Shown here: positions 1 to 42,117 of the stretch, one piece after another | Layout of the letters: each line of letters begins with the position of its first letter | How positions within the stretch are numbered: the first letter of the stretch is position 1 | From: a virus | Length of the DNA: 42,117 bases | Virus record (IMG/VR): IMGVR_UViG_3300035670_000480 | Coordinates: 1-42,117 of that record | Reading direction: 5' to 3' (one strand) | The notes under the pieces: model-generated | Databases searched by the model: none | Told to the model about the DNA's origin: nothing | What the model saw: only the letters and a program-made list of their open reading frames with translations | Position numbers and translations under genes: made by a program

Positions 1-569
1 TGTTTTGCCTCCTCTACAGCTAATCTTTTTGCTTCTTCTATCCTTTTTTCTTCATCTAATTTTCTTTGAGCCTCTGCTAACTTTTCTCTTTCAATCCTCA
101 TTTCTTCTTCTTGTTGAATTCGTTTATTCTCTAAATATATTTCTTTTTGTTCTGAATAATATCGTAAAAACTCACTATCAGATAGACATAAAATATAATC
201 GTCGGTTTGTTCTACGTTTATATCCAGTAATTTTTGTCTTCGCTCTGGCAAAAATTCTTGTCTTTTGATCTTTTCTTTTTCTAAATCAATCCTTTCTTGT
301 TCGGATTTTAGTTCTAATTCTAATGGTTGTATAATCCCTATTAACTCTTTCTCTTTTTGAATAACTGCTTTTTGAAACTGAATAGCTTCTGCTCTTAGAT
401 CTTTTGCTCTATTTGTTATATCTGTCCTTTTGTTTTTTAAATCCTTTCTTGCTTGATCAACTTGCAAATAACCCTCTTTATCATTTATATCTTTGATTTT
501 TAAACCTCTATACTTATCAGCCAATGTTGTCAGTTCTAGTATAGTTGGATTGAATTTTTCTATTTCCAT
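1..569 (-). CDS. coiled-coil phage protein, truncated by the window edge
   Basis: The reading frame opens with ATG at 569 and runs off the left edge after 189 codons without a stop. The product begins MEIEKFNPTILELTTLADKY and is then almost entirely charged helix, with a long Glu/Lys/Arg coiled coil in the last third. This layout resembles the DUF1351-type coiled-coil proteins found next to single-strand annealing proteins in phages. That is family resemblance by eye, not a search. No Shine-Dalgarno precedes it; the start overlaps the end of the preceding small gene. Codon use is strongly A/T-biased (AGA, ATA, TTA), unlike the main phage, so the gene probably belongs to another genome joined at the repeat at 721-845. 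Confidence 0.7.
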   Translation of the reverse strand, partial: MEIEKFNPTILELTTLADKYRGLKIKDINDKEGYLQVDQARKDLKNKRTDITNRAKDLRAEAIQFQKAVIQKEKELIGIIQPLELELKSEQERIDLEKEKIKRQEFLPERRQKLLDINVEQTDDYILCLSDSEFLRYYSEQKEIYLENKRIQQEEEMRIEREKLAEAQRKLDEEKRIEEAKRLAVEEAK

Positions 570-688
570 AATTTTATAATTAATGATTTAAAAGAAACGT
601 AAATAATATAGAACAACAGTACCAGTAATAGTATCCCGTTGACTAGTAGCATTGCTACACCGTCATAGATTGCTTTGAGAGTCTTCAT
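560..688 (-). CDS. small single-pass membrane protein (42 aa)
   Basis: The frame codes for 42 residues, with a hydrophobic stretch of about 18 residues (VNGILLLVLLFYIIYVSF) forming one transmembrane helix and a Lys-containing C-terminus. The upstream bases are A/T only, with no Shine-Dalgarno, as is usual in Bacteroidota. The last codons overlap the start of the downstream coiled-coil gene (ATG at 569 inside TTATGGAAATAG). No function can be assigned. A holin role is possible but unsupported. Like its neighbour it looks foreign to the rest of the window. Confidence 0.45.
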   Translation of the reverse strand: MKTLKAIYDGVAMLLVNGILLLVLLFYIIYVSFKSLIIKLWK

Positions 689-706
689 TTTTTAATAAAA
701 AATAAA

Positions 707-898
707 TTATAAAACCTCTACATACCCATACCCATACCCAGATCCAGATCCATGCCCATCCCCAGACCCATCCCCAGACCCAGACCCATACCCATACCCA
801 TACCCATCCCCATACCCATCCCCAGACCCATACCCATCCCCAGACAAAACGGCTGTATTTGATGTATCAAATAATCCGATCAGATCTTCGATTGCCAT
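707..898 (-). CDS. Gly-Tyr/Asp/Ser repeat protein
   Basis: ATG at 898 is preceded by GGAGGAAAGCAA, a strong ribosome site, so this start is preferred over longer readings. The first 18 residues (MAIEDLIGLFDTSNTAVL) look like ordinary protein. The remainder alternates Gly with Tyr, Asp or Ser and ends in VEVL. Nearly all glycines use GGG, a codon not favoured elsewhere in the window, so selection may act on the DNA. The start lies 19 bases inside the gene at 880-1233, and the orientation continues the early operon. The repeat is also the join with the AT-rich left segment, so the true C-terminus is uncertain: the copy at 42051-42117 ends differently. Function unknown. Confidence 0.65.
   Translation of the reverse strand: MAIEDLIGLFDTSNTAVLSGDGYGSGDGYGDGYGYGYGSGSGDGSGDGHGSGSGYGYGYVEVL
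721..845 (-). repeat. tandem hexamer repeat, G-quadruplex-prone on the minus strand
   Basis: About twenty consecutive 6-base units read GGGTAT, GGGGAT or GGGTCT on the minus strand, with a few GGATCT variants near the left side. Runs of three or four G separated by three bases fit the classic G-quadruplex pattern. The block lies inside the Gly-rich gene at 707-898. Bases near 800-838 are identical to the last ~40 bases of the window, so this is where the assembly ends meet. Confidence 0.9.
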
Positions 899-1233
899 TT
901 GCTTTCCTCCGCATCTATTTGAGCTAATACAGCTCCCAACGGAATGCGAGTAACTCCGCAAGCGTCTAGTTTCGTATCTTTCAAAGGACCATTGATTAGC
1001 TCTCCAATGCCTTTAGTTGTGCCCCAAACTCTAATCACGTTGGCTCGTTCTATTACTAGATGCTTATCTGTCTCGTGCGTATATCCAATAAAAACCCACC
1101 CTCGCGGCGCAATCACAATTTGCACTTTGGATTCTGGCTTAGGGCCACTTGCCCACACGGCAACGCTGTTAAGAGCATCCTTTAAACTCAACTCGCCGCC
1201 AATAACTTTTGCAATAATCTCTTCGTGTGTCAT
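880..1233 (-). CDS. phage accessory protein, possibly DUF6948-like
   Basis: This 117-residue protein starts at ATG 1233 behind AAAGGAG. The N-terminal 30 residues are helical (MTHEEIIAKVIGGELSLKDA). They are followed by a small beta-rich domain containing RGWVFIGY, NVIRVWGTTKGIGEL and a C-terminal cysteine and acidic helix. The pattern (aromatic Gly-Trp-Val, then a W-G-T-T-K-G-I-G-E-L segment) is common in small proteins of gut and environmental phages and is reminiscent of DUF6948. That link is from memory and unproven. The gene is co-directional with the early operon and its end overlaps the Gly-rich gene. Confidence 0.6.
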   Translation of the reverse strand: MTHEEIIAKVIGGELSLKDALNSVAVWASGPKPESKVQIVIAPRGWVFIGYTHETDKHLVIERANVIRVWGTTKGIGELINGPLKDTKLDACGVTRIPLGAVLAQIDAEESKWQSKI

Positions 1234-1250
1234 ATAAATCTCCTTTAAAA

Positions 1251-1463
1251 TTAGTAATTACTCCTACGCTCACCCTTGGCAATTCTGACTTGATTTTCAT
1301 ACGTCTGTGCGAAAAAATAATCCTTTTTGACGGCTCTAATAAGCCAATCCTCACACAGTAAATGCTTTTTAACCCCAAGCACTTGCCAACCAGACTCTTT
1401 AATCTGATTGTACAAGCGTCGATATTCATTCTTGCCGCACGGGCAGCGGAATACTTTTATCAT
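1251..1463 (-). CDS. small cysteine-containing protein
   Basis: The chosen start is ATG 1463 because it overlaps the stop of the upstream gene as ATGA and has AAAGGA just before it. An upstream ATG at 1481, also with a ribosome site, would add six residues. The product of 70 residues opens with MIKVFRCPCGKNEYRRLY, a C-P-C-G knuckle near the N-terminus, and has one more cysteine near the middle, too few for a full zinc ribbon. It is basic overall. Function unknown; it is one of several tiny genes in the leftward early operon. Confidence 0.6.
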   Translation of the reverse strand: MIKVFRCPCGKNEYRRLYNQIKESGWQVLGVKKHLLCEDWLIRAVKKDYFFAQTYENQVRIAKGERRSNY

Positions 1464-1609
1464 AGCTTTTCCTTTCGCCATTGATTCTCCCTGTCAATCA
1501 AATACATGAGGTCTTTCCATTCTCGCAGAAGCTCTGCTTCTGAACGGGTGTCACCCTGTTCAACTTGCTGTGATTTCCACTTCTCAAATTCTGTATTGAA
1601 GTCAATCAT
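1460..1609 (-). CDS. small acidic helical protein (49 aa)
   Basis: ATG at 1609 overlaps the stop of the upstream regulator (ATGA), and the TGA stop at 1460-1462 overlaps the start of the next gene in the same way. This double coupling is the main evidence that the gene is real. The product begins MIDFNTEFEKWKSQQVEQ and is predicted to be a single charged helix with several tryptophans. No family is recognised. Confidence 0.6.
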   Translation of the reverse strand: MIDFNTEFEKWKSQQVEQGDTRSEAELLREWKDLMYLIDRENQWRKEKL

Positions 1610-1842
1610 TGCAAGCCCCTTCTCGAAATGTTTTTATTCCTTGCTCCGTTTTCTAAGGCTATTTGATACACCTTCGGATGTTCTTTTAGCAAGTAATTTC
1701 TTATCGGATTAGCGTTTGAGATACCAATAATTCTAGCCGTTTTGTTCAAAGAATAACCCTGCTCAATTAGTGCTATTGCGGCGGCCTTCTTTTGCTCATC
1801 AAACGGCTTTGGTGACGCATTTCTTACGATGTTTGTTCTCAC
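1606..1842 (-). CDS. helix-turn-helix DNA-binding protein
   Basis: Translation starts at GTG 1842, supported by GGAGGACTGAAC immediately upstream. The product has 78 residues. Residues 14-46 contain a resolvase/MarR-like helix-turn-helix: AAAIALIEQGYSLNKTARII followed by GISNANPIRNYL. The tail is basic (ARNKNISRRG). It probably binds DNA as a small regulator of the early operon or as a recombination accessory. It begins two bases after the stop of the upstream gene and its stop overlaps the next start as ATGA, so it is translated as part of a chain. Confidence 0.65.
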   Translation of the reverse strand: MRTNIVRNASPKPFDEQKKAAAIALIEQGYSLNKTARIIGISNANPIRNYLLKEHPKVYQIALENGARNKNISRRGLQ

Positions 1843-1844
1843 GT

Positions 1845-2063
1845 TCAGTCCTCCGAAATGTACTCTTCAACCCAAGAATCGTGCTCAGAAATCGCCATTG
1901 CATGCCATTGGCCCACAAGCTCGTTGAAATAGCTCTTAGCAAATATGTGAGAACAAGTCCCGTCCTCATGCGAGATATCGCCCATGTATTTAACGACGCC
2001 ATGAAATGAGTGTTTGTAAGTAAATCCTATTGCATAGTGCTGATTTTGAATCGGTCTGCTCAT
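1845..2063 (-). CDS. hypothetical early protein (72 aa)
   Basis: ATG at 2063 overlaps the stop of the upstream gene (ATGA) and follows AGGAGACAAACT. The product begins MSRPIQNQHYAIGFTYKHSF and is rich in His, Tyr and acidic residues, with a short acidic tail (EEYISED). No motif or membrane segment is visible and no family is recognised. A longer open frame to 2171 exists, but it lies inside the upstream gene and lacks a ribosome site. Confidence 0.6.
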   Translation of the reverse strand: MSRPIQNQHYAIGFTYKHSFHGVVKYMGDISHEDGTCSHIFAKSYFNELVGQWHAMAISEHDSWVEEYISED

Positions 2064-2581
2064 AGTTTGTCTCCTGCTGCTGCTAGTTTTTGGTCTGGTC
2101 TTTTGGGCATTGGAGTTCTTACTTTCGGCGCTGGAGCTTGCTTTGGCTTTCCAAAAATGTGTCTCTCCCAAGAGTTTTTTCTGACGCCATCAACGTTTCT
2201 GATGGCGTAATAATCTCCACGGGCACCATGTATCTCAACGGTTTGTGCTAGTGATTGCTCTTGAGCATCAAGGGTGGCTCCCTTTTCAAAACAACGAAGC
2301 AAATAAACTTCATCTGTGAATCTTGGCAAACCTCGTTCAAATTCTGGCAGATGCTTGTCGGTTCTCCCGTCGCCTCCACAGTGTTTTGCAAACTCGTTAG
2401 CCGTGGGCCATTTCGCATCTGAAGCAAAGAACGAGAAGGATGCTTTGATGGCAGAAGCATCGAGCAGGTAAACCTGTGCCCAAAAGAAACGCATCATCGA
2501 TTCTTTGGGGTTAGCTTTCCCACAAACCTCTGCGAGAAATTTAAAGCTTTTTTCAAAATCGACGTATTCCATTCTGCTCAT
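2060..2581 (-). CDS. putative helicase-loader-like replication protein
   Basis: The product has 173 residues. A conserved-looking block around residues 58-68 (KWPTANEFAKHCGG) resembles the W-P-S-x-x-E-F-x-x-W/H-C element seen in lambda P-type helicase loaders. The C-terminal 30 residues are basic and proline-rich (KPKQAPAPKVRTPMPKRP), typical of a flexible tail. It starts at the TAATG junction with the replication-initiator-like gene at 2581-3279, reproducing the O-P order of lambdoid phages. The assignment rests on gene order and a short motif, so it is tentative; a generic accessory protein is the alternative. Confidence 0.4.
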   Translation of the reverse strand: MSRMEYVDFEKSFKFLAEVCGKANPKESMMRFFWAQVYLLDASAIKASFSFFASDAKWPTANEFAKHCGGDGRTDKHLPEFERGLPRFTDEVYLLRCFEKGATLDAQEQSLAQTVEIHGARGDYYAIRNVDGVRKNSWERHIFGKPKQAPAPKVRTPMPKRPDQKLAAAGDKL

Positions 2582-3279
2582 TATTCACCCCGTAGCATTA
2601 AGGTTTTTGAAGCTTCGAGAGCAAGCTGCTCGTCATCGATTGAAAATGGGTCGAGGGGTTCGAGTGTCAGGCGCTTGCTTGCTTCCTGGGCTTCTTCGTT
2701 TTCAACCAGCTTGTTCAAAATGCGGTCTGTGATTTTTGTGTTGTTTGCCATTTCAATGAGCAAAGATGGGTAATCGGTGAGCAGAAGCCCGATGGGAAAA
2801 CCTTTTTGCACATAAAACTTTTTGCATCGGGTTGGATAGTAACGAGCAAGGGCCAGTGCTGTGTCGAGGCCAACGGCTTCATGGAGCATCTTGCATTGGG
2901 CGTTCACTTTGGCGTTTCTGGGTGGCTCCATGTTCCAGAGCGTTTTCATCGATTGAGAATATGCCTGCCAGATTTGTGAAGCGGGAGTCGTGACCGCCTT
3001 GGCGGGCACAGACCCGGAGGTTCGTCGTTTAGACGGGGTCTGAGACGTACAAAGAGGGTCGGGCATAGTCTCACTAGCTTCGAGCTGCTTGGATTCAATA
3101 GCGGGCGCATTTTGCGTATTTTTAAGAGTCGCCACAATTTCAGCCAAACTCTCTCGGTGCTTGGAGCTGGTAGCAAGCTCAATGACGGCCTCCAAAACAA
3201 GCTCTAAACGGCAATCATACTCTACAGACTTATGCTTCAAAATACTATGATGAATCGGTGTAATTCGTGTGGCTTTCAT
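2581..3279 (-). CDS. phage replication-associated protein (O-like)
   Basis: ATG 3279 follows AAAGGAGAACATTTGC. The 232-residue product has a low-complexity linker (residues 60-100) and then a recognisable domain beginning IWQAYSQSMKTLWNMEPPRN and continuing AKVNAQCKMLHEAVGLDTAL with YPTRCKKFYVQKGFPIGLLL. This W-x-A-Y / R-N-A-K-V-N / x-P-x-x-L-L-L pattern recurs in phage proteins that sit beside replication genes. It probably binds the origin or recruits the host helicase. The tandem 31-base repeats just upstream (3432-3505) would be a natural target. Next in the operon is the loader candidate, joined by TAATG. Confidence 0.5.
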   Translation of the reverse strand: MKATRITPIHHSILKHKSVEYDCRLELVLEAVIELATSSKHRESLAEIVATLKNTQNAPAIESKQLEASETMPDPLCTSQTPSKRRTSGSVPAKAVTTPASQIWQAYSQSMKTLWNMEPPRNAKVNAQCKMLHEAVGLDTALALARYYPTRCKKFYVQKGFPIGLLLTDYPSLLIEMANNTKITDRILNKLVENEEAQEASKRLTLEPLDPFSIDDEQLALEASKTLMLRGE

Positions 3280-3431
3280 GCAAATGTTCTCCTTTCTAAA
3301 ACTCTCTTAACAAACAATTTAAATTCTGTAAATAATTATTTAATAAAATTAGAACGGCGTAACTCTTATGTATTATGTATTTTGTATTTATACTTGTACT
3401 TGTACTTGAGCTATTTTTGCTATGTTTTTCG

Positions 3432-3505
3432 TAGCAGCTGTTATCGGTTGCTATCAAAAACATAGCAGCTGTTATCGGTTGCTATCAAAAACATAGCAGC
3501 TGCTA
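3432..3505. repeat. tandem 31-base repeats (2.4 copies), candidate origin iterons
   Basis: Two identical 31-base units lie head to tail at 3432-3462 and 3463-3493. Each begins TAGCAGCTGTTATCGG and ends in CAAAAACA. A third partial unit starts at 3494 with the perfect palindrome TAGCAGCTGCTA. Within each unit ATAGCA and TGCTAT face each other across 12 bases. They lie in the 233-base gap between the two replication-type genes, which also holds TTGTAC-type short repeats near 3395 and is otherwise AT-rich. Iteron origin is the favoured reading; on the minus strand each unit could also fold into a weak hairpin followed by TTTTT. Confidence 0.6.
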
Positions 3506-3512
3506 TATTCTG

Positions 3513-3938
3513 CTATTCTGCTATACTTTTGGGCTCTTTTTGTTTCTTCCATCGCTTCGCAGCGCCAGCCTTGCCAGCTTTTGATTTGTGTTCTCGCCAT
3601 GTTTGAATGGATTCGAGTTGTTTTTCATTGCCGACAATCTCAAATACATCATCGGATGGTTCAATAATCTTTGCTGCAAGCAAAGTCTCAAAGCCCCCCT
3701 CTGTCCACTTGTCAATCTCTTCCCGTGTTGCATGAGTCATTTGTCTGCACTGACTTTCACGCCACAGGTTCACACACTGGAATAGTGTCAGAGTTCTTGC
3801 AAGCAGGTTTTTTGGGAAGGTTTCTAGGCGGTCATAGTTTTCAAAATCTGCAGCCATTTTCTGTGCAGATGAAAAAAACTCGGCTTCAATGTTGACTCGT
3901 AAATAACTTTTGACTACCTTCACGGGTATTCCTTTCAT
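3513..3938 (-). CDS. putative phage replication/DNA-binding protein
   Basis: The product is about 141 residues. The N-terminal two thirds look like a winged-helix fold. The C-terminus, after NEKQLESIQTWREHKSK, is a strongly basic run (AGKAGAAKRWKKQKE) typical of phage replisome organisers and DnaT/O-like initiators. ATG 3938 has no ribosome site. GTG at 3923, five codons downstream, is preceded by AAAGGA at good spacing and may be the true start. The gene is followed downstream by the tandem repeats and the O-like gene, so a role in origin recognition is likely but not proven. Confidence 0.5.
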   Translation of the reverse strand: MKGIPVKVVKSYLRVNIEAEFFSSAQKMAADFENYDRLETFPKNLLARTLTLFQCVNLWRESQCRQMTHATREEIDKWTEGGFETLLAAKIIEPSDDVFEIVGNEKQLESIQTWREHKSKAGKAGAAKRWKKQKEPKSIAE

Positions 3939-3951
3939 CGGGATGTTTGTG

Positions 3952-3980
3952 CCGGAGCCCCCAAAGCTCCGGTTTTTTAT
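3952..3980 (+). terminator. intrinsic terminator reading rightward, between leftward genes
   Basis: CCGGAGC and GCTCCGG form a perfect 7-base stem around a 7-base loop, followed on the plus strand by six T. The genes on both sides read leftward, so the poly-T tract lies on the wrong side to stop the operon. It would stop antisense (rightward) transcription. On the leftward mRNA it is a hairpin 14 bases before ATG 3938. Confidence 0.7.
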
Positions 3981-4139
3981 TTAAGCTCTTTTCAGCTTTT
4001 TGTAAAGTTCCTTGTTTTTCAAGCTCATCTCGATTGCGGTGTTGATTACCGTCTCCAGCTTCACACCAGCATCAAGGGCGACTTGTTTGCAAATGGCGTG
4101 CAAATCTTTGCTGATAACTGCGGTCTTTGAATCGCTCAT
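3981..4139 (-). CDS. small ribbon-helix-helix-like protein (52 aa)
   Basis: ATG 4139 overlaps the stop of the bet gene (ATGA); the stop is TAA at 3981-3983. The 52-residue product (start MSDSKTAVISKDLHAICKQV) has a short beta-like opening followed by two helices, the second beginning VKLETVINTAIEMSL, and a Lys-rich tail. This is the layout of ribbon-helix-helix DNA-binding proteins of the CopG/ParD/Arc type. No toxin partner lies next to it, so a regulator role is more likely than an antitoxin role. Confidence 0.6.
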   Translation of the reverse strand: MSDSKTAVISKDLHAICKQVALDAGVKLETVINTAIEMSLKNKELYKKLKRA

Positions 4140-4951
4140 TGTGCAAGCTCCTTTCCAACATCGGCATCAAGTTTTGCTTTCACCTCGGACTTATCTCTTC
4201 CGATTGCCCAAGTGTGCCAAGCACGAGCAGCGTTTTGATATTCGTCGCTTTTGTCGTTCACTACGCCCCGCAATGCGAGCTGAGACACGAGCCACGTCTT
4301 GTCGGCAAGGCAGTCGATGTAAGGGTCACGCTTGACTTGCTCCTTCGTTTCAGGCAAAGTTTGGTTAGGTTTTTCTGAAACCATCTCGGCGTTGATTACG
4401 CTTTTTTGTTCTCGGAAGTCTTCTCCATCAAGCTCCTCTGTTGAATATAATCCGCTCATTTCAAGGGGAAATGCCCGGCGAAGGGCCAAAGATTCACAGC
4501 ATTTTGAAATCATAAGTTCAGGCATTTTTTTCCATATCGGAGTGTTTGCACAGTATGCGTTAAAGTTAGCAACAGCAAACAAAGGCTCAGAAAATCCTTC
4601 ACGCCAAACACCAACTTTTGCTGCAACAGGTGGCACGCTTTCTGTCCAAACATCCTTCCATTCACCATCTGGCCCGCACCACATTGGCCCGACTTGCCCA
4701 CGATATTGACCCGTGCGGTGAGCAATCAAACGGAGCCCGTCAATGCTCGCTGTCGTTTGTCCAATTCCCCCACGTTTCACAAAGAAAACTTGTCTGTGAA
4801 ATGGGTTCAAACCTGCGCTTTTCGCGATGTTTAGAAACAGCTCAAATTCAATCGGCGTGGCATCTTTTGCGATTGTTTTCCTCATCACGTCAATTTGTTC
4901 AGTAGTGAAATCAATCTCAGCTGTTTGGCGTTTTGCAATCTCGGTACTCAT
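4136..4951 (-). CDS. bet: single-strand annealing recombinase, Bet/RecT superfamily
   Basis: The 271-residue product matches the Redbeta (Bet) layout: an N-terminal helix, then AGLNPFHRQVFFVKRGG, TTASIDGLRLIAHRTGQYRG, and the C-terminal core ending PELMISKCCESLALRRAFP and MSGLYSTEEL. These proteins anneal complementary single strands during phage recombination and act with a 5'-3' exonuclease. The exonuclease gene lies immediately upstream and overlaps it as ATGA (start 4951, stop at 4948-4950), as in the lambda red and Rac recET pairs. A variable acidic C-terminal tail follows the core. Confidence 0.9.
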   Translation of the reverse strand: MSTEIAKRQTAEIDFTTEQIDVMRKTIAKDATPIEFELFLNIAKSAGLNPFHRQVFFVKRGGIGQTTASIDGLRLIAHRTGQYRGQVGPMWCGPDGEWKDVWTESVPPVAAKVGVWREGFSEPLFAVANFNAYCANTPIWKKMPELMISKCCESLALRRAFPLEMSGLYSTEELDGEDFREQKSVINAEMVSEKPNQTLPETKEQVKRDPYIDCLADKTWLVSQLALRGVVNDKSDEYQNAARAWHTWAIGRDKSEVKAKLDADVGKELAQ

Positions 4952-5772
4952 TCAAAATCTCCTTTTTCAAAAGCATAGTCGGGCAAATTGGGAATCAATG
5001 TTGCCTCGTGTTTCGGGTAACCGTTCCAACTATCAAAGGTCTGGCAGGTGGAAAATTCTCGCAGGCCGTTGAGCACAAGCTCTTTGGCTCGCTTCATATC
5101 GTCGCCCGTGAACTCGTGGAGCTGGAAGTCGTAGGCTCCCGACTTTTCCACAGCGAGGAATCCGAACGAGTCTACTGCGTCTCCGGTTTCTGCTTCGTAT
5201 GCGAGGGCATAATAAGCGGCTTGAATGTGGTAGCCGTATTTGATGATTGAGTTTCTGAACGCCCACTTGCTGGCCGACATCGTAGTCTTGAGGTCGAACA
5301 GCACGCCACGACACTCGGCGGGGCAAATATCAAATCGAGCCTTCACGTCCACGCCTTCTATTTTGGTGAACACAGACACCTCAAAAACAGGCTTGAGGGG
5401 CATGATAATCTTTTCCCAAAGCTCGCTTTGGCGAATTGCTTTTGCAATAAATTGGGCACGAGTCACGTCCTGTTCACTCATTCGGATAGCGTTCGGGGCA
5501 AGTGCAGCTTCAAACCTTGCAGCCGCTTCTTTCCCTGCATTGGTGCGCCTGTCAAACTTTGGTTCAATCACAACCGCATTGCCAAACTCGTGCGGTTGTA
5601 GCAGCGCAAAATGAACCGCACTACCAAAGTCGAGGGCAGAACTCTTTTCGATTGTGGGGTGCGTTTGCTCAAACTTGTATCGAAGGGGTGATTTCAAGAA
5701 TGTTCTAAATTGACTCGACCCAAGGGCAGGATGGCCGTGGTACTCGGTTTCGGGCATGTTAAACTTTATCAC
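4948..5772 (-). CDS. RecE-like PD-(D/E)XK 5'-3' exonuclease
   Basis: Translation starts at GTG 5772, with AAGGAG seven bases upstream. The 274-residue product carries the RecB/RecE-type nuclease signature in order: H54 in DFGSAVHFALLQP, E131 in VFEVSV, D148 in KARFDIC, D160-x-K162 in LFDLKTT, and Q184 in YHIQAAYYAL. It should degrade duplex ends to give 3' single strands for the Bet protein encoded just downstream. Lambda Exo-type and RecE-type nucleases share this fold; the short length and the H-x-x-x-L-L-x-P motif favour the RecE C-terminal type (DUF3799-like). Confidence 0.85.
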   Translation of the reverse strand: MIKFNMPETEYHGHPALGSSQFRTFLKSPLRYKFEQTHPTIEKSSALDFGSAVHFALLQPHEFGNAVVIEPKFDRRTNAGKEAAARFEAALAPNAIRMSEQDVTRAQFIAKAIRQSELWEKIIMPLKPVFEVSVFTKIEGVDVKARFDICPAECRGVLFDLKTTMSASKWAFRNSIIKYGYHIQAAYYALAYEAETGDAVDSFGFLAVEKSGAYDFQLHEFTGDDMKRAKELVLNGLREFSTCQTFDSWNGYPKHEATLIPNLPDYAFEKGDFE

Positions 5773-6006
5773 TCAATACTCCTTTGCAAATGCTTCTTTT
5801 TCCAGCTCAGAAACGAGGTGGGCAAAAAGCGGGTTGTCGATGTTTTCAGCGAGCCAATCGGCAAGCTCAGGATGTGTCTCGGACTTAACGCCCTCGATTA
5901 CAAATTCGCTGCACGGTGGAGTCCATCGGTCGCCCCTGTCTTCCATGGCGTAGCAGTCAAAAGCGAACTCGATTCCGTTCCAAGTCGTGTGGATTATCTG
6001 GTTCAT
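5773..6006 (-). CDS. hypothetical acidic early protein, first gene of the leftward operon
   Basis: ATG 6006 has AAAGGAGACACGA upstream. The 77-residue product begins MNQIIHTTWNGIEFAFDCYA and is acidic, with a helical C-terminal half (PLFAHLVSELEKEAFAKEY). It is the first gene transcribed leftward from the divergent region, directly before the exonuclease start at 5772. No family is recognised; the position suggests an early accessory protein for recombination. Confidence 0.65.
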   Translation of the reverse strand: MNQIIHTTWNGIEFAFDCYAMEDRGDRWTPPCSEFVIEGVKSETHPELADWLAENIDNPLFAHLVSELEKEAFAKEY

Positions 6007-6010
6007 TCGT

Positions 6011-6026
6011 GTCTCCTTTCTGAGAC
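6011..6026 (-). promoter_or_regulatory. leader hairpin overlapping the ribosome site of the leftward operon
   Basis: On the leftward mRNA, GTCTC and GAGAC flank AGAAAG, giving a 5-base stem whose right arm and loop contain the AAGGAG site of the first early gene. If it forms, it would mask that site. The stem is short, so regulation is only a suggestion. Confidence 0.3.
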
Positions 6027-6042
6027 GATTGGTACTACAAAA

Positions 6043-6056
6043 TTACAAAATTGTAA
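6043..6056. promoter_or_regulatory. palindrome in the divergent control region, candidate operator
   Basis: TTACAA and TTGTAA are perfect inverted arms around AA, within an AT-rich stretch that also has ACAAAATT repeated in tandem. It lies between the leftward early genes and the rightward promoter, where a repressor could act on the leftward start. No promoter of good match was found for the leftward direction. Confidence 0.4.
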
Positions 6057-6119
6057 ACATGTTTTAGCAGTATCATCAGAAAAATAGTTGTTAGCGAAAA
6101 ACAAGGGTTTTGGCGCACG

Positions 6120-6147
6120 TTGACACAGAAGGCGAGGGTGGTACTAT
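6120..6147 (+). promoter_or_regulatory. sigma-70-type promoter, rightward
   Basis: TTGACA at 6120-6125 is a perfect -35 box. TACTAT at 6142-6147 is a fair -10 box (4 of 6) with a 16-base spacer. The ribosome site AAGGAG and ATG 6169 follow directly, giving a leader of about 15 bases. It should drive the rusA-dam block and possibly packaging genes. Confidence 0.7.
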
Positions 6148-6168
6148 AGTGTGCAAAAGGAGAGAAAA

Positions 6169-6627
6169 ATGATTGTTCTTGACATTCCAATTGACCCTGT
6201 CGCTAAGGGCAGGCCCCGTATCTCAACGCTGCATGGAAAGCCCGTCGCATTCACACCCAAGGCAACACGCAACGCCGAGCGTGTAATTTCTGTGTATGCA
6301 AAAAAGCACATGGAAAACTTAGGCAAACCGCTACTATCTGGCGCATTAAATGTGGAGCTTGTTTTTTCACTCAGACGGCCAAAGTCTGTAAGTCGTTGTT
6401 ATCCCACAACAAAACCGGACGCCGATAACTACGCAAAGTTAGCAATTGACGCATTAAATGGCATTTTCTGGGAGGATGACTCTCAAATAGTGAATTTGAA
6501 AGTATCAAAAAGATATTGCGACAACAGTGAAGAGCCTAGCATCTTTATCGAAGTCAAAGAGATTATGACAGCAGAAGAAAACGGACACAAGAAAACAACA
6601 CTCAGGGGCAAGGGAGTTAAGAAATGA
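6169..6627 (+). CDS. rusA: RusA-family Holliday junction resolvase
   Basis: ATG 6169 is chosen over an in-frame GTG at 6151 because AAGGAGAGAAAA precedes it. The 152-residue product has the RusA pattern: an N-terminal IPIDPVAKGRPRIS strand, then RRPKS, then the catalytic block KPDADNYAKLAIDALNG (D84, D86, N87, K90, D94) and WEDDSQIVNL with the further acidic pair. RusA enzymes are dimers that cut four-way junctions; in phages they resolve recombination intermediates before packaging. It is the first gene after the rightward promoter and overlaps the next gene as ATGA. Confidence 0.92.
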   Translation: MIVLDIPIDPVAKGRPRISTLHGKPVAFTPKATRNAERVISVYAKKHMENLGKPLLSGALNVELVFSLRRPKSVSRCYPTTKPDADNYAKLAIDALNGIFWEDDSQIVNLKVSKRYCDNSEEPSIFIEVKEIMTAEENGHKKTTLRGKGVKK

Positions 6628-6956
6628 AAAAAGAACCAATGTTTGAAGAGACAAGAAACATCACCGACGAGGATATTGTCGATATGGCCCGACGCGCGGC
6701 AGAAATCAAACACAACATTTCTGCTCTTGAATCGAAGCTCGGTGTGTTCAAGAAGGCGACAAGCGAGTGCGTTGCCACTCTGAAAGAAGAGATGGACAGG
6801 CTGCTTCGGCAAATCAACAGCGGGACCGTGGAGCTTTACGAAAACGACTTTGAAGAAGAACGCAGCCGCATCGTTTCAGCAAAACGCCCGATGGGAGTTC
6901 AAGCCGCACGTCTTAGCGATGGAACTTTTGTTGTTGAGTTTGGGGTGCAAGAATGA
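6624..6956 (+). CDS. hypothetical coiled-coil protein
   Basis: The start ATG 6624 overlaps the rusA stop, and the stop at 6956 overlaps the HNH gene start (ATGA on both sides). The 110-residue product is mainly a charged helix (residues 14-70, including IKHNISALESKLGVFKKAT), then a short beta segment near the C-terminus (GTFVVEFGVQE). No motif is recognised. Similar proteins accompany RusA genes in other phages, but no function can be given. Confidence 0.65.
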   Translation: MKKEPMFEETRNITDEDIVDMARRAAEIKHNISALESKLGVFKKATSECVATLKEEMDRLLRQINSGTVELYENDFEEERSRIVSAKRPMGVQAARLSDGTFVVEFGVQE

Positions 6957-7603
6957 AATACGAAAAGGTCACGACCGTGTGGAAAACCATAGATGAGTTT
7001 CCTTGTTATGAAGTTTCAAACACGGGACTTGTACGAGTATTGATTTCACAAAAAAAGGGAATATCAATTCCAGGAATGATTCTTAAATTCAGACCAGGCG
7101 GATCAGAAAAAAAATATATGAGAGTTGCGTTGATTAAAGACGGAAAACAACGCGACAGATACGTTCACAGGCTGGTTTGTGAGGCGTTTAATGGCAAGAG
7201 TCCGGAAAACAAAAGACAAGCAGCACATCTTGATGGAAACACAAAAAACAACAACGCACACAATTTGAAATGGGTTGATGCACAAGAAAACAGCGATCAC
7301 AAAATACTGCATGGAACTGTAGCAATGGGACAAAAAAACCCCAGAGCATTGTTAAGCGAAGAAAATGCAAAAAAGATACTTGATTTGTACATTCTAGGTG
7401 CAAAGTCATATGAACTCGCCAAAATGTTTAGTGTGTCATCAGGCACAGTAACTTCAATAGTATCAGGAAGACAGTGGCTTCATATAGGATCAGAAAGTGA
7501 AAGAAAAAAAGCAAAAGAAATGTGCAGATACAACATGCTTGAAGCATCAAAAAGAGCAAATGAAAAAAGGAGACAAGATGCACTACGAAAAAATAAAAAC
7601 TGA
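6953..7603 (+). CDS. HNH endonuclease with NUMOD4 domain, free-standing homing type
   Basis: The 216-residue product opens with a NUMOD4 domain (VWKTIDEFPCYEVSNTGLVR). The HNH core follows: YVHRLVCEAFNG, then AAHLDGNTKNNNAHNLKWV, which supplies the H-N-N-H metal and base residues. Residues 126-175 form a helix-turn-helix of the type that recognises target DNA (LLSEENAKKILDLY, then SYELAKMFSVSSGTVTSIVSG). The gene sits between two unrelated genes, overlaps both, and is more A-rich than its neighbours, as expected for a mobile free-standing endonuclease. Confidence 0.88.
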   Translation: MKYEKVTTVWKTIDEFPCYEVSNTGLVRVLISQKKGISIPGMILKFRPGGSEKKYMRVALIKDGKQRDRYVHRLVCEAFNGKSPENKRQAAHLDGNTKNNNAHNLKWVDAQENSDHKILHGTVAMGQKNPRALLSEENAKKILDLYILGAKSYELAKMFSVSSGTVTSIVSGRQWLHIGSESERKKAKEMCRYNMLEASKRANEKRRQDALRKNKN

Positions 7604-8114
7604 AAAACTTATTCCATATGTAAATAATGCAAGAAAACACTCAGAATCACAAATAGCTCAAATCGCAGCAAGTATAAAGACTTTCGGTTTTATAAACCCA
7701 ATCATTATTGACAAGAACTATGGTGTAATTTGTGGGCACGGGCGACTTCTCAGTGCTCAGAAGCTAGGACTTGAAGAAGTGCCTTGCTTGCGCGTCGAGC
7801 ATCTTACGGAGACTCAAAAAAAGGCTTACATTCTCGCAGACAACCGACTCGCAGAACTCGCTGAGTGGGACAACGAACTCTTAAAGCTCGAAGTCGATGA
7901 ACTGAAACTTGAGAGCTTCGACCTTGAGTTGGCTGGATTTGATAGCGAGTTTTTGGAGAAGCTGAGTCCTGAATTTGAGCCTGATTTGCCAGACGAGGAC
8001 AGCAAGGACAAAGAGCACGGTAAGCTAGTGTTACGGGTCGAATTTGAGGACCAGGAAGAAATGCAAGCTTTGTTCTTTGAACTGCGAGACAGAGGGCTGG
8101 CGGTGAAAATATGA
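7578..8114 (+). CDS. ParB/sulfiredoxin-fold nuclease-like protein
   Basis: ATG 7578, preceded by AAGGAGACAAG, is the start; the upstream in-frame codons lie inside the HNH gene. The 178-residue product begins with a ParB/Srx domain: LIPYVNNARKHSESQIAQIA, SIKTFGFINPIIID, and the characteristic VICGHGRLLSAQKLGLEEVP with the G-H-G-R loop. An acidic helical tail follows. Phage proteins of this family usually stand next to DNA methyltransferases, as here, where the dam stop-start overlap is ATGA. They are thought to act in DNA binding, modification or nicking, but the exact role is unsettled. Confidence 0.82.
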   Translation: MHYEKIKTEKLIPYVNNARKHSESQIAQIAASIKTFGFINPIIIDKNYGVICGHGRLLSAQKLGLEEVPCLRVEHLTETQKKAYILADNRLAELAEWDNELLKLEVDELKLESFDLELAGFDSEFLEKLSPEFEPDLPDEDSKDKEHGKLVLRVEFEDQEEMQALFFELRDRGLAVKI

Positions 8115-9052
8115 GCGAGTTTGGCATGCCGTACATGGGAAGCAAGAGCGGCATAGCTGAAAGCATCGCCATCAACTTCCCCAAGGCTGATCACTTTTAT
8201 GATTTGTTCGGCGGCGGCTTCAGCATGACGCATTGCATGCTCGAAACCAAGGCCAAGAACTATACGCACTTCCATTACAACGAAATCAAGCCCTACATCG
8301 TTGACGTTGTGCGCCGAGCCATTGCTGGCGAGTTCAATTACGCTACGTTCAAGCCTCCGTGGGTGTCACGCGCTGAGTTTCACGAGAAGAAATACACCGA
8401 TGGTTATGTGGCGGCGTGTTGGAGCTTTGGTAATAACGGAGAGAACTATCTATTTTCTGAAGATATCGAAGAATACAAGCGAACAATGCACATGGCTGTT
8501 GTGTTTGGAGAGTTTAATTCTTTCGCAAAAGATGTGCTAAAGTTTGACAAATGGCCTGAAAATGCTAGAACAATTAAGCAACGGCGTATCTATTTGCGAC
8601 AGCTACTTGAGCATTACCGCAAGACAAAACTGCCAAGCGTTCTCATTCCGTTCTTGAGCGAGAAGCAGAAAGCAAGCCTCGCCGCGCATCGACCTTTTCA
8701 AGAGTTGCAGCAGTTGGAGCAGTTGGAGCGGTTGCAGCAGTTGGAGCGGTTGCAGCAGTTGCAGCAGTTGACTCTCACCAGCCTTGACTATCGAGCGGTT
8801 GAGATATTGCCCAACAGCGTTGCCTATTGCGATATTCCTTACGCTGGCACCGCTGAATATGGAAACAGCTTCAATCATAAAGAGTTCTTTGATTGGGCGG
8901 CTTCTCGAACATTCCCCGTGTTCATCTCTGAATATGATGTGCCGGATAAGCGCTTCAAGCTCATTTATGAAGTCAAAAAGCGTTGCATTCTGACGCAGGC
9001 CGGAGACTCAAACAAAGTCAAAAAAGAACGGCTCTATTGGAATGGGGTTTGA
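8111..9052 (+). CDS. DNA adenine N6-methyltransferase (D12 class)
   Basis: The 313-residue product has the Dam-type motifs in order: the AdoMet-site opening MPYMGSKSGIAESIA (residues 6-20), motif I HFYDLFGGGFSMT (28-40), and the catalytic motif CDIPYAGTAEYG (240-251), where D-I-P-Y replaces the usual D-P-P-Y. A target-recognition region lies between. Residues 199-220 are an unusual Leu-Gln/Glu-Gln/Arg tandem repeat. The enzyme probably methylates phage DNA against host restriction or for regulation. The Ile in the catalytic motif is known in some active relatives. Confidence 0.88.
   Translation: MSEFGMPYMGSKSGIAESIAINFPKADHFYDLFGGGFSMTHCMLETKAKNYTHFHYNEIKPYIVDVVRRAIAGEFNYATFKPPWVSRAEFHEKKYTDGYVAACWSFGNNGENYLFSEDIEEYKRTMHMAVVFGEFNSFAKDVLKFDKWPENARTIKQRRIYLRQLLEHYRKTKLPSVLIPFLSEKQKASLAAHRPFQELQQLEQLERLQQLERLQQLQQLTLTSLDYRAVEILPNSVAYCDIPYAGTAEYGNSFNHKEFFDWAASRTFPVFISEYDVPDKRFKLIYEVKKRCILTQAGDSNKVKKERLYWNGV
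8704..8770 (+). repeat. 9-base tandem repeat inside the methylase gene
   Basis: Seven or so imperfect units of GTTGxAGCxG encode Leu-Gln-Gln, Leu-Glu-Gln and Leu-Glu-Arg triplets between residues 199 and 220 of the methylase. Whole-unit gain or loss keeps the frame, so length can vary without breaking the enzyme. It lies just before the catalytic motif. Confidence 0.8.
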
Positions 9053-9067
9053 CCCCTCCTTGACTCG

Positions 9068-9091
9068 CCGGTATTACATCGGTAATACTGG
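9068..9091. promoter_or_regulatory. hairpin/operator before the small ribbon-helix-helix gene
   Basis: CCGGTATTAC and GTAATACTGG are inverted arms around ATCG: ten pairs with a single G-U in RNA. It ends five bases before ATG 9096. No T-run follows, so it is not a simple terminator. It could be the binding site of the small DNA-binding protein encoded next, or an RNA structure controlling its translation, since that gene lacks a clear ribosome site. Confidence 0.5.
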
Positions 9092-9095
9092 CACC

Positions 9096-9254
9096 ATGAC
9101 AAAACACACGACTATCACATTCAAGTGCCCCTCCGAAACGACACAGGCGTTTCACGAGAAGGTAAAACAGAACGGCCAAACGTCCTCCGAATGGCTTCGT
9201 CGTGTCGTCGAGAAATTCGTCAAGCGTGAAGACAAAAAGAAAGGGGCATTTTGA
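9096..9254 (+). CDS. small ribbon-helix-helix-like protein (52 aa)
   Basis: ATG 9096 begins MTKHTTITFKCPSETTQAF. A beta strand (TTITFKCP) is followed by two helices (ETTQAFHEKVKQNG and TSSEWLRRVVEKFVKRE), the arrangement of Arc/CopG-type regulators. No Shine-Dalgarno is visible; the hairpin at 9068-9091 sits in its place. It lies between dam and the small terminase gene, overlapping the latter's start as TGATG. It may regulate itself or the packaging genes. Confidence 0.6.
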   Translation: MTKHTTITFKCPSETTQAFHEKVKQNGQTSSEWLRRVVEKFVKREDKKKGAF

Positions 9255-9703
9255 TGGCAATGCCCAAGCGGTACGACTTCAAAAATAATCCAAAAGACAG
9301 GCAGCTTGGAATCTCCATGTACATCGTTGCCGGTGGGCGCTATTCCGACGACCCTAAAAATCCGCACCATAGAGGCATGGCGTGGCGTTTAGGCCTAAGT
9401 ATTGACCAGCTAGCAAGGTATCGTGAAGAGGATGAAACGTTTGATGCGGAGTGTGAAGCTGCTCTCGCTGCTGAAGATTTCAATTTAAGGCAGAAGGCAA
9501 TCAAGGGCTGCTTCAACAAAGACGGTGAGGTTATTGCCGAGAAGCTTCTAGCACGCTTCCTAGAATCCCGTGGCGTCATCGAAAAAGAATCGAAAGGCCC
9601 TACAACAGCGCTGCAACTTAATGCAGGAAGTGGCGGCATACAAGTGGCCTTCGTCGAGCCTAATGCAGCACTGCCAGAGGCTATTGATGGCCAAGAGACT
9701 TGA
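9254..9703 (+). CDS. terminase small subunit candidate
   Basis: ATG 9254 follows AAAGGGGCATTTTG. The 149-residue product has an N-terminal DNA-binding-like helical region (GMAWRLGLSIDQLARYREED), then a helix pair with AAEDFNLRQKAIKGCFNKDG and EVIAEKLLARFLESRG. It occupies the canonical small-subunit place directly before TerL and overlaps it by 17 bases. Small subunits bind the packaging site and recruit TerL. Sequence similarity within the family is low, so position carries most of the weight. Confidence 0.65.
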   Translation: MAMPKRYDFKNNPKDRQLGISMYIVAGGRYSDDPKNPHHRGMAWRLGLSIDQLARYREEDETFDAECEAALAAEDFNLRQKAIKGCFNKDGEVIAEKLLARFLESRGVIEKESKGPTTALQLNAGSGGIQVAFVEPNAALPEAIDGQET

Positions 9704-11858
9704 GCTCCCGAAAAAACTTCAACCGTTAATCACCACAACATCACGCTACAATGTGGTTCATGGAGGCCGTGGAAGCGCCAAGAGTGAGAGCGTAGCACGA
9801 GCCCTTATCATCGCTGCCATGCAGGGCTACCAACGCATTCTCTGCTGTCGTGAGTTTCAAAGCTCTATTCGTGAATCGGTGCACGCTCTGCTCAAAAGCG
9901 TTATCGTCGAGCATGAGCTGCAAGCCTATTTCGAGATAACGTATGTAAGCATCAAGTGCGTTGTGACAGGTTCTGAGTTCGTATTCGCAGGCCTTGCGGA
10001 AAATTCCGTTGACGGCATCAAAAGCCTTTTTGGATTCACTATCGTTTGGGTCGAAGAAGCCCAGCGCCTATCCCGCCGCTCGATGGATTTGCTCCTGCCC
10101 ACCATTCGAGCGAAAGATTCTAAGTTCTATTTTACTTTCAACCCCGAGCTTGAGACAGACCCTGTTTACAAACGCTTTGTAGGCTCACCAGACCCGCAGG
10201 ACGACGCTCTTGTCATCGAGATGAACTGGAACGACAACCCGTGGTTTCCTGACGTTCTCCGCACTGAAATGGAGGCCTGCAAGCGACGGTCGAACGATGA
10301 CTATCTCCACATCTGGGAAGGCAAAACTCGCACCTTCACTAAGGCATCAATCCTTGGACATCTTGTGAGGATAGATGCATTTGAGCCTGAACCTGATTGG
10401 ACTCCATATTATTCGATTGACTGGGGTTTTTCGGAAGACCCAACCGTTGGACTTCGATTGTTTTACGCCAACCGAAAACTCTACATCAGGAATGAATCAC
10501 ACACATATCACACCGAAATCAACGAATATAGCAGAGTCTTTAGAGCCGCACTCCCAGGCGCAGACCACAATGTTTTATGGGCTGATAATTCCAGACCAGA
10601 AAGCATTTCATATTTGAACAATCCACAAAATTATGATGACCGCAGACCGCTCAAGGTCAAAGCCGCCCCCAAGTGGTCTGGTAGTGTCGAAGACGGCATC
10701 GCTTGGCTTAGGTCTCTTGATGCCATCATCATTCATCCAGATTGCAAGGCGAGCATTTACGAAATACCACGATACTCATGGAAGGTGGACAAAGTTTCTG
10801 GGGATGTTTTGCCGATTCCTGCAAGTGGGAACGACCATTGCCTTGTCGCTGGCTCACTGATTCAAACTACCAAGGGCCTTGTGCCAATCGAACAGCTTAC
10901 AAGCGGGGAGCTTTACTCTTTCGACGAGTCGAGCATGAGTGTGGTCACGCAGAAGTTTTTCAATGCTAGATACACCGGAACCAAAAAAGTGCTATGCGTT
11001 ACGCTTGCCAACAGTCATAAGATTGTTGGTAGCACTAAGCATTTTGTTTTGGGGGAAAAAGGATGGAAGTTTCTAGGAGACCTCGAAAAAGGGGAAAAGA
11101 TTGTTGCGATAGACAACTCATTGTCGATGGAATTAGTTTCATCAAAGACAAAAAATCAGGATATTATCTTTGCAGCCATAAAATCAACGGAAAAAGAGAA
11201 CGACTGCACAGATACGTTTGGAAAAAGCATCACGGCTCAATTCCAGAAGGTGGGCATGTTCATCACAAAGACCACAACAAAGATAATAACGACATTAAGA
11301 ATCTTGAAATCACAACGGCATCAGCCCATGCGAGTCACCATTCTAGGACAGAAGAAAGAAGGCAAAGCTCAAGAAAAAATGTGCTCAAGGCTCAACTTCA
11401 AGCAATTCATTGGCACAAATCTGAAGAGGGAAGAAAGTGGCACAGCGAAATGGCAAAAGCTACCGCACTACTCCGCCAAAAAGTTGATGCGACTTGTCAA
11501 CATTGTGGAGCAAGTTATCAAAGCAAAACGCCAAGAAAATTCTGCTCAAACAACTGCAAATCCGCAGCAAGACGGGCGTCAAAAGTTGATCAGATTTCAA
11601 GGCAATGTCGCATTTGTGGAGTTTCGTTCAAAGCTGACAAATACTCAAAAATCCTTTGCTGCTCCCAAGAGTGCGGAATTGCTCACCGTCGTAAGCATCG
11701 TGGACTTAGGAGAACAACCCGTCTACAATCTTGAAGTGGAGAACACGCACAACTATTTGGACGCCGCCGGTATAGTCCATCACAACTGCGTTGATGCCAT
11801 CAGGTATGCTTGTCACAAGCATATCAAGAAAAAGTTTACCATTTACGACGTGATCTAA
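9687..11858 (+). CDS. terminase large subunit interrupted by an intein
   Basis: ATG 9687 (ribosome site AGAGG) gives a 723-residue precursor; longer starts lie inside the small-subunit gene. Residues 1-384 are TerL: Walker A GGRGSAKS (26-33), Walker B region FTIVWVEEAQ (117-126), and nuclease acids in SIDWGFSEDPT (~D245) and VLWADNSRPE (~D300). Residues 385-700 are an intein. The final 23 residues (CVDAIRYACHKHIKKKF then TIYDVI) complete the conserved N-D-H/D-A-I-R-Y nuclease element. Spliced TerL would be 407 residues, the normal family length, so splicing is needed for a working packaging motor. It translocates DNA into the prohead. Confidence 0.9.
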   Translation: MAKRLELPKKLQPLITTTSRYNVVHGGRGSAKSESVARALIIAAMQGYQRILCCREFQSSIRESVHALLKSVIVEHELQAYFEITYVSIKCVVTGSEFVFAGLAENSVDGIKSLFGFTIVWVEEAQRLSRRSMDLLLPTIRAKDSKFYFTFNPELETDPVYKRFVGSPDPQDDALVIEMNWNDNPWFPDVLRTEMEACKRRSNDDYLHIWEGKTRTFTKASILGHLVRIDAFEPEPDWTPYYSIDWGFSEDPTVGLRLFYANRKLYIRNESHTYHTEINEYSRVFRAALPGADHNVLWADNSRPESISYLNNPQNYDDRRPLKVKAAPKWSGSVEDGIAWLRSLDAIIIHPDCKASIYEIPRYSWKVDKVSGDVLPIPASGNDHCLVAGSLIQTTKGLVPIEQLTSGELYSFDESSMSVVTQKFFNARYTGTKKVLCVTLANSHKIVGSTKHFVLGEKGWKFLGDLEKGEKIVAIDNSLSMELVSSKTKNQDIIFAAIKSTEKENDCTDTFGKSITAQFQKVGMFITKTTTKIITTLRILKSQRHQPMRVTILGQKKEGKAQEKMCSRLNFKQFIGTNLKREESGTAKWQKLPHYSAKKLMRLVNIVEQVIKAKRQENSAQTTANPQQDGRQKLIRFQGNVAFVEFRSKLTNTQKSFAAPKSAELLTVVSIVDLGEQPVYNLEVENTHNYLDAAGIVHHNCVDAIRYACHKHIKKKFTIYDVI
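10839..11786 (+). other. intein within TerL (316 aa)
   Basis: The intein begins with Cys (CLVAGSLIQTTKGLVPIEQL, block A). It contains a block-B-like segment (GSTKHFVLGEKGWKFLGDLE) and ends with block F/G (VYNLEVENTHNYLDAAGIVH, then H-N) before the +1 Cys of the extein. All residues for class 1 splicing are present: Cys1, His in block B, His-Asn at the end, Cys+1. In the intein's own frame, about residues 105-285 show no endonuclease motif and look like arbitrary Lys/Thr/Gln-rich sequence. The HNH endonuclease occupies the same DNA in another frame. The insertion point is the highly conserved N-D-H | D-A-I-R-Y site. Confidence 0.9.
11063..11734 (+). CDS. HNH homing-type endonuclease nested out of frame in the intein
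   Basis: The frame differs from TerL (11063 versus 9687, modulo 3) and stays open for 223 codons. ATG 11063 has a weak site (GGGGGAAAAAGG). Residues 19-60 form the usual domain before HNH (LIVDGISFIKDKKSGYYLCS, then RERLHRYVWKKHHGSIPE). The HNH core is GGHVHHKDHNKDNNDIKNLE, residues 63-82. Two C4 zinc ribbons follow (C145/C148...C161/C165 and C182/C185...C200/C204). It is presumably the enzyme that cuts intein-less terL and spreads the element. Ribosomal frameshifting or a separate start must make it, as it cannot be read in the intein frame. Confidence 0.85.
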   Translation: MEVSRRPRKRGKDCCDRQLIVDGISFIKDKKSGYYLCSHKINGKRERLHRYVWKKHHGSIPEGGHVHHKDHNKDNNDIKNLEITTASAHASHHSRTEERRQSSRKNVLKAQLQAIHWHKSEEGRKWHSEMAKATALLRQKVDATCQHCGASYQSKTPRKFCSNNCKSAARRASKVDQISRQCRICGVSFKADKYSKILCCSQECGIAHRRKHRGLRRTTRLQS

Positions 11859-11868
11859 CGGAGGAAAC

Positions 11869-13254
11869 ATGGCGACGAAAAAGAAAAAGGAAACCCTCAG
11901 CAACGCCGGAGAGCTAGCGAGCTTCACCAAGCTGGCCTCAATGCCGACCGCTGAGGTATCAAGCATGGATACAGCTATCCGCAACAACCGATATGCTGTC
12001 ATCACGCTTAATCGACAATTACTCACAAACATGTTCTTAGAACACGGGCTAATTCAGACCTATATTCAGCAGGTAGTTGATGACGCTTTCCGTGGCGGTA
12101 TCACAATCAAATGCGACGAGTTTGGCGAAGATGAGCTGACACAGCTCTATCAGAAAATTGAAGAGTGTGGAGACATCGAGGCTGTTGTCGAAGCTGAATA
12201 CTGGAAGCGTCTATTCGGTGGTGCGGGACTTATCATCAACGCTGGTCAGAAGTTCGATGAAGAGTTTAAGATTGAAAACATCAAGCAGGGCGCTGACATC
12301 AAGTTCGTGCCTGCTGATCGCTGGGAACTTGCGTGGACGCCAACAGGCAATATTCTTGACGCTCTCAAAGAGCATTCGCTTGAGGTGCCGTACAATTATT
12401 ACGGTCACAAGCTTCACAAAACCGCCGTGCTACGCTTTGAGGGAAAGAAAGCCCCGTCGATGATTCGTGGCCAGTTCGGTGGTTGGGGCGTCTCAGAAAT
12501 CGAAGGTCTACTCCGCTCATGGAACCAATATCTCAAGAACCAAGAGGTCGTCTTTGAGCTTATGGATGAAGCGAAAGTTGACGTCTTTATGATTGACGGC
12601 TTCGCCCAATCTCTCTCAACGTCTGAGGGCATCCAAGCAACCGCCAGTCGTGTGCAGATGGCCGCTCAGCTCAAGAATTACAAGAATGCTCTCGTAATGG
12701 ACAAAGAGGACGTCTACGAACAGAAGCAGGTAAATTTCAGCGGACTAGCTGAGACTTTACAAGAAATTCGCAAGGGTATTTGTTGTGATACTCGCTATCC
12801 GATGACAAAGCTCTTTGGAATGAGTAGCGCAGGGTTTAACGCCGGTGATGATGACATTGAGAACTACAATGCTAAGATTGAGTCCGAGATTCGCTCTAAA
12901 GATCGTGGCGCAATCATCGCTATGCTTAAGATTCGATGCCAGCAGTTGTTCGGACATATTCCAGAAAACTTATCTTTTGAATATAAGCCCCTCCGCATCC
13001 TTTCGCACAACGAAGAGGAAGACATGAAGGGTAAGAAACTCGCTCGCATTCTCGACCAGAAGCGTGAAGGCTTAATGACCTCATCCGTCGCAGCAGAACA
13101 AATCAACGCACTCGAAATTAACCCAATCAAACTGAACCCGAACGAGGTAGAAGATGCTCCGCTTGAAAAAGAACCAGCAGAGGGAGTTGGAACCCGTGAC
13201 GACGAAGGAAACGTGGAGCAAGGAACTGAGGGCGAAGATTCAGGAGCTGCTTGA
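11869..13254 (+). CDS. portal protein, DUF1073 type
   Basis: ATG 11869 has GGAGGAAAC upstream. The 461-residue product shows the DUF1073 portal pattern: N-terminal MDTAIRNNRYAVITLNRQLL, a central ADRWELAWTPTGN, the wing/stem region with GVSEIEGLLRSWNQYLKNQE, and RYPMTKLFGMSSAGFNAGDD. The C-terminal 40 residues are acidic and flexible. The portal forms the dodecameric ring at one capsid vertex and is the docking site of TerL. It follows TerL directly. The end overlaps the head morphogenesis gene by about 100 bases. Confidence 0.9.
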   Translation: MATKKKKETLSNAGELASFTKLASMPTAEVSSMDTAIRNNRYAVITLNRQLLTNMFLEHGLIQTYIQQVVDDAFRGGITIKCDEFGEDELTQLYQKIEECGDIEAVVEAEYWKRLFGGAGLIINAGQKFDEEFKIENIKQGADIKFVPADRWELAWTPTGNILDALKEHSLEVPYNYYGHKLHKTAVLRFEGKKAPSMIRGQFGGWGVSEIEGLLRSWNQYLKNQEVVFELMDEAKVDVFMIDGFAQSLSTSEGIQATASRVQMAAQLKNYKNALVMDKEDVYEQKQVNFSGLAETLQEIRKGICCDTRYPMTKLFGMSSAGFNAGDDDIENYNAKIESEIRSKDRGAIIAMLKIRCQQLFGHIPENLSFEYKPLRILSHNEEEDMKGKKLARILDQKREGLMTSSVAAEQINALEINPIKLNPNEVEDAPLEKEPAEGVGTRDDEGNVEQGTEGEDSGAA

Positions 13255-14158
13255 AACGTATTTCTTCGAGCCTTTAATAGATGCAACAAAGGAAACAACG
13301 CTCGACAACGCAGTGCCAAAGACGCTTGCTCAGCATATCAAGAGCGGCCTCGTTTGGTACGATGGCGCTTATTTCAGAGGCAAGAAAAGTGTTGCTCTCT
13401 CAAAAGAAATTCGCTCGCTCGGTGGAGTATTCTCGACCTCTGAAAAGGCTTGGAGACTGCCAGAAAACAGGATGCCTCAAGACCTTCGTAACACCATCGC
13501 AGAACGCAGAAGACAGGCTCAGGTGCTCACTAAGCAGTTCAGCGAGGTAATTACAAAGCTTCAGAAGCAAATTCAGCTATCAGCTCCTAAGCTCAATTTT
13601 GACGTGGAAGCTGCAAAGACTGACCGAGCGCTTCAGAAAGAAATGCAACGCAAGGTGCCTGCCTCTGTTTCGATTCAGCCTGTTCTGAACGACGAGCAGA
13701 AGGCTCACATGGCAACGGACTACACCGAGAACGTGCAGCTCAGCATCATGGGCTTCATTGATTCCGAGGTCGAACGATTTCGCAAGCAGATACTCCCACA
13801 AATTCAAAAGGGAATGAACAGAAAAGATTTAGCAGAGTACGTCCAAGAACGCTTGGGAGTTGGGAAAGACAGGGCCAAATTCATCGCTCGTCAGGAGACA
13901 GCCCTTTTCACAAGCAAGCTCCGTGAGGTACAATATCAAAAAGCAGGGATTGAAAAGTATCGATGGAGAGCCATCGGAGGAAAGTCAGGCGACGGTCGGA
14001 CTCGTGATGCCCACATGGAGGCTCACGGGAAAGAGTTTTTCTGGGACCATTCCAAAAATAAGAACCCTGTGCGAAACTCAGAAGGACAGCCCGTGCATCC
14101 AGGCGAGGACTTTGGTTGCAGATGCCAAGCTATTCCAATCGTGGAGGAAATAAAATGA
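13154..14158 (+). CDS. head morphogenesis protein, Mu gpF / SPP1 gp7 type
   Basis: The 334-residue product ends with the family signature: KFIARQETALFTSKLREVQY, then YRWRAIGG, DGRTRDAHMEAHGKEF, and the cysteine block PGEDFGCRCQAIPI. The N-terminal part is helical. ATG 13154 (GAGGT upstream) lies well inside the portal gene; GTG 13196, giving MTTKETW..., is an alternative. Proteins of this type are minor head proteins that associate with the portal in early assembly. The stop overlaps the next gene as ATGA. Confidence 0.85.
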   Translation: MLRLKKNQQRELEPVTTKETWSKELRAKIQELLETYFFEPLIDATKETTLDNAVPKTLAQHIKSGLVWYDGAYFRGKKSVALSKEIRSLGGVFSTSEKAWRLPENRMPQDLRNTIAERRRQAQVLTKQFSEVITKLQKQIQLSAPKLNFDVEAAKTDRALQKEMQRKVPASVSIQPVLNDEQKAHMATDYTENVQLSIMGFIDSEVERFRKQILPQIQKGMNRKDLAEYVQERLGVGKDRAKFIARQETALFTSKLREVQYQKAGIEKYRWRAIGGKSGDGRTRDAHMEAHGKEFFWDHSKNKNPVRNSEGQPVHPGEDFGCRCQAIPIVEEIK

Positions 14159-15183
14159 CCCAATTCGACTATTCCAAATTCAGTGACAAGAAGTTGCACC
14201 AGCTCTATACGACGTTCTCACTTATGGGCGACTCCAAGCAACACCAAGGAAAACCCGCTGTGGGGGTCGTGAAAGAGGGCCTTCTTCAAGAACTCAAGCG
14301 CCGTGGGCTCAAGAACGAGGCCGACGAAAAGAGCAATGCTCCAAAAAAACCAAAAGAACCAACTTATGACCTTGTCATGATTGGCAAGGGCTCCGACCCG
14401 TCTCGTGACGAGTTTAAGGGACGCACAAAAGATTCTTTGAAGTATTATTTGCCAAAAGGTTGGTCGGAATCGGCGTTGCCGGAAGTCGGGCAAACAAAAG
14501 TCTATAAGCAAGACTTTGGAGACGGTGAAGTCATTGAATATCACGTCACAAGAAAAAACAGCAACGAGGCCGACGAAAAGAGTAATGCCAACGGAAGCGT
14601 TGACGCTCTCAAAAAGAAAATCGAAGACGCAAGGCGCAAAATGGAACGGGATATAGAAAAAGCAAAATCCGCATATGCTCATCACCCAGATGGAGAGCAA
14701 CGAAGAAAAAGAGAAATCGAGTCTCACAAAGCCATTTTTGAAGCATACAAGAAACTCGTTGAACTCAGTATTTCTGATTTGGAAAAGGAAAACGAGGCTG
14801 ACGAGAACAAGTGCAATGCTACTCTTGAAATTCGCCCTCATCCCAAAGATGTTGAAGACCTCTCACCCGAACAAGAAAAGGCGATAAGAGAACGCTTTGC
14901 TTTGGCAAAAGAGAAGTCAAAGAACACGACAGCAAAAGAAGTTGATATTGCAAAAAAGGCTCTTGAAAAAGCAAAGTCTGACAAGAATATCGATCCAAGA
15001 ATTTTGCAACGTATGCGAGAAACTTATGAGACGAAATTGAGGCAATTCCAATCAGAAAAAGGAAACTCAAAGGAGAACGCAATGGACAAAGTTACCGCAA
15101 TGAAGAAAAAGATTCTGCTCAGCAACGCAAGCGACGCTGTGAAGGCCAAGGCGCTGAAGAAACTAATCGCAGAAAAAAAATAA
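14155..15183 (+). CDS. repeat-containing head-region protein with NEADEKSNA motifs
   Basis: ATG 14155 overlaps the preceding stop (ATGA) and has GGAGGAAATAAA upstream. The 342-residue product is modular: segments are separated by KNEADEKSNA (residues 53-62), NEADEKSNA (137-145) and NEADENKCNA (213-222), with a degenerate GNSKENA near 303. The first module is a basic helical domain, the second a small alpha/beta domain (YDLVMIGKGS...KQDFGDGEVIEYH), the rest coiled coil with a Lys-rich tail. No family is recognised. Its place before the prohead protease suggests a head-assembly protein, perhaps processed at the repeats. Confidence 0.7.
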   Translation: MTQFDYSKFSDKKLHQLYTTFSLMGDSKQHQGKPAVGVVKEGLLQELKRRGLKNEADEKSNAPKKPKEPTYDLVMIGKGSDPSRDEFKGRTKDSLKYYLPKGWSESALPEVGQTKVYKQDFGDGEVIEYHVTRKNSNEADEKSNANGSVDALKKKIEDARRKMERDIEKAKSAYAHHPDGEQRRKREIESHKAIFEAYKKLVELSISDLEKENEADENKCNATLEIRPHPKDVEDLSPEQEKAIRERFALAKEKSKNTTAKEVDIAKKALEKAKSDKNIDPRILQRMRETYETKLRQFQSEKGNSKENAMDKVTAMKKKILLSNASDAVKAKALKKLIAEKK

Positions 15184-15192
15184 GGAGCCCCC

Positions 15193-16260
15193 ATGCAAAA
15201 ACTCCTGCAAGCGAAGACAATCAAAATCCCGTGCATGAGAGCTGGCCTGTGTCAGTACAAAGAGGAGCGGGTGTTTGTTCCACAATCGACGCTCGAAAAG
15301 CTCGCCAAGACTGCCTACGGGATTCCGGTCATCATCGACCACCAAGACGACGAAGCTCTCAAGGCAGCTCTCGCTCGTGGGAACTTCGACGACGTGGCGG
15401 TTGGTCGTGTTGCCGACATGCACTATGACACCGAGACAGACCTTTGGATGGCACACATGGTCATCGACACACAAGAGGCTCTCGACCTCTTTGCTCAAGG
15501 CTATGGCGTCTCGACTTCTTACGAAGTCACCGCAGACAGCGAAGGCGGGACTTTCAACGCAGTTCCATTTGATAGAACTATAGATGATGGCAAATATCTA
15601 CATCTCGCCATCGTAGAAAACCCTCGCTACGAAATCGCCGTTAAGCCAGTCTTTTACAACAGCGTAGACGGCGACGACCGCCCATGTTTGACATTGAAAG
15701 ATGAAGTTCGTACCATAGAAACAGTTTCAAACTCTCAAGGAGAAAAACCGATGTTTAAGTTATTTCGCACGAAGCGAGAAGAGGTCAAAGAAAATTCTGA
15801 CGACATGATGGTTGAAGTAGACGGCAAGCAAGTCGCTATGAATGAGCTAATTGAAGCTTACAAGAACGCCAAAAAGAACGAAGAGCCAGAAGACGAAGAG
15901 AAGCCTGAAAACGAGGCTCCTGAAGTTCTCCAAAAGGACGAAGAGAAGCCCAACGAAGTCGAGATAGAAATTAAGCCAGAGGACGAGGACGAAGACCTTG
16001 ACGCTCAGGTGAACGCCCTTCTCGCTTCTGTAGAAGAGGAAGAGAAAAAGAACGCCGAAGACGCCGAGGCAAAAGCCAAGGAAGAGGAAGAAAAGAAAAA
16101 CGCTGAAGAGAAAGAAAAGGCAGAAGAGGAAGCGAAAAAGAATCGCTACAACTCTCTCAACAATGCCGCAGATATCGTCAGAATGCAAAATAGCAGCGAG
16201 CCGGTTTCGCTGTTTGAAAAAGCAGAAATTGGTCGTAAACGCTATGGAAGCACTAAATAA
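15193..16260 (+). CDS. prohead protease-scaffold fusion, DUF2213 type
   Basis: ATG 15193 follows AAGGAGCCCCC. The N-terminal 165 residues are a DUF2213 protease-like domain: YGIPVIIDHQ, VAVGRVADMHYD, GYGVSTSYEV with the likely catalytic serine, and LHLAIVENPRYEIAVKP with the likely histidine. The C-terminal half is a long Glu/Lys/Asn-rich coiled coil, the scaffold. The protease cuts scaffold and head proteins during maturation. A strong internal start at 15751 separates the two parts, as with lambda C and Nu3. Confidence 0.85.
   Translation: MQKLLQAKTIKIPCMRAGLCQYKEERVFVPQSTLEKLAKTAYGIPVIIDHQDDEALKAALARGNFDDVAVGRVADMHYDTETDLWMAHMVIDTQEALDLFAQGYGVSTSYEVTADSEGGTFNAVPFDRTIDDGKYLHLAIVENPRYEIAVKPVFYNSVDGDDRPCLTLKDEVRTIETVSNSQGEKPMFKLFRTKREEVKENSDDMMVEVDGKQVAMNELIEAYKNAKKNEEPEDEEKPENEAPEVLQKDEEKPNEVEIEIKPEDEDEDLDAQVNALLASVEEEEKKNAEDAEAKAKEEEEKKNAEEKEKAEEEAKKNRYNSLNNAADIVRMQNSSEPVSLFEKAEIGRKRYGSTK
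15751..16260 (+). CDS. nested in-frame scaffold protein (internal start)
   Basis: ATG 15751 is in frame with the protease gene and is preceded by AAGGAGAAAAACCG, a site as strong as those of separate genes here. The product would be 169 residues beginning MFKLFRTKREEVKENSDDMM and made of acidic and Lys-rich coiled coil. It resembles lambda Nu3 and other scaffolds made from an internal start of the protease gene, giving excess scaffold over protease. Its production is inferred from the ribosome site only. Confidence 0.65.
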   Translation: MFKLFRTKREEVKENSDDMMVEVDGKQVAMNELIEAYKNAKKNEEPEDEEKPENEAPEVLQKDEEKPNEVEIEIKPEDEDEDLDAQVNALLASVEEEEKKNAEDAEAKAKEEEEKKNAEEKEKAEEEAKKNRYNSLNNAADIVRMQNSSEPVSLFEKAEIGRKRYGSTK

Positions 16261-16278
16261 ACAGGGAGGTAATTTCAA

Positions 16279-16734
16279 ATGGCTTTGAATCAGAACCAAT
16301 TTGCACTAGAAACACTCAAGGGCACCAAGATTGCAGGTCACGAAGACAACGTGATGACTGTTGAGTTCTACAGCGCCACAGCGACCGATACGATCGCTCC
16401 TGGCTCGTTCGTAAAGCTTGACAGCTCGACCGTTGCTAAGAATGTTCCCCGTGTATCAGTCGGAGCTGATGAAGCCGCTGACTACATCGGTGTAGTTCTC
16501 ACCAACCCAATGAAGGAATCTTTCGCAGTTGGCGATAAGATGGAAATCGGGCTTCTAAGCTCTGTCGTGATGCTTGAGGCTTCTGCTGCAATCGCCGCAG
16601 GCGCTCTCTGTCAATACGCTCCATCGACTGGAAAATGTGCAACCAAGACTTCTACAAACACAGCTGTAGCTCGTGCAATCGAACCCGCCGTCGCTGACGG
16701 TTCGTTGTTCCGTGCTCTCATCAAAGTAATTTAA
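16279..16734 (+). CDS. capsid decoration/stabilisation protein
   Basis: ATG 16279 has GGGAGGTAATTTCAA upstream. The 151-residue product is beta-rich with small residues: VMTVEFYSATATDTIAPGSF, DYIGVVLTNPMKESF and GALCQYAPSTGK, ending in a short strand (FRALIKVI). Proteins of this composition between the scaffold and the major capsid gene trim and cement the head (DUF2190-like). The assignment rests on position and composition. Confidence 0.65.
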   Translation: MALNQNQFALETLKGTKIAGHEDNVMTVEFYSATATDTIAPGSFVKLDSSTVAKNVPRVSVGADEAADYIGVVLTNPMKESFAVGDKMEIGLLSSVVMLEASAAIAAGALCQYAPSTGKCATKTSTNTAVARAIEPAVADGSLFRALIKVI

Positions 16735-16745
16735 GGAGGAAAACC

Positions 16746-17702
16746 ATGAGCTACAAGACACAGATTCTCAATAACGCACAAGGCTATCAACAGATTGTAA
16801 CCACTTTGACGGCAGTTTCTGCTAAAGTGTCTCAGCAAAAGTTCTTTGAAATTCCCTTCGCAGACTACGTTCCGACCGTAGTTGGCGTTGGAGCTTTCGA
16901 GCAACAAATGCTTCACTGGCGCTCGTTCTCCAAAGATGACGGCTTTGAGTCTGGCGTAATCGGCAACGGCTCTAACCGTGCTCAACGTGGACAATCTGAT
17001 GCAGTGTTTGACGCTGTAACTCAGAAAATTATTCCGTGGGCAAAAAACATAGAATGGTCTTTATTCGAACTAGAACAAGCGGCCAAAGCAAACAATCTCT
17101 TCTCGTTAATCGAGGCCAGAGAAATTGCACGCCGTAAGTCTTGGGACTTGGGCATCCAAAAGATTGCCTTCTTGGGACTCGGCTCTGACAAGGGCTTGCT
17201 CAACTTGTCTTCTGTTTCTGCTGACACCTCGAACCTCACCAAGCGCCTCTATGCGATGAATGCGGCTGAACTCAACACCTTCGCTGGCGTTGTGTATGGC
17301 CTTTATCGTTCGAATTGTGCTTACACTGCTAAGCCAACTAAGTTCATTATTCCAGAAGCAGACTACAACGGCTTGGCAAACTTCCCAGATGCAACATATC
17401 CTCTCAAGACCCGCTTGGAACTCTTGCAGAGCATGTTCGCAGTTCTTACTGGAAACAGCGGCTTTAAGATTCTTCCTTGTGCATATTGCGACAAGGCGAA
17501 CTTCGACGGAACCAATAACCGTTACGTTCTCACTGTTGACGATCCTACCTCGATTCAGTTCGGCATTCCTCTTGACTACACTGTTACTCAAGCTGGAAGC
17601 GAAGATGGATTTAGCTGGGTCAATGCAGCCTACGGTCAGTTCTCTCCCGTTGTTGCACTTCGTCCAAAAGAGACTTACTATTTTGGAAACACAGCGACCT
17701 AA
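16746..17702 (+). CDS. major capsid protein, DUF2184 type
   Basis: ATG 16746 follows AAGGAGGAAAACC, one of the best ribosome sites in the window, as expected for the most abundant protein. The 318-residue product contains features of the DUF2184 capsid family: DYVPTVVGVGAFEQQMLHWR, the helix with IIPWAKNIEWSLFELEQAAK, and the C-terminal GFSWVNAAYGQFSPVVALRP. It forms the HK97-fold shell. The codons look well adapted. Position after scaffold and decoration genes agrees. Confidence 0.85.
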   Translation: MSYKTQILNNAQGYQQIVTTLTAVSAKVSQQKFFEIPFADYVPTVVGVGAFEQQMLHWRSFSKDDGFESGVIGNGSNRAQRGQSDAVFDAVTQKIIPWAKNIEWSLFELEQAAKANNLFSLIEAREIARRKSWDLGIQKIAFLGLGSDKGLLNLSSVSADTSNLTKRLYAMNAAELNTFAGVVYGLYRSNCAYTAKPTKFIIPEADYNGLANFPDATYPLKTRLELLQSMFAVLTGNSGFKILPCAYCDKANFDGTNNRYVLTVDDPTSIQFGIPLDYTVTQAGSEDGFSWVNAAYGQFSPVVALRPKETYYFGNTAT

Positions 17703-17732
17703 TAAGTCGCCCTTTTCAAAAGGGAGAAAGCA

Positions 17733-17912
17733 ATGTCAAAGAAAGCAGAACACGAAGAGGCACAACAAAAACTCGCATCGGTATTTTCTCAACGTCTCGG
17801 CGACATTGTGACTCCTCACGGTGTTATCAAATACGATCAAGTTATCCAGTTGCCTGTTGAAGTCGCAAACGAGTTGGTTGCTTCCTTTCCAGAACTTCGC
17901 ATCATTGCCTAA
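17733..17912 (+). CDS. small protein between capsid and connector genes (59 aa)
   Basis: ATG 17733 has AAAGGGAGAAAGCA upstream. The 59-residue product begins MSKKAEHEEAQQKLASVFSQ and ends VEVANELVASFPELRIIA, with a helical N-terminus and an amphipathic C-terminus. An inverted repeat (CCCTTTT/AAAAGGG at about 17710-17724) precedes the start. Small genes at this place often encode head-tail accessory proteins, but nothing specific is recognised. Confidence 0.7.
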   Translation: MSKKAEHEEAQQKLASVFSQRLGDIVTPHGVIKYDQVIQLPVEVANELVASFPELRIIA

Positions 17913-17921
17913 GAGGTCATC

Positions 17922-18365
17922 ATGGGTGTTGCTGATATTGAGGTCGATGACTTCAAAACATACTTCACCCGAGGCTTCACATACGGAACTCAGGACGAGT
18001 GCGGTAACGCTGTTGTCACGGATGACGACATCACGATGGCTTATGGACAAGCCAAATTCAACTTCAACGAGGGCTTGTTCTCTACTCAGGAACAGCTCAA
18101 AATCGCATTCTTGCACTTGGCAGCTCACTTTGTTTGTACTGACCGCCAAATGGCAAGCGAGGGGTTGAACTCTCAAAGCTCGTTCGCAGTCAACAGCCGC
18201 TCAGTGGGAAGTGTGAGCGAGTCGTATCAGATACCGGATTGGGTTTCAAAATCTCCTGTGTTTGCTGCACTGGCGACCACTAGATACGGTCTAAAATATC
18301 TGACTCTTATCCGCCCTCGCATGATTGGCGCTATGACTGTTTTCCAAGGTGCCACAACTCCATAA
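17922..18365 (+). CDS. head-tail connector protein, DUF4054 type
   Basis: The 147-residue product has the DUF4054 pattern: FKTYFTRGFTYGTQDE, DDDITMAYGQAKFNFNEGLF, a central helix AFLHLAAHFVCTD, and SRSVGSVSESYQIPDWVSKS near the C-terminus. These adaptor proteins bind the portal and extend the neck. The start has AAGAGG upstream, and the gene follows the capsid block in normal order. Confidence 0.85.
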   Translation: MGVADIEVDDFKTYFTRGFTYGTQDECGNAVVTDDDITMAYGQAKFNFNEGLFSTQEQLKIAFLHLAAHFVCTDRQMASEGLNSQSSFAVNSRSVGSVSESYQIPDWVSKSPVFAALATTRYGLKYLTLIRPRMIGAMTVFQGATTP

Positions 18366-18374
18366 GGGGCACCA

Positions 18375-18851
18375 ATGGACAAAATCAACATTAACATGGC
18401 TCCATTTAACGCTAAGGTTGAGCAGGCTGCTGCAATCACATCCCAGATTGGAATATTGGCGGAAGAGAAGCACAACGAGGACAGCTTCACGACCGCAGGT
18501 CTAGGCATGGTGCATGAGTTCGGGTCCATCTCTGGCAAGATTCCTAAACGCTCATTCTTTGCTTTGACTGAAAAACAAAAGCAAGCAGAGTTTCAGAAGT
18601 TCTTAAAAAAGAACAACGATGCTTTGGTGCGTCACGTTCTCGCAGGTACATGGGAGATTGCACTAGAACAGCTCGCTGCCAAGTGGGAATCTTACATCAT
18701 TGAGTGCTTCGATACAGAGGGGTTCGGAACGTGGGAAGAATTAGAGGATTCCACAGTTGCCGCCCGCCTACGAAAAGGCAACGACGTAGATATGCAAATA
18801 CTTCAAGACACCGGAGCGCTCATGCGTTCCATAACGCACAAGGTGGGCTAG
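18375..18851 (+). CDS. virion morphogenesis/tail completion protein (gpG/HK97 gp10-like)
   Basis: The 158-residue product has GMVHEFGSISGKIPKRSFFA in its first half and ends with LQDTGALMRSITHKV, the T-G-x-L-x-x-S-I motif of phage virion morphogenesis proteins. AAGGGGCACCA precedes the start. Such proteins act at the head-tail joining step. The next gene begins two bases after its stop. Confidence 0.8.
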   Translation: MDKININMAPFNAKVEQAAAITSQIGILAEEKHNEDSFTTAGLGMVHEFGSISGKIPKRSFFALTEKQKQAEFQKFLKKNNDALVRHVLAGTWEIALEQLAAKWESYIIECFDTEGFGTWEELEDSTVAARLRKGNDVDMQILQDTGALMRSITHKVG

Positions 18852-18853
18852 TT

Positions 18854-19189
18854 ATGTTACCAAAACTTGCCTCGGCACTATCAGCTTGGCAACAAGAGTT
18901 CTCATTCAGTATCATAAGAAAGTCGATAGTGAATTATGAGATTGTCGAAAAGAAAACTCTCGTCAATTTTCGTGGTGTTGTAGCTCCGCTCTCTGCTCGA
19001 CAGCTTGAACTAAAAGCAGAAGGCCAAAGAGCTTGGCGCTGGTTCGAGATTCATTCGACCGCAGAGTTAGACTTAAAGCCCGACGATGTCGTAACATGGA
19101 AGTGTAAGCAGTATCGAGTCATGGCCGCTCACGATTGGAGCGACTACGGTTACTGGAGATACGAAATAGCGGAGCAGTTTACAGCATGA
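18854..19189 (+). CDS. head-tail stopper/closure-type protein
   Basis: ATG 18854 (AAGGTGGGC upstream) is preferred to longer readings that overlap the preceding gene. The 111-residue product is beta-rich, with NFRGVVAPLSARQLELKAEG, a W-R-W-F strand, LDLKPDDVVTWKCKQYRVM, and DYGYWRYEI. This layout is typical of neck proteins that close the head after packaging. The stop overlaps the next start as ATGA. Confidence 0.7.
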   Translation: MLPKLASALSAWQQEFSFSIIRKSIVNYEIVEKKTLVNFRGVVAPLSARQLELKAEGQRAWRWFEIHSTAELDLKPDDVVTWKCKQYRVMAAHDWSDYGYWRYEIAEQFTA

Positions 19190-19704
19190 CAAGCCCTGTG
19201 GTTACTACAAAACTCGTCGCCAATATCGTCAAAGAGTTTCTTGGACTCGCTGATGATCAGGTTGTCATCTATAATCAGAAGTGGAACATTCCCACCGACT
19301 CTCGCCTTTACGTCGTCGTAAGTCTCGCTTCCACGATGCCCTACAGTGCTTCAAAAAAGCCCTTGGGTGGTACAAGTAGCCTGAGCAATAAACACACGCT
19401 AAACACGCAAGAAACGCTCAAAATAGACCTTCTTAGTGCAGGTCAAGACGCAGTCGCTCGAATGCCAGAAGTCATCATGGCCTTGGGATCCGATTACTCT
19501 CAATCTCTCCAAGAGCTGCACGGCTTTAAGCTTGCGACGATTCCGACGAGCGTCCAAGATACGAGCGCAGCAGAAGTCACTCGAATGCTTTTCAGAACAA
19601 CCGTAGAGGTCAAAGTTTTGAGGGCATACAATATTTCTAAAACTGTGGCATACTATGATAAGTTTGAACATGAAGAATACACCGAAGGAGGACAAATCGA
19701 ATGA
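19186..19704 (+). CDS. tail completion/terminator-like protein
   Basis: ATG 19186 overlaps the preceding stop. The 172-residue product combines a mixed alpha/beta core (VVIYNQKWNIPTDSRLYVVV, then LSAGQDAVARMPEVIMALGS) with a C-terminal strand region (VEVKVLRAYNISKTVAYYD). It sits between the stopper and the sheath, the usual place of the tail terminator in myoviruses. Its stop overlaps the sheath start. The assignment is by position and general fold. Confidence 0.6.
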   Translation: MTSPVVTTKLVANIVKEFLGLADDQVVIYNQKWNIPTDSRLYVVVSLASTMPYSASKKPLGGTSSLSNKHTLNTQETLKIDLLSAGQDAVARMPEVIMALGSDYSQSLQELHGFKLATIPTSVQDTSAAEVTRMLFRTTVEVKVLRAYNISKTVAYYDKFEHEEYTEGGQIE

Positions 19705-20816
19705 TCAATATTTCCGAAGTCATTAACGTATCCGTGAGCACACCGCCTGCAGGATTGGCAGAACAAAACATGTCAAATTTGGCATGTTTCACAAGGGAAA
19801 CTCCAGTTGCATCAATCACAGATGACTTTGTGGTTTACACAAGCGCAACCGATGTAGCGACCGATTGGGGAAGCGCTGCACTTGTTACGAAAGCAGCTCA
19901 AGCAGTTTTCGCACAGTCTCCCAACATCATAAGTGGCGGTGGTAAGTTCATCGTGTGTCTAGTCGGAAGCTCTGAAAGCTCTGAGACTGCACTGGCTCGC
20001 TTGTCTCCTCTTGTCTTTTTCGGTGCATTTGCAACCGTGTTTACAGAGCTTGAGGCAGCCCTTTTAGCTACCGCAACCGCTGCACAAGCCGCAGGCAAAA
20101 TCTTTTTTCTAAGCTCTGCAACTGCTGGTGACATTGAGCCTGCGGGATTGTTCGGTGACATCCAAAGCGCAACGCTCACTCGCACTCGTTGCTTGTTCCA
20201 TAACGACTCGGACGAAATTCTTGGCTTCAAGTGGGGCTATGCCTCTCGTGCAATGAGCGTTAATTTCAACGGAACAAACACAACGAACACAATGCAATTG
20301 AAACAAATTGCAGGCGTGACTGCTGACGCTGCACTCACTGAGACTCAAAAAACCAAGTGCAAGGCAATCGGTGTTGACGTCTACGCCAATATCGCCGGTC
20401 GTCCCTCTGTTCTCTCTTACGGTGCAAACGAGTTCTTTGACTATATCTTCAATCTTGGCTGGTTCAAGATGGCTCTCGAAATCGCAGGCTTCACCATCCT
20501 CGCGCAAACATCCACAAAGCTTCCACAAACCGAATCGGGAATGGACCTTCTCAAAGGCGGATACCGTCAGGTGTGCGAAAAAGCAATTCAGAACGGAATG
20601 GTTGCTGCTGGCACTTGGACGAGCGCAGACACCTTTGGCGACCCCGAAGACTTCCATCGTAACATCATAGAGAGAGGGTACCGCATTTACTCGTCGCCTG
20701 TTGCCCTTCAGGCTTCTGCAGACCGTGACGCTCGCAATGCTCCTGTAGTTCAAATCGCAGTGAAGATGGCAGGCGCAGTTCACCACTCTGACGTCATCGT
20801 TAACATTAACAAATAA
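19701..20816 (+). CDS. contractile tail sheath protein, DUF3383 type
   Basis: ATG 19701 follows AAGGAGGACAAATCGA. The 371-residue product opens MINISEVINVSVSTPPAGLA and carries the DUF3383 sheath pattern: CFTRETPVASITDDFVVYTS, then the hydrophobic GYASRAMSVNFNGTNTTNTM with MQLKQIAGV, and a C-terminal DVYANIAGRPSVLSYGANEF. It polymerises around the tube and contracts at infection. Together with the tube gene downstream it establishes the myovirus type. Confidence 0.92.
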   Translation: MINISEVINVSVSTPPAGLAEQNMSNLACFTRETPVASITDDFVVYTSATDVATDWGSAALVTKAAQAVFAQSPNIISGGGKFIVCLVGSSESSETALARLSPLVFFGAFATVFTELEAALLATATAAQAAGKIFFLSSATAGDIEPAGLFGDIQSATLTRTRCLFHNDSDEILGFKWGYASRAMSVNFNGTNTTNTMQLKQIAGVTADAALTETQKTKCKAIGVDVYANIAGRPSVLSYGANEFFDYIFNLGWFKMALEIAGFTILAQTSTKLPQTESGMDLLKGGYRQVCEKAIQNGMVAAGTWTSADTFGDPEDFHRNIIERGYRIYSSPVALQASADRDARNAPVVQIAVKMAGAVHHSDVIVNINK

Positions 20817-20827
20817 GGAGAACTCGC

Positions 20828-21283
20828 ATGTCAACTCTTAGTCTCGTAGGTTCTGATACAATCAAAATCAACAGCCGCTTGATAACTGACCTTTGCCACG
20901 GTGAAGTCGCCAAGCTCGACTTTCCTACCGAGGTCGTCACTGTGAAAACAGGTAAGAACGGCAACGCAATCTATGCCAAAAACGAGTCAGGTAATCAGGC
21001 AACGCTTGAACTTCATGTGCTTCGTGGAAGCGGAGACGACAAGTTTTTGAACACAATTCTCGGCAACTATCAGCAGGATTCTGCTCGATTTGTGTTGATG
21101 AATGCTGAGCTTGTCAAGGTTCTAGGTGACGGTGCTGGAAACGTAACTCAAGACACCTACATCCTAACCGGTGGAGTTATCACCAAGGCCGTGGGTGCCA
21201 CCTCGAACGTTGAGGGAGATGTAGAGCAGGCTGTGTCACTCTACAGCATGACTTTCGCCCTAGCTCCTCGTGCGATTGCTTGA
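20828..21283 (+). CDS. tail tube protein, DUF3277-like
   Basis: The 151-residue product starts behind AAGGAGAACTCGC. It contains TIKINSRLITDLCHGEVAKL, a positively charged strand (VTVKTGKNGNAIYAKNESGN), and a GGVITKAVGATSNVEGDVEQ segment near the end, as in DUF3277 tube proteins. Its place directly after the sheath supports this. It forms the rigid inner tube. A terminator follows the gene. Confidence 0.88.
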   Translation: MSTLSLVGSDTIKINSRLITDLCHGEVAKLDFPTEVVTVKTGKNGNAIYAKNESGNQATLELHVLRGSGDDKFLNTILGNYQQDSARFVLMNAELVKVLGDGAGNVTQDTYILTGGVITKAVGATSNVEGDVEQAVSLYSMTFALAPRAIA

Positions 21284-21307
21284 TTGTTTTCGCTCGTTCG
21301 TTACAAT
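21280..21307 (+). promoter_or_regulatory. possible promoter directly before a terminator
   Basis: TTGATT (21280-21285) and TACAAT (21302-21307) are spaced by 16 bases. Transcription would start near the base of the terminator hairpin at 21308-21338, so it may be a chance match or part of an attenuator. Confidence 0.3.
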
Positions 21308-21338
21308 GGGGACAGCATTTCGCTGTCTCTTTTTTTTA
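21308..21338 (+). terminator. intrinsic terminator after the tail tube gene
   Basis: GACAGC and GCTGTC form a 6-base stem around ATTTC and are followed by TCT and seven T. It lies between the highly expressed capsid/sheath/tube genes and the tail chaperones. It would reduce transcription into the tape-measure and baseplate genes, which are needed in small amounts. Confidence 0.85.
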
Positions 21339-21349
21339 TGAGGTGAACT

Positions 21350-21736
21350 ATGGAATACAAATTACCCTCCGGTGCGACTCTAGACGTGACCCCGCTCGAC
21401 TTCGAGCCTGCTTTCGAGATTAGCCAAACGGTAACTCGATTGATTGGCCTCTTGGACGTTGACCTCAAGAGCTTTGAGACAGACAAGTGGAACAGCATTG
21501 CCGATATCGAATTGGACGCAATCAAACGCCCGTTCTCTCAGATTCTCTCCAACAGGGAGCTCGTTAAGGATGCGAACAAGTGCCTTGCAAAATGCACTTA
21601 CAACGGAATCAAAATTAGCGAGAAAACATGGCAACCTGCAGAGGCTCGCAAAGATTATTTGTACGCCTGCTTTTACGCTCTCAAGGAAAACGTCCTCCCT
21701 TTTTTCGAGGGAGTGCTTTCGAGTTCCAAGGCGTAA
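21350..21736 (+). CDS. tail assembly chaperone (G-type)
   Basis: ATG 21350 follows GAGGTGAACT. The 128-residue product begins MEYKLPSGATLDVTPLDFEP and is mostly helical and polar, typical of tail assembly chaperones that coat the tape measure. The 3' end contains the heptamer T-TTT-TTC, and the next frame downstream continues the protein. The order, tube, chaperone, chaperone extension, tape measure, is the standard tail gene order. Confidence 0.82.
   Translation: MEYKLPSGATLDVTPLDFEPAFEISQTVTRLIGLLDVDLKSFETDKWNSIADIELDAIKRPFSQILSNRELVKDANKCLAKCTYNGIKISEKTWQPAEARKDYLYACFYALKENVLPFFEGVLSSSKA
21700..21706 (+). other. programmed -1 ribosomal frameshift site
   Basis: The heptamer TTTTTTC fits X-XXY-YYZ in the frame of the chaperone (codons CCT TTT TTC). 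A -1 slip joins it to the frame that ends at 21948. CTCCCT and AGGGAG (21695-21700 and 21708-21713) flank the run as inverted arms, a possible helper structure. Confidence 0.8.
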
Positions 21737-21948
21737 AGCGAGATTCGAAACTGTTACTCCCGAAAATGACCATCAAGATGCCTTTCGATAAGTTTGTGAT
21801 GTGTGAGCTTGCAGCTAAAGGCTATGGCTCGCTCCGTGAGCTTGCAGCGACGAGGTGTGATATAGTTTTATCAGCGTATGACCATCTGCAATCGATGCGA
21901 GAGTACGAGGAGCGATTCCATCAGCTCAACGAACCAAAGGAGCGTTAA
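21706..21948 (+). CDS. frameshift extension of the tail assembly chaperone (GT-type)
   Basis: This 80-codon stretch lies in the -1 frame. Read from the slip site it runs FRGSAFEFQGVKRDSK and then FDKFVMCELAAKGYGSLREL before a stop at 21948. There is no ribosome site of its own before the domain, so it should be made only as the C-terminal part of a fusion of about 199 residues. The fusion product is thought to recruit tube subunits to the tape measure. The tape measure starts two bases after the stop. Confidence 0.75.
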   Translation, partial: RGSAFEFQGVKRDSKLLLPKMTIKMPFDKFVMCELAAKGYGSLRELAATRCDIVLSAYDHLQSMREYEERFHQLNEPKER

Positions 21949-21950
21949 AA

Positions 21951-23399
21951 ATGAATGTAGGACAACTCTTTGTCACGCTCGGAATTAAAATCGACAAGGG
22001 AATGGACGCAGCCCAAGCAAAGCTTATTTCTGGATTGAAAAAGCTAAAAGAGACAACGGGAACTCTTAAGGAAAAAATCCAAGCGGCGACTGGTTACAAA
22101 GAATTTGCAAAGAATTTTAAGGACGCTGCACAAGAAACTAAGGGCCTGTTGGGTTTCTTTGCTCGCATGGTGACGGCGGCAAATATGGCTCGCCTCGCAA
22201 TCCTCGGCTTAGTCGCAGGCATGATGAAGCTGACAATGCAGGCCGCAGAAGCGAGTGAGCATTTGTTCAAGTTTTCAATTAACACCGGAATGAACACGTC
22301 CGACCTACAAAAGTGGCAACAGCAGGCAAGCCAAGCGGGCGTCGAGGCCGAAGAGGTGGCAAACTCGTTCAAGGAACTACAGCGGAAGTCGATGGAAATT
22401 CAGCTTGGGCAAGGCGATTCTGGTGCATTTCAAATGGCTGGTGTGAATTGGGCAACCGACGCCGAAACAATGATGAATCAAGTGGAACAGATGCTAAAAA
22501 GCAGACCCGCTGCAATGGGTACCAAGCTCGCTATGGACATGGGGCTAAGTGAGGAAATGGTTTCTTTTCTTCGCTTACGTTCGACAATGAAGCCTGCAGA
22601 AGAGGGGCTAATCTTAGCGCCAGAAGAGATTGCAGAGCTTAAAGACTTCAGCATGACGTTTTCTCATAGTGCGAATATGGCGAAGCAGGCTCTAATAAAG
22701 CTCGGGGCAATGCTTGCGCCAGTTACACTTCCCCTGCTCAAGTTCTTTTCTCGGCTAATGTCGATGGTTGCTGATTTTGTGAAATATCTAAACTCAATCG
22801 GCAAGTGGAAAAACGTCATAATAGGAATTGCGGCTGCAATCACCGCAGGAGTCATGGCGGCATTCTTCCCAATTACCGCCACAATTCTCGCTGTAGGAGC
22901 TGCAATCGCTGCAATCCTTTTAATAATCGAAGACGTTTACTCATACTTTAAGGGTGACGAGTCTGTTCTAGGTGACATCATCGACACGATGAAGAATGAA
23001 TGGCGCACAGTTATAAGCTGGATGAACGACGAAGTTGGTAATATATTCCAAGCGGCTTGGGACGCTTTCCCTAAGCTTATCGGCTGGATTATGGAAAATT
23101 GGAAATATCTGACCGGATGGATGGGTCAAGAAATTGGTAACGTTTGGGAAGGCGTCAAGAGCTTTTTTGGTGTCGGCTCAGGCAGTGGAACGCCCACACC
23201 AACCACCGGAAGACCAGCATTCGCAGGTGTGAACAATCCTCTTGCCACAGGAGACTTTGGCGGAATGGGAACCACCAATCAAACAATCTCGATTCAAGTG
23301 GACGGCTCGAAAGACCCCAAACTTGTTGCTGCAGAAATTGACATGAGATTGCGACGGCAAACAAGCGAAGCAACGTATCAAATGCCGAGAGGAGAATAG
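21951..23399 (+). CDS. tail tape measure protein
   Basis: ATG 21951 has AAAGGAGCGTTAAAA upstream. The 482-residue product has an N-terminal helical region (LFVTLGIKIDKGMDAAQAKL), a hydrophobic stretch near residue 85 (MARLAILGLVAGMMKLTMQ), and a strong double membrane region near residues 285-325 (VIIGIAAAITAGVMAAFFP and ILAVGAAIAAILLIIED). The length predicts a short tail (about 70 nm at 0.15 nm per residue). It sets tail length and probably helps DNA cross the inner membrane. Confidence 0.88.
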   Translation: MNVGQLFVTLGIKIDKGMDAAQAKLISGLKKLKETTGTLKEKIQAATGYKEFAKNFKDAAQETKGLLGFFARMVTAANMARLAILGLVAGMMKLTMQAAEASEHLFKFSINTGMNTSDLQKWQQQASQAGVEAEEVANSFKELQRKSMEIQLGQGDSGAFQMAGVNWATDAETMMNQVEQMLKSRPAAMGTKLAMDMGLSEEMVSFLRLRSTMKPAEEGLILAPEEIAELKDFSMTFSHSANMAKQALIKLGAMLAPVTLPLLKFFSRLMSMVADFVKYLNSIGKWKNVIIGIAAAITAGVMAAFFPITATILAVGAAIAAILLIIEDVYSYFKGDESVLGDIIDTMKNEWRTVISWMNDEVGNIFQAAWDAFPKLIGWIMENWKYLTGWMGQEIGNVWEGVKSFFGVGSGSGTPTPTTGRPAFAGVNNPLATGDFGGMGTTNQTISIQVDGSKDPKLVAAEIDMRLRRQTSEATYQMPRGE

Positions 23400-23401
23400 T
23401 T

Positions 23402-24241
23402 ATGGGTGTAGTTTCTTCGATTGCATCAACGTCGAACCTCGTAGGCTCTGCAGGCGTTTCGAGCTTGTCTTTGTTGAACGCAACCAAGGCACTGCTGAAG
23501 CCTCTTCCTTTTAAGGGCATTGCACCTTCTGACACCTATGCCAAACAGCGTGGGCTTGAGAATGTGAGCGGTGGTTTTTTGTTCGACATTCCAGAATCGG
23601 AGTCGTTGCAGCTCAAGGCTCAAATCACGGAGCACTATGTTGAAGACAACTCGGCAATGCAAGACCACATCTCAATCGCCCCTATCTCTATAACTCTGAC
23701 AGGGAAAATTGGTGAGCTTGTTCTAAAAAAGAACGACGCTCAAGCCTATATCGACTCGCTTCTAACGACCCTAAGCGCTGCAAGCTTTTTAGCACCAAAC
23801 CTAAGCAAATCTGCTCAAAATTACATCCTAGAATATCAGAAGCTCGCTAATGCAACTGAGAGGGCGCTTAAACAAATCGACACTATCAAAAAGCTATTTG
23901 CAGACGGTGAGCAAGCGAACAAACAGCAGACTGCTTACAAAGAACTATCTCAGATGTTCAAGAGCAGAATGCTTTATAAAGTAGAGACCCCTTGGGTGAT
24001 TCTTGACAACATGGCGATTGAAAGCATCACCTTCGAGCAAGATGAAACGACGAAAGACCAAAGCACCATTGCAATTTCTCTGAAGCAAATTCAGTTCGCC
24101 CAAAGCAAAACTGTCAAAGGAAAAATCAGCAAAGGGAGACAAGCGATGCAAAAAGCTCCGGTAGCTGACAAGGGAGTTGCTCGGGGCAAGAGCGGGTTAA
24201 AACAAATTAAGGACTATTTCTTAGCACCTAGCGGAGCTTAA
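23402..24241 (+). CDS. tail/baseplate protein after the tape measure
   Basis: The 279-residue product contains LQLKAQITEHYVEDNSAMQD with HISIAPISITLTGKIGEL, the pattern of proteins that follow the tape measure in many contractile phages (DUF6046-like or Mu gpN-like hub accessory). The start has GGAGAATAGTT. A helical middle and a basic C-terminal tail (VKGKISKGRQAMQKAPVADK) follow. It probably joins the tape measure to the hub. The exact family is uncertain. Confidence 0.65.
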   Translation: MGVVSSIASTSNLVGSAGVSSLSLLNATKALLKPLPFKGIAPSDTYAKQRGLENVSGGFLFDIPESESLQLKAQITEHYVEDNSAMQDHISIAPISITLTGKIGELVLKKNDAQAYIDSLLTTLSAASFLAPNLSKSAQNYILEYQKLANATERALKQIDTIKKLFADGEQANKQQTAYKELSQMFKSRMLYKVETPWVILDNMAIESITFEQDETTKDQSTIAISLKQIQFAQSKTVKGKISKGRQAMQKAPVADKGVARGKSGLKQIKDYFLAPSGA

Positions 24242-24243
24242 TC

Positions 24244-24582
24244 ATGGCAACAATTATTTCGTCAATCACAAACGAGCCCTGGCAAATACACGAGCTAATC
24301 ATTACGGGCTTTGATTCCTGTGAAATGGAAATCAAGTGGAACGACACACAAAGCGCTTGGTTCGCTCGTTTTACTTGGGGTGATTTTGAAGTTGCAGGGC
24401 TAAAGCTTACAATGAGTCCAAACATCCTAAGCCAATTTGCGAATAAGATTCCCTTTGGTATAGCTATAATCTCAAACACACTTCAAGACCCAATCACGCT
24501 CGACTCGCTCTCAAACGGTACGACAGAGTTTTGGATTTTGTCGGCTGCAGAGGTCGAAGAATTGGCGGCAGTTTATGGTTAA
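24244..24582 (+). CDS. baseplate plug-like protein (DUF6983 type)
   Basis: The 112-residue product is beta-rich: WQIHELIITGFDSCEMEIKW, WFARFTWGDFEVAGLKLTMS, and a C-terminal EFWILSAAEVEELAAVYG. This is the layout of phage baseplate plug proteins that close the tube end beside the hub. The end overlaps the hub gene by 8 bases, in keeping with coupled translation. Confidence 0.7.
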   Translation: MATIISSITNEPWQIHELIITGFDSCEMEIKWNDTQSAWFARFTWGDFEVAGLKLTMSPNILSQFANKIPFGIAIISNTLQDPITLDSLSNGTTEFWILSAAEVEELAAVYG

Positions 24583-25456
24583 GTTTGGCCTTGCCTATCA
24601 ATTAAAAGTAGAGGCATTCGGTGGTAAAGAAACTATCGAAATTGGGATGCCGTTCTCAATTCAATTCTCCATTACTCGTTCAATGACCGGAAGCGCTAAC
24701 ACAGCGAGCATCACCATTTTCAACTTGAACGAAGTAAGCAGGGAAAAGATATTCAAAGACGAGTTCGACATCGACGACTACAGAGCCGTACAACTGTTCG
24801 CAGGCTATGATGACGGAGCGAATACTTTACTTCCAATGGTATTTAACGGACACTTAAGAAAAGCAGGCTCTAAACGAAACGGCACCGAGTGGGAAACTGA
24901 ACTAGATTGCTTCGATGGTGCCTATGCAATGACTGAAGGAAAGATGAGCCTAAGCGTGCCTGCAGGCCAATCGATGAAAGACACTCTCTTGAACGCTATG
25001 GGGAACCTTCCAAAAATCGCAGGGGCCGTTGTCGGTGACGGGTTCGATTCACAAAACAAACGAGGGCAAGTTTTATTTGAAAACCCAGCAGAGTTTTTGA
25101 AGATGCAAAGCAAAAATAGGTTCTTTATTGACAACAATAACGCTTACATTTTGGCAGACAATGAGACACTAAAGGGTGACATCGAGACAATCGACGTAAG
25201 CACAGGGCTTATTGGAACTCCTCGCAGACAAAAGAACATCATCGAGCTTGAGACTATTTTCGAGCCTCGCTTGACTCTAGCGCAGGACTTAGAAGTTATC
25301 AGTCAAACCAACCCGGGAATTAACGGGGTGTACAAGGTCATCGAGATAGTTCATAGCGGGAATATATCCCCGAGCGTCGCTAGTACCGTGACAACTAACG
25401 TCAAGCTAAACGTCCCTGCAACAGCTCTCAAAAGGGTGAAAGGGCGAATAGGATGA
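24575..25456 (+). CDS. baseplate hub protein (Mu gp44/gpD-like)
   Basis: The 293-residue product shows the first-domain pattern of hub proteins: IGMPFSIQFSITRSMTGSAN, TASITIFNLNEVSREKIFKD, and AVQLFAGYDDGANTLLPMVF, with GLIGTPRRQKNIIELETIFE further on. The hub trimer adapts the six-fold tube to the three-fold spike. The spike gene follows with a 4-base overlap. No ribosome site stands out before ATG 24575; coupling to the preceding gene is likely. Confidence 0.85.
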   Translation: MVKFGLAYQLKVEAFGGKETIEIGMPFSIQFSITRSMTGSANTASITIFNLNEVSREKIFKDEFDIDDYRAVQLFAGYDDGANTLLPMVFNGHLRKAGSKRNGTEWETELDCFDGAYAMTEGKMSLSVPAGQSMKDTLLNAMGNLPKIAGAVVGDGFDSQNKRGQVLFENPAEFLKMQSKNRFFIDNNNAYILADNETLKGDIETIDVSTGLIGTPRRQKNIIELETIFEPRLTLAQDLEVISQTNPGINGVYKVIEIVHSGNISPSVASTVTTNVKLNVPATALKRVKGRIG

Positions 25457-26094
25457 ATGAGAATAATCTGCCAAAAGCACAACCACAGCTCAGAGACTTG
25501 CTCGACAAAGTGAAGAGCGACGTAAAAAAAGAACTAAATTGTCATCTCGTCGCTCAAGTAGAATCCTTTGATAAGGCAAAGAACACAATCACGGCTAGGG
25601 CTTCAATCAAACGAGCTTACTCAAACGGGACAGAGGTTGAGTTTCCCTTATTCACTGACGTTCCAGTTATGACGCTCTCAGGCGGCGGTGCTTTTATTTC
25701 AATGCCAATTACTAAGGGCGATTGGTGTTTGTTGATGTTTAATGACAGAGATATCGACTCGTGGTGGTACTCAGGCACGGTTGCAGTTCCTAACTCTCCA
25801 AGGCTTCACTCACTCTCAGACGCTATCGCTTTGGTAGGGCTTACTCCTGCAACAGAGGCTTTTGCACTCGTCGATGATGCTGTGTTAATGGATGCTGGAG
25901 AACACAAATTCAATATCAAGAACGACGTAAAGAACTTAAAAACTCTACTTGATAAGCTCATTACGTTGGTTGGAAAAATTATCGTAACAGCTAACACCTC
26001 AACTCCAAGCGGCGGGCCTGTTACATGGACTTCACCCTTACCGACCGAATTTGATAGTTTGAAACTGGAGTTTGAGCAGCTCTTAAAGGAGTAA
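25453..26094 (+). CDS. baseplate spike, Gp138 N-terminal-domain type
   Basis: The 213-residue product starts with a helix (QPQLRDLLDKVKSDVKKELN), then the OB-fold Gp138 domain (CHLVAQVESFDKAKNTITAR, VEFPLFTDVPVMTLSGGGAF, and ISMPITKGDWCLLMFNDRDI followed by DSWW). A short helical C-terminus follows. Spikes of this type pierce the host membrane at contraction. The position after the hub and before the gp25-like gene is the canonical one. Confidence 0.85.
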   Translation: MNENNLPKAQPQLRDLLDKVKSDVKKELNCHLVAQVESFDKAKNTITARASIKRAYSNGTEVEFPLFTDVPVMTLSGGGAFISMPITKGDWCLLMFNDRDIDSWWYSGTVAVPNSPRLHSLSDAIALVGLTPATEAFALVDDAVLMDAGEHKFNIKNDVKNLKTLLDKLITLVGKIIVTANTSTPSGGPVTWTSPLPTEFDSLKLEFEQLLKE

Positions 26095-26098
26095 AAAC

Positions 26099-26452
26099 AT
26101 GGCAAATAGAATCAGGGGAAACACACTTTCCACAGATTGGAATTTTGGCAAAGGCAAGAGTGACTATCTGCGAGATGATGCGGCGATTGCTTACGACATT
26201 GCGACGAAGCTCCGCACGTTCAAGGGTGAGTGCTTTTACGATGCCGAAGTCGGCGTGCCGTGGTTCACCATACTCGGGCAAAAAAATCAAGACCTCGTGG
26301 TGCTCGAAATCAAAAGCGTACTTTTAGAAGTGGACGGGGTCATGGAAGTAACTAACGTCGAGTTCGTACTAAACACTGATCGAAGTTTCATGGTAAGGTG
26401 GTGGGTGAACACGATCAACACAACTGGCCTGAGTGGGAGTACGGCACTATGA
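26099..26452 (+). CDS. baseplate wedge protein, T4 gp25-like
   Basis: The 117-residue product has the gp25/DUF2634 pattern: AIAYDIATKLRTFKGECFYD, AEVGVPWFTILGQKNQ, and a C-terminal strand region with FVLNTDRSFMVRWWVNTI. AAAGGAGTAAAAAC precedes ATG 26099. It starts sheath polymerisation at the baseplate. The stop overlaps the start of the J-like gene (ATGA). Confidence 0.85.
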   Translation: MANRIRGNTLSTDWNFGKGKSDYLRDDAAIAYDIATKLRTFKGECFYDAEVGVPWFTILGQKNQDLVVLEIKSVLLEVDGVMEVTNVEFVLNTDRSFMVRWWVNTINTTGLSGSTAL

Positions 26453-27615
26453 ACTATATCGATGGCGCAGGACTTCACGTTGAAAGCCTAACGACAATTA
26501 TTGACGACTTGCAAAACGGATTCAAGGCCATTTACGGCTCAGATATTAACCTCGACTCGAACACTCCAGATGCTCAGATGATTAACCTATTCGCTCAGGC
26601 GAAGGCAGATTTATTAGAGCTAATTTCTAACGTCTACGCATCGTTTGACCCGAACCAAGCTAGCGGCTCAGTGCTTGACCAAAGAGTTTCAATCAACGGA
26701 ATTAAGCGAAGAGGCTCTACCTACACACGAACGATGGTAACAGTAACAACGGACAGAGACTTGACGCTTCTCGGAAAAGACACGAGCACAACGCCTTTCA
26801 CAATCTCCGATGCCTCTGGAACTCGTTTTGTTTTAGAAGAGACTTCAAGCCTCACAACGGGTGCTAATTCGCTCGCATTCTCGGCTGAGACAATCGGAGC
26901 GGTGGAGACACTAGCAAACACCTTAACCGTGATACAAACTATCACCTTGGGCGTTTTAAGCGTAAATAATCCTACGTCGGTTTTGACGCAGGGAGTTGAT
27001 GAGGAGACAGACGCCGTTCTAAGAACTCGTCGCACCCAGTCGGTTTCGTTGCCTGCGATTGGCGCTCTTGCCGCAACTCAGGCTGCAATATTTACTGTGG
27101 CAGATGTGCTTGATGCTATTGTTTATGAGAACGTCGGAAACTCTACAGACTCAAACGGCGTTCCTGCTCATTCCATTTGGGCCATCGTTGACGGCGGGCT
27201 TGATGCCGATATTGGGGAGGCTATCTATTCTAAGCGAAACGCAGGCTGTGGAATGAAAGGCACCGAAGAGGTGTCGATTGATCAAGTAAACGGCGTGCCT
27301 TTTATCGTGAAGTTTGATAGGCCAGTGTACGAAAACTTGTATGTTTCGCTATCGATTACGTCAATCAACCCTGCTCATGCAATTGATGCAGAATGGTTAA
27401 AACAACAAATATTCGAGAACATAAGCTACAAGATTTATGAGCCTGCAGATTACACTGCAATTACAACTCTTGTGAAAACTCTTGACCCTCTCGCTGTGGT
27501 AATCTCGGGCGGAGTTTCTAAGACTGCAGGTAGTTATACTGGATTCGTTTACCCGACTACGATACAAAATCGGTTCATTATGAGTACAACACGCATAGTA
27601 ATTTCGGTGATATAA
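26449..27615 (+). CDS. baseplate J-like protein (Mu gp47 type)
   Basis: ATG 26449 is chosen for its ATGA overlap with the preceding stop; longer readings lie inside that gene. The 388-residue product opens MNYIDGAGLHVESLTTIIDD, contains PDAQMINLFAQAKADLLELI and the beta-rich middle domain with TQGVDEETDAVLRTRRTQSV. This is the typical signature of baseplate wedge J proteins. It forms the main iris of the baseplate with the gp25- and DUF2612-like proteins. Confidence 0.88.
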   Translation: MNYIDGAGLHVESLTTIIDDLQNGFKAIYGSDINLDSNTPDAQMINLFAQAKADLLELISNVYASFDPNQASGSVLDQRVSINGIKRRGSTYTRTMVTVTTDRDLTLLGKDTSTTPFTISDASGTRFVLEETSSLTTGANSLAFSAETIGAVETLANTLTVIQTITLGVLSVNNPTSVLTQGVDEETDAVLRTRRTQSVSLPAIGALAATQAAIFTVADVLDAIVYENVGNSTDSNGVPAHSIWAIVDGGLDADIGEAIYSKRNAGCGMKGTEEVSIDQVNGVPFIVKFDRPVYENLYVSLSITSINPAHAIDAEWLKQQIFENISYKIYEPADYTAITTLVKTLDPLAVVISGGVSKTAGSYTGFVYPTTIQNRFIMSTTRIVISVI

Positions 27616-28367
27616 TGGTAACACAAGCGACCATCGACACAGCGATTAAATACTACCAAGACTTGATGTTGTATCAATATCAAGATTTGCCAAAAGCAAC
27701 TGAGACAATCAAAGCTCTAGTCGATGCGACACTCGTTGACCTTGTTCCTTTGGACGTTCAGAACGCTTTTGATATTGAGACCGCAGAAGGCGTACAGCTT
27801 GATATCCTCGGCAAATATATTGGCCTTGCTCGACAAGTCGCAGTGGAATTAGAGAGACCTTATTGGCGCTTGGCAGACTATGAAACCTATGTTCCATCAA
27901 CTCCGCTTGTGGGGCTTACTGATTACGAAGACAGGGCAATCAACAACGACTCAGTTTGGTATCAGTATCAATTTGCTGGTGAGTCTTTCTATACGCTCAC
28001 CGACGGGCAATACCGCACGATGCTCAAATTAAAAATTGTTCTTAATAGTTCAGACAACACGCTAAAAAGTATTGCACAAACGATGTACGACTTTTTTGGC
28101 TTAGGCGTTCGGGTTTACGATGCGAAAGATATGACTCTCTCCTATGCCATCGACCCCGAAGTGGCTCCGACAGTCGTGCTCGCTTCTGATCTTGGCCTTT
28201 TGCCGCACCCGCAAGGCGTAGGCGTTTCGGGAATATTTCAGTTCGTTGGACAGCTATTTGCGTTCGCCGACTATTCAGAGAATAATGGAAACACGACAGG
28301 CTTCTCAGACTATGAAACAGGCTTCAATGGCTATCATTGGTTAACCTACGAAGACAAAATTGCATGA
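27615..28367 (+). CDS. baseplate wedge protein, DUF2612 type
   Basis: The 250-residue product contains FDIETAEGVQLDILGKYIGL and LTDGQYRTMLKLKIVLNSSD, both DUF2612 hallmarks, followed by a beta-rich C-terminal part with repeated F/Y-x-D-Y-E turns (FADYSENN, FSDYETGF, LTYEDKIA). These proteins attach the fibre network to the wedge, as Mu gp48/P2 gpI do. The start is coupled to the J-like stop (TAATG). Confidence 0.85.
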   Translation: MVTQATIDTAIKYYQDLMLYQYQDLPKATETIKALVDATLVDLVPLDVQNAFDIETAEGVQLDILGKYIGLARQVAVELERPYWRLADYETYVPSTPLVGLTDYEDRAINNDSVWYQYQFAGESFYTLTDGQYRTMLKLKIVLNSSDNTLKSIAQTMYDFFGLGVRVYDAKDMTLSYAIDPEVAPTVVLASDLGLLPHPQGVGVSGIFQFVGQLFAFADYSENNGNTTGFSDYETGFNGYHWLTYEDKIA

Positions 28368-28375
28368 GGTGAAAC

Positions 28376-29374
28376 ATGGCAAAGATTATTAGGGCAAAGC
28401 AAAGAATTTTCGGTGACGGAGTTGTAGCAAACTACAATCACGCTGTTTTCGGTTCATTGAAGGCTGATGCTATCGCTTACTCGAAAGACCCAGACACGAT
28501 TCAATCGACCGCATGGGACGAGGGGTGGAAAGCCGCAACAGTTAACAACCAAGCCCCTGCGCTTCAAGATTTGAATGCAGTTGACTATCTGACCACGAGA
28601 CAAATCGCCTACATTTTGCAGGCTGGTGTGCCTGAATACGATGCCACTACAACGCATTACATTGATGATATTTGTCGCTCAGGTGGCTCATTACATCGAA
28701 GCATTGTAGACGACAACACAGGCAATGCAGTCACTGATACCTCTAAATGGGGCGGGGTTTTTGGAATTAACCCTCTTGGCTCAATCATTGCAATGGGCAA
28801 TGTTGCAGCTTGGGCGCTCCCTACTGCGGACGAGGTCAAGGACGGATATGCACTGTGCAATGGCAACACGTTTGCAGCACTTGGGGCAGGGAATTACAAT
28901 GCATCTTTTACAGGAAACAGGCCAACGTTGAACGACTCTCGATTCTTGATGGGTTCAACGGCTGTAGCTTCAACGGGAGGTCAAAACAGCACAACGCTTG
29001 CCGCTGCAAACATCCCACAGGTCAGCACTTCATATACTCCCGCAGGTACAAATGCAGCTAGTAGCGTTTCCGGTTCTGTTGGTGGTTCAGACGGAACACA
29101 CACGCATACTGCGACAACGACAGCACTCGGACCAATTAACGCAACTCAATTAGTGAACGCTGGTTCTTTTGCGGGTGCCGTAACTAGCATTGCAGCAGGT
29201 AGTGTCACCGTCACCTCTACGAACTCAGGTCATGGCCACGGATTCTCACTAACTGCAGCGGCTCAAGGCTTCACAGGTCAAGCTGCAACAATCACAGTTG
29301 GAAACGCTTCTCCTACGGCACTTGAGAATCGCCCCTTGTACTTCTCAGTTGTTTATTTGATGAGGGTGAAATGA
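28376..29374 (+). CDS. tail collar fibre protein
   Basis: The 332-residue product carries a phage collar domain: GYALCNGNTFAALGAGNYNA, NRPTLNDSRFLMGSTAV, and a C-terminal ENRPLYFSVVYLMRVK. Low-complexity segments with H-T-H-T and G-H-G-H, which often bind metal in trimeric fibre tips, lie between. It probably binds the host surface. GAGGTGAAAC precedes the start. Confidence 0.85.
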   Translation: MAKIIRAKQRIFGDGVVANYNHAVFGSLKADAIAYSKDPDTIQSTAWDEGWKAATVNNQAPALQDLNAVDYLTTRQIAYILQAGVPEYDATTTHYIDDICRSGGSLHRSIVDDNTGNAVTDTSKWGGVFGINPLGSIIAMGNVAAWALPTADEVKDGYALCNGNTFAALGAGNYNASFTGNRPTLNDSRFLMGSTAVASTGGQNSTTLAAANIPQVSTSYTPAGTNAASSVSGSVGGSDGTHTHTATTTALGPINATQLVNAGSFAGAVTSIAAGSVTVTSTNSGHGHGFSLTAAAQGFTGQAATITVGNASPTALENRPLYFSVVYLMRVK

Positions 29375-29610
29375 TATATTCTGTGAAGTATCGCAAGTGT
29401 GGCAAGTTCTTTTGGAACAAAATCAAAGTTAAGGGCGACCTAACTATGGTTGCTGATGGCTTGCAAGTGCGAGTGTTCATACTTGAGAATGACGAGCGAT
29501 TAGAAATTCCCGCTTTGTCGTACGAGTTTTGGTACTCGAAAGAGCGCCACATGTCGATTCTAAAGAATATGGAAAAAGAATCAGGTCAGAAAATTCCAGT
29601 TGGGAGCTAA
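29371..29610 (+). CDS. small tail-region protein (79 aa)
   Basis: The start overlaps the collar gene stop (ATGA) and has GAGGGTGAA upstream. The product begins MIYSVKYRKCGKFFWNKIKV and looks like a small beta-sheet protein with a helical C-terminus (KERHMSILKNMEKESG). No family is recognised. Genes of this size between fibre genes can be fibre-assembly chaperones, but there is no direct evidence. Confidence 0.65.
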   Translation: MIYSVKYRKCGKFFWNKIKVKGDLTMVADGLQVRVFILENDERLEIPALSYEFWYSKERHMSILKNMEKESGQKIPVGS

Positions 29611-29613
29611 ATC

Positions 29614-29994
29614 ATGACAGCCGGAAAAGTTGACTTTGTATCAATTTGCGGAGCGGAAAACAGCGCAGGCCCGTGCGAACAGGGCTCGACTTTTCAGCGA
29701 GTTTTGTTTCACAAGAATGCAGACGGCACTGCGATTAATCTCACGGGTTATACAGCTCGAATGCAAGTTCGAAAGTTTGTGAACTCGACAGATATTACAA
29801 TCTCGCTCACGACAGAAAACGGGCGACTTATAATTGACCCCCTGCTTGGTAAAATCACGATGACAATCTCAGCAGCAGACACCATAACGCTGCCTGTTGG
29901 CTGTTACGTTTACGACCTTGAGCTTGTCTCAGGCTCGTTTGTGAAGAAGCTAATTTATGGCGGGCTGCACGTTGTTGGCGAGGTGACACGATGA
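29614..29994 (+). CDS. baseplate/fibre attachment protein (BppU N-terminal-like)
   Basis: The 126-residue product follows a familiar pattern: a G-S-T-F opening (CEQGSTFQRVLF), INLTGYTARMQVRKFVNSTD, LTTENGRLIIDPLLGKITM and GCYVYDLELVSGSFVKKLIY, ending in G-E-V-T-R. It is an Ig-like beta sandwich like the N-terminal domain of BppU-type proteins, which anchors fibres to the baseplate. The next fibre gene overlaps it as ATGA. Confidence 0.75.
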   Translation: MTAGKVDFVSICGAENSAGPCEQGSTFQRVLFHKNADGTAINLTGYTARMQVRKFVNSTDITISLTTENGRLIIDPLLGKITMTISAADTITLPVGCYVYDLELVSGSFVKKLIYGGLHVVGEVTR

Positions 29995-31235
29995 GCGAAG
30001 TAACTGTAGTTGTCACTGAAGAGGTGGTTGAGATTTACGACGTGGGAATGCAAGGGCCCAAGGGTGATTCGGGCGGAGCTTGGGGCGAAATTACGGGCGA
30101 CATTGCTCAACAGACAGACCTACAACTCGCGCTCGCTGCAAAACAAAATCAGTTCGCAACATTTTCTGCGACGAGTGGGACTTACGAAACAGAGCTTGAG
30201 CAAAGCACCACGCTGGCAATCGGTGAAGACCTTTTGTATCGAGTGCGAAATGACGGCATTGCACTCACACGTGGGCAGCTTGTGTATGCGTCAAACGCCG
30301 CAGGGCATCGTGTGATTGTGAAGCCTGCGAACGCCGCAGTTGCCGGTCAAGCGGCTGGCACATTGGGGTTCGTTACAAGCTCGCTGCAAACAAACGTTGA
30401 CGGGTATGCGCTATCTCGCGGCGTTCTTGGCGACATGAACACGACCGTTGATAGTGAGGGGAACTCTCTTGCCATCGGCGACCTCTTGTGGCTATCTGCG
30501 AGCGTAACAGGTGGCTTTACAAAAGTTCGACCTGTTGCAGCACGTCGTGTTGGTAGCGTTCTCGATGTTCACCCAAATCAAGGCAAAATTCTCGTAGAAT
30601 TACCTTCCGCAATGAGCATTGATGAAAATTATGATGTGGAAGTAACATCTCCTGTGAACGGTGAAATTCTCGTTTACAATAATGGCGTTTTTAAAAACGC
30701 TCGTGTGGCTCCCACCACGTTCGAGTGGGATGATATTGTCATTCAGGGCTACAATCTTGGCACGGGCGCAAGTGCTCCCGACCTCATCAACTTCACGCCC
30801 ATTGCCTCGATGCAAATTCACGGTTTTGACGGTGGGACAACGAGCGAGCAAGTTTTCGCACAGGTTGAAATTCCTCACGATTGGGCCGAAGGCACAGAGA
30901 TTCGCCCTCACATTCACTGGACACCTACCAACGCAAGCGCAGGCAACGTGAAGTGGTTCATGGATTACACTATTGCCGATGTGGACGGTGTGTTTTCTGG
31001 GAGTCAGACTCTCTCGGTTGTCGATGCGGCAGATGGGGTTGCGTGGAAAAATCAGGTCGCCGCTCTAGGTACAATCAACATGACGGGCTATAATATTTCA
31101 GCGCACATCATTATGAGAATTTATCGCAACCCAGCTGACGCTCAGGACACCTACGGTTCAGACGCCGGACTTTTGACCATCGGCATACACTATCAAAAAG
31201 ATACTTTTGGCAGTAAACTTGAATTTATCAAATAA
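29991..31235 (+). CDS. tail fibre protein with collagen-like turn
   Basis: The 414-residue product begins MSEVTVVVTEEVVEIYDVGM followed by Q-G-P-K-G-D-S-G, a short collagen-like element. Next come a helical linker (TDLQLALAAKQNQFATF), a beta-helix-like middle region, and a C-terminal jelly-roll-like domain (QVEIPHDWAEGTEIRPHIHW). The first part resembles the capping region that attaches fibres to the baseplate. The C-terminal domain may bind carbohydrate. Confidence 0.75.
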   Translation: MSEVTVVVTEEVVEIYDVGMQGPKGDSGGAWGEITGDIAQQTDLQLALAAKQNQFATFSATSGTYETELEQSTTLAIGEDLLYRVRNDGIALTRGQLVYASNAAGHRVIVKPANAAVAGQAAGTLGFVTSSLQTNVDGYALSRGVLGDMNTTVDSEGNSLAIGDLLWLSASVTGGFTKVRPVAARRVGSVLDVHPNQGKILVELPSAMSIDENYDVEVTSPVNGEILVYNNGVFKNARVAPTTFEWDDIVIQGYNLGTGASAPDLINFTPIASMQIHGFDGGTTSEQVFAQVEIPHDWAEGTEIRPHIHWTPTNASAGNVKWFMDYTIADVDGVFSGSQTLSVVDAADGVAWKNQVAALGTINMTGYNISAHIIMRIYRNPADAQDTYGSDAGLLTIGIHYQKDTFGSKLEFIK

Positions 31236-31246
31236 GGAGCAAAACA

Positions 31247-33682
31247 ATGATAGTAGAAACGCTTGAAGAATATGGACATTCCAATCTCCCTAATTACGTT
31301 ATACCAACACTAATAGCCAACAAATGCGAAGACGATGTTGTTCGCATCGCCAAGTCTCTCACAGGCGCTCTTCCTGTTGAGATTCCATACATGCCGCTAA
31401 CCGAAAAAGGCATGTTGTCAGTAGGAAACGGCGTGCAGAAATTCCGCATGGACTGGACCGAAACCGCTTATGGCGACGGTCCAGACCCGCTTGAGTGGGA
31501 CGTGACTTGGACAAATCAAGGCTCGGGGTTCATCAAAAAACGCGGTGACGCTTTCGGCGCGTCGTATATGTGCCTGTCGCTTTGCCCGCTGGCGAGAAAC
31601 ACGTCGGTTGTTATGCAGAGCAAACGCACTTTTGCAATGCCTCTAAAGTTCAGCTCCGCCTACTCGATGTCTCAAAGAGCGAGAGGCTTTTGTGCCTTCG
31701 TCGGCTTCGCAGGTGTGAACCCTACGACGCTGGAAACAGAGTACTTGAGCAACGTAGCCGACGTGGGGCTTTCTGCATCCGCAACAGCAACGTCAACGAT
31801 TACGACGTTCACGACAGCTACGGCTCACGGGTTGAAGAACGGCGACCGCGTAACAATTCTTCAGTGTGCAGATTCCCGGTTGAATTTCGACCAACTGCTA
31901 GTTACGGTTATCGACGCAACTTCGTTCTCTGTTGCGGCGACTCCCGGGGCTGGTACCTACAATTCGACCGGCGGAACAGTTCGATACCATGACCCGATGT
32001 TTTTCATCAAAAATGCGGTTGGGTACTACCATGACTCGACGAATGTCACTAGTTCGACTTCGAACTTTGCGGCGTCGCGCAGAAACAACTCTTTCAGAGT
32101 TCAGGGTTTCACACTCACGACCACCGCAGGAAACTCAAACGCAATGCCGTACAGTGACGGGTACACCGCTGCTGCCAAATATGAGATGATTATTTCAGAA
32201 GAGGACGTGAGTTTTGTTTCTTCTACGACAAACTCATCAACGGCACCTTCGTCGGTAAAAATACAGACGCGTGTTGCCGACGAAGGCAAACGATACAAGC
32301 TCCTAGCAGCAGTGAAACAGAGTTCGGCTTTAACGGCCCCAATCGCGAGAATCACCGCTATCTCAAAATCGGGAACCACAACTGCCACTGTGACGACCGA
32401 CGTGCCTCACGGTTTGACAACGTCTGACTTCATTCAGATTTATGGCGTCCGTGACATAACGAACTTCCCGGCGCTCACTGCTGCAACAGCAGTCGCGAGC
32501 GTAATTGACGCAAATAATTTCACGGTGGTGATGACTGGAGCTGTGACAGCTTCGTCCGCTGGTGGCGCGGTTTGGCAGGTTAACGGTGGCACGCTGGCTG
32601 TCAACGCTATTCCTCAATCAGTGCAATCCATTTCGCGCACTAATAACGTGATGACACTCATTGGAAACACAACGTGGGCGACTCCCGTTGTCGGTGAAAC
32701 GATGCACCTCTACGGCTGCGACGCGACGAGCATGGGCCTCTATGACGGCGCGTATCGCGTGCTGCGCGTTTCCACGACTACGCTTGAGCTTGAGAGTGTG
32801 GGGCCGGATTTCGCTAGCATCAACTGCGGCGGAAACGTCATTCGACGCCTAGAACTTCGTCTCGACAGCATCGTTGCGATTGAATTCGCGCGTCTCATTG
32901 CGGAAATCGCAAACCAGAACGGCTTGCAGGACGTGCAGAAGTCCATCCCTGTGAACGTAACCGCCGGAACTGTCACCACGGTAGCCACAGTCACTTCCGT
33001 TACAGCGGCCAACAACGCCCCGCCCCTGTTAGTTGCTGACGTTGCGTCGGCGGCGATAACTACAACCGCCACTACGACAGCGGTTACACCCGCTTCTGGC
33101 TCCGCTTACTCTGTCGAAATTTCGGTCACGGCGGCGTCTGGCACTAACAGAACTATGGATGTGAGTGTCGAAGAGTCGGACGACTCTGGAACTAACTGGT
33201 ACAAGGTTTACGACTTCCCTCGCATTACTGCGACCGGTGCATACAGAAGTCCGGTCCTGAAACTGCGCGGAAACCGCGTTCGTTACGTGCAAACGATCGG
33301 TGGTTCAAGCCCGAGCTTTACTCGCGTCGTCAACAGACTACAGTCAAGCGCGTCAACGTCGATGTACGTGCAGCTTGTGGACAACACGGCTGCACTCTTG
33401 AACACTACCGGAAACGCTACAGGCGCTATTCTCGCAGAGGGGTGCGAGAAGTTTAATCTGGTCGTACGTTGCGCGTCTCAATCCGCTGCTGCCACGGTTG
33501 ATATTCAGGCATCGGAAGACGGCACCAACTGGGTCACAATCGCCGGTGGAACGGTAACGACTATTGCAGGAATTGTTCGCTCCTCTGTGTCGAATGTTCA
33601 CGCCAAATTCGTTCGGGCGTTTGTAACAGCCCAAGGCACAACGGTTGTGATGAGTGACCTCATGTTGAAAGGAAAGGAGTAA
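31247..33682 (+). CDS. large fibre/receptor-binding protein with triple beta repeat
   Basis: The 811-residue product follows AAGGAGCAAAACA. Residues about 178-248, 366-443 and 458-530 are three related modules (TATAHGLKNGDRVTILQ, TTDVPHGLTTSDFIQIYG, NVMTLIGNTTW...VGETMHLYG), each followed by a V-x-D-A-x-x-F-x-V-type turn. The C-terminal 240 residues are Thr/Ser/Ala-rich beta sheet with ASEDGTNWVTIAG, an interface-type sandwich. It is the likely host-range determinant. G+C looks higher than in neighbouring tail genes, which suggests horizontal exchange. Confidence 0.75.
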   Translation: MIVETLEEYGHSNLPNYVIPTLIANKCEDDVVRIAKSLTGALPVEIPYMPLTEKGMLSVGNGVQKFRMDWTETAYGDGPDPLEWDVTWTNQGSGFIKKRGDAFGASYMCLSLCPLARNTSVVMQSKRTFAMPLKFSSAYSMSQRARGFCAFVGFAGVNPTTLETEYLSNVADVGLSASATATSTITTFTTATAHGLKNGDRVTILQCADSRLNFDQLLVTVIDATSFSVAATPGAGTYNSTGGTVRYHDPMFFIKNAVGYYHDSTNVTSSTSNFAASRRNNSFRVQGFTLTTTAGNSNAMPYSDGYTAAAKYEMIISEEDVSFVSSTTNSSTAPSSVKIQTRVADEGKRYKLLAAVKQSSALTAPIARITAISKSGTTTATVTTDVPHGLTTSDFIQIYGVRDITNFPALTAATAVASVIDANNFTVVMTGAVTASSAGGAVWQVNGGTLAVNAIPQSVQSISRTNNVMTLIGNTTWATPVVGETMHLYGCDATSMGLYDGAYRVLRVSTTTLELESVGPDFASINCGGNVIRRLELRLDSIVAIEFARLIAEIANQNGLQDVQKSIPVNVTAGTVTTVATVTSVTAANNAPPLLVADVASAAITTTATTTAVTPASGSAYSVEISVTAASGTNRTMDVSVEESDDSGTNWYKVYDFPRITATGAYRSPVLKLRGNRVRYVQTIGGSSPSFTRVVNRLQSSASTSMYVQLVDNTAALLNTTGNATGAILAEGCEKFNLVVRCASQSAAATVDIQASEDGTNWVTIAGGTVTTIAGIVRSSVSNVHAKFVRAFVTAQGTTVVMSDLMLKGKE

Positions 33683-33684
33683 TT

Positions 33685-33921
33685 ATGCCATTCCAACTAT
33701 TGAAAGACGCATCAGACTCGTTTGAACTCGTCGGAACGTTTGCAACGCTTGCCGCTGCAAAGGCAAAGGCGGCGGAACTTAATATCGACGACTACCAAAT
33801 CGAACGGGATGTTTGCGCTGGCAAGGAAATAGCTGAAGACAAAATTTCCGAGAAACGCAAAATGCGCATCGAAGAACGAAACAACGAAATGTGCCCGACT
33901 TGCGGCAAAAAGTTACGCTAA
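33685..33921 (+). CDS. small protein with C-terminal Cys pair (78 aa)
   Basis: ATG 33685 has AAAGGAGTAATT upstream. The product has an Ala-rich amphipathic N-terminal domain (LVGTFATLAAAKAKAAELNI) and ends in CPTCGKKLR, a zinc-knuckle-like pair. Its last codons form the first of two 26-base direct repeats that flank the next gene, so this C-terminus may have been shaped by insertion. Function unknown. Confidence 0.65.
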   Translation: MPFQLLKDASDSFELVGTFATLAAAKAKAAELNIDDYQIERDVCAGKEIAEDKISEKRKMRIEERNNEMCPTCGKKLR

Positions 33922-33924
33922 GCC
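33899..33924. repeat. 26-base direct repeat, left copy
   Basis: The sequence from CTTGCGGC to TTACGCTAAGCC recurs at 35369-35394 with one mismatch (A versus G). The copies are read in different frames, so the likeness is at the DNA level. They bracket the secreted-protein gene 33939-35324. Confidence 0.85.
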
Positions 33925-33938
33925 AAAAAGGAGTAAGC

Positions 33939-35324
33939 ATGATACGAGTATTTTTGATTCTAGCGATGTTTTTCGCAGTGCAGGCACACGCAGCCAAACT
34001 GACCGGCTACATACGGGCCAATCCTGAAGTTGTGAATGTGCAAGAGGGCAAAGAAGGGTACACAGTTGTTAGCTGGAGAGCGAGCGGCGGCAAGCCTATC
34101 ATCACCCTGACGAAAGACTCCGAAGCCGAGAAAACGCTTTGGCTTTCGCCGTCGTCTCTTGGTATCGTGTTTCCCGTACAAGCTAACTCAAGCTACTTGT
34201 TCAAGTTTTATGACAGTAAGTCCAAGAAATATATGCTCTCAACGCTGACGGTTAAAGGCGTGCTTGCGGCACCAACGCCAAAGCCGACCCCTGTACCCGG
34301 ATGCAATTATCAGGTGGGAGTTGACTATCATGCCACTGGCGCTGATTTCAATGCGACGGGATTTTTGTCGCGCTACCATGTGCCCGCCGTGCGAAGTCTC
34401 GTGCAGTCGCAGCTTAAAGCCATGGCAGACAGAGGTGCATCCATCATCTCTACGCGCATTTGGCTTGTGACAACCAAACCGGCGACTACACCAGCACATT
34501 GGACGTTCCCGCCTACGCCAATCGAGCTTTCAAACCTTCGCGCATACGCTCAAGACGTTGCAGCAGACGGGCGTTTGACGCTTGATCTAACCATCCTCCG
34601 CCTCTGGGCCGCAGAGTTTCGTCAAGGCTCTCCAACGACTACGCTCGGGCACGAGAAGCTCAAGCCTGCGGACTATTCGTCGCGGTTTATCGCAAGCTAC
34701 AAGGGTATCATCGACGCAGTTCATGATGTGAAGCGGGCGAATGGTAGTCGCGTTGTCGAGACTGTATACATGGACGGTGAGGCGATGGTGGGTGCGAAGA
34801 AAAATCAGGAGTGGTTTTTGACAACGTTCTATCCAGGCTTCCATGCCTACGCGAGCGAAAAGGGTCTAACCCCGTCGCTCTATTTTCTCATCGAAGGAAA
34901 AGAAGAAGACATCATGCAACCGGGGTTTGTGTTCTCGAAATACCCGATTCTGAACGGTCATCGCTCAATGTTTTGGCCCTACCTGTCGCTTCGATTTATG
35001 AAAGACAACGGCTTGCCGCTGCCAAGGCGAATGGACTTCTCGAACTACGTGCGGAAAAACAAGGCGTCGTATGAGTTTATCGTGCAGAAAATCTTCGACG
35101 ATGCAGACGCAGTGATGCCGTCGCTCGGCATTACGCAGTACGGCAACGCAGAAACTTGGTATCTCTCTGATCCAGCCGAGCGAAAGGCTCTCGGTTCAGC
35201 GATGTCCGCACAAAGTCGAATCAACTGCCGACTCCAACGGACAACGTTCTGGACAACGCCGAACGGCGGTGGGGACGGAGTGCACCAAGCGTTTCCTTTT
35301 GCTGTTGAAGATTATTTGCCATGA
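33939..35324 (+). CDS. secreted protein with hydrolase-like (TIM-barrel-type) domain
   Basis: ATG 33939 follows AAAAAGGAGTAAGC. Residues 1-18 are a Sec signal peptide (MIRVFLILAMFFAVQAHA, cut before AKL). Residues 20-110 are an Ig-like domain, then a P-T-P-K-P-T-P-V-P linker (112-120), then a ~340-residue domain opening GCNYQVGVDYHATGADF. Alternating strands (ISTRIWLV, VETVYMDGEAM with a candidate catalytic Glu, LTPSLYFLIEG, SLGITQYG) suggest a glycoside-hydrolase-like barrel. A signal peptide is unusual for a virion gene, so this looks like cargo exported by the infected host or a surface depolymerase. Composition is G+C-richer than the early regions. Confidence 0.7.
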   Translation: MIRVFLILAMFFAVQAHAAKLTGYIRANPEVVNVQEGKEGYTVVSWRASGGKPIITLTKDSEAEKTLWLSPSSLGIVFPVQANSSYLFKFYDSKSKKYMLSTLTVKGVLAAPTPKPTPVPGCNYQVGVDYHATGADFNATGFLSRYHVPAVRSLVQSQLKAMADRGASIISTRIWLVTTKPATTPAHWTFPPTPIELSNLRAYAQDVAADGRLTLDLTILRLWAAEFRQGSPTTTLGHEKLKPADYSSRFIASYKGIIDAVHDVKRANGSRVVETVYMDGEAMVGAKKNQEWFLTTFYPGFHAYASEKGLTPSLYFLIEGKEEDIMQPGFVFSKYPILNGHRSMFWPYLSLRFMKDNGLPLPRRMDFSNYVRKNKASYEFIVQKIFDDADAVMPSLGITQYGNAETWYLSDPAERKALGSAMSAQSRINCRLQRTTFWTTPNGGGDGVHQAFPFAVEDYLP

Positions 35325-35437
35325 GTTCGTTCGACTTCAAACGACTCTCAAAAGCCGACCTCGCCCACCTTGCGGCAAAAGGTTACGCTAAGCCCTGCGA
35401 CTGTTTGAGGCACCGCCATGAGCCAAGAGATTATTGA
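35321..35437 (+). CDS. small basic protein (38 aa)
   Basis: ATG 35321 overlaps the stop of the secreted-protein gene (ATGA) and the frame runs 38 codons. The product starts MSSFDFKRLSKADLAHLAAK and ends with two cysteines and His/Arg. Its 3' end overlaps the next gene by 20 bases. Coupling supports translation, but the size and the embedded direct repeat leave doubt. Confidence 0.45.
   Translation: MSSFDFKRLSKADLAHLAAKGYAKPCDCLRHRHEPRDY
35369..35394. repeat. 26-base direct repeat, right copy
   Basis: This is the partner of 33899-33924, 25 of 26 bases identical. The distance between the two is 1470 bases. It lies inside the small gene 35321-35437. Confidence 0.85.
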
Positions 35438-35702
35438 GCTACTCAAGGATATGAGAACAGAGATTGTTGAGAATAGGGTGCTCTTAGAGCGCAATACGGT
35501 GACACTTGAGGAGCTTACCAAGCGCCATGTTGACTCCGAGTCCCGTATCAAGGTGATGGAGAGACACATCGTCACCTGCCCAGCAAGAGCAGAGCATCAA
35601 GCGAGTGAGAACCTTTGGAGGCGAGTTAAGAACTACGCCGTTGTCGTGACCGTTGTAGCCACAATCTTGGCGCAGCTAATCCCTTGGTGGAAAGCCAGAT
35701 AA
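35418..35702 (+). CDS. coiled-coil membrane protein, holin-like region
   Basis: The 94-residue product has an N-terminal coiled coil (EIIELLKDMRTEIVENRVLL) and one C-terminal transmembrane helix at about residues 72-90 (NYAVVVTVVATILAQLIPWW), then K-A-R. The pattern resembles XhlA-type haemolysin/holin accessory proteins and proteins that anchor to the inner membrane during lysis. It lies just upstream of the endolysin, so it is the best holin candidate in the window, though a single-pass coiled-coil form is not a classical holin. Confidence 0.55.
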   Translation: MSQEIIELLKDMRTEIVENRVLLERNTVTLEELTKRHVDSESRIKVMERHIVTCPARAEHQASENLWRRVKNYAVVVTVVATILAQLIPWWKAR

Positions 35703-35733
35703 GCGATACACTGGAAAAAACAGTGAGGCTTAA

Positions 35734-35952
35734 ATGGATTATGAGCAATGCCCTAATATGTGCATCAACGGGGTATTGCTAGTTGACCCTTTACATCCTA
35801 GAATTTGGGCAGTCTGTCCACACTGTGAGGAGGGTATTGCGTATGCAAATTATTGTGAACGAATTGCTAGGAAGTTTTCTGCTAAAAATAGGCGTAGCGA
35901 CCGAATTAAAGGAAAGCCCAAAGGCAGAAGACTCAAAGCCAATTCCAAGTAA
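35734..35952 (+). CDS. small zinc-ribbon-like protein (72 aa)
   Basis: The product has CPNMCINGVL near the start and CPHCEEGIAYANYC later, enough cysteines for one zinc site, then a highly basic tail (KFSAKNRRSDRIKGKPKGRR). It could bind nucleic acid. A short inverted repeat (CACTG/CAGTG) lies just before the start. The endolysin gene begins inside it, overlapping by 110 bases in another frame, so expression of the two is probably coupled. Confidence 0.55.
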   Translation: MDYEQCPNMCINGVLLVDPLHPRIWAVCPHCEEGIAYANYCERIARKFSAKNRRSDRIKGKPKGRRLKANSK

Positions 35953-36919
35953 TCTAACCGCATGGCAAAAGCTCATTGCAAGCGTAAAAGCAAGCGACAT
36001 GACCGAAGCTATGAAGGTTGCCTGCATTGCCCAAGCCATAATCGAGTCGGGCCGTGGAACGAGTCGAGTGTTTGCCGATTGCAACAATGGGTGGGGCATC
36101 AAGATGCGCCAAGAATTAGAAGGAATGGCAGTTGGTAGGATTGTGAAAGTCACGTCAGAAGTCGAAGGCATGGCAGTTTTCGCTGCGTTTGAATCCACAG
36201 ATATTGCCGTGAAGGGTTGGCTCAAATTCTTGTCTAGAAGCTACTACAAAGGTTGGGAAGAGCACAAAAACGACTCTGAAGCGTTCCTTAAACACATCGG
36301 AGAATCATGGTGTCCTGTCGATGGTTATGCAGAAAAGGTAATCAAGTGCATACCCGAAGCCAAGAATTTGTTGGGAGTAACTGTTGCAACTAAAGGCAGA
36401 CTTATTGCCTTGGACTCTGGTCACTCGATAAGTGAGCCAGGAGCGCATAGCAAACTTGGCGCTAAGGAAGAGGTGCTGAACATTCAGCAAGCGAACATCA
36501 TCAAGGCACAACTTGAGAAGTATGGGCACACTGTAAAGCTTGTAGCGGGTAAAACAAACGACTTAGACGGTCGTGGCGCTCAAGCAAAGGGCTGTGATGC
36601 GTTCATCTCGCTCCATCACAACAGCTATGATGGAGACAAAGACCCTGGCACCGAAGTATTCTGCACGACACAATCAAGCGGAGTTTGCCGCGATATTGCT
36701 AGGAAAGTATGTGACAATATTTGCAAGGCGCTTGGCTCTACGAATAGAGGCGTCAAGATTAACAACTGGAGTGTGATTAACGCTGCACAAAAGACAGGCT
36801 GCCCTGTTGTTATGTTAGTTGAGAGTTACTTCGTAAACCCTTACACTCAAGAGCAAGCAGAGAAACGCAGCGCTATTGCGGCCATCGCAATCGCCGAAGT
36901 ATTGAAGGAGTCACTATGA
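35843..36919 (+). CDS. dual-domain endolysin: glucosaminidase plus N-acetylmuramoyl-L-alanine amidase
   Basis: ATG 35843, preceded by AGGAGGGTATTGCGT, gives 358 residues. Residues 40-175 are a glucosaminidase-like domain (VACIAQAIIESGRGTSR with Glu68; ADCNNGWGIKM). Residues 185-358 are an Amidase_3 zinc amidase: RLIALDSGHS (H194), K-E-E-V (E209), AFISLHHNSY (H258), and MLVESYFVN (E327). Both domains cut peptidoglycan. The N-terminus MQIIVNELLGSFLLKIGV is hydrophobic and could be a signal or signal-arrest segment. It lies after the membrane protein, in normal lysis order. Confidence 0.85.
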   Translation: MQIIVNELLGSFLLKIGVATELKESPKAEDSKPIPSNLTAWQKLIASVKASDMTEAMKVACIAQAIIESGRGTSRVFADCNNGWGIKMRQELEGMAVGRIVKVTSEVEGMAVFAAFESTDIAVKGWLKFLSRSYYKGWEEHKNDSEAFLKHIGESWCPVDGYAEKVIKCIPEAKNLLGVTVATKGRLIALDSGHSISEPGAHSKLGAKEEVLNIQQANIIKAQLEKYGHTVKLVAGKTNDLDGRGAQAKGCDAFISLHHNSYDGDKDPGTEVFCTTQSSGVCRDIARKVCDNICKALGSTNRGVKINNWSVINAAQKTGCPVVMLVESYFVNPYTQEQAEKRSAIAAIAIAEVLKESL

Positions 36920-36960
36920 TTAAGAACATGCGAGAATTATGCAGCGATTAAGAAGAAAAA

Positions 36961-37017
36961 ATGTTAATCTGGATGATTGTATTCATCATACTATCGGTCA
37001 TCATTAACTCTTATTGA
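36961..37017 (+). CDS. 18-residue hydrophobic membrane peptide
   Basis: ATG 36961 begins MLIWMIVFIILSVIINSY and ends at TGA 37015-37017. It is almost a pure transmembrane helix. A purine-rich stretch (AAGAAGAAAAA) precedes it. It lies between the endolysin and the next membrane protein, where tiny lysis peptides would be expected. It is too small for certainty and could be chance. Confidence 0.3.
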   Translation: MLIWMIVFIILSVIINSY

Positions 37018-37030
37018 GGTACGGTGTGAC

Positions 37031-37681
37031 ATGACTATTGACACTGAGCTATCAGATTTTAATTGGCGCTACCTTTCGCAATACGGTCGCATAAAGTTCT
37101 ATGTCGCTGCACGTTTTTGGGACGCAATGACCTTTGATAAAGCCCCTATCGACCCTTACCGATTAGCGTGTGAATTTTACGCACGACATGGCTTCGCTGT
37201 AGAGGCTAAAGACCCTTACATTGATGGTAATCGAGTGCGTCACAAAAGCGTTGATGATTTAGTCAAAGAGAACCCCGAGAAGCTTTCAGACGCAGGGCAG
37301 ATGCTTTACGACGGTTGGCTAGGCTTCAAGAAAAAGCTAGATGCCGACAGAAAGAAAGAACCTGAATTGCCAACCAAAATAGAGCTGCCGCCTCCAGAGC
37401 CGCCCAAGACGCTTCCAAAGCCAAAGGTAGACCCTTGGGCCACACATCCCAATTCGCCTAGCAAGCCTATGCCTAATCCTGAGAAGCCAAAAGGCTTACC
37501 CGAGGTGAAGGTGCCACAAGAAAAGAAAAACCCAGCGCCGTGGCTAGTGCGATTCTCAATGATTTTTGGTATAGTGTCTACGGTTGCGGGTGCCGTTGCT
37601 TGGTTTTACCCGCCGATCAAAGTGTGGCTACTGGCAATAGTGCCGATAGTCGAAAGTTTACTCAAGATGTTAGGGGTGTAA
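37031..37681 (+). CDS. two-helix membrane-anchored protein with proline-rich linker
   Basis: ATG 37031 begins MTIDTELSDFNWRYLSQYGR; an earlier in-frame start overlaps the tiny peptide gene. The 216-residue product has a soluble N-terminal domain (1-105), a Pro/Lys linker (115-170) and two hydrophobic segments near the C-terminus (about 174-192 and 196-214). The layout, soluble head, stiff linker, membrane end, could suit a lysis or periplasm-spanning protein, or a superinfection factor. No family is recognised. Confidence 0.55.
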   Translation: MTIDTELSDFNWRYLSQYGRIKFYVAARFWDAMTFDKAPIDPYRLACEFYARHGFAVEAKDPYIDGNRVRHKSVDDLVKENPEKLSDAGQMLYDGWLGFKKKLDADRKKEPELPTKIELPPPEPPKTLPKPKVDPWATHPNSPSKPMPNPEKPKGLPEVKVPQEKKNPAPWLVRFSMIFGIVSTVAGAVAWFYPPIKVWLLAIVPIVESLLKMLGV

Positions 37682-37682
37682 C

Positions 37683-37943
37683 ATGGACGTAAAGAATACG
37701 AAAGAAGCTATTGTAGCTCTAGTGAAACTCGGCAAAGAAATTGCCAAGCTAAGTAAAGATGGCTTGGATGTGAAAGACATTGCCGCACTCGGAATGAAGC
37801 TTGCCACCGATGATGCATTCCGTGGCGTGTTCATTACTGCTTTTGAAGGATGTTCTAGCATTCCTGCAGAAGTCAAAGAGATTGAGTTCAACGAAGGTGT
37901 TGAGCTTGCAATGGCAATCATTGCTGAGTTGAAGGCCGCTTAG
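37683..37943 (+). CDS. small helical phage protein (86 aa)
   Basis: ATG 37683 follows TTAGGGGTGTAAC directly after the membrane protein. The product is helical (NTKEAIVALVKLGKEIAKLS, then IPAEVKEIEFNEGVELAMAI). Proteins of this shape with an I-P-A-E-V-K-E/D motif recur beside endolysins of diverse phages, but their role is not known to me. It closes the rightward late operon and is followed by a terminator. Confidence 0.6.
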   Translation: MDVKNTKEAIVALVKLGKEIAKLSKDGLDVKDIAALGMKLATDDAFRGVFITAFEGCSSIPAEVKEIEFNEGVELAMAIIAELKAA

Positions 37944-38028
37944 TCAAATAGTTGACGCATGATTCCAAAATACATTGAGTCGGGATATGATGAAGGTATA
38001 AAAATCTCTCCTAAGAACGACTCACGGT

Positions 38029-38055
38029 AACCGGTCTAGTGCCGGTTATTTTTAT
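38029..38055 (+). terminator. intrinsic terminator closing the late operon
   Basis: AACCGG and CCGGTT form a 6-base stem around TCTAGTG, followed by ATTTTTATT on the plus strand. It lies between the last late gene and the converging leftward accessory operon. Confidence 0.8.
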
Positions 38056-38273
38056 TCAATGGATAGATTGTTTTTTCTGCAAACAACTCTGTACTTTTCA
38101 ATTGTTGCTAAAAGCATTTTGTTGGCTGTTTCTGCTTGAATAAGTTTCATTATGATGTAGTGTATTTTTGCTTCCTCGTCATTATTAAAGGGCTTATTCA
38201 TTCTAGAAATAGCGACATTTTTGGCGTGTTCTATAAAATCATCAAATTCTTTTACCAGGTCGTTCGTTTTCAT
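38052..38273 (-). CDS. hypothetical helical protein (73 aa)
   Basis: ATG 38273 overlaps the stop of the rha gene (ATGA). The product begins MKTNDLVKEFDDFIEHAKNV and is mostly helical and charged, with one cysteine. It is the last gene of the leftward accessory operon and its end overlaps the rightward terminator. No family is recognised. A longer frame to 38345 lies inside rha and is unlikely. Confidence 0.6.
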   Translation of the reverse strand: MKTNDLVKEFDDFIEHAKNVAISRMNKPFNNDEEAKIHYIIMKLIQAETANKMLLATIEKYRVVCRKNNLSIE

Positions 38274-38971
38274 TGTCGCAACCCAAAACTCGAACGCAAT
38301 GGTCTTGGGATATCGTTTCGCTGTTCCGGGGATAGACGCTCCCATGCTATAATCGCAAGCTCATATTGCTCACGTTTACTAAGTTCGTTGCCCGTGCCCT
38401 TGTGCCTGTTTGAGCAGTGTATGCGCTCATTAGTGGCTATTTCAGCTTCAGTAAGTGCGGATCGGGGTAACGATACTGTTTTAGGGATAAGTCCTAAGAT
38501 ATTGTCGAAAGCAGGAAACATTGGCACAATATATGTGGTAATGAATCCCTTTCTTTCTTCTGACCTCTGGCGTTTTGCATTCTCTGATTCTATCCTTAGC
38601 TGCTGCTCACGTTCTAGATGTTCAAGTCTATTCATTAGTTGGGGTACAGTGTCTCTGGCGACCCGTTCTAATTGATTGAAGGCTTCAAGAAACTTTACTT
38701 TCCACGTCAACGCTTCTTTGCCAGTGAAGCCCATAGCCAGAATCGAAAAGCCATCACGAGTCATCAAGACCTCTTCTACTTCTGTTTTGGACGCTTTTAA
38801 CGTGTTGATATATTTAGGCGCAAAATTGAGCTTGTAGAAATCATTAGATAAATTTCTTTCAAGATTTGTTATAGATTTAAGCACATCCTTGTGAAGCTTT
38901 CCAAACTTCTCCGCCACAAGCTTGCTTGATACTTTTCCATCGGGGTTGACAAAATTAACTAACTGAGTCAT
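38270..38971 (-). CDS. Rha-family phage regulatory protein
   Basis: The 233-residue product has the pRha N-terminal domain: SSKLVAEKFGKLHKDVLKSI, MTRDGFSILAMGFTGKEALT and WKVKFLEAFNQLER. A coiled coil (LMNRLEHLEREQQLRIESEN) and a separate C-terminal domain follow. Rha proteins are phage-encoded regulators whose expression is harmful to lysogens in some systems. AAGGATTTTTTT precedes the start, after a leader hairpin. Confidence 0.88.
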   Translation of the reverse strand: MTQLVNFVNPDGKVSSKLVAEKFGKLHKDVLKSITNLERNLSNDFYKLNFAPKYINTLKASKTEVEEVLMTRDGFSILAMGFTGKEALTWKVKFLEAFNQLERVARDTVPQLMNRLEHLEREQQLRIESENAKRQRSEERKGFITTYIVPMFPAFDNILGLIPKTVSLPRSALTEAEIATNERIHCSNRHKGTGNELSKREQYELAIIAWERLSPEQRNDIPRPLRSSFGLRQ

Positions 38972-38997
38972 AAAAAAATCCTTAGAAAGAGGTTGAG

Positions 38998-39026
38998 AGT
39001 CACGGAACCATTCCGTGGCTTTTTTC
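38998..39026 (+). terminator. intrinsic terminator reading rightward, in the rha leader
   Basis: AGTCACGGAA and TTCCGTGGCT pair over ten bases (one G-T) around CCA, followed on the plus strand by six T. No rightward gene lies just upstream, so it would stop read-through from the late operon or antisense RNA across rha. On the leftward mRNA it is a leader hairpin 27 bases before the rha start. Confidence 0.7.
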
Positions 39027-39052
39027 TTATACTGAAGTCAAACATCTGACAA
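39026..39052 (-). promoter_or_regulatory. possible leftward promoter of rha
   Basis: On the minus strand TTGTCA (39052-39047) and TATAAG (39031-39026) are separated by 15 bases, slightly short of the optimum. It lies between the diverging rha and rightward regulator genes. Confidence 0.4.
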
Positions 39053-39103
39053 TCACTTTTTGTTGCGTTTTGTGAGACAATAAAAACAAAACGGAGCAGC
39101 AGT

Positions 39104-39307
39104 ATGAACAAGGAAGCCAAGGAACAACGCATTGCAACCCTTTTAGCCGACCTCCAAGACCGTCTCCAAGACCTAGCATTCATCCAAGAGCGCATCGACC
39201 ATACGCATGGACCAGCGAAAGACTATTACACTAATCAGAAAAGACTTGATACTATCAAGCTTGAGAAAGTGCGTTCAGAATTGGAGCGCTTGAGGGCTGT
39301 ACAATGA
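39104..39307 (+). CDS. small coiled-coil protein (67 aa)
   Basis: ATG 39104 follows CGGAGCAGCAGT. The product begins MNKEAKEQRIATLLADLQDR and is a charged helix throughout, ending KVRSELERLRAVQ. It is the first gene of the short rightward regulatory pair that diverges from rha. Its stop overlaps the next start (ATGA). Function unknown; a partner of the next protein is possible. Confidence 0.6.
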   Translation: MNKEAKEQRIATLLADLQDRLQDLAFIQERIDHTHGPAKDYYTNQKRLDTIKLEKVRSELERLRAVQ

Positions 39308-39657
39308 TAGGTGACCAACTAGCGGAAGCTGTTTTAGACGGCGAACTTGAGCTGTTTGAAGCAAAAAAATTGTTCGCCCTTGCGGTTATTGGCGCAACAT
39401 TAAAACAATTTGACGGCAACATTGCTGCAACAGCTAGGGCATTGGGTGTAAAAAGGACTAGCCTTAGTGAAATGATTAGGACTCGCATGAACTTACAAAA
39501 GCTAATAGCTAAGACAAAGCACAAGGTACGAGTAGAAAAGAAGCGAGAATATTGCCCAGAATGTAGAAGCGTTCTAACGCCTAACGGTTGTTTCGGATGC
39601 GCTATCATCGCCGAGTGTTTGGATAGTGTCGGCACGGCGTTTCCACTGAATAGGTAA
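39304..39657 (+). CDS. Fis-type helix-turn-helix regulator with zinc ribbon
   Basis: The 117-residue product has a Fis-type helix-turn-helix at residues 37-60 (FDGNIAATARALGVKRTSLS), a basic linker, and a C-terminal zinc-ribbon CPECRSVLTPNGCFGC (residues 83-98). It should bind DNA as a regulator. The gene converges with another Fis-type gene at 39574-39822 and overlaps it by 84 bases on the opposite strand. Confidence 0.75.
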   Translation: MIGDQLAEAVLDGELELFEAKKLFALAVIGATLKQFDGNIAATARALGVKRTSLSEMIRTRMNLQKLIAKTKHKVRVEKKREYCPECRSVLTPNGCFGCAIIAECLDSVGTAFPLNR

Positions 39658-39822
39658 ACCAAGCTTAGCGTAGCGTCTGACTTTGTACTGTATACACCGA
39701 AAACTGAGGCGCAGGGCATCGGCGGTGTTTGTGAGATTACCGTCGAACAAATCAAGGTGAGCCTTAATAAGTCGATATTCTGCCACATCCAAAGCCGACC
39801 AATTTTCGGGGTAGGTGGTCAT
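39574..39822 (-). CDS. Fis-type helix-turn-helix regulator
   Basis: The 82-residue product starts MTTYPENWSALDVAEYRLIK behind GGAGACTAAGG. Its DNA-binding domain, residues 18-52 (HLDLFDGNLTNTADALRLSF, then RCIQYKVRRY), is of the same Fis class as the converging gene. Both contain F-D-G-N followed by A-T/T-A and a recognition helix. The C-terminal tail is polar. It ends 84 bases inside the opposite gene, so the two mRNAs are complementary at their 3' ends. Confidence 0.75.
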   Translation of the reverse strand: MTTYPENWSALDVAEYRLIKAHLDLFDGNLTNTADALRLSFRCIQYKVRRYAKLGLPIQWKRRADTIQTLGDDSASETTVRR

Positions 39823-39824
39823 CC

Positions 39825-40046
39825 TTAGTCTCCTTGCGTATTCAGTTTGTCAAGTTTTTCTTCAAGCTCTTTGTACAAATGATGCTCCTTTACAAAAGTC
39901 TCATCGCTATCAGGCAAGGCGTTGCACATCTGACCTCCATGATTTGATTCTCTTGTGATAGGACAATTCCATGTGTTCATAAATTCCACGACAATTGGAC
40001 AGTGGCGACTCCGTTGCGTGTCCTCAATTACCAGAATCTTGCTCAT
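39825..40046 (-). CDS. small cysteine-containing phage protein (73 aa)
   Basis: ATG 40046 overlaps the upstream stop (ATGA) and follows GGAGGGAAA. The product begins MSKILVIEDTQRSRHCPIVV and contains three cysteines in H-C-P, N-C-P-I-T and M-C-N contexts, then a helical tail. This HCP...CP arrangement with an N-terminal strand is seen in other small phage proteins, but no function is known to me. A start at 40070 would be inside the upstream gene. Confidence 0.6.
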   Translation of the reverse strand: MSKILVIEDTQRSRHCPIVVEFMNTWNCPITRESNHGGQMCNALPDSDETFVKEHHLYKELEEKLDKLNTQGD

Positions 40047-40504
40047 TTTCCCTCCGTCATCTCTGCACAAGTCGGCACATATATTGGCTCTGACTTCTCA
40101 ACAGAGTCTTTGTATTGCGGCTCATTGTCTTCTAAACACGACCTAGCCCACTCGATACCGTTGTACATGCCTCTGAAATACTGGTCAGAATATCCAGTCG
40201 CATCACGACAGTTTTTGAATAAGTCGATGAGCTTTTCTTTTTGATCCTTCAGCCCCTCAATCTCTTTGTCCTTGGCGGCGAGTTCTTGTTCAAGCTTCTC
40301 GGCTTCACATACTTTAGCATGGTCATTTTTTTCAAAGTATCTACGTTCAAAGCACGGCAAACACAACCATTCTTTTTTAATTGTAAACACCAGTTCTCGC
40401 TCTGAAGTTTGCTCTAAAACCTTTCCCATACTGAAAAGACGCCTTCTTTGTTCTCCACAAACCCAGCATGATTTTTCTTTTGCTTGTTTCCGTAGTGTGG
40501 TCAT
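40043..40504 (-). CDS. zinc-finger plus coiled-coil protein
   Basis: The 153-residue product opens with two Cys pairs (SCWVCGEQRR at 12-21 and LCLPCFERRY at 48-57) that can hold one zinc, then a charged helix (EAEKLEQELAAKDKEIEGLK), then an aromatic C-terminal part. It is coupled to both neighbours by ATGA overlaps. It may bind nucleic acid or a host protein; no family is recognised. Confidence 0.65.
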   Translation of the reverse strand: MTTLRKQAKEKSCWVCGEQRRRLFSMGKVLEQTSERELVFTIKKEWLCLPCFERRYFEKNDHAKVCEAEKLEQELAAKDKEIEGLKDQKEKLIDLFKNCRDATGYSDQYFRGMYNGIEWARSCLEDNEPQYKDSVEKSEPIYVPTCAEMTEGK

Positions 40505-40833
40505 GTCGGCCCCTCTACGGCATAAAATCCCTCAGCATTTGGCACGGCTGGCCATGAGATGAATGTATTCCCGTAGCATTCTTTGGCTTCTGCTTCGCTT
40601 TCAAACAGACAGCCGCTTAACTTACAATACTTACTTCCAATCTCGCATATGATTGCAGGAGCCATAAGTTTTGGCTCTTTTTTCTCAGGTATAACCACCC
40701 AATCGTTTGCTAACATGCTATCAGTTGTAACGGGTTTGTTTACATCTTTTTCGAGCCACCATTTGTTTTCATAGCCTTGGCGACTAATTTTGTAGCCGTT
40801 TCGTAACTCTATCAAAGATTCTTCAAATTTCAC
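40501..40833 (-). CDS. DUF2829/Tad2-like protein with extra C-terminal domain
   Basis: Residues 1-48 match the DUF2829 pattern: MKFEESLIELRNGYKISRQG with the F-x-x-A/S-L opening and R-x-G, then MLANDWVVI, like the L-L-A-x-D-W end of Tad2 proteins. Tad2 sequesters the signal molecule of the Thoeris defence system. The central Y-I-x-M segment is shortened here. Residues 55-110 form a second small domain (PAIICEIGSKYCKLSGCLFE). The Tad2 link is by motif only, so anti-defence function is a hypothesis. Confidence 0.6.
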   Translation of the reverse strand: MKFEESLIELRNGYKISRQGYENKWWLEKDVNKPVTTDSMLANDWVVIPEKKEPKLMAPAIICEIGSKYCKLSGCLFESEAEAKECYGNTFISWPAVPNAEGFYAVEGPT

Positions 40834-41099
40834 TTTGTTTTTTCCTCGATTCTGCCAATAACCTGCATCCCGTTCATTATTGCTTCGATTATTTCTTTAT
40901 TTGCTTCGATGAAGCCTCTGGTTGTCATCATTGATTCCTTTATGTCACTAGCGAAGTCGTACCCTTTTCCCAAGTCAACTTCATCTCCAACTTTTAGCTT
41001 TTTGAGCTTGTCATAGTACAAATTTAGGTGCTTTTCTATTTCTGAGTGTGACACCTGCATAAGGTAATGCCCATGATCGACAATTCCTATTACTTTCAT
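40830..41099 (-). CDS. hypothetical protein (89 aa)
   Basis: ATG 41099 overlaps the stop of the small membrane protein gene, and the stop overlaps the Tad2-like gene start. The product begins MKVIGIVDHGHYLMQVSHSE and has a helical middle (LYYDKLKKLKVGDEVDLGKG) and C-terminus. Similar openings occur in small phage proteins of unknown role. No catalytic motif is visible. Confidence 0.6.
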   Translation of the reverse strand: MKVIGIVDHGHYLMQVSHSEIEKHLNLYYDKLKKLKVGDEVDLGKGYDFASDIKESMMTTRGFIEANKEIIEAIMNGMQVIGRIEEKTK

Positions 41100-41197
41100 T
41101 TCTGACCCCCGATTCGTCCTGCATAATTCCAAAACCAAGCCCACAAAAGAAAAAACAGCGTGAGCATAACTGCGGCGATAATAAACTTTAGTATCAT
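41096..41197 (-). CDS. small membrane protein (33 aa)
   Basis: ATG 41197 overlaps the stop of the upstream gene (ATGA), and the stop overlaps the start of the next gene, so it is locked into the translation chain. The product begins MILKFIIAAVMLTLFFLLWA and ends in a basic, Gly-rich tail (GRIGGQK), giving one transmembrane helix. A role at the membrane, such as superinfection exclusion, is possible but unproven. Confidence 0.6.
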   Translation of the reverse strand: MILKFIIAAVMLTLFFLLWAWFWNYAGRIGGQK

Positions 41198-41547
41198 ACC
41201 ATTCCTTTCATGATTTCTAGTTTTGCTTTATAGAACGACACATCATACTCAAGCGCAACGATTTTGTCTTGAAGTTTCTTGTACTCCGAGTTCAAAATAT
41301 CTAGACGTGATGAATTGGACGGATACACCAATACGCTCATGGTGGTTTTTTCAGTCATATCCGATTTTGTTTTTTTAATCTGGAATAGTTCGGAATCAAT
41401 AATTTGTTGTGATATTTGCCGACACAAGCAATCATAGATATACCCCAAAGGAATATTCTGAACATCAGGCATATAAGTGGCATATGTAGCCTCAACACGA
41501 ATAACATCTCCATCAAGTTTTGTGGTTTTCCCTTGTCCATTTTTCAT
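41194..41547 (-). CDS. hypothetical protein (117 aa)
   Basis: ATG 41547 overlaps the stop of the XRE gene (ATGA) and has GAGGGATAGCAA upstream. The product has a beta-rich N-terminal part (KLDGDVIRVEATYATYMPDV) and a coiled-coil C-terminus (LNSEYKKLQDKIVALEYDVS). No family is recognised. It is part of the leftward accessory operon. Confidence 0.6.
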   Translation of the reverse strand: MKNGQGKTTKLDGDVIRVEATYATYMPDVQNIPLGYIYDCLCRQISQQIIDSELFQIKKTKSDMTEKTTMSVLVYPSNSSRLDILNSEYKKLQDKIVALEYDVSFYKAKLEIMKGMV

Positions 41548-41714
41548 TTGCTATCCCTCAACCTTTCTAAAGCCCTCACTGTCTCAATTCTCGGCTCATG
41601 CTTACCTTTTAACCACCGATTGATAGCGTGTGGCTCGACCCCCAATGCTTTGGCAAGGGCTACATTAGAGCCTAGTTTTTCACGGCAGGTGAGGACAAGT
41701 TCGATTATTTGCAT
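41544..41714 (-). CDS. XRE/Cro-type helix-turn-helix regulator (56 aa)
   Basis: ATG 41714 follows AAGGAGTCACC and the stop overlaps the next gene start. The product is almost only the DNA-binding domain: LGSNVALAKALGVEPHAINR, then WLKGKHEPRIETVRALERL, a textbook five-helix XRE/Cro fold. Cro-sized repressors of this kind bind operators as dimers and could control the early operon. Confidence 0.85.
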   Translation of the reverse strand: MQIIELVLTCREKLGSNVALAKALGVEPHAINRWLKGKHEPRIETVRALERLRDSK

Positions 41715-41723
41715 GGTGACTCC

Positions 41724-42038
41724 TTATGGTCTAAGCCAAGTAAACTGGCGATAACCAGAATCGGAACAGTGTTGCAAATAGTCTTCCATCTTTTCTATAA
41801 ACACACTTTTATTAGGAAACACTATTGCTACAGCGTCGGCTCTTTTCTGGTTATCTGATATAGCTGACGCTTGCCAACAACCGTTATCTTTTGTCATTAG
41901 CGTTTTTATTTCTACTCGCAATGTTTTCTTTTTGCTTACAGCGGTTAAGTCAAAATAGTTGTCTTCGATGTTAGGTTTTTCTAAAACTGCCCATCCTAAA
42001 CTGGCAAGATAAAATGCGACACAATCATAACTATTCAT
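41724..42038 (-). CDS. PD-(D/E)XK endonuclease-like protein
   Basis: ATG 42038 has AAAAGGGGGGTAAT upstream. The 104-residue product has an N-terminal helix and strand (LASLGWAVLEKP), the metal site YFDLTAVSKKKTLRVEIKT (D29 and E-x-K at 43-45), and KRADAVAIVFPNKSVFIE. This fits compact PD-(D/E)XK nucleases, including those linked to group I introns (PF11645-like). It could act in host takeover, recombination or homing. It follows the Gly-rich gene in the leftward operon. Confidence 0.7.
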   Translation of the reverse strand: MNSYDCVAFYLASLGWAVLEKPNIEDNYFDLTAVSKKKTLRVEIKTLMTKDNGCWQASAISDNQKRADAVAIVFPNKSVFIEKMEDYLQHCSDSGYRQFTWLRP

Positions 42039-42050
42039 ATTACCCCCCTT

Positions 42051-42117
42051 TTAAAACCCATACCCATACCCATCCCCATACCCATCCCCATACCCATCCC
42101 CAGACCCATACCCATCC
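42051..42117 (-). CDS. Gly-Tyr/Asp/Ser repeat protein, C-terminal part at the window edge
   Basis: The minus strand enters the window in frame and reads DGYGSGDGYGDGYGDGYGYG, then F and stop (TAA at 42051-42053). If the circle closes at the repeat, this is the real end of the gene that starts at 898, giving a product of about 40 residues followed by the nuclease gene. The C-terminus (GYGF) differs from the VEVL end read at 707. Confidence 0.6.
   Translation of the reverse strand, partial: DGYGSGDGYGDGYGDGYGYGF
42057..42117 (-). repeat. tandem hexamer repeat at the right end
   Basis: Ten units of GGGTAT/GGGGAT/GGGTCT run to the window edge. The last ~40 bases are identical to the left repeat around 800-838. 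The unit type and Gly codons (all GGG) are the same. Confidence 0.9.

What the first reader, a model, noticed from the sequence alone, without database searches (positions are those of the whole stretch)
10839..11786. HNH endonuclease encoded out of frame inside a terminase intein
The intein frame of terL is open through the whole element and carries Cys1, block B His, the terminal His-Asn and Cys+1. Its middle third (about residues 105-285) shows no endonuclease motif. In a second frame the same DNA encodes a complete HNH protein with two zinc ribbons (11063-11734). Homing endonucleases in inteins are normally fused in frame. Here two overlapping frames stay open for over 600 bases. This may be a nested homing gene inside a mini-intein that tolerates arbitrary linker sequence. 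The alternatives are a +/- frameshift pair that reads both, or two sequencing indels.
Basis: partly seen in the sequence, partly recalled or inferred. Interest (0 to 1): 0.85.

Follow-up and report, generated by a model that had tools for sequence, protein, structure and literature searches.

The report
Homing nuclease gene hidden inside intein
A virus of bacteria carries a self-removing protein insert (an intein) whose DNA also encodes, in a second overlapping reading frame, a separate DNA-cutting enzyme that probably copies the insert into other viruses, and the same two-frame layout recurs at about 100 viral loci, nearly all at one site of one gene.

Summary
terL carries a 316-residue intein (10839-11786) that is open throughout. 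A complete HNH endonuclease with two zinc ribbons (11063-11734) lies in the -1 frame inside it. It is neither a sequencing error nor unique. Among 183 related HNH loci, 100 are nested out of frame in an intein: 98 in the same frame relation, 2 in the other, none fused in frame. Nearly all sit at the same TerL insertion point. Another 42-44 lie between separate N-intein and C-intein ORFs ("fractured" TerL).

In the overlap, changes are mostly synonymous in the HNH frame (403:185) and mostly non-synonymous in the intein frame (116:524). Yet the intein frame has no stop, whereas free HNH genes average 7.7. AlphaFold gives a confident HNH protein and two confident Hint halves joined by about 175 low-confidence, probably disordered residues. 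A 99.5%-identical terL (Highwayman versus Acba_21) differs by one exact 981-bp insertion with altered flank.

Best reading: a composite mobile element, in which a cis-splicing mini-intein shelters a separately translated homing gene whose second frame is only kept open. Precedents are ShiLan-type out-of-frame HNHs (no intein) and fractured split-intein genes. One relevant preprint could not be read.

The parts
9687..10838 (+). terL N-extein (ORF opens at 9570; probable start ATG 9687)
   Evidence: Terminase_3 8.9e-37, TIGR01547 2.2e-39; start position
10839..11786 (+). intein in terL frame, 316 aa, Cys1 ... His-Asn
   Evidence: Pfam Intein_splicing 9.5e-10; seamless TerL after removal; Foldseek to DnaB, RecA and DnaE inteins, best E 1.6e-7
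10839..11126 (+). N-terminal half of the Hint splicing domain (residues 1-96)
   Evidence: AlphaFold2 pLDDT 78-97 for residues 1-90; C1 and H68 invariant in 26 inteins
11127..11669 (+). intein-frame linker (residues 97-277): open but poorly conserved, predicted disordered; the same DNA encodes HNH in the other frame
   Evidence: pLDDT 30-52 over residues 101-270; no stops against 7.65 on average in free HNH genes
11670..11786 (+). C-terminal half of the Hint domain (block F VYNLEV..., terminal His-Asn)
   Evidence: pLDDT 90-96; TIGR01443
11787..11858 (+). terL C-extein CVDAIRY..., Cys+1 and stop
11063..11734 (+). nested HNH endonuclease gene, 223 aa, -1 frame relative to terL; ATG 11063, TGA 11732-11734 inside block F codons
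   Evidence: HNH_3 9.1e-15, phrog_15471 5.4e-44, AlphaFold2 pLDDT 90.7, nearest solved fold and sequence I-HmuI 1u3e
11201..11332 (+). HNH_3 nuclease domain (HNH residues 47-90)
11495..11557 (+). zinc ribbon 1 (C145, C148, C161, C165)
   Evidence: invariant columns
11606..11674 (+). zinc ribbon 2 (C182, C185, C200, C204)
   Evidence: invariant or nearly invariant columns
11046..11062 (+). purine-rich stretch before the HNH ATG (GGGGGAAAAAGG); weak candidate ribosome-binding site
   Evidence: sequence; only 3 nt match to the SD consensus, so not established

Best explanation
This is a composite mobile element in two overlapping frames. (1) In the terL frame it is a cis-splicing mini-intein: the two Hint halves fold together, excise themselves and join TerL at its conserved C-terminal nuclease motif (inferred from intact motifs; splicing was not assayed). 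(2) In the -1 frame the DNA between the two Hint halves is a separate HNH gene, translated from its own internal start on the same mRNA (inferred), whose product cuts intein-free terL alleles so that repair copies the whole element in (homing; inferred). (3) Selection acts on the HNH amino-acid sequence; the intein frame over it is under almost no sequence constraint except that it must contain no stop, because a stop would truncate TerL (shown by comparative evidence). (4) The near-fixed frame relation follows from stop content: this HNH family leaves about 7 stops in one frame and about 20 in the other, so the first is far easier to clear (shown by counts). (5) When stops appear, the locus can persist only if the C-intein half gains its own start, giving the fractured, split-intein TerL genes seen in relatives (the state is shown; the direction is inferred).
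For: 183 distinct HNH loci: 100 nested in an open intein frame (98 host=HNH+1, 2 host=HNH+2), 83 not nested, none in-frame. Intein C-terminal block at the junction of essentially all nested hosts, nearly all at TerL HN|C.DAxRY. Stops in the +1 frame: free HNHs 7.65 observed against 7.29 expected; nested 0 against 2.40 even with their own codon composition; the +2-frame pair 0 against 5.7 and 9.7, P<0.001 each. Ten close pairs: HNH frame 403 synonymous to 185 non-synonymous single-change codons; intein frame 116 to 524; HNH codon positions 367/279/696. AlphaFold2: HNH pLDDT 90.7; intein Hint halves confident, linker disordered. HNH starts: ATG in 88 of 94 loci with a start; SD match of 5 nt or more upstream in 24/99 against 5.4% of control ATGs. 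HNH stop a median 55 nt before the splice junction, i.e. at block F. Mobility: Highwayman terL versus Acba_21 terL (99.5% identical in the flanks) differ by an exact 981-bp insertion with clustered flank changes including Leu to Cys+1. Nested and non-nested states interleave on the HNH tree (10-13 changes; one clade rejected, p-AU 1e-62). 69 of 83 non-nested homologues sit next to TerL.
Against: No expression, splicing or cleavage data. The window's own HNH start has only a weak SD-like stretch. Slippery heptamers are about five times denser near HNH starts than upstream in TerL (31/3012 against 95/44146), although AT-richness may explain it. For the window alone the open intein frame is not significant with its own codon composition (P=0.43). 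Collections were queried with this HNH family, so counts are not prevalence, and many loci come from metagenome assemblies.
Confidence: 0.87

Rival explanations
1. Programmed -1 frameshifting: ribosomes reading terL slip into the HNH frame and make an N-intein-HNH fusion; there is no internal start.
For: HNH is in the -1 frame, the usual slip direction, in 98 of 100 loci; canonical slippery heptamers are enriched near HNH 5' ends (31/3012 against 95/44146), and the window has A AAA AAT.
Against: Only about 22 of 98 loci have any such heptamer. 88 of 94 loci have an ATG just before the conserved core, with SD enrichment. In L082 an HNH-frame stop directly precedes that ATG. In the two +2-frame loci (L179, L180) a -1 slip would not enter the HNH frame. 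The window's heptamer lies about 80 nt downstream of the HNH ATG.
Confidence: 0.07
2. The HNH frame is a decaying relic of a past insertion, no longer expressed in this phage, and only the intein is active.
For: The window lacks a strong SD; BL3 (L004) shows an HNH reduced to its zinc ribbons.
Against: HNH motif and all zinc ligands intact; full length; in relatives HNH-frame changes are mostly synonymous.
Confidence: 0.05
3. Sequencing or assembly artefact: compensating indels displaced an in-frame HNH domain.
Against: Same frame relation in 98 of 100 nested loci from independent assemblies and isolates; no in-frame relative; HNH has its own start and stop.
Confidence: 0.01

Closest known systems
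ShiLan domain / hidden HNH endonucleases in phage DNA methylases (PMC11855218, Genes 2025)
   Same: An HNH gene with zinc fingers lies out of frame inside an insertion that keeps the host gene open; patchy distribution. From the paper's coordinates (GTG at position 18 of the insertion) the frame relation is the same as here (host = HNH+1).
   Different: The ShiLan insertion has no intein splicing motifs and its authors argue it is not spliced. Here the host frame is a canonical intein in an essential packaging gene.
Fractured genes: split inteins with a free-standing endonuclease gene between the halves (Dassa et al. 2009, NAR; from memory, the paper is not held)
   Same: The endonuclease gene sits between the N- and C-halves of an intein in a phage gene; 42-44 relatives of this HNH have exactly that layout in TerL.
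   Different: In the window and 99 other loci the intein frame is unbroken: one polypeptide, cis-splicing, overlapping the HNH gene.
Canonical large inteins with an in-frame LAGLIDADG or HNH endonuclease domain, including mycobacteriophage TerL inteins (PMC5050341)
   Same: Hint domain plus homing endonuclease at the position between blocks B and F; TerL is a favoured host gene.
   Different: Endonuclease is encoded in another frame as a separate protein. The known mycobacteriophage TerL inteins lie in the ATPase domain; here the site is the C-terminal nuclease motif.
I-HmuI-type HNH homing endonucleases (PDB 1u3e)
   Same: Nearest solved relative by profile (E 7e-4) and by fold (Foldseek prob 0.96).
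   Different: I-HmuI is encoded in a group I intron; this one is encoded inside an intein and carries two zinc ribbons.

Membership tests
Intein (class 1 style) | Nucleophilic first residue, block B Thr/His, terminal His-Asn, Cys/Ser/Thr +1 | tested here: met
   C1, H68, HN, C+1 present; C1, H68 and N316 invariant in 26 inteins
Intein (class 1 style) | Hint fold | tested here: met
   AlphaFold2 Hint halves confident; Foldseek top hits DnaB, RecA and DnaE inteins
Intein (class 1 style) | In-frame insertion at a conserved site, absent from homologues | tested here: met
   Seamless TerL after removal; 981-bp presence/absence in Acinetobacter phages
Intein (class 1 style) | Self-splicing activity | not testable with these tools
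   needs expression of the precursor
HNH homing endonuclease | HNH motif and zinc-binding DNA-recognition ribbons intact | tested here: met
   HNH_3 9.1e-15; cysteine columns conserved
HNH homing endonuclease | Cleavage of the intein-free allele | not testable with these tools
   indirect: presence/absence with altered flank in Highwayman versus Acba_21
ShiLan-type hidden HNH insertion | Out-of-frame HNH inside an insertion open in the host frame | tested here: met
ShiLan-type hidden HNH insertion | No intein splicing domain in the host frame | tested here: not met
   the host frame is an intein
Fractured gene / split intein | Intein halves on separate ORFs with the endonuclease gene between | tested here: not met
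   met in 42-44 relatives but the window frame is continuous
Intein with in-frame endonuclease domain | Endonuclease in the intein's own frame | tested here: not met
   HNH in the -1 frame; the intein-frame linker has no endonuclease match

The most novel reading that the evidence does not exclude
Out-of-frame nesting of homing endonuclease genes in inteins is a general, repeatedly evolved architecture (several nuclease families, several host genes), and the nested, unbroken state is the precursor from which split inteins and fractured phage genes arise when the intein frame picks up stops.
Probability: 0.5. Interest if true: 0.9.

Novelty: new variant of a known kind. Interest (0 to 1): 0.82.

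Why it matters
Homing inteins are normally described as one polypeptide holding a splicing and an endonuclease domain. Here the two activities are separate proteins from overlapping frames, so the intein frame is a long, natural, selection-defined 'any sequence but no stop' linker of about 175 residues. That is a direct test of how much sequence a Hint domain tolerates. The graded series (nested and open, fractured with split intein, endonuclease beside TerL) makes the origin of split inteins testable. It also explains why such genes are missed: in the annotated isolates Highwayman and TJE1 the HNH gene was not annotated, only terL.

Tried and rejected
Indel or assembly artefact: rejected by recurrence. 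-1 frameshifting as the general route: disfavoured. tblastn of the whole intein-frame protein against phages found nothing, which itself fits an unconserved linker. The nested state as one clade of HNH genes: rejected, though many deep branches are weakly supported and several are long. 'Free-standing' as a single class: rejected, as about half proved to be fractured TerL loci. In fractured loci the C-intein keeps the nested offset (+1) in 34 of 42, but the N-intein offset is nearly even between +1 and +2 (17 and 18 of 42), so descent from a nested ancestor is suggested, not shown. Literature: no paper held describes an intein with a nested out-of-frame HNH; the preprint 'Actinobacteriophage inteins... 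non-canonical architecture' (10.1101/2025.01.02.630785) is not held, nor is Dassa et al. 2009, so priority is uncertain.

Full report
What is there. The window is an IMG/VR virus record of 42,117 bases with myovirus genes (tail sheath, baseplate wedge, endolysin). The terL ORF 9570-11858 stays open across an element at 10839-11786. In frame this is a 316-residue intein: Cys1, block B His68, block F VYNLEV, terminal HHN and Cys+1, with Pfam Intein_splicing 9.5e-10 and NCBIfam intein_Cterm. Taking it out gives a continuous TerL that aligns without a break to intein-free TerLs of phages phi1422 and NrS-2 (NDH-CVDAIRYA against NHCIDAIRY). In the -1 frame the same DNA holds a 223-residue HNH protein, 11063-11734, with HNH_3 9.1e-15, phrog_15471 5.4e-44 and two CxxC...C(x3)C zinc ribbons.

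It recurs. A tblastn search of annotated phages already found the HNH under 'terminase large subunit' genes of Acinetobacter phage Highwayman, Tetrasphaera phage TJE1 and a Rhodobacteraceae phage, always out of frame with the same offset. Scans of viral and genome contigs brought the set to 183 distinct HNH loci. With a profile-based classification, 100 lie inside a longer ORF that is open through the whole HNH domain: 98 with host codons starting one base after HNH codons, and 2 (L179, L180) two bases after. None is fused in frame. After clustering at 80% identity 79 nested loci remain. A C-intein profile matches 98 of the 99 nested loci other than the window, and the junction is nearly always HN|C.DAxRY of TerL. 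Contigs are labelled as Bacteroidota, Bacillota, Patescibacteria, Planctomycetota, Pseudomonadota and archaea, with the usual caution about metagenome bins.

Which frame is under selection. For ten close pairs, codons with a single change were 403 synonymous to 185 non-synonymous in the HNH frame, and 116 to 524 in the intein frame; changes by HNH codon position were 367, 279 and 696. In a wider set of pairs the HNH amino-acid identity averages 0.58 and the intein-frame identity over the same DNA 0.36. So the HNH protein is what is conserved. Yet the intein frame has no stop. Free HNH genes have 7.65 stops on average in that frame (7.29 expected after synonymous shuffling); nested ones have 0 against 2.40 expected even when their own, already adjusted, codon composition is kept. 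In the two loci with the other offset, that other frame is the open one: 0 stops against 5.7 and 9.7 expected, P<0.001. The stop-free frame therefore follows the intein, not the HNH gene. For the window alone P is 0.43 with its own codon composition and 0.016 with the codon usage of the other window genes. The strong frame bias is explained by stop content: about 7 stops to clear in the +1 frame against about 20 in the +2 frame.

Structure. AlphaFold2 with alignments of relatives gives the HNH protein a mean pLDDT of 90.7. For the intein frame it gives confident Hint halves (about residues 1-90 and 281-316) joined by residues 97-272 at pLDDT about 30-52. Foldseek matches the intein to DnaB, RecA and DnaE inteins (best E 1.6e-7). 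The HNH protein's nearest solved relative is I-HmuI by profile (E 7e-4) and by fold (probability 0.96, but E 0.007 and a low TM-score, so remote). By sequence profile the nearest solved inteins are gp41-1 (E 1.6e-22), which are natural phage split inteins (own knowledge).

Translation of the HNH gene. Of 94 nested loci with a usable start, 88 have ATG. A match of at least 5 nt to the SD consensus stands upstream in 24 of 99 nested loci, against 5.4% of control out-of-frame ATGs. This favours internal initiation in the group, but the window's own upstream stretch (GGGGGAAAAAGG) is weak, so its start is inferred. Slippery heptamers are denser near HNH starts than upstream in TerL but are present at only about 22 of 98 loci. 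The HNH stop lies a median 55 nt before the splice junction, at block F, so the HNH gene fills the place where in-frame endonuclease domains sit.

Mobility. Highwayman terL and Acba_21 terL are 99.5% identical in the flanks and differ by one insertion of 981 bp (327 codons); 41 other Acinetobacter phage records match only the flanks of Highwayman terL or part of them. The bases just right of the site differ in a cluster, changing ALRYAL to A-[intein]-CRYAI. This is what conversion around a homing event would leave, and it supplies the Cys+1. It is one clear case; homing of the window element is inferred from kinship.

Relatives that are not nested. Of 83 such HNH loci, 69 sit beside a TerL-like gene. 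In 42 of them (plus 2 where the N-part was not seen) a TerL N-extein with N-intein lies upstream and a C-intein with C-extein downstream, on separate ORFs. These are fractured genes with presumably split inteins. The C-intein ORF keeps the nested offset in 34 of 42. Nested and non-nested states interleave on HNH trees (10-13 changes), and holding the nested loci together as one clade is rejected (p-AU 1e-62), with the caution that deep support is low. The window's nearest kin are the nested pair L012/L013 and then mostly fractured loci. I favour repeated breakage of nested loci over repeated repair of fractured ones, because the latter needs several stops removed; this direction is not shown.

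Generality beyond this family. In L118 a second TerL intein at another site carries an out-of-frame Endonuclease VII gene (PF02945 7.5e-21) in the same frame relation. In L119 an intein with a nested HNH sits in a DNA methylase (PF01555). In L164 an HNH gene lies out of frame in a DNA methylase without intein motifs, i.e. the ShiLan type of PMC11855218.

Place among known things. ShiLan-type elements share the out-of-frame HNH but are not inteins. Fractured genes share the position of the nuclease gene but have broken inteins. Canonical inteins have the nuclease in frame. This case meets the intein definition on every feature tested here and the out-of-frame feature of ShiLan, and fails the split-intein and in-frame-endonuclease definitions. 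I rate it a new variant of a known kind. Priority is uncertain because the 2025 preprint on actinobacteriophage inteins with 'non-canonical architecture' could not be read.

Noticed in passing
L118:1824-2882: A second intein in the same TerL carries an out-of-frame Endonuclease VII ORF (2060-2803) in the same frame relation, so nesting is not limited to the HNH_3 family.
   Followed up: partly
L119:2-811: A nested out-of-frame HNH in an intein of an N6_N4 DNA methylase (C-extein TQKPRILYDKI); the contig starts inside the element.
   Followed up: partly
L164:4140-6254: ShiLan-type case: an HNH ORF (5099-5590) out of frame inside a DNA methylase without intein motifs, on the same contig as a nested TerL intein.
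   Followed up: partly
L004:727-2607: Brochothrix phage BL3: TerL split into gp2 (N-extein plus N-intein) and gp3 (C-intein plus C-extein), with only the zinc-ribbon end of the HNH gene left between; a candidate natural split intein in an isolated phage.
   Followed up: partly
L020, L021, L023, L025, L032, L132, L159 and others (42 loci): TerL genes fractured by an HNH gene between N-intein and C-intein ORFs; a source of new candidate split inteins.
   Followed up: partly
L045, L057: TerL with a short contiguous intein lacking the HNH, and the HNH gene directly downstream of terL.
   Followed up: no
L179:1910-4210 and L180:1830-4124: The only two nested loci with the other frame offset; the opposite frame has been cleared of stops.
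   Followed up: yes
window 8111-9052: DNA adenine methyltransferase-like gene with a run of LEQLQQLERLQQL repeats near its C-terminal third.
   Followed up: no
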